Shown here: positions 1 to 64,000 of the stretch, in pieces
Position numbering within the stretch: the stretch's first letter is position 1
How the letters are laid out: each line of letters opens with the position of its first letter
Source of the DNA: Symbiodinium natans
Lineage: Eukaryota; Sar; Dinophyceae; Suessiales; Symbiodiniaceae
Length of the DNA stretch: 64,000 nucleotides
Assembly: GCA_905221605.1 (NCBI GenBank)
Contig: CAJNDS010000058.1
Location: 756,992-820,991 of the forward strand
Direction of reading: 5' to 3'
Position numbers and translations under genes: made by a program
Notes under the pieces: model-generated
Database searches by the model: none
What the model was told of the DNA's origin: nothing
What the model saw: the letters and a program-made list of their open reading frames with translations, nothing else

Positions 1-325
1 AATTGTAGCGGGGGATGAGAGGCGCTTTAGGGTTTAGGGTTTAGGGTTTAGGGTTTAGGGCTTAGGGTTTAGGGCTTAGGGTTTACCCTGAAATTAAAAG
101 CTCTTTTTCGCCCAAGTCTATGGACCTTGAGGTAGACGACCCGCCTAGCTTGAAGAAGAGCTTGGGTAGTCGAGAAGCTGCAAACTGCCCTAAGCCATAA
201 GCCCTGAGTCCCAAGCCCGAAACCCTAAACCCTAAACCCTAGCCCTAAACCCTAAACCCTAAACCCTAAGCCCTAAGCCCGAAGCCCTAAACCCTAAACC
301 CCAAACCTGGCCCAGACCCTACAAC
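1..325. other. Left flank, no gene recognised
   Basis: Telomere-repeat arrays surround one unique island at about 90-190. The island is open on + (residues such as SFSPKSMDLEVDD) and partly on -, but neither reading resembles the missing C-terminal part of eS21, which should follow on the minus strand. I therefore treat it as intron or intergenic DNA and place the rest of eS21 outside the window. Confidence 0.5.
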
Positions 326-379
326 TGGAAGCTGAGCATCATCGACCTGTCCGACATTCAGCTGAACAGCACCGTGCTC
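326..379 (-). CDS. RPS21: Ribosomal protein eS21, exon 3 (partial gene)
   Basis: Eighteen codons beginning EHGAVQLNVGQVDD, matching the eS21 segment usually written (D/E)H(A/G)(S/A)VQ(I/L)N-VxxVD. An AG precedes the first codon (GGTGCCAG|GAG) and the phase is 0, as required by the end of exon 2. I placed the 3' boundary at a GT (CTTCCA|GTTGTA); a GC two codons earlier is also possible, so the last residues are uncertain. eS21 is a small-subunit ribosomal protein of about 80-90 residues. The remaining half is not in the window. Confidence 0.85.
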
Positions 380-980
380 CTGGCACCGGGACATTTCCGA
401 AACGAGGGTTTAGGCTTCAGGGCTCAAGGTTTGGGATGTGGGGGGTCTAGGGTTTGGGGTCTAGGGTTTAGGGTTTAGGGTTTTAGGGTTTAGGGCTTAG
501 GGTTTAGGGTTTATGGGGGGGGTCCTCCTTTTAAGGGAAGGCTACTGCTTGGGGTGTGTAGAAGGCGTCCCCTCATTTTCGCAAACCCACACGTCGATTG
601 CGAAAGCCAGAGCTCAGGTTTAGGGTTTAGGGTTTAGGGTTTAGGGTTTAGGGTTTAGGGTTTGGGGTTTGGGGTTTAGGGTTTAGGGTTTAGGGTTTAG
701 GGTTTAGGGTTTAGGGTTTAGGGTTTAGGGTAGCGACCCGGAGTCCCTCCGACAAGTTGCAGAATCAATAACAAATCAAACCCCCAAACCCCAAACCCCG
801 AACCCTAAACCCTAGCCCTAAACCCTAGACCCTAAACCCTAAACCCCAAACCTCTAACCCCAAAACCTAAACCTAAACCCAAACCTCTACATCCTGCGCG
901 GCACATTGGCAAACCCCAAACCCTAAACCCCTCAACCCCCAGACCCTAAACCCTATACACTACACCAGCCCTGTCTGGGC

Positions 981-1014
981 CTTGGCGTGGATGAGGCGGT
1001 TGGTCGCGGAGCAC
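981..1014 (-). CDS. RPS21: Ribosomal protein eS21, exon 2
   Basis: Reads (K)CSATNRLIHAK, the most conserved stretch of eS21 (PRKCSA-TNR-I-AK). The exon starts with the G that completes the lysine codon split from exon 1 (phase 2) after an AG (GATAGAG|G), and ends AAG|GCCCAG, a GC donor. It is an island in telomeric repeats. The opposite strand is also open here (residues such as SPVWALAWMRRLV), a useful warning about antisense shadows. Confidence 0.9.
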
Positions 1015-1771
1015 CTCTATCCCAGCTTGGGGATGTAGAGTTTATGGATTAGGGGTTTAGGGTTTAGGGTGGGGTTTAGGGTTTAGGGACTTAGGGTTTC
1101 GGGGTTTGGGGTTTTAGGGGGTTTGGTTTGGGGCTTTGGGAAGTCCAAGGGACAGGGGGTTCTGAGGGCACTCTGCGCCCCTACGCCCCCCCAGGACCCT
1201 AAATCTAAGGGCTTCTTTGCATGCTACGTGGTGTCTGGCTTAGGGTTTAGGGCTTCTCCGGGTCCTTCAAGATGGTCCCTTACATTTTGAAGACTTAGCC
1301 CCAGGACCTGTTGAAGCAACACTGTCCTTCAAAGCTGCTCAACAAAGGGTTTAGGTAGGGTTTAGGGTTTAGGGTTTAGGGTTTAGGGTTTAGGGTTTAG
1401 GGTTTAGGGTTTAGGGTTTAGGGTTTAGGGTTTAGGGTTTAGGGTTTAGGGTTTAATGCTTAGGGTTTGGGGGCTCAGGTTTCAGGGTTGAGGAGTCGTG
1501 GGCTTATGTTTGAGGGTGCTGTAGGGTGTTACGGCCACGCTTTGGGGGTCGCTAAGCACCTACCCTGACTGACCCGCAACTCGAAACCCTTAAGCCTAAA
1601 CCCTAAAGCCATTGGGGGTCCTGTGAGGAGGGCGTCTGGCTTGAGGACTACATTGGGGCTTTGGGCGTTGGCATCCAGAGTTTGGGGTTTCGGGCTTGCC
1701 CAAAACATGAGCCCCAAAAGCCCTAAACTCTGAACTAGCCCTAAACCCTAAACCCTAAACCCTAAACCCTA

Positions 1772-1872
1772 AACCCTAAACCCCTAAACCCCTAAACCCC
1801 TAAACCCCTAAACCCCTAAACCCCTAAACCCCTAAACCCCTAAACCCCTAAACCCCTAAACCCCTAAACCCC
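1772..1872. repeat. CCCCTAAA octamer array
   Basis: About a dozen tandem CCCCTAAA units (TTTAGGGG on the other strand) follow directly on normal CCCTAAA units, inside eS21 intron 1. It is a homogenised one-base-longer variant of the telomere unit. Confidence 0.9.
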
Positions 1873-1905
1873 AAACTGCCAAAGATCCCTGACTGAGTTG
1901 TCCGC

Positions 1906-1952
1906 TTGCGGGGCAGGTAGAGATCGACGACCTTGCCCTCTTCGTTCTGCAT
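1906..1952 (-). CDS. RPS21: Ribosomal protein eS21, exon 1 with start codon
   Basis: ATG followed by QNEEGKVVDLYLPR and the first two bases of a lysine codon, i.e. the eS21 N-terminus (M-N-x-G-x-VDLY-PRK). The exon ends CGCAA|GCGGAC, a GC donor, and joins exon 2 in frame across an 891-bp intron filled with CCCTAAA and CCCCTAAA arrays. The start is chosen because eS21 proteins begin exactly here. Eight bases upstream is an AG (see next entry). Confidence 0.93.
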
Positions 1953-1970
1953 GTTGCCTTCTGGGTCGAG
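1953..1970 (-). promoter_or_regulatory. Probable spliced-leader acceptor of eS21
   Basis: On the minus strand the start codon is preceded by CTCGACCCAG|AAGGCAAC, giving an 8-base leader after an AG that follows pyrimidine-rich sequence. Dinoflagellate nuclear mRNAs receive a trans-spliced leader at such AGs. Here a 5' UTR intron is the alternative. Confidence 0.45.
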
Positions 1971-2677
1971 GTGGCCCTAAACCCTAAACCCTAAACCCTA
2001 AACCCTAAACCCTAAACCCTAAACCCTAAACCCTAAACCCTAAACCCTAAACCCTAAGCCGGGCTGAACCCCAAAAGCTTGATCCTCCACCCAAAACTCC
2101 AAACCCTGAAGCCCCACAGCCTCAACCCCAAACAAATCCCCAAAACGCTTCCTCCAGGACGCCCCCCAGCTACCCTTAATGCGGTGACTTAGGGTTTAGG
2201 GTTTAGGGTTTAGGGTTTAGGGCTTAGGGTTTAGGGTTTGGGGAATAGGGTCACCCTGGCGTGATACCCGAACCCAAAACTCTGAACCCTCCACTCTGAA
2301 CCTTATGAACCTTCAGACCCTGAACTCTCAACCCTAAAGCCTAAAGCCTAAACCCTAAAGTCTCAACCCTAAAGCCGCCTAAAGCCTAAACCCTAAACTC
2401 TCAACCCTAAAGCCTCAACCCTTAAGCCAAAACCCTGAAACCCTGCACCACCTGCCGCCAACAGGTGGGGGAAGGGGGGGGGGGGGGGGAGGGGTTGACA
2501 TGCTAACAGATCTGGACCAATGGCAGTCCAACAGGCTGAGTGGTTTAGGGTTTAGGGCTTAGGGCTGAGGGAGGGTTTCGGGGAGTTGGGAGGGTTTGGG
2601 TTAGACCCTAAACCCGAAACCCCAAACCCCAAACCCCAAACCCTAAACCCTAAACCCTAAACCCACCCAACAATGGC

Positions 2678-2733
2678 CTGCAAAGAAGTCGGCACAGAGT
2701 TCTGCTGGTCGCTGGGTGCTTGGTTGCTCACCG
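2678..2733 (-). CDS. Candidate exon, long minus-strand gene
   Basis: Reads VSNQAPSDQQNSVPTSLQ after an AG (GGGCTCCAG|CG) with two bases of a split codon; ends TTGCAG|GCCATT, a GC donor. The island lies upstream of eS21 on the same strand, so it would belong to the 3' part of the coiled-coil unit. The plus strand is also open, so the call rests on the paired splice signals. Confidence 0.35.
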
Positions 2734-3022
2734 CTGGAGCCCAAATGGCAGATGTAAGGAACCGACCGGTTCATCTCAGAACCCTAAACCCCAAAACCCT
2801 GAACCCCAAAACCCTGAACCCCTAAACCCCTAAACCCCTCAACCCCTCAACCCCTCAACCCTAAACCCTAAACCCCCGGACCCCCTAACCTGTGCAACTG
2901 TGAATCCCTAAACCTTTATCCCCATACCCTAAAGCCAAGCACCCCGAACCGCTTAAGCCCCTAAGCCCTCTTAAGGGTTTAGGGCTAAACCCTAAACCCT
3001 AAACCCCAAACCCCTCAGCCGC

Positions 3023-3057
3023 AACAGCAGGGTACCGGCATGGAGCTGGTCTTCATT
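3023..3057 (-). CDS. Candidate exon, long minus-strand gene
   Basis: Reads NEDQLHAGTLL after TTGGAAG| in phase 0; the right end is uncertain (a GC at TTGCGG or a GT at GGTACC). Charged-then-leucine composition resembles the neighbouring coiled-coil exons. Confidence 0.3.
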
Positions 3058-3289
3058 CTTCCAAGGGCAACGGGGGTTCGCAGTCGGTGACCCAGAGGCC
3101 TTAGAGTTGTTTGGGGCTTCGAGTTTAGGGTTTAAGGGTTTGTCGTTTAGGCTGTGTTGGGCTGCATCGGGGATCTGGGGCTTAAGGAAGGGGTTAGGGT
3201 TTAGGGTTTAGGGTTTAGGGTTTAGGGTTTAGGGTTTAGGGTTTAGGGTTTCGGGTTTAGGGTTTAGGGTTTAGGGTTTAGGGTTTGAG

Positions 3290-3905
3290 GCTTAGCAGTC
3301 AGGGCCTAGAATGTTAGGGTTTTCGGGTTCCCGCCTTGGGTTTTGGAGCTTGAGGGCTTTCAGGTTTGGGGCCTTGGGGTGAAATAAACCAAAACAACAA
3401 AAACGAAAAGTAAGTGTAGATGAATGCTGAATTCTTCCTCTTCTTCTCAAAGAGCCGAATTTAAGAGGACAAATGACTTAGTTATTTTTTAGCCAACTCC
3501 TGCTCACACGAAGCTTCTTCTTTGTCTACTCTTCTCTTTACAGCTTCTCTTCGCAAAATTTCTTTGTCTCTTAGACAGACTTCACTGACAAAACTGATAG
3601 GGCCCGCCTCTCTAGAAAGGGTCTTGATGTGAGGGTTTAGCATTTAGGGCTTCCACACCCAATCCTTTCGGCCCGACCCCTAGTTGGATATACCTGCCAT
3701 GCCAGGTGCTTCCCAAAAAAAGACATCCTAAACCCTAAGCCCATGGTGTCACCTAAAACAACCCTAAAATACTGCATTAGAATTTAACGTCAAATCCCTA
3801 CCTGTGCCATCCTCAACCCCCTATACATGTGAATACCGACATTTCCCCAAATACCTAACATACTCCAAGCACTAAAATCCCGACTACAGGAGCCACCTCC
3901 CCACC
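3290..3905. other. Unique spacer, no gene recognised
   Basis: About 600 bp of mostly non-telomeric sequence, with a purine-rich and then CT-rich stretch near 3400-3560. No frame of convincing length or motif was found on either strand. Confidence 0.5.
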
Positions 3906-4254
3906 CGAAACCCTAACCCTAAACCCTAAACCCTAAACCCTAAACCCTAAACCCTAAACCCTAAACCCTAAACCCTAAACCCCCTGAGTTCGGGCGGCCA
4001 GCGTCAGGGTTTCAAGCCTTAGGGTACAGTACAAGAGTTTAGGCAGCCTCTACGGCAGACAGCAAGCCTAAACCCTAAACCCTGAAACCCTGAAACTCTA
4101 AACCCTAAACCCTAAACCCTAAACCCTAAGCCCTAAACCCTAAACCCTAAACCCTAAACCCCAAAACCCCAGTCTACGCTCGAAACCCCAAATCATTGGG
4201 TTTAGGGCTTTCGCCTATGGGCGCACGAGGCAGACATGACGGCTGCTTGTGCAG

Positions 4255-4364
4255 TTTGGGTTTAGGGTTTAGGGTTTAGGGTTTAGGGTTTAGGGTTTAG
4301 GGTTTAGGGTTTAGGGTTTAGGGTTTAGGGTTTAGGGTTTAGGGTTTAGGGTTTAGGGTTTAGG
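4255..4364. repeat. TTTAGGG array, about 15 units
   Basis: Nearly perfect tandem TTTAGGG in G-rich orientation between two unique islands. Confidence 0.95.
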
Positions 4365-4645
4365 GGCTGTCAAGGTTACATACTTTAAGCCCCAAACCCA
4401 GGAATTTCCGGGGCTAGCGCGCGAGTTCTCAGCTGCAGTCCACAGGGAAGCCGCTCAGCTTTGCCCCGCTTACAAAAAAAACACACCCAAGCTCGAACCT
4501 GAAGCTCCTCACCTGAACCTAAACCCTAAACCCTAAACCCTAAACCCCAAACCCTAAACCCTAAACCCTAGGCCCTAAACCCTAAACCCTGTTTGGCAAG
4601 CCTTTGGTCCTAGCATCTCAACCCCATGCCCGAGCATGCACTCAC

Positions 4646-4705
4646 CTCGTCCGAAATCTCCACAGCTGCTTGAACCCGGGCGCGCAGACGATGGCAGAAA
4701 CAGGG
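4646..4705 (-). CDS. Candidate exon, coiled-coil gene
   Basis: Twenty codons, PCFCHRLRARVQAAVEISDE, in phase 0. Preceded by CCCGAAG| and followed by GACGAG|GTGAGT, a consensus GT donor. The second half is a charged amphipathic helix like the other exons of this series. Confidence 0.45.
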
Positions 4706-5054
4706 CTTCGGGTGGTTTAGGGTTTAGGGTTTAGGGTTTAGGGTTTAGGGTTTAGGGTTTAGGGTTTCGGGCTTAGGGATGCAGACGAGCGCTCTCAGTT
4801 CGAAGGTTTTCGCGTTAGGGCTTCAGGTTAACAACGGAATCTGTGGGAACTCGGGGTTTGTATATACACACATACCTTTCTGACTACCTCTAGGGTAACT
4901 GTAAACCCTAAACCCTAAACCCTCCCAAACCCTAATCAAGCCCTCCTAGGGTTCTCTCGGGAAGGAAAGGGCTTACGCCGAGGGCTTAGGGCTTAGGGGA
5001 GGAGGAGGGGTGAGTGGCCCCCCCCTAATCCCCACGTGACAGGCCCTGGGAGAC

Positions 5055-5075
5055 CTCATTTTGGGTTGCCTTCCA
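5055..5075 (-). CDS. Candidate micro-exon, coiled-coil gene
   Basis: WKATQNE between GTAGGCCAG| and |GTCTCC, phase 0, 21 nt. Very short, so chance is a real alternative. Confidence 0.25.
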
Positions 5076-5097
5076 CTGGCCTACAGGGTGTAGGGGT

Positions 5098-5235
5098 TTA
5101 GGGGTTAGGGTTTAGGGTTAGGGTTTAGGGTTTAGGGTTTAGGGTTTAGGGTTTAGGGTTTAGGGTTTAGGGTTTAGGGTTTAGGGTTTAGGGTTTTGGG
5201 TTTAGGGTTTAGGGTTTAGGGTTTAGGGTTTAGGG
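5098..5235. repeat. TTTAGGG array, about 18 units
   Basis: G-rich orientation with one TTTTGGG-type variant and one shortened unit. Confidence 0.95.
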
Positions 5236-5419
5236 CCTAAGGTTGCCTACTAGAGTGTAGGGGCGGAGCTGGATCGAGGCTCAAGACGATAAACACCAGA
5301 CCCTACACCTGAAACCCCTTACCCCTCCATCAAGGTGTCGGATGAAGCCCTAAACCCTAAACCCTCAACCCTAAACCCTAAACCCTAAACCCCTCATGTG
5401 GGCGCATCATGCAAATCGC

Positions 5420-5479
5420 CTTGTGGCCCTCCTTTACAATCTTCATCTTCTGCTCCTGGACCTGCGCAGGGTGCACGTG
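5420..5479 (-). CDS. Candidate exon, coiled-coil gene
   Basis: Twenty codons, HVHPAQVQEQKMKIVKEGHK, phase 0. Acceptor TTTGCCGTCAG|, donor CACAAG|GCGATT (GC). Strongly helical, charged sequence; opposite-strand frames are interrupted. Confidence 0.5.
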
Positions 5480-5589
5480 CTGACGGCAAAGAGTGGAAAG
5501 TTCAGAGCGCGGGTGTGTGGTTTTAGGGTTTAGGGTTTAGGGTTTAGGGTTTAGGGTTTAGGGTTTAGGGTTTAGGGTTTAAGGTTGAA

Positions 5590-6650
5590 CCCTAAGCCCC
5601 AAAACCCTGCGCCCACCCTAACCCTAAGCCCTGAAGCCATACGCCCAAACCTGTAAACCAAAACGACCCCTAAACCATAAACCCCTAAACCCTAAACCCT
5701 TAAACCAAGGACATAAATTGGGATAAAGGGCGACCTTAAACGCGAAACCTGAACCCATAAACCCTGGCTAAAACCCCGAACCTGATTTGGGATGGAAAGC
5801 CAAAAGGACGATATAGAACCCTCATCCTGAAAAACCTCTATACACCCTATAGACACCCGATGAAAATCTATATAAACCCTAACCCTATGGGAATTATTTG
5901 GAAACTGCGCAGAAACCCTAAAGACAACCTACATACTACAAACCCTGGATAAACCCTGTGTCCTAACCTGTAAACCCTAAACTGCAAATCGTGACCCCTT
6001 AGCCCCTAAACCCTTAACCCTAAACCCTGAGGGTTCAGACCCTAAATTTACAAACCCGGTCCAGGCGTAGATTCGGCCATGGACTCTTCTGGGATTTCAG
6101 GAGCGGCCTGAAGTTCACCCCGCATGGGCTTACTCACATACGGTCTAGGGTTTCGGGTTTAGGGTTTCGGGTTTAGAGGAGAAAGCGCATGGGACGTTGG
6201 CGGAGAGGGAGTACCGCGTAAAGGCGGGGTGAGGAAACGATGCTGGAAACAGGCTTCGAAGAGTGAGGAAGATAGAACAAGGCAACAGCACAGTTGCGAA
6301 TCGTTCTGGGCACACCTGGAGGTTCGTGGGTGCTTATAACTGGTTGCCGAGTTCAGGAGCTGCTCTTCTCAAATGGACACGGATGCCGCACTACGGATGG
6401 TGGAGAGTTGGGAGTCTGCTTGGAGGTTCATGTGTACTTATAACCCCACTTATAAGTCTACTTACATAACCTACTTAGGGGACTTAGGGGGTGTATAAGT
6501 ACAGTTAGAATTGGGGCTTAGGTTTACGAGCTCATTGGGGTTTAGGTAGGTCCTCGGGTTTGGGGTTTAGGTTAACTTATAGGGGTTTAAACCCTAAACC
6601 CTAAACCCTAAACACAAAACCCTAAACTCCAAAAGTCATAGCCAGGGAGG
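5590..6650. other. Degenerate telomere-derived and unique spacer
   Basis: 5590-6050 is decayed CCCTAAA-like DNA. 6180-6480 is unique and carries two related copies of about 45 bp (near 6310-6345 and 6415-6450, sharing a GGAGGTTC...TATAAC core). A 68-codon plus frame at 6263-6469 spans both copies but shows no motif, so I do not call it a gene. Confidence 0.5.
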
Positions 6651-6658
6651 TGGCTTAC

Positions 6659-6694
6659 TGTAGGCGGGCATCATGGTCTCCCTTTTAATTAAGG
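6659..6694 (-). CDS. Candidate exon, coiled-coil gene
   Basis: LIKRETMMPAY flanked by AGCCCGAAG| and by CTACA|GTAAGC, a consensus GT donor. Two split-codon bases at the start, one at the end. Confidence 0.35.
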
Positions 6695-7035
6695 CTTCGG
6701 GCTTGGGAGTTTAGGGTACAGGGTCTAGGGTTTAGGGTTTAGGGCTTAGGGTGCAGAGAGGAGCCGTACGCAGCCTGGCAGAATGAAGAAAGGCTACCGT
6801 GCTTTCTGTCGTTTTAACCGATAGGTTCAACCAGGAACCCTCGAACCCTAAACTCCCTAAACCGTAAACCGTAAACCGTAAACCCTAAACCCTAAACCTT
6901 AAAGGCTGAGCAGGAATCCTACAGATCTACACCCTAAACCCTAGACACTAAACCCTTAACCCTAAACCCTAAACCCTAAAACCTAAACCCTAAACCCTAG
7001 GCGTTAGAACCAACAACCCTACACCGCATCCTCGC

Positions 7036-7086
7036 CTTCTGGGCATCGGCCACCCTTTTTTGCTGGCTGACCTGCAACTCCGTGGC
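7036..7086 (-). CDS. Candidate exon, coiled-coil gene
   Basis: Seventeen codons, ATELQVSQQKRVADAQK, phase 0. Acceptor CTTCTGCGAAG|, donor CAGAAG|GCGAGG (GC). The acceptor context CTGCGAAG|GCC recurs at 12503, suggesting exon duplication. Confidence 0.5.
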
Positions 7087-7569
7087 CTTCGCAGAAGGGA
7101 TGGGGGCTTGAGCTAAACCCTAAACCCTAAACCCTAAACCCTAAACCCTAAACCCCAAACCCTAAACCCCAAACCCCAAACCCTAAACCCTAAACCCTAA
7201 ACCCTATAAACCCTAAACCCTAAGAGGGGTTCAGGGTGGAAGGTTTGAGGATCAGGCTTTCGAGCTCTGCAGTTTAAGGGCTTGGGGCCTCTGCTGTCCT
7301 GTGCTGCGTGCAGCTCAGCGTGTCAGCAAGGGTCCTAAAGTTCGGTGGAGACCCACTGGGTGGGGGGTTTGGACCGGGGGGGGGGGGGGGGGGGGGTACG
7401 CTAACCCTAAACCCTAAACCCTAAACTGCCCTAAACCCTAAACCCTAAACCCTAAACCCTAAACCCTAAACCCTGAACCCTAAACCCTCAACCCTGAACC
7501 CTGAACCCTGAAGGAGGTTCAAGGCTTCATGCTTTGGGTCTGCAAAGCTTATGCTCCCCAGAGAGGCAC

Positions 7570-7620
7570 CTTCTCCTCTTGCTTGGTCTTGATGTTCTCC
7601 TCGTGCTTCCTGTGACTTTC
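7570..7620 (-). CDS. Candidate exon, coiled-coil gene
   Basis: Seventeen codons, ESHRKHEENIKTKQEEK, phase 0. Acceptor AGTGGCCAG|, donor GAGAAG|GTGCCT. Highly charged helix typical of coiled coils. Confidence 0.55.
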
Positions 7621-7637
7621 CTGGCCACTGACTCAGC

Positions 7638-7744
7638 GGATGTTCCCTTATACTAACAATCCTTCATGGGGATTATATACTGTAGCAGAAGGGGAGGGGG
7701 GGGCCATCCTGACTAAGGACTGATAGTATCAGGAGGAACATCCC
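7638..7744. mobile_element. MITE-like element, family B
   Basis: Inverted ends: GGATGTTCCCTTATACTAAC at the left and its near complement (TGATAGTATCAGGAGGAACATCC) at the right. Non-coding, about 107 bp. Five further copies occur in the window. Confidence 0.75.
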
Positions 7745-7759
7745 AACACGAAACCCTAT

Positions 7760-7889
7760 CTTAGGGTAGCTACATGGGCCCTTAATGTGGGCCCTCAAAA
7801 GGGAGCGCCTTATATAACCCGCATGCACCGTCTACAAAGCTACAAAGGAGGTTAGGGACCATATTTAGGGCCCATGAAGCTATCCTTAG
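7760..7889. mobile_element. MITE-like element, family E
   Basis: Ends CTTAGGGTAGCTACATGGGC and its near complement GCCCATGAAGCTATCCTTAG. Non-coding, about 130 bp. A longer relative lies at 56725-56916 and fragments near 10262-10425. Confidence 0.65.
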
Positions 7890-7997
7890 ACCCTAAACCC
7901 GAAACCCCAACAGATTCAGCCCCGAGCCCTAAACCCTATCATCCTAAACCCTGGGTTGTCTCGATTAACAGAAAACAAAAACATAAACACTCAACTT

Positions 7998-8093
7998 GGG
8001 ATGTTCCCCCTTATACTAACAGTCCTTCATAGGGGCCCACTGCAGTCCCCTATAAAGGACTGCTAGTATAAGGGGAACATCCCTCAGGCCGCG
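7998..8093. mobile_element. MITE-like element, family B
   Basis: Best-preserved copy: GGGATGTTCCCCCTTATACT at the left and the complementary TATAAGGGGAACATCCC at the right, about 96 bp, with the ACTAACAGTCCTT / AAGGACTGCTAGT inner arms also paired. Confidence 0.8.
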
Positions 8094-8216
8094 GCCTAAA
8101 CACAAATTTCCAACTTGGAGGAAGGGTTTAGGGTTTAGGGTTTAGGGTTTAGGGTTTAGGGTTTAGGGTTCAGGGTTTAGGGTTCAGTGTTCAGGGTTTA
8201 GGGCTTAGCACCACGC

Positions 8217-8267
8217 CTGCAGCTTCTCGAAGCGTTGGCTCTCATTCTCCTGAGCATGGGGAGCTTT
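8217..8267 (-). CDS. Candidate exon, coiled-coil gene
   Basis: Seventeen codons, KAPHAQENESQRFEKLQ, phase 0 when the acceptor is CCCACAGAG|; donor CTGCAG|GCGTGG (GC). Confidence 0.45.
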
Positions 8268-8299
8268 CTCTGTGGGAACTTCTTTTTTTCTTGTTCTAT

Positions 8300-8382
8300 G
8301 AATGTATATATATATATATACATACACACATATATTCGTTCTTATTCTGTTCGGTACTGATTTTTCTTGTTCGTATTATTAC

Positions 8383-8416
<34 letters not shown>

Positions 8417-8700
8417 ACTATTATGATTCTTACAACTATTGCTATTATTATTGTTATGTTATTATTATCTTTTGTTATTCTTACTATTGCGCTTATTGTT
8501 ATTATTACTATTATGGTTGTTAGTATTAGTATTAGTACTAGTATTAGTACTAGTATTAGTATTTGTATTCGTATTAGTATTAGTATTAGTAATAGTATTG
8601 GTATTCGTATTGGTATTAGCATTAGTATTAGTATTAGTACTCGCTTTAGTATTACTATGAGAAATCTAATTCTTCTTAGTATTCTTATTATCCTTTTCTA
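8300..8700. repeat. Compound microsatellite
   Basis: In order: (TA)n and CATACA, (GAT)n, (TTATTA)-like, then (TTAGTA)n / (TATTAG)n. All frames are open and give homopolymeric peptides (poly-I, poly-D, poly-V/L), so the 60-155 codon frames here are repeat artefacts. Confidence 0.9.
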
Positions 8701-9160
8701 TGTTGTTTTGTTGGGGGGGGGAGTGAGGTTTAGGCCTACCTGGCTAGGGTTGGCCTAGGGTTTTCGAGGATGTAGGCGTGCATCTTATTGTTTTGCCACT
8801 ATGGGCCTCTACTATTATTGCATATTCCTCGTAGTGTAAAGGTACCGAAAACAACCTTAACTCTAAACCTCGAACCCTGAAACCAATACCTTGGACCCTT
8901 AAAACCGTCAGTCTCAGTGCTGTATACGGACGCCCTGTTACGATGCTCAAAGGCGTCCCAAGCAGATGACTATTTTGTGTGGAGAGCTGTCCTGGGAACG
9001 ACAAGCCCCAAATCGGCTTCGCCTGTTCGGGGCTTGCAAGGCCTGCAGGGTCCTGGGTTTTACGGTTTCGGGGTTTAGGGCTTAGGGTTTGAGGTTTAGG
9101 CTTAGGGTTATGTTCACTCTTCAACCCAAAAACCCTAAACCCGTTAACCCAAAGCGGTGC

Positions 9161-9214
9161 CTGCTTCAGTCGATCGCGCTTATCTGCCTGGAAGCGCTCG
9201 TAAATCACGCGGGC
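9161..9214 (-). CDS. Candidate exon, coiled-coil gene
   Basis: Eighteen codons, ARVIYERFQADKRDRLKQ, phase 0. Acceptor GCCTTGCAAG|, donor AAGCAG|GCACCG (GC), the same donor hexamer as the exon at 9807. Confidence 0.55.
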
Positions 9215-9806
9215 CTTGCAAGGCACGACTTCAGGCACACGGGGCTTGTAATGCTTGAGACATGGGGGGATGCCTGCTAAAAACCCCAAACCCTAAACCC
9301 TAAACCCTAAACCCTAAACCCTAAACCCTAAACCCTAAACCCTAAACCCTAAGTAGGGGTGCAAGGGGGGAGTTTGGGGATGAGAATGGAAAGGATTTGG
9401 GGCTGAACTTGGGCCTTAGAAACCCCTAAACCCTAAACCCTCAACCCTGAACCCTAAACCCTAAACCGTAAACCCTAAACCCTTGCGGTGAGAGGGTATT
9501 GGGGTTTAGGGTTGGGACATGCCGAGGACCCCACCAACTCAGGGGCTTCAACCTAGGGTTTAGGGTTTAGGGTTTAGGGTTTAGGGTTTAGTTTAGGGTT
9601 TAGGGTTTAGGGTGAGGGCTTCGGGGGTTTCAAGGCTCCGTGCCCTCAACCCCGCAACTCAAGGCTTAAAAACCCTAAGACGCCCCCCAAAAAAAGAAAA
9701 ACATAATCACCAATACAATAAAATGGAAAATAAAGAAAGGAAACCCTAAACCCTAATCCCATGCCCTAAGACACCCCAAAAAAACCATCTCAAGTCTCCC
9801 CGGTGC

Positions 9807-9845
9807 CTGCTGCCACTTCATGCGCTCGGCCTTCTCCGCCTTCGC
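9807..9845 (-). CDS. Candidate exon, coiled-coil gene
   Basis: Thirteen codons, AKAEKAERMKWQQ, phase 0. Acceptor CCGCCTAG|, donor CAGCAG|GCACCG (GC). Confidence 0.5.
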
Positions 9846-10056
9846 CTAGGCGGCATTTTTCGGCGAGTATTGAGGCTGTTTAGGGTTTAGGGTTTAGGGT
9901 TTAGGGTTTAGGGTTTAGGGTTTAGGGTTTAGGGTTTAGGGTTTGGGGCCTTAGGATGGTTGGGGGTTTCAGGCTGTTTTGGGTTTAGGGTTCAGTGTCC
10001 AGGGTTTTAAGGCTTGGGGCCTTTGGGGTTCTCGGAGTTGGGGGATGAAACATGAC

Positions 10057-10108
10057 CGCCCCGCGGAGCGATCCCGAACGTGTGGCCGCTGTGCTGGTAC
10101 TTTAGGCC
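10057..10108 (-). CDS. Candidate exon, weak
   Basis: GLKYQHSGHTFGIAPRG after CTTCGGAG|, donor GGCG|GTCATG. Not coiled-coil in character; could be intronic. Confidence 0.25.
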
Positions 10109-10714
10109 CTCCGAAGTCACCCCACGAATGCGTAAACCCTAAACCCTAAACCCTAAACCCCAAACCCCAAACCCCAAACCCTAAACCCGAAGCCCTGAAC
10201 CCTGGACCCTCAACCGCAAAGCCTACCCCCTTGAAACCCTCTGGACCCTACACCCCATATCTCATTAGGGTAGTTTCTTTTCCCCCCTTACTGAGTTGGG
10301 GTTTAGGGTTTAGGGTTTAGGGTTTAGGGTTTAGGGTTTAGGGTATACCCTACAACACCCAAGGGCCAATAATTCAGAAACCTTTTCGGAAGGTAAGGGA
10401 CCGCGTCAAGACGCCACGTGCTTCCCCTTGAAAACACACACTAAACCCTTAACCCCCAAAGCCCCGAAACCCTGAAAATCCTTAAGACCCGAAAACCCCT
10501 ACAACCCTAAGAACCCTGAAACCCAGAAAACCCTAAAAAACGCAAAAACCCTAAAACCAAAAACAAGAACGGCCCGAAACCCTGAAACCTGAAACCCTAA
10601 ACACTAAAACACTAATTCCCTAAACCGTAATTCTAAAACCCCCTAAACCCTAAACCCTAAACCCTAAACCCTAAACCCTAAACCCTAATGCCCTCCTTTC
10701 CTGGGTGCAGGGAC

Positions 10715-10749
10715 GCGGAGCTCCTCGGCTTGCCTCTCGCGGCCCTGGT
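10715..10749 (-). CDS. Candidate exon, coiled-coil gene
   Basis: DQGRERQAEELR... ending CTCCGC|GTCCCT. Acceptor TTTCGCAAAG| with a split first codon. Charged helix. Confidence 0.45.
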
Positions 10750-10770
10750 CTTTGCGAAACGGTTCTGTTG

Positions 10771-10908
10771 GCTAGGGTTTAGGGTTTAGGGTTTAGGGAT
10801 TAGGGTTTAGGGTTTAGGGTTTAGGGTTTAGGGTTTAGGGTTTAGGGTTTGGGGTTTAGGGTTTAGGGTTTAGGGTTTAGGGTTTAGGGTTTAGGGTTTA
10901 GGGTTTGT
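10771..10908. repeat. TTTAGGG array, about 19 units
   Basis: G-rich array, 5' to the exon at 10715-10749 on the minus strand. Confidence 0.95.
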
Positions 10909-11323
10909 AAGGTTTGGGCTTCTTCGGGTTCTTAGGGTTTTAGGATTCTTAGGGTTTGGGATTCTTAGGGCTTGGAGATCTTAAGGTTTAGGGTTCTTTG
11001 TTCTTAGGATCCTTAGGGTTTATAGCGTTTTAGGGTTCTCAGGGACACTGCCTGATTTCGGGTCCTTGAGAAAGAGAAGCTCATGGGGGGTAGGTACCTA
11101 GGGAACCTCAGGCAAGCGTAGAGGGCCTTCGGGATCTGTGGGGAGTAGCAAGCTACCTTGGGTTACATACCTTGAACCGAAACCCTAAAACCCTAAACCC
11201 TAAACCCTATACATACCCCGTTGAACCTAAACCCTAAGCCCTAAGCCTTAAACCCTACACCCTAAACCCTCAACCCCTCCCTTAAGAACACCCTGCTAAA
11301 CTCCCCTCCCTTAGGGGCCCTAC

Positions 11324-11356
11324 AAACTGAACCGTCGTCTCCAGAACCACGGCCTC
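11324..11356 (-). CDS. Candidate exon, coiled-coil gene
   Basis: EAVVLETTVQF, phase 0, between AACCTTCAG| and |GTAGGG. Lies at the edge of a degraded family F element, which lowers confidence. Confidence 0.35.
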
Positions 11357-11472
11357 CTGAAGGTTGGGTCAGGGTTTAAGGATTTGGGCTAAACATCCCT
11401 AGCCCTAAACCCTAAACCCTAAACCCCAAACCCTAAGCTCTAAAAACTTTCGGGCTTGGGTATTTCATGGGC

Positions 11473-11517
11473 CTTCTCGGCCATATGCGCAGAGATGATG
11501 ATCTTCTCCTCTTGCAC
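11473..11517 (-). CDS. Candidate exon, coiled-coil gene
   Basis: Fifteen codons, VQEEKIIISAHMAEK, phase 0. Acceptor GCTGCCTAG|, donor GAGAAG|GCCCAT (GC). Confidence 0.55.
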
Positions 11518-12461
11518 CTAGGCAGCCCACTACCCTGAGACCCTGAGTCAGGGTTCGGGGTTTAGGGTTTAGGGTTTGGGGTTTAGGGTTTGGGGTTTAG
11601 GGTTTAGGGTTTGGGGTTTAGGGTTTAGGGTTTGGGGTTTAGGGTTTAGGGTTTGGGGTTTAGGGTTTGGGGTTTAGGGCTAGCCCCAGAGTCACCTAGG
11701 AATAAGAAGGGTAACCTAAACGCCAAAAGGGAATAAGGGCCGACTCTAGGCCCTAGGAGATTATTGGGGTTTGAGATTTTAGCTGTCTGTCCCTAGCTAA
11801 CGTCCAAAATCTAAAGCCACAAGATGCTCTGAATCTCCCTAAGCCCGCGAACCCTGAACATACTAAGCCTAAGCTCTAAGCCCGAAATCCGAAGCCTAAA
11901 CCAAATCTCGGAGATTTTCCGGGAAATGAATAGTGGGAGGAGATGTGGTGTGTGGGGTAAGGGATGGTCCAAATTGAAAATCCTGAGCCAGGAAGTCCTG
12001 TTCGCCCCAAACCCTGAATTTTGACAAAATCCTACAGCCTTGTAACCCCCAGCCCTAGATCCTAAACCCTAAAACCCTAGAGCCCTAACCGTCAGCCCGA
12101 AACCTCAAACCTTGCACGCCCTGAGCCTACACACCAACCCCTGAACCCCAAACCCCCACACCCCGAACCCTAAACCCCAATCCCGAAGCCCCAAATCCTA
12201 CACCCCAATCCCTAAACCCAATCCCTAAACCCCAAACCCTGAACCCAAACCCTAAACCCTAAACCCCACACCCTAAACCCCAAACCCCAAACCCCAAACC
12301 CTAAACCCCAGACCGTAAACCCCAAACCCCGAACCCTAAAACCCCAAACCCTAAACCCTAAACCCTAAACCCCAATCCCTAAACCCTAAACCCCAGACCC
12401 ACCCTAAACCCTAAACCCTAAACCCCTAAATCCCTAAACCCTAAACACCCAACCAAGGGAC

Positions 12462-12503
12462 CATCTGCGCCATGGCGGCAGCTGCCTCTCCGGCATCCTT
12501 GGC
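12462..12503 (-). CDS. Candidate exon, coiled-coil gene
   Basis: Fourteen codons, AKDAGEAAAAMAQM, phase 0. Acceptor CTCTGCGAAG|, donor CAGATG|GTCCCT. Confidence 0.45.
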
Positions 12504-12589
12504 CTTCGCAGAGGGTTTAGGGTTTAGGGTTTAGGGTTTAGGGTTTAGGGTTTAGGGTTTAGGGTTTAGGGTTTAGGGTTTGGGGTGTA

Positions 12590-13240
12590 GGGTAAGGATT
12601 TCGAGGGTCTCAGGGTGTAAGGGCTTCAGGTTTCAGGATTCAAGGTCCAAGGGCTTCAAAGAACTTACAATGACTTAAGGGTTTTGGGAAAAGGGTTGCA
12701 AGGACACCAGGAGCCCTGAACCTTCTCCGGCTACCCATCCACTCGAAAAGTTGCCCAAAGCAAAAGACTCGAAATCCTCAGCCCCAAGCCCTAGACCCCT
12801 AGAATCCTGAACCCTGGATAAACCCTAAACCCCCAACCGAACAGATTCCAGTGCCAAAGCAGGTGTTGGAGGACCTGCAGACCTGCCGTGTGTGCAGGCT
12901 GAAAAGTTTGCTGTGCTCGACTGATCCACTGGACTCCGTTAGCGGCAAAAGAGCACAACTGAGGTTGCGCGTCCCATGGCACGTCCTTGATGTATTTCAA
13001 GGGGGCAAAGCAGCTGCCCTTGGATTTTGTGCTGTGTCCGCTTTCCGAACATCAAATGGATGACATAGGCCTTTATCCATGCTGGAGCAGCACGTGCTGC
13101 AAACCCTGAAACAATTGACTTTCTCGGGAACTCCTGTGCCTGTTTCGTTCGGACATCGAGGACAACATGCCCGGGTTTTGGAAGGATACTTTAGACCCTG
13201 AGAAGACCCCATAAACCTCTAGTCCACTGACCCCTAAAAC
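12590..13240. other. 650-bp unique stretch, both strands open
   Basis: 12837-13063 is open on + (including QVLEDLQTCRVCRLKSLLC) and 12791-13212 is open in two minus frames (for instance HTAGLQVLQHLLWHWNLFG). No family motif and no clean splice pair decide between them. It may hold one exon or be intron. Confidence 0.4.
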
Positions 13241-13501
13241 CCTGAACCCCTAAACCCCTAAAACCCTGAACCCTAAACCCTAAACCCTAAACCCTAAACC
13301 CTAAACCCCAATCCCTGAACCCCTAAACCCTGCAGAAATCCCTAAACCCCTAAGGCGAAACTCTAAGGGAATTTGGTGCTTCGGTCTCCGAGTCTCAGAT
13401 TGAGGGTTCAAGCCTTAGGGGTGCTTAGGGTACTTAGGGTTTAGGGGTTTAGGGTTTAGGATTTAGGGTTCAGGGTTTAGGGTTTGGGTTTTTTTTTTTA
13501 C

Positions 13502-13529
13502 CTGGAATCGCCAAGGCAGGTGTAGTCAC
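13502..13529 (-). CDS. Candidate exon, weak
   Basis: VTTPALAIP between CCCTGGAG| and CCAG|GTAAAA, a consensus donor. Only 28 nt. Confidence 0.3.
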
Positions 13530-13542
13530 CTCCAGGGTTTAG

Positions 13543-13635
13543 GTTTAGGGTTTAGGGTTTAGGGTTTAGGGTTTAGGGTTTAGGGTTTAGGGTTTAGGGT
13601 TTAGGGTTTAGGGTTTAGGGTTTAGGGTTTAGGGT
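13543..13635. repeat. TTTAGGG array, about 13 units
   Basis: Perfect G-rich array between two candidate exons. Confidence 0.95.
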
Positions 13636-13663
13636 AACTCATGAGCAGCTCCGAGCCCCCCGC

Positions 13664-13719
13664 CTTCTGGAGATTTCTCTCCTTGGTTCTGTGGAAGTTG
13701 ATGAGGGATATTTGATCAG
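13664..13719 (-). CDS. Candidate exon, coiled-coil gene
   Basis: DQISLINFHRTKERNLQK with a split first codon. Acceptor TTCCTTTTTGCAG|, an excellent pyrimidine-tract signal; donor CAGAAG|GCGGGG (GC). One of the better-supported exons of the series. Confidence 0.55.
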
Positions 13720-13737
13720 CTGCAAAAAGGAATAAAT

Positions 13738-13852
13738 TGGCTAGGCTGCCCAGTAACCTAGGCTTCAAAAGGGTGCCCTTTTTTGCTTAAAGGGTTTATA
13801 AGGGAACCTAAACCCCCCAAAAAGGGAATAAGGGTACTACTCTGCATCCTAG
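13738..13852. mobile_element. MITE-like element, family A
   Basis: TTGGCTAGGCTGCCCAGTAA at the left and the family core (AAGGGTGCCCTTTT ... GGGAACCTAAACC ... GGGAATAAGGGTAC), but a degenerate right end. Confidence 0.55.
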
Positions 13853-14078
13853 TTGGGGTGTACGGGGGCTTACGAAGGCTTAGGGTTTAAGGTTTTAAGG
13901 AGTCGGGGACAAAGGTTTTCTAGTAGGGTTCAAGGCGTACAAAATGGGAAAATCCGTGAAACGGGTGGCGAAAGCGCTGAAATCTGAAATCGTACCCAGT
14001 GAGGAAGAGCTTACGGGCGATTGACGGTGTATTTTTTGGTGCTTTATGGGAGTTAATTAGATGGTCAGCTTTTGGGAT

Positions 14079-14166
14079 GTTCCCTAAAGTAGGGTCGCTT
14101 TGTGGGATCCCTTGGGAAGGGTGCCGCATTTTTATGGGTACCCAAAAAGGGACCCTAATTTAGGAA
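14079..14166. mobile_element. Short inverted-repeat element, family H
   Basis: TTCCCTAAAGTAGGGTC at the left pairs with GACCCTAATTTAGGAA at the right. A related 3' end lies at 15800-15830 (GACCCGAATTTAGGGAACTA). Confidence 0.5.
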
Positions 14167-14314
14167 ACTACCCGGATGGTCTTCAAGCTATGGTAAACCG
14201 TAAACCCTAAACCCCTAAACCCCTAAACCCGAAACCCTACACCCTAAACCCTAAACCCTAAACCCGAAACCCTACACCCTAAACCCTAACAACGAGCCTT
14301 TAGAGGACCGACCC

Positions 14315-14353
14315 CTCCAGGAGCTGCGGGATGCCCTGACATTGCTCTGGAGC
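14315..14353 (-). CDS. Candidate exon, minus strand
   Basis: APEQCQGIPQLLE, phase 0, after TACAGCGAG|; the 3' flank is GAG|GGGTCG, not a standard donor. The plus strand is also open here with a good GTATGT donor, so the strand is not certain. Confidence 0.3.
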
Positions 14354-14660
14354 CTCGCTGTAGCCGGTATGTAGGGTTTAGGGTTTAGGGTTTAGGGTTT
14401 AGGGTTTAGGGTTTAGGGTTTAGGGTTTAGGGTTTAGGGTTTAGGGTTTAGGGTTTTGGGTTTAGTTTAGGCTAAACCTACAAGTTTAGGGTCAAGGATG
14501 GTTTCTGGGGTAAGCCCGAGAGGATAAAGCTTAAACCCAGCCCTGACACATCTCTGCTTTCCAGGGCCCGATGTGCGCAAGGCAAAAATCAGGGCCTTCT
14601 CTAGCTTCCCAGTCCCGCAGAGATTCGGTGTAGTAGGGTTGGTCTACATTATGAGTTACA

Positions 14661-15137
14661 TTACGACCTCAAGCTTGTTCTACCAAAACGGACTTCAAAA
14701 GTGGCACCCCACTTCACCCTGCGAGAATTTTTCCTGGCGAGCGTCACCTTCTTGACACCGGAACCAAACCCATTCATATGGCAAGTTCTGCCAGTGACGG
14801 TCCACTTTGGGGCATCCCACATTCCAGAACGCACTATGCGACGCGACCCGCTATAAAGAAATGGCTTTGCAGAGGTTGCACGCATGTCGTTGCGGGGGAA
14901 CGCCCAGCGCTTTACAATCAACAGGACACCAGCCAATGGTCCACAGCACATCCTAGAAAAAATCTTTGCCGTCACATCCACGATTTTCCAGGAAGCTTCA
15001 ACTCTAGCAATGCGTTCCACAAGTGAAGCAAGAACAATCAAAAATGTTTCACGAAAGACAGGAAGGCACCAAATAAGCCATCTGCTTTTGCAGCTCACTA
15101 TCGGCCAGCTTTTATGCTTGACAAGCACTAGACCCAA
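14661..15137 (-). CDS. Uncertain reading frame, 158 codons
   Basis: About 1 kb of unique DNA at 14480-15470 contains this longest minus frame (from a TTG, no ATG; ends with a stop). It has no motif I recognise. The plus strand is also largely open: one frame runs from about 14640 to 15180 broken by a single TAA near 14856, with a good acceptor (TGCTTTCCAG) at 14562. One of the two may be a gene or a decayed gene; I cannot decide. Confidence 0.2.
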   Translation of the reverse strand: MGLVLVKHKSWPIVSCKSRWLIWCLPVFRETFLIVLASLVERIARVEASWKIVDVTAKIFSRMCCGPLAGVLLIVKRWAFPRNDMRATSAKPFLYSGSRRIVRSGMWDAPKWTVTGRTCHMNGFGSGVKKVTLARKNSRRVKWGATFEVRFGRTSLRS

Positions 15138-15940
15138 GAGTAACCCAGGAAATGCAAGGGTGCTCTTCGGGCTTTATTAAGGCCCACTCTGGGTCCTGGA
15201 ACAATTCAAAGCCCGGCTTTGGTATTACCCGATCCGAAGTCTCATCAGGTTGCCGAACTCGTGCAGCTCAAGCGGTTGCGTTTTCGCCCCAGCATGTTTC
15301 GGGAGTGGTCCCACTACTTGTGCACGTGCTTGTCCCAGTATACAACACACAAAATTATGCCCTTCCATCTCGAGTGTCGGTGCCCCTCCACCCCCCCCCC
15401 CCCCCCCCCGCCCCCCTACGCCCTCAACACCCAAAGCCAACGCTTGGCCCCAATTAAACACGAACCCTAAACCGTAAACCCTAAACCCTAAACCGGTTGA
15501 TAGAGAATGTGGAGTGGGTCACGAGCATTCCAAGCCCGGAGCCCTGAATGGCGGCGGCCACAAGCCAACCGGTAAAACCCCAAGGTTTAGGGTTTAGGGT
15601 TTGGGTTGGGGTGTGGGATTTGGGGGGGTTGTTGGGGCAGGCGCGAGCACCAGGGGCCCCGAGTATTCAAGCTCCATACATCTGGGCAGCTCTCTATCTT
15701 AGGATTGAGGGCTTAGGGCTCAGGGTTTTGGGTTTAGGGATCCTACTTGGGTTCTATACATAGCAAGCACATCACCCGTATGAGAAAGACCCCCCAACGG
15801 GACCCGAATTTAGGGAACTACCCCTGTCCGGAACAGTCGAGATATTTGGCCCTTCGGCGTAGAACAGCTTAGGGTTTAGGGTTTAGGGTTTAGGGTTTAG
15901 GGTTTAGGGTTTAGGGTTTAGGGTTTAGGGTTTAGGGCAC

Positions 15941-16016
15941 CCAAGCTTGGCTTCCAAACAAAACTTAACTTGCTGGCTGTGCTTCTGGGCCCGAGTGAGC
16001 ATAAGCACCTCAATTC
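15941..16016 (-). CDS. Candidate exon, coiled-coil gene
   Basis: IEVLMLTRAQKHSQQVKFCL and four more codons. Acceptor TTTTTGCCTTCAG|, donor CTTGG|GTGCCC. Confidence 0.45.
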
Positions 16017-16177
16017 CTGAAGGCAAAAAACCCAAACAACCCCAAATCTTCCGAAACCCTGAAGCCCTAACCCTGCTTTTGCCACCTAAACATGAGGGTT
16101 TAGGGTTTGGGGTTTGGGGTTTGGGGTTTGGGGTTTGGGGTTTAGGGTTTAGGGTTTAGGGTTTTCGGGCCGCAGGT

Positions 16178-16237
16178 CTGCAGAGTCCGAGCGTCGTAGT
16201 GGCGCCGGGAGAACTCGGCTTGCTGCTCCAAGAGTTC
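16178..16237 (-). CDS. Candidate exon, coiled-coil gene
   Basis: ELLEQQAEFSRRHYDARTLQ, phase 0. Acceptor CTAGAAAACAG|. The right boundary is either after CTGCAG or at a GC donor (ACTCT|GCAGAC). Clearly helical and charged. Confidence 0.55.
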
Positions 16238-16773
16238 CTGTTTTCTAGGTGGAGGTTTAGGGTTTAGGGTTTGGGGTTTAGGGTTTGGGGTTTAGGGTTT
16301 CGAGTTTAGGGTTTGGGGTTTGGGGTTTAGGGTTTAGGGTTTCGGGTTTTGCGTTTCGGGTTTAGATTTAGGGTTTGGGGTTCAGGGTTTTGACTTAAAG
16401 GTTTCGGGTTGTGGGTTTAGGGTTTGGGGTTTAGGCTTTGGGGCTTAGGTTTTGGGGCTCAGGCTTTGGGGATTAGGGCTCAGAATGGTTCCCAGTAACC
16501 GAGAACAAAGTTCAAGGAGCTCTGTTGCCTAGCCCTAAACCCTATTTCACAGGTGGCTTGTTTTGTTCCTTCTAAAGACCCTACAGGAAGCCAAAAAAGT
16601 CGCAAGCTCGAGCCGCCCAGACCTTCGCAACCCTAAGGTCTGAAACTCAAGCCACTGAAGCCCTTTAGGGTTTAGGGTTTAGGGTTGAGGATTTAGGGTT
16701 TAGGGTTTAGGGTTTAGGGTTTAGGGTTTAGGGTTTAGGGTTTAGGGTTTAGGGTTTAGGGTTTAGGGGGAAG

Positions 16774-16890
16774 GTTTTATAACCCTTATATGCACTAGAA
16801 ATGATAAGGTGTAATAAAAGTAGCAATAATGAGAATAAGCGGAAAGTAATAGGCTTTATAACCCTTATATACACTAGAAATGATAAGGTA
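16774..16890. repeat. Direct duplication, about 38 bp
   Basis: Two copies of a unit with the core TATAACCCTTATATGCACTA (second copy ACACTA) and AGAAATGATAAGGT begin near 16774 and 16852, about 78 bp apart. Confidence 0.8.
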
Positions 16891-17077
16891 AAGGCCCGTA
16901 CTATAAGGGTAAGGGGCCCTAACGGCCCTTGGCTCCAACCTTCGAGACATCCCACGTCCCGAATCCTCAGGGTCTAGGGGTGTGTAGGGTTTAGGGTTTA
17001 CGGTTTAGGGCTTAGGGTTTAGGGCTTAGGGTTTAGGACTTAGGGTTTAGGGTCTAGGTGATTGACACTGTCTCTGC

Positions 17078-17119
17078 CTTCTGCTCCCGCCGTCGGGCCC
17101 GGATGAAGTACTTGGTGAG
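17078..17119 (-). CDS. Candidate exon, coiled-coil gene
   Basis: LTKYFIRARRREQK, phase 0. Acceptor GGCCACACAG|, donor CAGAAG|GCAGAG (GC). The plus strand is also open with a GTGAGC; the minus reading fits the series better. Confidence 0.45.
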
Positions 17120-17180
17120 CTGTGTGGCCTGCCTCGAGCATTTGGGGTGTCGCGCCACACATCCTAGACCCGACATCCCA

Positions 17181-17232
17181 ACTAGGTTGCCCAGTAACCT
17201 GGGATTCACAAGCGTGCACTTCCCTAAACTCT
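17181..17232. mobile_element. Family A fragment, 5' half
   Basis: ACTAGGTTGCCCAGTAACCT followed by sequence related to the family core, then telomere repeats. Confidence 0.5.
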
Positions 17233-17359
17233 GAACCCCCAAACCCTAAACCCTAAACCTTGAACCCTAAACTCTGAACCCTAAACCCTAAACCCTAACC
17301 CTAAACCCTAAACCCTAAACCCTAAACCCTAAACCCTAGACCCTGAGGATGAACTGAAC

Positions 17360-17410
17360 CCGCGCAGCCGCCCAAGGCCTCTCGGCGAGGGCATCCTTGG
17401 AGAGTTGCGC
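17360..17410 (-). CDS. Candidate exon, coiled-coil gene
   Basis: AQLSKDALAERPWAAAR, seventeen codons, phase 0. Acceptor TTCATCTCCAG|, donor GCGCGG|GTTCAG. Antisense is also open. Confidence 0.45.
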
Positions 17411-18217
17411 CTGGAGATGAACGCCCGAAGCCGGTTTAGGGTTTAGGGTTTAGGGTTTAGGGTTTAGGGTGTAGGGTTTCGGGGTGACGACATGGGGTTT
17501 AGGTTTCAGGGTTCAGGGCTTGGGCTCAGGGTTTGGGTTGTAGGAGTTTAGGGTTTGGGGTTTGTTTGGGGCTTAGGGTCAGGGCTTGAATGTAACATTA
17601 GGGTTCAGAGTTTGGGGTGTAGGAGTTTAGGGTTTGAGTTTTGGGTTTAGGGTTTGGGGCGTATACACCTCAATGCCTACACCCCCCCCCCCCGCCACAT
17701 CCTGCAAGGAATTGTAGTAGGGGTTTGACTGCTAGTATCACCAAAAGGACACCCCATCAATATATATGTTTCTATATATGTCTATAGGGTGTAGGGTTTA
17801 GAGTTTAGGGAAAAGGAACCCCAAGAAAACTCGAATCCTCACTAGGAACCCGCCCCAGCAAGGGAAACAGGAAACCCCTAAACCCTAAACCCTAAATCTA
17901 AACCCTAAATAAACCTCAAAAGCCCAAATCCCAAACCCGAAACCCTTTTTGTACCCCGAAACCACAGACCATGGAGTGTCAGGTTTTCGGCCGCACGTCT
18001 TGGGCTGAAGGTTTCGGAGAGGTTTAGGGTTTAGGGTTTAGGGTTTAGGGTTTAGGGTTTAGGGTTTAGGGTTTGGGGTTGGGGTTTAGGGTTTAGGGTT
18101 TAGGGTTAGGGTTTAGGGTTTAGGCTTTAGGGTTTGGGGTTTAGGGTTTAGGGTTTAGGGTTTAGGGGTTAGGGTGTAAAGTTTATTAGGGCTTCGATTC
18201 CGGCAGCGTCGCGAGGC

Positions 18218-18262
18218 CTCTCTCTTGGCCAAGATCTGGTTGTATGTCTTCTCCACATCAAT
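18218..18262 (-). CDS. Candidate exon, coiled-coil gene
   Basis: IDVEKTYNQILAKRE, fifteen codons, phase 0. Acceptor CCCACGCTCAG|, donor AGAGAG|GCCTCG (GC). Confidence 0.55.
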
Positions 18263-18479
18263 CTGAGCGTGGGTTCCCCGGTGTAGGGTTCAGGGTTTAG
18301 GGTTTAGGGTTTAGGGTTTAGGGTTTAGGGTTTAGGGTTTAGAGTTTAGGGTTTAGGGTTTAGGGTTTAGGGTTCAGGGCTACCCGCCCTCTATGCCACC
18401 CGCCCGCACCCTCAGTTCCTCCCCTTATTTAAGCTATTGAAGGATAAGTATGCCTAATTAAGGTTCCCTAAGGGGGAAC

Positions 18480-18482
<3 letters not shown>

Positions 18483-18522
<40 letters not shown>
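18483..18522. repeat. Poly-G tract, about 40 bases
   Basis: An uninterrupted G run adjoining GGTAGTAGGGAAACTCATG, the right end of a family G element. A second G run of nearly 30 lies at about 18758-18787. Run lengths are prone to sequencing error. Confidence 0.9.
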
Positions 18523-18523
<1 letters not shown>

Positions 18524-18574
18524 AGTAGGGAAACTCATGATCTGAGCATGAGAGCCCTGAGCCCGCTGTAGATC

Positions 18575-18705
18575 TTGGTAGCCCAATAACCATGCTACAA
18601 TAAGGGTACCCTTTTGTAAGGGGCTTTAGGGTTTAGGGGTTTAGGGTTTATAAGGGGAATCTTCTGAACCAAGAGAGGGGCAACATGGTACAACTGCACT
18701 ACCAA
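18575..18705. mobile_element. MITE-like element, family A
   Basis: TTGGTAGCCCAATAACC at the left, ACTACCAA at the right, and the GGTACCCTTTT core. Telomere units have expanded inside it. Confidence 0.65.
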
Positions 18706-18756
18706 GAGATTGTAGATTGGATGTAGGGTTTCAGGGGGTTTATGGCTTAAGCGTGG

Positions 18757-18787
<31 letters not shown>

Positions 18788-19289
18788 AATCCAGAATAAA
18801 CACCACATCATATAAACTCTACACGCTGAGAGGTCTGGACCATGTGCAGTCTAGGTAGGTCTTCTATGCAAAGCCTGACGTGGAAGGTTCCCCAGCTCCC
18901 CTTCTAGGGGGCTCCCTTAAGGGGATTCTGCTGTATTTGGGGCATATGAGGGGTACCCCTATTTGGGACATACTAAGGATGTAGGAGTTCAGGTGCCCTT
19001 GACCTCCAAGACCCAAAGGCTTTGCATCCTACACCCTAAAACCCTAAAGCTCGAAGCCTCGAAGCAGAAAAAGAGCCTGCTGTTCTGCAACAACGCCCCT
19101 GGCCGTACGTTCCTTGTATGATCCTTTTGGAACTTGAAGCTCTAGACCAGGCCCGCAGAAATACCCGTGTACCCCTTGTTTCGTTTTGTGGTCCTCTGAC
19201 AGAGTAGAGACAATAAAGCCAACAAACCCTAAACAAGACCAGAGTGGACGGAAACAGCGACCCCGAATATTGTAGGTGGTGCCCGTCCG

Positions 19290-19605
19290 GGTATGCGCCG
19301 GGTGCCCGGGTATGCGCCGGGTATGCGCCGGGTATGCGCCGGGTATGCGCCGGGTATGCGCCGGGTGCCCGGGTATGCGCCGGGTATGCGCCGGGTGCCC
19401 GGGTATGCGCCGGGTATGCGCCGGGTGCCCGGGTATGCGCCGGGTATGCGCCGGGTATGCGCTGGGTATGCGCCGGGTGCCCGGGTATGCGCCGGGTATG
19501 CGCCGGGTATGCACCGGGTGCCCGGGCATGCGCCGGGTGCCCGGGTATGCGCTGGGTATGCGCCGGGTGCCCGGGTATGCGCCAAGTATGCGCTGGGTGC
19601 CACCC
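19290..19605. repeat. Minisatellite of GGGTATGCGCC and GGGTGCCC units
   Basis: About 25 units alternate between an 11-bp (GGGTATGCGCC) and an 8-bp (GGGTGCCC) module, often in a regular higher-order pattern. All frames are open on both strands, giving 110-194 codon frames of repeated AHTR/CAGYAPGMRR peptide that I regard as artefacts. Confidence 0.9.
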
Positions 19606-19959
19606 CCCCCCCGTCTTCATTTTAACCCCCTGTAAGGGCCTACCCAGGCAATGCCTAAGCCTTTTAAGGATAAAAGGGGAAAAACAGCGTATGTTTTAAA
19701 CTTGGGTTCTTCCAAAACCCCTTGAGGCCAATAAAGGAAAAACCTGTGTGCTTCAAACTTGGGTTCCGCACAAGAAGCTTTGGCCATCCTTTTCGTGGCA
19801 AAGGTCGCTGGGAGTCTGCAGATGGTCAAAACTCGTGCGTGAGGGTATCCAGGGTTCTTGCTAAGTCTACATTGCTGTAAACCTATGGTCGAGGAATTAT
19901 TTTAATTGTTTTTTGCCTTTCAACTTTTTTTTTTTGGGGGGGGCCTCCCTATTGCAAGA

Positions 19960-20480
19960 TAGAGGAAATCCAAAGAAAATAGAGGTTTTCCTGTTCAAAT
20001 CCAAAGAAAATAGAGGTTTTCCTATTAAAATCCAAAGAGAAGAGGTTTTCCTATTAACATCCAGAGAAAATAGCGGTTTTCCCATCAAAATCCGAAGAGA
20101 ATGGAGGTTTTCCTCTTGAAATCTAAAGAAATAGAGGTTTTCCGCATAGAGTACAAAGGAAATACAGGTTCTATTCTTAACATACAAAGGGAATGCAGGT
20201 ATTCCTATTCAAATACCAAGGAAACTTAGGGTTTTGTCCGTGAAAGGTAGGATTTTACCATGTTAAAAGTGAAAGGAGATAGAGGTTATCCATAGAAGGC
20301 GGGGAAAGAGGGTTTGCCTATGCAATACACAAGAAACTAGAGGTTGTACTACCAACAGAAACAGAAAGAGTTTTCCAAACAAAAGGAAAAGAGGTTTAAA
20401 ATCGAAGGACACATAGGGCTTCTAAACCAGAGAGACGCATAGAGGTTTGCTGTAGAGGTTGTCTTACGTAACAAATATAG
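19960..20480. repeat. Decaying 30-bp minisatellite
   Basis: Roughly 18 copies of a unit like AATCCAAAGAAAATAGAGGT + TTTCCTATTAA. Copies are similar at the left (19970-20110) and increasingly divergent to the right, where only AAG..AGAGGTT remains. Confidence 0.85.
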
Positions 20481-20511
20481 GGTTTACTTTGTTGGACTTG
20501 CACGAACGAAC

Positions 20512-20965
20512 GGCATGTATGTATATGCTTTGAAGACAGCTTGCGCGGCTTTTAACAAAGGAGGGGATTGGGAGGGAGCGCGGCCCCCCCCCCCCCCCAT
20601 TTGCAAAACACGATTCTCGCATGATGGGTTTTCAAAATGTATGAATAAAGCGGGGAGGTTGGGTGGGGGGTGGGGGGGGGGGAGGCCCCCAAATTTGCAA
20701 ACACGATTCTGGCATGATGGATTTGCAACATTTTAATGTATGCATATGGCATATGCTTTGAAGCAAGCTTGCTTGGCTCAAAAAAAACGGGGGGGTTGGG
20801 GGGGGGGGAGCCCCCCCATTTGCAAACACGATGCTCGCATGATGGGTTGCCGAAAATGTATGCATATGCGTTGAAGCAAGCTTGCGCGGCTAAAAATAAA
20901 GCGGGGGTTGGGACTTTCGCATGATGGATTTCCAACAATGTATGCACATGCTTTGAAACAAACTC
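20512..20965. repeat. Tandem repeat of about 90-130 bp, four copies
   Basis: Each unit contains a GTATGCATATGCTTTGAAGC start, CTTGCGCGGC, a G- or C-homopolymer block, and CGCATGATGG. The last copy is cut at the junction with the 10-bp array. Confidence 0.85.
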
Positions 20966-21322
20966 GTGCGTACTCGTGCGTACTCGGGCGTACTCGGGCG
21001 TACTCGGCGCCCTCGGGCGTACTCGGGCGTACTCGGGCGTACTCGTGCGTACTCGTGCGTACTCGTGCGTACTCGTGCGTACTCGTGCGTACTCGGGCGT
21101 ACTCGTGCGTACTCGTGCGTACTCGGGCGTACTCGTGCGTACTCGTACTCGTGCGTACTCGTGCGTACTCGTGCGTACTCGGGCGTACTCGGGCGTACTC
21201 GGGCGTACTCGTGCGTACTCGGGCGTACTCGTGCATACTCGGGCGTACTCGTGCGTACTCGGGCGTACTCGTGCGTACTCGGGCGTACTCGTGCGTACTC
21301 GGGCGTACTCGTGCGTACTCCG
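20966..21322. repeat. 10-bp minisatellite TACTCG(T/G)GCG
   Basis: About 35 copies of TACTCGTGCG or TACTCGGGCG with few defects (one TACTC insertion, one CGCC). With a 10-bp unit every frame is open and gives a 10-residue repeat such as STHEYARVRT. The longest minus frame (20552-21397) begins ATG-TCGGAC in unique DNA (MSDSKTGKRAEGNRLVHCG), so a translated repeat cannot be excluded. Confidence 0.9.
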
Positions 21323-42335: not shown

Positions 42336-42621
42336 GCTTTAGGACAGACGGCTTAGAGCCTCCGGCTTCAGGGTGCTCGGAGTCGTTGAAATAGACCGGG
42401 CAACCCACATGTTTGGGGGTTTGAGTCTCCTAAACCCCAAAAACCCTATAAACCCTATAAAACCTATAAACCCTGTAAACCCTATAAACCCTATAAACCC
42501 TGTAAACCCCAAAAAGCCCTATAAACCCTATAAGCCCTCTAAACCCTGAAAACCCGAAAAAAAACCCTAAAAACCCCCCAAAAAAAACCCTAAACCCTGG
42601 AAGAGTCAAGCCGCTCATCGC

Positions 42622-42682
42622 AGAGTGTTCGCATTATGTCGGACTGGATCTCGTTCTGCCGCTGGAGCGCAACAAGAGCATC
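42622..42682 (-). CDS. Candidate exon, coiled-coil gene
   Basis: DALVALQRQNEIQSDIMRTL. Acceptor AGAGTTCCAG|, donor ACTCT|GCGATG (GC). Convincing coiled-coil composition. Confidence 0.55.
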
Positions 42683-43021
42683 CTGGAACTCTATAGGCTT
42701 CGAGGGTTGAGGGCATAGCAGGTTTAGGGTTTAGGGTTTAGGGTTTAGGGTTTAGGGTTTAGGGTTTAGGGTTAGGGGTCTAGGGTTTAGGGTTTAGGGT
42801 TCAGGGTCTAGGGTTTTGGGTTCAGGGTTTTAGGGCTCAGGGTTCTAGGCTTAGGGTTTGGGCTAAGCGCTGAGTAAGGCTTCTCAGGGGGTTTAGGGTT
42901 GAGGGTTTAGGGTTTAGGGCTTAGGGCTTAGGGTTTAGGGTTTAGGGTTTAGGCGCCGAACCCTAAACTCGAAAACATAAACCCTAAGCCGGATTCAGCC
43001 TCCGTTGATGTCTATTGCTAC

Positions 43022-43060
43022 ATAGGGTTTCAAAGCGCTGTTGCTTTCCAACTTGTGAAG
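43022..43060 (-). CDS. Candidate exon, coiled-coil gene
   Basis: LHKLESNSALKPY, phase 0. Acceptor GTAAAACCCGCAG|, donor CCCTAT|GTAGCA. The plus strand is also open over this island. Confidence 0.4.
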
Positions 43061-43226
43061 CTGCGGGTTTTACGGAAAGTAGCAGGTGGTCCGTGCATGT
43101 TTTAAACAGGTCGAAAAACCCTGAAACCAAGGGTTTAGAATTTAGGGTTTAATGACTCCCTAAGAGCTCCCAGGGGGATTTTCCAAAGACCTCCCCAAGC
43201 CCAGTGGGATTCCCCCCAAACACGTC

Positions 43227-43263
43227 CCGTGCCTCCAGACGGTTCATGCGGTCTTCATGCATC
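43227..43263 (-). CDS. Candidate exon, coiled-coil gene
   Basis: MHEDRMNRLEAR. Acceptor GCATCCCAAG|G, donor GCACGG|GACGTG (GA). Confidence 0.45.
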
Positions 43264-43514
43264 CTTGGGATGCGGTTTAGGGTTTCATTTTAAGGGCTAG
43301 GGTTTAGGGTTTAGGGTTTAGGGTTAGATTTGAGGGGTTCAGGGTTCTTGGGGTTCTGGGCTCAAGGTTAAGGGGGGTTAGGGGTGTAGCTAGGGGTTTA
43401 GGGGCTTAGGGTTTATAGGGCTTCGGGGCTCAGAGGGGTGTAGAATTTAGGGTTGAGGGGCTCAAAACACTTGAGTCACAAACTTTGGTCTGGGCTGTGA
43501 AGGCGGGTGCTCCC

Positions 43515-43758
43515 CTTCTTACGTGCGAACGTTAGAGCTGTCCTGCCGTCACCCATTGTCAAGCTTTTTCAGCACCAGCTAGCTCTCATGTTTGCATGTC
43601 GCAAGAACCTTTTGCACATCACGTGCTTGCAGCTGGAAGCTGGTGAGACATGTACTTGACAAACGATGCACGCAGGACATATCTTTGGCTCGCATGCGCG
43701 TGGAGTTGGTGGTGTCCAGCCTTTAAAAAACCTTTACTGCTTGTCAAAGTCCTTGACC
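43515..43758 (-). pseudogene. Decayed ankyrin repeats after frameshift
   Basis: Directly 3' of the ankyrin stop codon the minus strand continues with recognisable but frameshifted repeat sequence. Near 43735-43758 the LLVEAGA-KDLT segment has lost about ten bases, which creates the stop; 43520-43640 matches a further decayed repeat. The C-terminus of the gene to the right is therefore secondarily shortened. Confidence 0.7.
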
Positions 43759-45675
43759 TCACCGCACCAGCCATCGTGCAATCTCCAAGTGCCCGTTCTC
43801 ACGTGCGAACGTCAGAGCTGTCCTGCCTTCATTGTCTGTCAAGTCCTTGTCTGCACCAGCTTCCAACAGCAAGCGTGCAATCTCCACGTGCCCGCTGTCA
43901 CATGCACACATGAGAGCTGTCCCGCCGTCATTGTCAAACGAGTCCTTGTCAGCACCAGCTTCCACCAGCAAGCGTGCAATCTCCAAATGCCCAATGTCGC
44001 ATGCAAACGTGAGAGCTGTCGAGCCTTCATTGTCTGTCAAGTCCTTCTCTGCACCGGCTTCCACTAGCAAGCGTACAACATTCAAATGCCCCTTGGCACA
44101 TGCGAGCATAAGAGCTGTCCTGCCTGCACCGCTTGTCAAGTCAATATTTGCACCAGCTTCCATCAGCAAGAGTGTAATATGCAGGTGGCCCTTGTGACAT
44201 GCAAACATGAGAGCCGTCCATCCGTCACTGCTTGTCAGGTCCAAATCAGCACCAGCTTCCACCAGCAAGCGTGCAATCTCAAGGTGCCCGTTGTCACATG
44301 CGAACGTGAGGGCTGTGCAGACGTCATTGTTAGGCAAGTTCGTGTCAGCACCAGCTCCTAGCAAGCGTGCAATCTCCAAGTGCCCTTTCTGACATGCGAA
44401 AGTCAGAGCTGTCCTGCCTTCATTGTCTCTCAAGTCCGTGTCAGCACCTGCTTCCACCAGAAACTGTACAATCTCCAAGTGCCCGTTCTCACATGCGAAG
44501 GAGAGAGCTGTCCTGCCTGCGTGGGTTGTCAAGTCCATTGCACCAGCTTCCACCAGCAAGCGTGCGATCTCCAAATGTCCGCTGCCACATGCAAACGTCA
44601 GAGCTGTCCAGCCATCATCGTCAGTCACGTCCGTGTCAGCACCAGCTTCCACCAGCAAGCGTGCAATCTTCAAATGCCCCTTGTCACATGCGAACGTGAG
44701 AGCTGTCAAGCCTTTTTTGTCTGTCAGGTCCTTCTCTGCACCGGCTTCCACTAGCAAGCGTACAACATTCAAATGCCCCTTGGCACATGCGAGCATAAGA
44801 GCTGTCCTGCCTGCACCGCTTGTCAAGTCAATATTTGCACCAGCTTCCATCAGCAAGAGTGTAATATGCAGGTGGCCCTTGTGACATGCAAACATGAGAG
44901 CTGTCCAGCCTTCACTGCCTGGCAGGTCCATGTCAGCACCATCTTCCACCAGCAAGCGTGCAATCTCAAAGTGCCCGTGGTTACATGCGAACGTGAGTGC
45001 GGTCCCAGTGTCCACCAGCAAGTGTACAATATCCAGCTGCTCGTTGGCACATGCGAACTTGAGAGCTATCTTGCCGGCACGGTTTGTCAAGCTCTTGTCA
45101 GCACCAGCTTTCACCAGCAAGCGTACTATGTCCAAATGCCCCTTCTCACATGCGAAGGTGAGAGCTGTCTTGCCTGCGTCGGTTGTCAAGTCCATATCAG
45201 CGCCAGCTTCCACCAACAAGTGTGCAATCTCCAAGTGCCCGTTGGCACATGCGAGCATAAGAGCCGTCCTGCCTGCACGGTTTCTCAAGTCCTTATGAGC
45301 ACCGGCTGTCACGAGCAAGTGGGCAACCTGCGCAAGGCCGCTTGAGGCGGCGTGTAGGAGCTCATTTCCAGCTGTCCGTGCTCCAAACTCTTCATGCGCC
45401 AAGGAAGGCTTTAGCCACAGCTGCAGCTCCAATGGCTCGTCCAGCACCCTGTCATCGTCCAGCCTCGTGCTGCAATGCAAGAGCTCTTGGAGGCACGCAG
45501 GGAAACCGTGCAGCTGGCGCAAGTGGCGCTTCAGGGCAGCAACGTTGCTCAACTCCTCCCTGGACAAGGAGGCCAGCTCTGCACCAGAAATGCCCCAAAC
45601 ACGGAGCATCTGGGTGACAGGGACAATGTCGAGGCCTTGATCTAGATTGTGCCGTCGCCATGGCAGTATGAACAA
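43759..45675 (-). CDS. Ubiquitin-like domain plus ankyrin-repeat protein
   Basis: An uninterrupted 638-codon frame. Residues about 23-90 (MLRVWGISGAELASLSREEL ... LELQLWLKP) form the ubiquitin-like N-terminus seen in many Symbiodiniaceae ankyrin proteins. About 17 ankyrin repeats follow (RTALTFACENGHLEIARLLV + EAGAD-DLTDN), one shortened (VDTGTALTFACNHG) and others lacking one or two residues. Repeats serve protein binding; the target is unknown and no catalytic domain is present. The true start may be Met23, which directly follows an acceptor-like CCCTGTCACCCAG. The last repeat is cut by a frameshift. A 175-bp block is identical to another 687 bp away. The gene is intronless while its neighbours have many introns, which suggests origin through a processed copy. 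Confidence 0.93.
   Translation of the reverse strand: MFILPWRRHNLDQGLDIVPVTQMLRVWGISGAELASLSREELSNVAALKRHLRQLHGFPACLQELLHCSTRLDDDRVLDEPLELQLWLKPSLAHEEFGARTAGNELLHAASSGLAQVAHLLVTAGAHKDLRNRAGRTALMLACANGHLEIAHLLVEAGADMDLTTDAGKTALTFACEKGHLDIVRLLVKAGADKSLTNRAGKIALKFACANEQLDIVHLLVDTGTALTFACNHGHFEIARLLVEDGADMDLPGSEGWTALMFACHKGHLHITLLLMEAGANIDLTSGAGRTALMLACAKGHLNVVRLLVEAGAEKDLTDKKGLTALTFACDKGHLKIARLLVEAGADTDVTDDDGWTALTFACGSGHLEIARLLVEAGAMDLTTHAGRTALSFACENGHLEIVQFLVEAGADTDLRDNEGRTALTFACQKGHLEIARLLGAGADTNLPNNDVCTALTFACDNGHLEIARLLVEAGADLDLTSSDGWTALMFACHKGHLHITLLLMEAGANIDLTSGAGRTALMLACAKGHLNVVRLLVEAGAEKDLTDNEGSTALTFACDIGHLEIARLLVEAGADKDSFDNDGGTALMCACDSGHVEIARLLLEAGADKDLTDNEGRTALTFARENGHLEIARWLVR
44041..44215. 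repeat. Identical block within ankyrin gene, copy 1
   Basis: Identical to 44728-44902 (offset 687 bp, 229 codons). Other repeats in the gene differ at many silent sites, so this is a recent duplication or gene conversion. Confidence 0.85.
44728..44902. repeat. Identical block within ankyrin gene, copy 2
   Basis: See 44041-44215. It encodes ANIDLTSGAGRTALMLACAK and flanking residues in both places. Confidence 0.85.
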
Positions 45676-45762
45676 AACAACCTACTTAAATCCAAAGTGC
45701 CCTAAATCCTGAACCCTAAACCCTAAGCCCTAAGCCCTAAACCCAGATTCGGAACCAAAGAC

Positions 45763-45810
45763 AAAATGATAGGTCGGGTGTGTAGCTCGGGAGCCATCAA
45801 TGCTCTGCGT
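45763..45810 (-). CDS. Candidate exon, minus strand
   Basis: TQSIDGSRATHPTYHF, phase 0. Acceptor CCCCAAAAGCCAG|, donor CATTTT|GTCTTT. It lies just 5' of the ankyrin gene and could be its upstream exon or part of the surrounding gene. Confidence 0.35.
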
Positions 45811-45930
45811 CTGGCTTTTGGGGCTTGGACTAGGGCTTTAGGGTTTAGGGTTTAGGGTTTCCCCGACCCCCCCCTCCCCCAAAGGACTTTGCTTTTGTAG
45901 CTTTGGGGGGGCTTGTGCTTGTGGAGACAC

Positions 45931-45991
45931 TGTCGTGGCTTCCTTTGGTGCTTGTGGATGGAGGCTGTTGGGGCATTGCCGCCGCTTGGGA
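45931..45991 (-). CDS. Candidate exon, weak
   Basis: SQAAAMPQQPPSTSTKGSHD after CATACGCAAG|; donor CGACA|GTGTCT. Low complexity; the plus strand is also open. Confidence 0.25.
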
Positions 45992-46059
45992 CTTGCGTAT
46001 GTCTTTTGTTAATGGTGCCTTTTCGCGGATTGTTGGGGTTTGGAGTGCAGGGTATAGGG

Positions 46060-47000
46060 TTTAGGGTTAAGGCTGAGGGTTCACTGTTTCTGGATTGGGT
46101 TTGTTGGACTTAGGCTATTCACTGTTAGACTGCCGCACAGTAGGTGGGTTTCGGAAGGTTGGTTAATTGGGTGCCGGGTACCTCGATGGGAAGGGCTGGC
46201 GCGACCTGTTCTCGCACTTTCGAGATGTATAGTTGGGTCGTGAGTTGAGGGTCTTGGAGACTGCTCCAGATGAGAGTCCCCTTGTGGGGAAGAATTGCAG
46301 GGCTTCTGGACCACCCTAAACCCTATAAAGTCGAAAACCCTAGACCCCCAAACCCCAAACCCTTCAAACCCTGAACCCTTAACCCTAAACCCTAGCCCTA
46401 AACCCCAAACCCTCTCCCTCTCGAACCCTGAACACTAGACCACAGAGCCGCACCCAAAACCCTCTGCCTCGTAGAAATGAAGGACTTCAGGCGGCTAGTT
46501 CGGGTTTCGGGTAGACGTGTTAGGAGTTAGGGCTTCGGGTTTTGGCGTTGGGTGCTTAGGAGTTGGGGGGTTCAGGCCTTTAGTGCCTTCCAGCTTGAAT
46601 AGTCACGACGGCCCGGCCCATAGATTTGCATGCCATTGCTATGGGTAATCTGGCTACTATTTGCTTACAACACCCCCTCCCCCCCCCCCCCCCCAAAACA
46701 AAAAAACTGCAAGACGACAATCCCGAGATTACCCTTCCGAGGCAGAATGAGGAAGAATGTTTTTTTTACTTTTGGGGGGTTCTTAAGCAACTGGTACTCG
46801 GATGCCCAGTACCCCTATTCCCCCTTGTTTTTTTTTTTTTTGGGGGGGGGGTTTAGGTTCCCATATAAACCCCTTTTTGACCAAAAAAAGAGCAACCGTT
46901 TTAATCCTAGGGTTCTGGGGTTCTGGGCAGCCTAGAGTGTCTGGGGTGGGGGGGGGGGGTTGCTCCCATCTAAACATGAGCAAGTGCCCTACATTCCACA
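46060..47000. other. Unique spacer with homopolymer hairpins
   Basis: 46081-46314 is open on the minus strand (77 codons) with no motif. 46665-46800 and 46820-46890 carry C-run/A-run and T-run/G-run arms able to pair (CCCCCCAAAAC / TTTTGGGGGG), like the hairpin at 22018-22105. Confidence 0.4.
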
Positions 47001-47127
47001 TAAACCCTAAACCCTAAACCCTAAACCCCTAAACCCTAAACCCTAAACCCTAAATCCTATCAACCCTGAACCCTAAATCCAGTAAAGTCCTTCATTCTTA
47101 CGACCCTTCCTCCCAGGCAGTGCACAC

Positions 47128-47175
47128 TTTCAGGGCCCGACGTGGGGTCGTGAAACGTGCCCGCGGGGATGGATC
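47128..47175 (-). CDS. Candidate exon, minus strand
   Basis: DPSPRARFTTPRRALK, sixteen codons, phase 0. Acceptor CCGACATCGAG|, donor CTGAAA|GTGTGC. The other strand is also open. Confidence 0.35.
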
Positions 47176-48478
47176 CTCGATGTCGGACGAGTGGGGCTTT
47201 AGGGCTGAGGGTTTTAGGGTTTAGGGTTTAGGGCTAGGGCTTAGGGTTTAGGGCTAGGGCTGAGGGTTTTAGGGTTTGGGGTTTAGGGCTAGGGCTTGTA
47301 GGGTTATAGGGCACAGGAGGTTTATGGGCTTTGCACGGCTGAGAGGCTTTATGGTTAGGTTTAAACCAAATTGCAGAGTACCCTGGCCGAAAAAAGGCTT
47401 ATCTTTCAATTATGCCAGGATTGTATATACTCCAAAAGATTAAAGGTTATCTACTCAGCTACTATGTACATAAAGGTTTAGGGTAGTGAAAGCAGCCTGG
47501 TCATGCAACAGCAAGGTTTCGGGCTTCATTGAGAGAAAAGGCCATGATGGCCCCTTATCTAGTCTCACTTGTAGTGGTTCTTGATGAACCCTGAACCCCA
47601 CACCCGAAATCTATGTCATTAGTTAAAAGGGCTCAAGGTTTCTGGCATTGGTTCAGCGCATCTTTGCAGGACCCTAAACCCAAAACCCTAAACCTACCCT
47701 ACTGCCCATGCGAAGAGGGGACTGAGCCTGTCGCAGTTTCTTGAAGCCTTGAACTCCGTTCGGTGCGGTTTAGGGTTTCGGGTTTGGGGTTTCGGGTCCC
47801 CTATTTTGGCTTTTGGGACATTCTTCAAAAAGGATGGAACCCTAGACCTAGCTTACTAAACCCTGGACCCTAAACCCTAAACTCTAGCCCTAAACACTCA
47901 ACCCTAAAGCCCAGAAATTGGCACCCTGAGGTATGGGGCGCCGCGCCCGGCAATGACAGCTGCATCGCCGCACCCTTGCTAGGGGCGGATCTACCCTCCA
48001 GGGGTTCTACCTGTTAAGGATCCCTAAGGGAATATGAGGGCCATGTTAGGAGCATATTAAGGGGAGCCTTTGGGGGTACAACCTTAGGGGTACGAGTCTT
48101 CATCACTGGATACCCGAAGCCTAACAACCAAGGGTCCACTGCTCGGTTTTGGGGTTTAGGGTTTCGGGGTTTAGGGGTTTAGGGGCTGGGGCTTAGGGGT
48201 TTAGGGGTTTAGGGGTTTAGGGGTTTAGGGTTTGGGGCTTAGGGCTCAAAATGGCCCTCCCAACACCCTTACATTGTGTACCTGTAACAGTCCTTAGATT
48301 CGGGTTCAGCTCCAACCCCAAGCCCAAAACCCCAAGTCAAAAAATGGAAAGCCTCAGCCAGAAACCAGATCTTGAGCCCCATATTTAGGGTTTAGGGTTT
48401 GGGGTTTAGGGTTTAGGGTTTAGGGTTTGGGGTGTAGGGTTTCGGGTTTAGGGCCCTACACCAGCTCATAGAGCTGAC

Positions 48479-48502
48479 CTCAAGGTGAGTCTGGGGTTCA
48501 CC
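48479..48502 (-). CDS. Candidate micro-exon, minus strand
   Basis: GEPQTHLE, phase 0. Acceptor CCGGCATCGAG|, donor CTTGAG|GTCAGC. Confidence 0.3.
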
Positions 48503-48542
48503 CTCGATGCCGGTGGGGGCGTAAACGGTTTGTGGTAGTCAG

Positions 48543-48676
48543 TTAGGGTTTAGGGTTTAGGGTTTAGGGTTTAGGGTTTAGGGTTTAGGGTTTAGGGTTT
48601 AGGGTTTAGGGTTTAGGGTTTAGGGTTTAGGGTTTAGGGTTTAGGGTTTAGGGTTTAGGGTTTAGGGTTTAGGGTT
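48543..48676. repeat. TTTAGGG array, about 19 units
   Basis: Perfect G-rich tandem units. Confidence 0.97.
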
Positions 48677-49249
48677 GCGTGACCCTTAACCTGAAACCCT
48701 GAACCCTGAACCCTAGACCCTAACCCAAGGGAAAAGGAGGGGCGCTTCCGATGTTTTTTGGGGCTCATATAGGGACTCGTGTCGGGGCTATGCTTAAGGA
48801 GTATAAGGAAGGACCCCTAGAAGGCACACCTAATCTTATTCCCCTATATAACTACACAACCTCGATATACCTGATATAATCCCAATGTACCTAAGTAACC
48901 CCTGGATAACCCCCCTAAACCCTAAACCCTAAGGTCCCTTCTGAGGGTCCGTCCTAGTCCCTTGATATTCGGAACTAGGAACAGTAGAGGGCAGTCATAC
49001 AAGGACCACCGGCATTTCTGGTTTAGGGTTTAGGGTTTGGGGTTTAGGGCTAGTAGGGTTGAGGGTCTAGGGTTGAGGGTTTAGGGAGAGGTTTAGGGTT
49101 CAGGGCAAACAGAAACGACCAAGCCATAAAACTCAAACCCTAAGACCTTAAGCCTTACGACCCTAATCGCTCAACCCCGGATTCCCCAAATCCTAACACC
49201 CTGAACCAGACCCACATACTCACAACCCCCAACCCGAAAACCTAAACTT

Positions 49250-49337
49250 GGGATCTTCCCAGTTATACTAACAGTCCTTAATGTGGATTATAGTAGCACC
49301 CATCATCCTTATTAAGGACTGTTTGGGGAAACAACCC
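49250..49337. mobile_element. MITE-like element, family B, diverged
   Basis: GGGATCTTCCCAGTTATACT at the left; AAGGACTGTTTGGGGAAACA at the right. Confidence 0.65.
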
Positions 49338-49382
49338 TAAACCCTAAACCCCCCGACCCCATAATCCCGCCTCGTCTAGGAC

Positions 49383-49427
49383 CTGGTAGTGCGCCTCGCC
49401 CTGCTCCAAGGCCAACTCGGCGGTATC
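49383..49427 (-). CDS. Candidate exon after SAM-like region
   Basis: DTAELALEQGEAHYQ, fifteen codons, phase 0. Acceptor ACATCCAAAAG|, donor TACCAG|GTCCTA. It follows the SAM-like exon in compatible phase and starts the coiled-coil region. Confidence 0.55.
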
Positions 49428-49631
49428 CTTTTGGATGTGAGGGGTTTAGGGTTTAGGGTTTAGGGTTTAGGGTTTAGGGTTTAGGGTTTAGGGATGTAGA
49501 GTTTAGGGCTTAGGGAAGCTGAACCCTTTTTTTTGTTTGGGTCCGGGAGGGGGGTTTGGATTGTGCAGGGGGAAAGGCGGGGGGAGCCGGTTAAGTACTT
49601 GAACGAAGGATTGCGGGCTTTTGGGATTACA

Positions 49632-49767
49632 GGGTTTAGGGTTTAGGGTTTAGGGTTTAGGGTTTAGGGTTTAGGGTTTCTAAACCCTAAACCCTAAACC
49701 CTAAACCCTAAACCCTAAACCCTAAACCCTAAACCCTAAACCCTAAACCCTAAACCCTAACCCTAAA
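49632..49767. repeat. Head-to-head telomere repeat junction
   Basis: Seven TTTAGGG units run into twelve CCCTAAA units at 49679-49681 (GGGTTTCTAAACCC) with no spacer. This is the arrangement produced by end-to-end fusion of two telomeres, or by inverted duplication of one array. Confidence 0.93.
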
Positions 49768-49963
49768 ACTTCTTCTCACAGATGAGGCCGCGACTTGCAT
49801 CTCCAGCCTCCAAACCTAGGCATCTTAGGCGGTTTAGGGTTTAGGGTGTAGGGTTTAGGGTTTAGGGTTTCGGGTTTCGGGTTTAGGATGGTTTAGGGTT
49901 TAGGGTGGTTAGGGTTTGTGACAGCTCTTCGGTCTCAGTGGCAGGTTTCTGGGGTTTGTTAAA

Positions 49964-50078
49964 GGGTTCTTTAAGGGAGGGGGGTTCAAGGGGGTTATGT
50001 AACCAAGGTTTTTTAGTTCTCCCCCAGTACTCCCTAAGGCTCCCTAAGCTCCTGGAACCCCCCGTCCCTTAAGAACCC
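49964..50078. mobile_element. Inverted-repeat element, family F
   Basis: GGGTTCTTTAAGGGAGGGGG at the left; CCCCGTCCCTTAAGAACCC at the right, about 115 bp. Confidence 0.7.
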
Positions 50079-50294
50079 GATAAGTTTTGGGGTGTCGGGG
50101 TTCATTCGAGAGCCGACTGCATGTCTCAACACCTACACCCGAGACTAGCCCCAAACAGCTCCTTGGAACTGCCTCCAACGTCGTAGCGCCCTGACCCCTA
50201 AACCCTACATCTTAAACGCGAAACCCTGCGAACCCTAAACCCTAAACCTTGCGGACCGTAAACCCTCCTGAGAACTCAGAAGTTTAGGGAAGGC

Positions 50295-50339
50295 CTGAAG
50301 CCGCACGCTCCCGAATCCGGCAATCGCCCGCGCCCAATC
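50295..50339 (-). CDS. Candidate exon, frame uncertain
   Basis: Phase 0 reading DWARAIAGFGSVRLQ after AAGGCTCAAG|, donor CTTCAG|GCCTTC (GC). A second frame is also open, so the peptide is tentative. Confidence 0.35.
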
Positions 50340-50369
50340 CTTGAGCCTTAAACATAGAGAGACTCAACC

Positions 50370-50700
50370 CTGCAAACCCTGTGAAACCCTCTGGACCCTC
50401 TAGACCCTCTAAACCCCATCAACACTGTAAACCCCCTATAAACCGCGGCAAAGCCCATAAACCCTACGAACCCCTATAAACCCTAGAGGTCCCAGAAACC
50501 CTATTAGCCCTATAAACCCCCAAAACCCTACAAGCACTAAAAAAACCCGCAAACCCTATAAATCCTAGAAAACCTCTAATACCTAAACCCTATACACCCT
50601 ATGAAACCCCATAAACCCCTCCAAACCCTACAAATCCTAGAAACCCTCTAAACCCCATAAGCCCCTATAAACCTCTACAAACCCTAACCCAAGCCCTGGT
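50370..50700. repeat. Degenerate CCCTATAAA-type repeat
   Basis: Mostly CCCTATAAA, CCCTACAAA and CCCTGTAAA words, with no gene. Confidence 0.85.
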
Positions 50701-50822
50701 TCTTAGTAGGGAATGAGGGAACGAGGGCCCTACATATATATATATATATACATACATACATACATACATATGTACCCTTTCAAGGGACTATATAGGGTTC
50801 CTCATTCCCTCATTCCCACTTC
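50696..50822. mobile_element. MITE-like element, family D
   Basis: CTGGTTCTTAGTAGGGAATG + AGGGAAC at the left, TTCCTCATTCCCTCATTCCC at the right. A (TA)n(CATA)n microsatellite has expanded in the middle. Confidence 0.75.
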
Positions 50823-51008
50823 CCTCCTAAACCCTAAACTCTAAGCCCTGAACCTAAACCCGAAACCCGAAACCCTAAGCCCTAAACCCTAAACCCTAAA
50901 CCCTTAACCCTAAACCCTAAGCCGTAAGCCCTAAACCCTAAGCCCTAAACCCTAAACCCTAAACCCTAACCCTAGACCCTAAGCCCTATGCCCTAAACCC
51001 TGAAGGGC

Positions 51009-51084
51009 CTTCAGCCGCTTCTGCACAGCGGAAACCAGGTCCCAGGGAAGCTGCCGCTGGTGGCACTCCGCCTCGAAGCCATGT
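51009..51084 (-). CDS. Rhodopsin-gene exon, SAM-like C-terminal half
   Basis: HGFEAECHQRQLPWDLVSAV then QKRLK, preceded by one base of a split codon. Acceptor CCCTACACAG|, donor CTGAAG|GCCCTT (GC). It joins the exon at 52201 in exact phase (AG + A = Arg). The combined sequence, with FGELEVL ... LPWDLVSAVQKRLK, resembles the last helices of a SAM-type domain; this domain name is my inference. Confidence 0.6.
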
Positions 51085-51255
51085 CTGTGTAGGGTTTAGG
51101 GTCTAGGGTCTAGGGTTTAGGGTTTAGGGTTTAGGGTTTAGGGTTTAGGGTCTAGGGTTTAGGGTTTAGGGTCTAGGGTTAGGGTTTAGGGTTTAGGGTT
51201 TAGGGTTTAGGGTTTAGGGTTTAGGGTTTAGGGTTTAGGGTTTAGGGTTCAGGGT
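51085..51255. repeat. TTTAGGG / TCTAGGG array
   Basis: About 23 units with several TCTAGGG variants, filling the intron between the two SAM-like exons together with the arrays to 51550. Confidence 0.93.
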
Positions 51256-51544
51256 TTAGGGTTTAGGGTTTCGGCTTTAGGGTTCACTTTTCGAGGTTTA
51301 GGCGGTTTAGGGTTTAGAGCTTGGAGTTTGGAGTTTGGGCTTGAGGTCTAGGGTTTGGGGTACTGAGGGTTTGAGGGTTGAGGGTTTGAGGGTTTGAGGG
51401 GTTGAGGGTTTGGGGTACTGAGGGTTTCGGGCTTGGGGTTGAGGGTTGAGGGTTGAGGGTTTAGGGTTTAGGGTTTATAGGGTTATAGGGTTATAGGGTT
51501 ATAGGGTTTAGGGTTTAGGGTTTAGGGTTTAGGGTTTAGGGTTT

Positions 51545-51900
51545 AAGGGGTGCGTTTAGGGCTTCGGTTGCTCAGGAGCAGGATGCACCAGTATATGTCA
51601 CGTCATCCTGGCTTCTGGTCTTACGCAGGCTCTCCCACTCAATCGGAGAGCCTGCCAGAAAGCCTGAGCGCGGCGATCCTGGTATCGACTCGCGAGGGTA
51701 ACCATCTCGCCTGCACGCTCCACGCGAGAGTTTGCCCAATCACACTTCTGTAGTAGCGCCGGCAGTGGATTGACCAATGGCCCATTTGACTGCAATGGTG
51801 GCAACTGTCGCACTCAACCCTTGCCCTTACATGGACCAAAGGGAGGGTGGAGATTCAAAAAGCAACCCGCACAATCTCATCCACGTGGGGGGGCGTTACG
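51545..51900. other. Unique stretch in intron, both strands open
   Basis: On the minus strand 51652-51747 could be a 32-codon phase-0 exon (CDWANSRVERAGEMVTLASR), and an overlapping frame contains CHHCSQMGHWSIHC, spaced as a CCHC zinc knuckle (CX2CX4HX4C). Neither fits between the two phase-matched SAM-like exons, so I leave both uncalled. Confidence 0.4.
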
Positions 51901-52062
51901 TGGTTTAGGAGGTTTAGGGTTTAGGGTTTAGGGTTTAGGGTTTAGGGTTTAGGGTTTAGGGTTTAGGGTTTAGGGGAAGGGGGATTCCTGGGTATCAAGG
52001 TCTAGGGTTTAGGGTTTTAGGGTTTAGGGCTTAGGGGCTTCTAAAAGCCTCGGGTTTGCATT

Positions 52063-52160
52063 GTAGGGTTTAGGGTTTAGGGTTTAGGGTTTAGGGTTTA
52101 GGGTTTAGGGTTTAGGGTTTAGGGTTTAGGGTTTAGGGTTTAGGGTTTAGGGTTTAGGCG
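52063..52160. repeat. TTTAGGG array, about 14 units
   Basis: Perfect G-rich tandem units. Confidence 0.96.
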
Positions 52161-52200
52161 TTTAGCCCCAGGAACCCTACAGTCAGACAACCCGCTACTC

Positions 52201-52245
52201 CTGCTTTGCAGGACTTCCAGTTCCCCGAAGCGGAGGTATCGTTTC
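52201..52245 (-). CDS. Rhodopsin-gene exon, SAM-like N-terminal half
   Basis: (R)KRYLRFGELEVLQS with split codons at both ends. Acceptor GATGGGCAG|G, donor AGCAG|GAGTAG (GA). In phase with the exons at 53649 (upstream) and 51009 (downstream). Confidence 0.55.
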
Positions 52246-52896
52246 CTGCCCATCCCTGTTTCTTACGTTTCGCATTCCCAAGCATCGGGTTTAGGGTTTA
52301 GGGTTTAGGGCTTAGGGCTTAAGGCTCAGGGAGTTTAGGCAAACCGAACACATCGCCCCTCCGCAAATGTGTTTCCTAGTCGCGGCGAGAAGACTCGGAA
52401 ACCCGTCAACAATCCGGAAAGCGTGTTCTAACAGGATTCTATTCACAGGCATGCTACCCTCCTTAACACTCACCCGCAAAGCCCTATAATCCTACTGAAA
52501 TTCTTAAAGACACAAAAAGCCTAAAAGCCTAAACCCTAAATACCCTAGAGCTACCCTGCGAAACCCTAAATCTCAACAGGTTCAGAACCCGAAACCCCAA
52601 AAAACCCTAAACACGAAAGCCCTGAACCCTGTAAAGCCCTCAAAGCCAAAAAGACTGGCGGCCTAGGGTCTGGCACCCGCCATATACCATTAAAAAGCCA
52701 TTCGGGCCTAAACCCTAAACCCTAAACCCTAAACCCTAAACCCTAAACCCTAAACCCTACACCCTAAACCCTAAACCCTAAACCCTAAACCCTAAACCCT
52801 TAGGGCAAAATATGTGTGCGTCTCCGAGACCTGGTTCAAGACTTCCAGTTGCGTCAGCGAGGAGATGTTCGAGGCGGCGAGCAGCCTACCAGGAAT

Positions 52897-53126
52897 CATG
52901 GCTTCCCCTACTACCCCCCCCCCCCCCGCCATAGGCTTTAGGGTTTAGGGTTTTAGGGGTTTAGGGTTTAGGGTTTGGGGTTTGGGGCTTGGGGTTTAGG
53001 GTTACTACCCCCCTCGAGGTTCCCCCCGTAATTGAGGCTATTTAGGACTAATTAAGCCTAGTTAAGGATATTTAAGGGGGGAACCTAGAAGGGTAAGTAT
53101 AGAGGGGGGTAGAAGGGAAACCCATG
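52897..53126. mobile_element. Inverted-repeat element, family G, with telomere insert
   Basis: CATGGCTTCCCCTACTACCC at the left and GGGTAGAAGGGAAACCCATG at the right. TTTAGGG-type units sit inside near 52930-53000. A solo right end is at 18523-18541. Confidence 0.6.
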
Positions 53127-53648
53127 AAAGAATTGGGGGTTGGAGGGTTTCCGGAGTCTTTAGGGTTCTTAGGGTATTTTGGGCATCTCGGGTGTTTTTT
53201 GGGCGCTGAGGCGTTTTTAGGTTTTAGGGTATTTCGGGTTTTTGGCGTTTAGTTCTTTGGGGGGGTTTTAGGGTTTCGAATTTTTAGGACGGAGGCTGCG
53301 GGTTTTGGGGGAATGCGTGGGGGCTCTGAGTCTTGTGAGGTTAGGGTTTAGGGTTTAGGGTTTAGGGTTTAGGGTGTAGGGTTTAGGGTTTAGGGCTTAG
53401 GGTTTAGGGTTTAGGGTTTAGGGTTTAGGGTTTAGAGTTTAGGGTCTAGGGTTTACTTCAAGCCCCTTGGCCTTAGGGGCGACGGTATCATCTCAATCCT
53501 CAGCGCACGAACCTTTGAACCCGGAACCCTGGACCCCCAACCCAAACCTTAACCCTAAAGCCTAAACCCTAAACCCCAAACCCTAAACCCTAAACCCCAA
53601 ACCCTAAACCCTAAACCCTAAACCCCAAACCCTAAACCCTAAACCCGC

Positions 53649-53690
53649 CTCATGAAGCGCTCGGAGTTCTGAGCCATGCCCAGGAAGTTC
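53649..53690 (-). CDS. Rhodopsin-gene exon, cytosolic region
   Basis: Read as NFLGMAQNSERFM plus split bases; acceptor ACACCTAAG|G, donor ATGAG|GCGGGT (GC). This frame is chosen because its last two bases complete an Arg codon with the exon at 52245. The phase-0 alternative would be ELPGHGSELRALHE. A connecting exon toward 55054 seems to be missing. Confidence 0.5.
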
Positions 53691-54051
53691 CTTAGGTGTG
53701 GGGGTTTGCTTGGAGGATCGGGGGACTTGCTAGAAGGTCGTAAATCAGGCCCCTGTAAACCCTAGGGTTTAGGGTTTACGGTTTAGGGTTTAGGGTTTAG
53801 GGTTAGGGTTTAGGGTTTAGGGCGTAGGGTTTAGGGTGTCCTAAGCCCTAAGCCCTGAGCTCTGTAGAGAACAAGGTACCCTAAGTGAAGAGGTGTTGGG
53901 GCGCCCAGAGTTTTGAGGGTTCAGGGTTTAGGGTTCAGAGTCAGACTTCAGAACCTCAGGGCTTTCTGGGGGCGAACCACCTTCCACCTTTGCCTGCCCC
54001 TACAAGTAGATCAAGGGAATTTGGTGTTGAAAATGCCCCGGGAAAGCTCGA

Positions 54052-54156
54052 AGCCTCCCAGTAACCGTACTATGATAAGGGCACCCTTTTTGGGGATGCT
54101 TATTTATATGGGAGCCCATAACCAAAAAAAAAAGGTGGGTACCACTGGGCTACCAA
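54052..54156. mobile_element. MITE-like element, family A
   Basis: AGCCTCCCAGTAACC at the left, GGTACCACTGGGCTACCAA at the right, and the AAGGGCACCCTTTTT core. Confidence 0.75.
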
Positions 54157-54616
54157 GCTAACCCTAAACCCTAAACCCTAAACCCTAAACCCTAAACCCC
54201 TGAACCCCAAACCCCAAACCCCAAACCCTAAACCCTAAACCCTATGCCTAAAAATCGGTTCCGGCAACGTGGGTGGGGGGGGGGGGGGTTCGCACCTCTC
54301 TTGCGAAGACCGCTTGTGGCATGCCAAGGCCCCGGCCGAACGTTCCCATGAGTTCGGATGTTTAGGGTTTAGGGTTGTTTTCTCAGCTTCAGGGCTTTCC
54401 TCTGGGAACAGGTTGCCCGGAAAAAACAAATATTTCGTTGAATGGGATTGACTGTGTATTCAAACCTCAAAACGGGGTACTCGGCATACTAGGCAGACAT
54501 GGTTTCAGATGTCATTCTTGTCCCATGGCACTGAAAAGCACCCCTAAACCCTAAAACGGCTTACAACTTTTGTTCTGACATGGTGCAAGTGCAGGCTGCG
54601 GCATTGGTTTCGACCC

Positions 54617-54756
54617 TCCCCTAAACCACCTATGTAAACAAAAGGGTGCCCTGTGTTTGCCTTCAAGGGGTTTAGAAGGGAACCTAAACCCTCAGACCTC
54701 CCCTCAAAAAAAAAACTAAAAAAAGAAAGGGAACAAGGGTACCACTGGGCTCTTAG
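54617..54756. mobile_element. MITE-like element, family A, diverged
   Basis: Core AAAAGGGTGCCCTGTGTTTG, GGGAACCTAAACCC, and right part AGGGTACCACTGGGCTC. Confidence 0.6.
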
Positions 54757-55053
54757 TAAAGAGTTTAAGGTTTAGGGTTAAGGGTTTCAATGAAGATCTG
54801 GCACCGTGAGTCCTGGAAGAGTTCACGACTCCGGCGCCATTAGTCACACCCCATGATGCCGTTTAGGGTTTAGGGTGTCGGGTTTAGGGTTTAGGGGCAC
54901 AGCTTCCTAAACCAGAAAGCGCCCCCTGCACCCTACCAGCCAGCCAGCCCCACACCCTAACCCCATAGCGAAGCTCTGTGCCCCCTAAACCCTAAATCCT
55001 ATAGACCCTAAACCCTAAACACTCAACAAACATACCCCCAAACAAATTGCAAC

Positions 55054-55119
55054 CTTTAAATGCTGCCCGATGGGCATCGTCTCCATGACGAGAGCGCTGA
55101 GCTCCCCTGCAGACTTGTC
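55054..55119 (-). CDS. Rhodopsin-gene exon, cytosolic tail
   Basis: Twenty-two codons, DKSAGELSALVMETMPIGQH then LK, phase 0. Acceptor GGCAGATCGCAG|, donor TTAAAG|GTTGCA. The plus strand is also open, but both splice signals support minus. Confidence 0.55.
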
Positions 55120-55629
55120 CTGCGATCTGCCCTCAACCCCTAAAACCCCTAAACCCCTAAAACCCTAAACGCCAAAACCCCCAAAAATCCCAAAACCCCT
55201 AAACCTCTAAACCCCTACACCCCTAAACCCCTAAACCACGAAAAACCTAAACCCCTAAACCCTGAAACCTCAAAACCCGAAAGCCTGAACCCTCGACCCT
55301 ATACTTTTGTTGGATGCCACTGGTTTAGGCTTGCCACCTCTGACATGTTTAGGGTTTAGGGTTTAGGTTTCCAGAGTTTGGAAGCTTTTGGGGCTCTAGG
55401 GCATTCAGGGCGTAGGCCGTTTCGGGTGTAGAGTTTAGGGCTTTAGGGTTTTTGGATTGGATGGCTTTACACTTCGGAAACCCGAACCAAGCACCCAGCA
55501 ACCCAAAACCCCAAAGCCAGGAACTTAGGCAAATTCATTCGGGAGTTCACTTTAACTAATATCAAAGGGACCAAAAATCCTCAACCCTGAGCCCTGAACC
55601 CTAAAATCCCTAATCCCTAAACCCTAAAC

Positions 55630-55760
55630 CCTATATAAACCTCCTTTGCAGCCGGAAGCGTCCTGCTTCCTCGTGGAGCCCACCGGTGTCAAGTTCCCAT
55701 CTGCGCGCGAAGAACTAAACCACCCTGGTCCCCACGAACTCTTCCACCTTAGGGGGGTCT
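55630..55760. other. Unresolved island with strong plus-strand acceptor
   Basis: On +, ACCTCCTTTGCAG| is followed by an open frame (PEASCFLVEPTGVKFPSARE). On -, GCGCGCAG| leads to GNLTPVGSTRKQ and a GA donor. All secure genes are on -, but this plus reading is the best rival in the window. Confidence 0.35.
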
Positions 55761-55876
55761 GGGGTTTAGGGTTTAGGGTTTAGGGTTTAGGGTTTAGGGC
55801 TTAGGGTTTAGGGTTTAGGGCTTAGGGTACCCTAAACCCTCAACCACCCTGGTCCCCAGGAACTCTTCAACCTTAG
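55718..55876. repeat. Telomere array flanked by 36-bp direct repeats
   Basis: AACCACCCTGGTCCCCACGA + ACTCTTCCACCTTAGG at 55718-55753 recurs with three differences at 55842-55876. Between them lies a TTTAGGG array (55760-55830). Confidence 0.88.
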
Positions 55877-56154
55877 GGTTGAGGGGTTTGGGCTTTCATT
55901 CGGGTCTGGGGTTTAGGGTTTTAACCCTAAACCCTAAACCCTAAACCCTAAAGGAGAGCCACATCTTGAAGTGTTTATGCGATGCCCCTGGCTGCTTAGA
56001 AGCCTTTGTAGACCCCGGAACTCGGACATCACACATGACAACCATGAGTGTGATCAGAAAGCAACAAAACCCTCAAGGGGGCTGCAGAATATGTAAGGCT
56101 GTTGATCTGAGGGCTTGGGATTTAGGGTTTAATCGCCGGCCATTTTGGTGGTAT

Positions 56155-56270
56155 AAACCCTAAACCCTAAACCCTAAACCCTAAACCCTAAACCCTAAAC
56201 CCTAAACCCTAAACCCTAAACCCTAAACCCTAAACCCTAAACCCTAAACCCTAAACCCTAAACCCTAAAC
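56155..56270. repeat. CCCTAAA array, about 16 units
   Basis: Perfect C-rich tandem units. The unique island just left of it (55950-56150) is open on + (CRICKAVDLRAWDLG) and partly on -, with no gene assigned. Confidence 0.96.
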
Positions 56271-56281
56271 CTCCACACACC

Positions 56282-56400
56282 TTGGGAGCCCAGGAACCAT
56301 ATTGTAACAAGGGCACCCTTTTTTGGGGTTGGTTGCTTAATGTAAGGGAACCTTGAACAAACAAAAAACAAAGGGAAAAGGGTACCTCTGGGCTAGCAAA
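56282..56400. mobile_element. MITE-like element, family A
   Basis: TTGGGAGCCCAGGAACC at the left, GGTACCTCTGGGCTAGCAA at the right, cores as in 38600-38723. Confidence 0.75.
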
Positions 56401-56645
56401 ACGAAAGGAATACGGAACCCTCATCCCTGAGGGTTTAGGGTTTAGGGTTTAGGGATTAGGGTTTAGGGTTTAGAGTTTAGGGTCTAGGAAACCTTGCCAT
56501 GAATTGAGGACCTTGAGGCGGTACAAGTCACAGGGAGCTTGCCCCCAAACAGCCCTGGCGCCCTACAAAAGGCAAGCTACACCCTAAACCCTAAACCCTG
56601 AACCCTAAACCCTCAACCCTAAACCTAAACCCACACGCCTTTGAC

Positions 56646-56684
56646 GGTTGCTGCCGGCCCGGCCGTGAGCACACCCGCGAACTC
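56646..56684 (-). CDS. Rhodopsin-gene exon, cytosolic tail
   Basis: EFAGVLTAGPAAT, phase 0. Acceptor CTCGACCCCAAG|, donor GCAACC|GTCAAA. It is the next same-strand island after the exon at 57266 and phase-compatible with it. Confidence 0.45.
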
Positions 56685-56724
56685 CTTGGGGTCGAGGCCA
56701 AGTTACCTACCCTATGACCACGCT

Positions 56725-56916
56725 CTTAGGGTAGTAACATGGTCCCTTAGTATGGCCTTGGGTGTAGGGTTTAGGGTTGAGGGTTAAAAGGGACCCTTAT
56801 ATACCCTACACAACCCAAGGGCCCATACTTCAGAACCCATTAAAGGAGGTAAGGGGCCTTATTGAGGTAAAGGAGGTAAGGGACCATATTCAAGGCCCAT
56901 ATATAACTACCCTTAG
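56725..56916. mobile_element. MITE-like element, family E
   Basis: CTTAGGGTAGTAACATGGTC at the left; GGCCCATATATAACTACCCT + TAG at the right. Confidence 0.6.
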
Positions 56917-57176
56917 ATACTTAGGAGTTTGGGGTTTAGGGGTTTGGGGTTTAGGGTTTGGGGATTTGGAGTTTGGGGTCTGGGGCTCAGGGCTTAGGAA
57001 GTAGAGGATTGGGTTTAGGCTTAGGTCTGGGGGTTAGGGCTTTGGGATTAGAGGTCTGAGGTTTGGTGCTTCGTGTTGTTTAGGGTTTGGGGTTTAGGGT
57101 TCGGGTTTAGGGGTTGGAACATACCCCAGTAACCCTTAATCCGAAGAGCCCTAATCCCTTCATTAGAGAGCCCCTT

Positions 57177-57256
57177 CTTTGGGATGCTGGTTGAGGCACA
57201 CCCTAAACCCTAAACCCTAAACCCTAAACCCTGCTTTGGGATGCTGGTTGAGGCAC
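57177..57256. repeat. Telomere array flanked by 23-bp direct repeats
   Basis: GGGATGCTGGTTGAGGCAC (with CTTT before it) occurs at 57177-57199 and again, identical, at 57234-57256. Four CCCTAAA units lie between. It abuts the rhodopsin exon at 57266. Confidence 0.92.
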
Positions 57257-57265
57257 GCGCTTCAC

Positions 57266-57289
57266 CTTCATCCTGCTGCAGTAGTTGTC
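57266..57289 (-). CDS. Rhodopsin exon, end of helix G / cytosolic start
   Basis: DNYCSRMK, phase 0. Acceptor CTCCACCCTGCAG|, donor ATGAAG|GTGAAG. Directly continues helix G (...YIQRIK + DNYCSRMK), a basic segment placed at the membrane face. Confidence 0.7.
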
Positions 57290-57609
57290 CTGCAGGGTGG
57301 AGGACGCGGGAATACCCCAGTCTGTCTCGCGTAAGTAGGTCAGTTCTCTACAAGCCCTAAACCCTAAACCCTAAACCCTAGACCCGAAAGCCTTGGATCT
57401 GGTACACCTGACTTTAGGATGGAGAGCTGTGCGGCTCGGCTTCGCTTCGGTCAGCTCTTCGTGACCCTAAACCCTAAACCTAAAGCCTAAAGCCTAAACC
57501 CTAAACCCTAAAGCCTGAAGCCTAAACCCCCTAACCCTGGACCTAAATCCTAAACCCTAAACCCCAAACCCTAAGCCCTCCCCCCCCCCCCCCCGCCCTC
57601 GCAAGGTGC

Positions 57610-57675
57610 CTTGATCCTTTGGATGTAGAAGATGAAGGTAAACTTGGACACGATGTTGAGGAAGGCCCATCCAAC
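57610..57675 (-). CDS. Microbial rhodopsin, helix G exon
   Basis: Twenty-two codons in phase 0 ending FLNIVSKFTFIFYIQRIK. The lysine in IVSK aligns with the retinal Schiff-base lysine (K216 of bacteriorhodopsin). The residue four before it, Asp212 in bacteriorhodopsin, is Asn here. Acceptor TCGCTGGGAG|, donor ATCAAG|GCACCT (GC). The peptide is a strongly hydrophobic helix followed by basic residues. It follows the helix F and F-G loop exons in order and in phase. Confidence 0.82.
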
Positions 57676-57726
57676 CTCCCAGCGACATGTCAGGGGTTTA
57701 GAGTTTAGGGTTTCGGGTTTACGGCG

Positions 57727-57890
57727 AAGGGTTTAGGGTTAGGGTTTAGGGTTTAGGGTTTAGGGTTTAGGGTTTAGGGTTTAGGGTTTAGGGTTTAGGG
57801 TTTAGGGTTTAGGGTTTAGGGTTTAGGGTGTAGGGTTTAGGGTTTAGGGTTTAGGGTTTAGGGTTTAGGGTTTAGGGTTTAGGGTGCAGA
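57727..57890. repeat. TTTAGGG array, about 23 units
   Basis: G-rich array inside the intron between the F-G loop exon and the helix G exon. With CCCTATAAA and other arrays it makes up most of this 1.2-kb intron. Confidence 0.96.
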
Positions 57891-58533
57891 GGAAAATCGA
57901 TGCGTATACCTCTGCGCTTGTACTATGGGAGGGAAAAGGGAAGAAAGGGGTGTTCTTCGGGCTTGTTTTATGGGCCTCCAAGACCAACCCTAAAGCCTGA
58001 ACCCTACACAGCCCTGAACCCTAAACGCTAAACCCTAAACCCTAAACCCTAATCCCTAAACCCTAAACCCTAAACCCAGTTTGTTCGCTGAGGGTTTAGG
58101 GCTGCTGAGGACACCTCTGGATGCCTTGACCGCTAGGCGGCTTCGAAGGGTTTAGGGCTGAGGGCTCCCAAACCCCCGCAACGAGGGTTTAGGGCTTAAT
58201 TAGGGTTTAGGGTTTAGGGTTTAGGGTTTAGGGTTTAGGGTTTAGGGTTTAGGTTCAGGGTTCAGGGTTTAGGGTTGAGGGTTCTTCAACAATCCTGCCA
58301 CCAGGTTCCCCAGCACCACAAGAATGAAAATGCCGCCCTTTCCTGCCTAATGCGGCTTGTAAAGGAACCCTACACCCTAAACTCTAACCCTAAACCCGAA
58401 ACCCTAAACCCTAAACCCCAAACAAGGAGGACTTGTTGGTTTGAGGAAAGGGTTCAGGGGGTCTTGGGGTTCCGCGTTCACGCTTCGCTCGAGGCTTCTC
58501 CTGAGGTTTAGGGCTTACAGCCTGTAAACCCAA

Positions 58534-58680
58534 AACCCTATAAACCCTATAAACCCTATAAACCCTATAAACCCTATGAACCCTATAATCCCTATGAACC
58601 CTATAAACCCTATAAACCCTATGAACCCCATAAACCCCATAAACCCATAAACCCTATAAACCCTATAAACGCTGGACCCT
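58534..58680. repeat. CCCTATAAA nonamer array
   Basis: About 16 units of CCCTATAAA with CCCTATGAA and CCCCATAAA variants, inside the rhodopsin intron. Similar blocks lie at 42440-42540 and 50370-50690. Confidence 0.92.
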
Positions 58681-58797
58681 ATACCCTAAACCGGAAGTTG
58701 AGGGTTCGAACTTAAATCCCTAAACCCTAAACCCTAAACCCTAAACCCTAAACCCTAAACCCTATACCCTAAATCTGAAGTTGAGGGTTTTAATTTC
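58681..58797. repeat. Telomere array flanked by about 33-bp direct repeats
   Basis: ATACCCTAAACCGGAAGTTG + AGGGTTCGAACTT at 58681-58713 recurs in diverged form at 58764-58797 (GAAGTTGAGGGTTTTAATTT). A CCCTAAA array lies between. Confidence 0.75.
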
Positions 58798-58833
58798 AAG
58801 GGCGTCGGTGCAAGGTTCAGGGCACCGAGAGGC

Positions 58834-58862
58834 CTGGATGAAGACCACGTCCGTGATGAGCC
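58834..58862 (-). CDS. Microbial rhodopsin, F-G loop / start of helix G
   Basis: LITDVVFIQ preceded by two bases that complete the Gly codon left by the helix F exon. Acceptor CACCATCGCCCAG|, donor ATCCAG|GCCTCT (GC). Inserted between F and G it gives a loop of the length usual in type 1 rhodopsins. Confidence 0.75.
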
Positions 58863-59508
58863 CTGGGCGATGGTTTCGGTTTTAGGGTTTTGGAGGTTTT
58901 AGGGCTTTGGCTAGGGTTTAGGGCTGTAGGGGTTTTAGGGGTTTAGGGTTTGAGGGCTTTAGGGTTTTAAGGTTTAGGGCTTAGGTTTCGGGGTCCGTGG
59001 TTTCGAGGTTTAGGGTTGAGGGCTTAGGGGTTGAGGGCCTTGAGGGACAGGAAAGGGCCGCAAGGGCCGAAGCAGAGGTGGCCAACCCTCCAGCAATTCC
59101 GACTTGCCACAAGGGGCGCCTGGCTGAACGTTTAGGAAGTTATGACCGAGGCAACAGGATAAAACCTGAGGCCAAACCCTGAACCTTGTATCTGAACCCG
59201 TTCTTTTCTCCCGTTAGCCCAGCATTTGTCAGACACCTAACCCTCCAAACCCCTGTCCGTCCAGGGTACACTGTCCAGGGTGCAGGGTTTGGGGTTAAGG
59301 TTTCAGAGACTTTCATCCCTAAACCCTAAACCTCCTCCAACCCTAAATCCTAAACCCCAAACCCCAAACCCCAAACTCAAGAAAGCCAACCTTGGCATGT
59401 GGGCGATACAAGCCGCATGGAGCCCGAAGCCCGAGACACTACAGTGTATGGGAGCACCAAAGCTCCCGAAGCCCTCGAAGATGAATTTGGGGTGTAGGGC
59501 TTATGAAA

Positions 59509-59657
59509 GGGTTCTTAAGGGAGGGGGATTCATGGAAGGGTAGGTAGGTACCTAGCAAACCTTAGGGAAGCTTAGGGAGCCTCAGGGAGTAGTAGGGAGT
59601 TTTGGGGAACCTTGGGTTACATACCCCCCCTTTGAACCCCCCCTCCCTTAAGAACCC
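59509..59657. mobile_element. Inverted-repeat element, family F
   Basis: GGGTTCTTAAGGGAGGGGGA at the left; CCCCCCTCCCTTAAGAACCC at the right. Inside are CTTAGGGAAGCTTAGGGAGC-type repeats. Confidence 0.75.
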
Positions 59658-59885
59658 TGTAAGCTTCAGGATGTGGGCTCCAGGCTTTCGGGTTTCCATC
59701 TGTACAATCACCCAGACCTTCAACTCAAGACTCCCCAACGCTGTGAGAGCCCTTCATGCCCCGCAATCCCTAACCCTAAACCCTATAAACCCTAGACCCT
59801 AAACCCTAAACCCTAAAGCATAAACCCTAAACCCTAAACCCTATATAAACCCGAAACCCGAAACCCCTACCTGCATCCGGGCATC

Positions 59886-59965
59886 CTAAGCCCTCCGTCG
59901 ACAGCGCGTAGAACACCGGGAAGGGCACCCACGTCACGATCAGCAGCACGGAGGCCCGTCGAAAG
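59886..59965 (-). CDS. Microbial rhodopsin, helix F exon
   Basis: RRASVLLIVTWVPFPVFYAL then STEGL, with one split base at each end. Aligned to bacteriorhodopsin: W182, F for Y185, P186, Y for W189 and E194 (the TEG). This is the helix F signature of retinal proteins. Acceptor ATTCTCCCCCTCCAG| is excellent. The donor that gives the normal F-G spacing is GA (CTTAG|GATGCC). A GT (GCAG|GTAGGG) ten bases further would give the same phase with extra residues that lengthen the loop. Confidence 0.82.
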
Positions 59966-59999
59966 CTGGAGGGGGAGAATGGCTAACACTGGCGGGTTT

Positions 60000-60165
60000 A
60001 GGGTTTAAGGGCTTAAGGGTTTAAGGGTTTAAGGGTTTAGGGGTTTAGGGGTTTGAGGGTTTAAGGGTTTAAGGGTTTAGGGGGTTAAGGGTTTAAGGGT
60101 TTAAGGGTTTAAGGGTTTAAGGGTTTAAGGGTTTAAGGGTTTAAGGGTTTAAGGGTTTAGGGTCT
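60000..60165. repeat. GGGTTTAA octamer array
   Basis: About 20 tandem units of GGGTTTAA with a few GGGTTTAG, next to the helix F exon. Confidence 0.93.
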
Positions 60166-60329
60166 AGGGTTCAGGGTTTAAGGGCTTAGGGTTTTACTAT
60201 CATGCATTTATTGATGCTTCGGGTCTGTGTCTTCGTACTCTTTCTACAAGCTATGTTGCTCTTGGTCTTGGTCTTCAAGACGCCTACGCTGTTCTTACCT
60301 CGTGCTCTTCCTCTTCCTTATACTCTTCA

Positions 60330-60480
60330 TCTTACTCTTCATCTTACTCTTCATCTTACTCTTCATCTAGAACTACTGGAACGGGGATGGCGATGGTAAC
60401 TACGACGACTACGACTACGATCACGACTTCGACTACGACGACGACGACGACGACTACTGTTACTTCTACTGTGTTACCGA
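60330..60480. repeat. Trinucleotide and dodecamer microsatellite
   Basis: (CTTCATCTTACT)n at 60330-60368 and (ACG)n/(GAC)n words at 60395-60465. Frames over them are low complexity. Confidence 0.88.
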
Positions 60481-61015
60481 ACCTTGACCGGATTTGCCAA
60501 ACACGAGTCCTGATTGACAGGACTTTGCCGAACAGATGGACCGCATATTTGGCCAACCTTTTTTAAGAATATACATACACATGAATAAGCAAATACTTAT
60601 ATAGCTAAGAGAGGATTTGGGGTTAGGGGGTCCATGTAAGGGCCAAGTAGCTCCGAATCGCCCGACCTTGGTCAGCGAGGGCGTCTACAGCAGTGGACTT
60701 GGGGACGTGGGCAGCGAAGTGAGTTCAAGGGTTTAGGATTCAGGTTCAGGGTCTAGGTCTAGTTTGTAGGATTTTCTTGTTCTGATTTGTTTTTCTTTCA
60801 TTTTTTCTTGGCGGGGAGGGGGGGGGGGGGAGGTGATGCAATCTAAGTGGCCGCATATGGCTTCCTATCAGAGCTAGGGACTGCGGCTGCTACACTTAAG
60901 CCCTGAAGCCCTGAATGCTAAACCCTAAACCCTAAACTGCAGGCCCAAACCCTAAACCCTAAAACCTAAGCCCCGAAGCCCTTCAGCCCAGAACGCCGAG
61001 GGGCAAAAGGCCTTC

Positions 61016-61066
61016 CTGCCCGTCACTGTGCTCGATGATCTGCACGCGGTTCAGGAAGAACATGGT
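61016..61066 (-). CDS. Probable rhodopsin exon, helix E end and E-F loop
   Basis: TMFFLNRVQIIEHSDGQ, seventeen codons, phase 0. Acceptor TCGGAGCCTGAG|, donor GGGCAG|GAAGGC (GA). Together with the exon at 61221 it makes a hydrophobic segment followed by a polar one, in the right place before helix F, but no diagnostic residue proves it. A small connecting exon toward 59965 would be needed for phase. Confidence 0.45.
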
Positions 61067-61220
61067 CTCAGGCTCCGAGGGTTGCGTTTTAGGGTTTAGG
61101 GTTTAGGGTTTAGGGTTTAGGGTTTAGGGTTTAGGGCTGGGGGTTCGGTCTCCTAAACCCGCAAGGGTTGCAATCTTAGGGGTTGGATCTCTTGAGACAA
61201 GGGGCACTGGCAAAGCAGAC

Positions 61221-61244
61221 GCCCACGCCGTAGGCCACGTAGAT
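61221..61244 (-). CDS. Probable rhodopsin exon, start of helix E
   Basis: IYVAYGVG, phase 0. Acceptor CTGTCGCGACAG|, donor GTGGGC|GTCTGC. The frame continues VCFASAPCL if the donor lies further on. Confidence 0.4.
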
Positions 61245-61299
61245 CTGTCGCGACAGGCTTAGGGTTTAGGGTTTAGGGTATAGGGTTTAGGGTTTAGGG

Positions 61300-64000
61300 T
61301 TTAGGGTTTAGGGTATAGGGCTCACAAGACCGTTGAACCCTAAGACCTGCACCGTGAGGAGGGCTTTAGGCCTCATGGGGTTCAGGGCTTGGGGCTTGAG
61401 GGGTTCATATTGGCGAATTTGGGGCGCTTGCCCAAAGAACACAGGCATGAGGCTTGGCAGGAGCCCTGTGCGGGGAAGAACTCCAACAGAACTTCAAAAA
61501 AAAGTCCCCCCAAACCCTAAACCCTAAACCCTAAACCCTAAACCCTCCTCAGGCATACACCATCCACACCGAGAACCCTCGATCATCCTCCACCCTGACT
61601 CGTGCTTCAAGACCTTGTGAGCTCTACCCCTTGAACCTATAAGCAGGAAACACCTAAACCCTAAACCCATGCTTCCGCCCCTTTCATGCAGTACATAGCT
61701 GCACAGATTCGCAACATGGGGTTTAGGGTTTGGGGTTTAGGGTTTAGGGTTTAGGGTTTAGGGTTTAGGGACCCAACCGCACCCCATCAGTCAGGGGACC
61801 CAGATATCCGACACCAGCATCGATGTGGTCCCGCAGCAAAGCACCGTTACCGACCTGGTGCTACGCTTCTCAACAGCATTTGGATTCAGGGTTTAGTGCC
61901 TTTAGGGCTTAGGGTTTAGGGTTAGGGGGTTAGGGTTTAGTGTTAGGGTCCCTTAAAGGGATGCCTATCTTAAATGGTTACCCTGAACTCGAAAACCCGA
62001 AACCATGCACGGCAGGCAGCTAGACGAGACGGCCCAGAATGCCCAGGGGTCTACCCACATCGAGAAGTGCGTGCGGCCTTCTTTGCTGTGCGTTGCGCGC
62101 GATTTGAACCTAAGCGCCTCGGTTGCCACGTTTGACCCGCGCGTCGTACGCGCGCCTCACTTCAAACACAAAATATTTGCAAAGCCGCGACGGCCGTGAC
62201 CCCAACAGGAACCACGCGAAGCACTGCGACTGCGATGTTTTGCGTTCTGCAGCCCAGAATAAACGCCCCTGAAACCCAAAGCCCCAAAACCACAAACCTA
62301 GCTTATAAACCCTAAACCAAAAAACCTAATTCCAAAATTTGACCAAAAAGAGCTCGAGACACTAGACTTCTCAGTCTCAAGCCACGGACCCAAGCTCCAG
62401 GATTAAACCCCAGCCCCGTATGACTCACGAGCCCTACCCCGAATATCAAGAATAAGCTTCAGGTGGAGGGTTGTGGGTTCCCTAAACCCTAAACCCTAAA
62501 CCCTAAACCCTAAACCCTAAACCCTAAACCCTAAACCCTAAACCCTAAACCCTAAACCCTTTAGGGTGGAGGCCTTGGGAGTTGAGGGTCGGGGTTCAGG
62601 GGTGATTGTATTATTTCCTTTGTAGTGTGAATCCTTGACCCGAGCCCTTGCCTAAACCCTAAACCCTAAACCCTAAACCCTAAACCCTAAATCCTAAACC
62701 CTAAACCCTAAACCCTAAACCCTAAACCCTAAATCCTAAACCCTAAATCCTAAACCCTAAACCCTAAACCCTATAACCCTACACCCTAAACCCTAAATCC
62801 CAAACCGTAAAGCCCTCAATGCTGAGGACTTGGAATTCAAGGACCTCAACAACTGCATATAGTCCTGGGCCCGAATCTCCAGGTGAACCAAGTCGGAGGT
62901 TTAGGGTTTAGGGTTTGGGGCTTGGGGCTTGGGGTTTGGGGCTTGGGGTTTAGGGTGACAGGGCTTCAGGTTTAACTTTACGGGTGCGAGCGCTGCTCCA
63001 GAATTCAGGCGATGGCGGCGCTTAAATAGGGTTGCAGTTTCCCTAAACCCCTAAACCCTAAACCCTTCACCCTAAACCCTAAACCCTACACCCTAAACCC
63101 TAAACCCTAAACCCTAAACCCTAAACCCTATACCCAAAACCCTAAACCCTAATCCTAAATCCTAAACCCGAAACCCTGCACCTAAACGATTTGGGAGCAG
63201 GTTTCGGGTGCCGCTAGGAAGCAGTCCGGGCATCAGCCAACGCCGGTACTCGGGAATTCGCGAGCCTCGGCTTGAAAGCAGCTCTAGGGTTTAGGGTTTA
63301 GGGTTTAGGGTTTGGGGTGTAGGGGTTGGGGTTTAGGGCTTCGGGTTTAGGATTTAGGGTTTAGCGTTTAGGATTTAGGGTTTAGGGTTTGGAGTTTGGG
63401 GCTTAGGGTTTAGCAGGCTTTTCGGGTGTGTCACGTGCTCCGTGCACATCACCACGCGGGACTTGTGTTGTGGTGTTGCGCCAAGGTTTACGCTCCCTCC
63501 CAACCCGCCCACGCAATCTATGCCCTTGGTCCCCTAAAGCCTATAAACCCTAAACCCTAAACCCCAAACCCTACACCCTACACTCAAAACCTAACGCCCT
63601 TCCAGGTGCAGCTATCGGAGCCCCTTGATATGGGCCCGCCCTTCAACAAAAACAAAAAGAGCTTAAATCAAAACCCGGGACCCAAAACCCGAAACCGCAA
63701 GTCCCAACCCCCAACCAGCAAAGCGTGAACCCCAGACTCCCCCCGGGCCTGCTTCGGCCGTACCCTTTTCCAAGGAACCCTAAACCCTAAACCCTAAACC
63801 CTAAACCCTAAACCCCAAACCCCAAACCCCAAACCCCGAACCCTAGGGTGCCTGGAACTACACCTGTCAGCCATTCACACCTCTTGCTTGGAAGTGCTGT
63901 GCCCCAAAGCGTGCCGGGTCTTGACACCATCTTGGGGTCCGCCTGTGGCCGACTAAGCCCCTGAGGCAGTTTTAAGGTTTAAGGTTTAGGGTTTAGGGTT
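61300..64000. other. Right flank: telomere arrays and unresolved islands
   Basis: Helices A-D of the rhodopsin should lie here or beyond the window. Minus-strand islands that read plausibly include 62040-62110 (THFSMWVDPWAFWAVSSSCL) and 62815-62885 (EIRAQDYMQLLRSLNSKSS). Plus-strand islands at 61790-61885, 63430-63535 and 63845-63955 are also open. I saw no retinal-protein motif for helices A-D. Arrays at 62480-62560 and 62650-62790 are C-rich. Confidence 0.4.

Follow-up and report, generated by a model that had tools for sequence, protein, structure and literature searches.

A probable channelrhodopsin-family gene split among telomere-like repeats in Symbiodinium natans

The rhodopsin gene and its surroundings

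The window, by which we mean the whole 64,000-nucleotide stretch of Symbiodinium natans DNA that was analyzed (C58:756992-820991), carries a rhodopsin gene on its minus strand at 57610-63281, from which seven exons (29-97 nt) were joined in phase to give 139 residues, from the C-D loop through helices D to G. The seven exons of our model A amount to 417 nt free of stops, the joins having been selected for phase, and the Trp, Pro, Glu, and retinal lysine are all positioned as expected. A sequence-only reading of the same DNA had recognized helix F (FRRASVLLIVTWVPFPVFYALSTEGLG), the F-G loop (LITDVVFIQ), and helix G (VGWAFLNIVSKFTFIFYIQRIK), and these do lie on the minus strand and join in phase as it had proposed. 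It had expected helix D to the right of the window, whereas helices D and E sit inside it at 61.2-63.3 kb. Two ankyrin-repeat open frames on the same strand (43759-45681, 640 residues, and 37079-38140, 353 residues) are unsplit, in contrast to the rhodopsin gene, and we take the ankyrin proteins of the window to resemble those of Symbiodinium. Two minisatellites, at 19287-19598 (11-bp unit CCGGGTATGCG) and 20962-21320 (10-bp unit ACTCGTGCGT), are open in several frames, and scans of the window for Rfam families and tRNAs returned no match.

The exons (all on the minus strand) were located largely by tblastn with two paralogues from the same genome, one on contig C103 (L008) and one on contig C2063 (L036), whose upstream matches fall in order at 63287-63228, 61853-61806, 61232-61206, and 61063-61004. 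Exon E1 (63223..63281) encodes the C-D loop and the start of helix D (LLSSRGSRIPEYRRWLMPG), with an uncertain 5' acceptor and a GC donor, and is matched in phase by both L008 (E 0.040) and C2063 (E 0.017). Exon E2 (61800..61854; AG acceptor, GT donor) continues helix D (SVTVLCCGTTSMLVSDIW) and is in phase, with a match to C2063 (E 0.37) and a profile segment of 35.5. Exon E3 (61206..61244; AG acceptor, GC donor) encodes part of helix E (IYVAYGVGVCFAS) and is the weakest single match (YGVGVCFAS against YGFGLCLAS in tblastn, E 24), absent from the profile chain described below; it is placed between E2 and E4 by its order, length, and phase. Exon E4 (60995..61066) holds the end of helix E and the E-F loop (TMFFLNRVQIIEHSDGQEGLL), has an uncertain 3' end at 60995 (GT donor) or 61005 (GC donor), and is matched by L008 (E 0.21), by C2063 (E 0.12), and by a profile segment of 51.0; the two phase-consistent forms of its join to E5 are nearly equal, scoring 379 and 382 to C2063. 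Exon E5 (59886..59982), beginning at 59982 or 59965 and ending in a GA donor after TTAG, encodes helix F (FRRASVLLIVTWVPFPVFYALSTEGL) and is matched by L008 (E 6.6e-7) and C2063 (E 2.1e-7). The 29-nt exon E6 (58834..58862; AG acceptor, GC donor) encodes the F-G loop (GLITDVVFIQ) and is placed by phase and spacing alone; GLITD is also found in the paralogue on C1910. Exon E7 (57610..57675; GC donor) encodes helix G with the retinal lysine and an Asn at the Asp212 place, and is matched by C2063 (E 8.7e-6). A search of the whole genome with C2063 also recovered the helix F exon (E 9.4e-4) and the helix G exon (E 0.088). The six introns span 57676..63222 and measure, in model A, 1368, 555, 139, 1012, 1023, and 1158 nt. 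The earlier statement that no exon exceeds 80 bp holds for the 80-nt model of the helix F exon and fails for the 97-nt model. A fourth island near 57266 (57235..57350), which had been read as a basic cytosolic start, is unsupported as a part of the gene: it matches no paralogue among the matches listed, and the chain of C-terminal segments is at chance level.

All six introns end in an AG acceptor, and their donors are GC in three, GT in two, and GA in one (model A). The available text of a published review gives 25-74% GC/GA-AG introns for Symbiodiniaceae (PMC11453091), and introns of the paralogues were likewise read as GC-AG and GA-AG. Agreement with this dinoflagellate pattern is a weak test, because the sites were chosen with the pattern in mind, and several of them were picked to fit the paralogues. 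The sequence-only reading gave no exon ends; its F-G join, which we reconstructed using the GT donor at 59871, comprises 63 residues and scores 16.5 bits against Pfam PF01036 (E 0.006). The GA donor at 59886, 15 nt upstream, raises this stretch to 21.4 bits (E 1.9e-4), below the cut-off of 24.6, restores a Glu-to-Lys spacing of 23 residues, equal to the count in the paralogues, and gives a loop (EGLGLITDVVFIQVGW) resembling that of the C1910 paralogue (EGFGLITDPFVIEMGW). The GT join, with 28 residues from Glu to Lys, scored lower than the GA join against both C2063 (364 vs 379) and L008 (269 vs 280), so that by comparison with the paralogues the GA donor appears to fit the helix F exon better. 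A 14-nt LITD microexon (354 to C2063, 279 to L008) was dropped, although its loop does better than the preferred one against solved structures (E 0.0012 vs 0.011).

Family membership and relatives in the genome

The longer join passes the PF01036 cut-off in both versions (30.8 bits in model A and 31.6 in model B), while the F-G stretch alone falls below it with either loop; the profile check suggested by the sequence-only reading comes out positive for the extended gene and under the cut-off for the stretch that it had seen. As a control independent of the splice choices, we derived a profile from L008 together with five paralogues and chained its ungapped segments. The minus strand at 56-64 kb yields five profile segments in collinear order, with a chain score of 315.1; the maximum was 130.8 among 23 real 8-kb stretches and 156.6 among 100 dinucleotide shuffles. 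The 60-64 kb part alone, which contains only the newly found exons, reaches 144.4, whereas none of its 100 shuffles exceeds 100.2. The window gene is identical to C2063 at 72 of 130 residues, the sole gap lying in the E-F loop. Over 127 codons, the first, second, and third positions differ from C2063 in fractions of 0.35, 0.25, and 0.56, and another codon is used at 34 of the 69 identical residues; this excess at third positions is what past selection on a coding sequence would leave. Searched against solved structures, the 139 residues gave weak matches (best E 0.011), in which the named rhodopsins are not channelrhodopsins and one structure hit at a similar E is no rhodopsin.

The genome (759,417,921 bases in 2543 contigs) was searched with C2063, the best candidates being scored; the 60 matches at E ≤1 place related genes, with sizeable or several exon matches, on at least ten contigs besides C58, namely C103, C2063, C1513, C1942, C1845, C1842, C1910, C1945, C2243, and C2199. 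Six of these were read (C103, C2063, C1513, C1942, C1842, and C1910), and all six carry TCP in helix C (as EWILTCP, EWVLTCP, or EWLATCP) and an Asn four residues ahead of the lysine. The window gene has the same motif order as C2063 and C103, and its Schiff-base lysine in helix G, aligned to that of the paralogue, lies in NIVSK, which it shares with C2063, C1942, and C1513; the Asn four residues ahead of this lysine occupies the place of bacteriorhodopsin Asp212. Gene structure differs among the copies: C103 is a single open frame coding for 370 residues, the helices of C2063 fall into two long frames, and the window copy has at least seven exons. In a tree of 12 sequences, the window gene groups with five same-genome TCP/Asn paralogues with support of 97/94 and lies nearest C2063, and an earlier gene model gave the same grouping (98/97); its end branch is long (0.80 vs a median of 0.12), which makes its placement uncertain. 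Among solved structures, C2063 is closest to PDB 6eid, named ‘Archaeal-type opsin 2’ (E 1.1e-10, including the EW-LTCP stretch), which we take to be channelrhodopsin 2. This structure has Asp rather than Asn four residues before the lysine (IIDLMSK), and it is not among the matches of the window fragment searched alone.

The available part of a published report (PMC8406140) describes rhodopsins of dinoflagellates that carry TCP and have Asn (in one case Leu) where bacteriorhodopsin has Asp212. Compared with that family, which includes SmChR1 of Symbiodinium microadriaticum and the metagenomic mgdChR1, the Asn in place of Asp212 is found in the window gene and all six paralogues read, and TCP in all six paralogues, a likeness judged by published motifs. 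Since the Asn is present, the paralogues carry TCP and Asn, and the tree groups the window gene with them at 97/94, we file it as a probable member of the dinoflagellate channelrhodopsin family, and probably a new and divergent one. The central claim of the sequence-only reading, a type I rhodopsin gene split among telomere-like repeats, is thus borne out by the profile and the tree, yet the title given to it was broader than the result, for the rhodopsin family looks already published (PMC8406140, as far as its available text goes) and the repeats belong to the genome rather than to the gene. The gene family is already known; the odd part is the repeat-filled gene structure. The genome holds a sizeable dinoflagellate channelrhodopsin family, the divergent copies of which are visible to a six-frame search only exon by exon.

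A second rhodopsin group (L031, L033, L034, and L035, on contigs C2310 and C720) consists of single frames of 398-479 residues with TCS for TCP and, by eye, Gly at the Asp85 place and Asn at the Asp212 place, and its members perhaps have, therefore, no carboxylate counterion. Rhodopsin genes of near-equal scores also occur in clusters, seven in L001-L007 (C2053:177912-189763) and five in L013-L017 (C1817:556834-572059).

Missing gene ends and competing explanations

We consider it likely that the islands are exons of one nuclear dinoflagellate gene of the channelrhodopsin family, encoding a retinal-binding protein of seven helices. Its pre-mRNA would be spliced across the repeat-rich introns, and the N-terminal exons for helices A-C would lie further to the right, perhaps in the 5 kb beyond the window that read N. 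The protein would bind retinal at the NIVSK lysine and act as a photoreceptor, most likely, by analogy with measured relatives, as a light-gated channel in photobehavior. In the available text of PMC8406140, a Symbiodinium microadriaticum protein gave small passive photocurrents once its N-terminal extension was deleted, and dinoflagellate channelrhodopsins are proposed as photoreceptors for coral-symbiont phototaxis. The same text reports that one of five tested metagenomic relatives was electrogenic, with small currents, and of the six family members in the tree the window copy sits on the longest branch. Conceivably, then, the product is a rhodopsin of this family with another activity, either a sensor without a channel or a non-electrogenic protein; we rate this somewhat short of an even chance, given the Asn at the Asp212 place and the close similarity to TCP members, and it is compatible with the identity of the gene.

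With both ends of the gene missing from the sequence searched, the main rival to an intact gene is a decayed copy: a duplicate of a channelrhodopsin-type gene that would have shed its ends, be unexpressed, and have taken in repeats without constraint. No exon for helices A-C was found in 63.2-64 kb (best N-terminal segment 23.7) or in 69-94 kb, where the best segment (33.7) stays below the plus-strand control (36.7), and the TCP of helix C is unseen in the window copy, no helix C exon being present in the readable sequence. The chain for C-terminal exons (117.6) is no better than chance, since 14 of the 100 shuffles and 9 of the 28 real stretches scored at least as high. The long branch and an E-F loop unlike that of the family point the same way. 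However, the 417 nt run through seven exons without a stop or frame break (although the joins were chosen in phase), the codon positions bear the pattern of selection (although this is also a record of the past), and the retinal pocket retains its lysine, Trp, and Pro, so that we regard decay as unlikely. That short open stretches between repeats mimic rhodopsin helices by chance is hardly credible, for although every exon apart from the helix F and helix G exons is a weak match alone, none of the 100 shuffles or 23 real stretches attains the chain score and these two exons are matched in a search of the whole genome. Beyond helix G, the minus strand at 56527-56571 reads GARAVWGQAPCD after a fair acceptor, like the ARELYGLSPSD that follows helix G in the paralogues, at a noise-level score.

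Telomere-like repeats and the introns

Repeats of the TTTAGGG type cover 37% of the window, with 153 exact runs of at least three units (longest 18) in both orientations. Telomere-like units, in both orientations, make up 31-63% of each of the six introns of the rhodopsin gene, as against 2.4% of the exons. TTTAGGG is given as the dinoflagellate telomere unit in the available text of PMC11453091, and the arrays here, like interstitial telomeric sequences, are TTTAGGG/CCCTAAA arrays off chromosome ends. We sampled the genome in 17 hand-picked stretches of at most 1.5 kb spread over contigs (24,351 bases, one stretch mostly N) and found 15.9% to be telomere-like (median 14.3%, zero in 4 of the 17), while four other heptamers of the same composition gave 0.55-1.5% when measured in this way. 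The share in the sampled stretches indicates that the repeats characterize the whole genome and are not specific to the gene; extrapolated from this small sample, telomere-like DNA would amount to over 100 Mb of the genome. A role of the repeats as a mark of the rhodopsin family is excluded by the paralogues, since telomere-like DNA makes up 41.2% of the gene span in the window, compared with 0.5-14.1% of five paralogue loci and 0.0% of the single-frame C103 locus. We propose that the introns are repeat-rich because telomere-type repeats spread and decay across the genome at large. Interstitial telomere signals were rare by FISH in three Karenia species, according to the available text of PMC6395649, by which comparison the amount of repeat here looks unusual; the arrays here are mostly short and degenerate, and maybe invisible to FISH.

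A bolder reading is that telomere-type repeats are a main intron-building material in this genome, seeding or swelling introns genome-wide and helping to break genes up into exons a few dozen bases long. The rhodopsin genes would supply a series for it, from C103 (one frame, no repeats nearby) to the window copy with its introns of 31-63%. The copy on C1842, however, has many short exons and 0.5% telomere-like DNA, so the splitting of exons needs no such repeats, and dinoflagellates are known to gain introns through introners (available text of PMC11453091 and PMC7789003); on these two grounds the reading is weakened, and we hold it to be doubtful, the swelling of existing introns being the form of it least hurt by C1842. 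No title on telomere-repeat introns in dinoflagellates was found among the matches listed, in a search of titles covering few subscription journals. If about one-sixth of the 759-Mb genome is decayed telomere-type repeat, as the sampled stretches suggest, the filling and enlargement of introns could be tested with paralogues and sister species. The window gene stands out from the routine by the telomere-like DNA in its introns, and this feature, which is shared by the genome at large, merits separate study.

Unlike in introners, the visible filling of the introns here is a telomere-type repeat. The introners of Amoebophrya have direct end repeats of 3-5 nt (available text of PMC7789003 and PMC11453091), which recall the short repeats at some junctions here. 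Short direct repeats were seen at some paralogue splice junctions, for example GCTTCT in C1942. By eye, the introns of the paralogues on C1942 (L039), C1910 (L060), C1842 (L059), and C1513 (L037) sit at neighboring codons that in most cases do not coincide, giving the impression of repeated intron gain near the same places.
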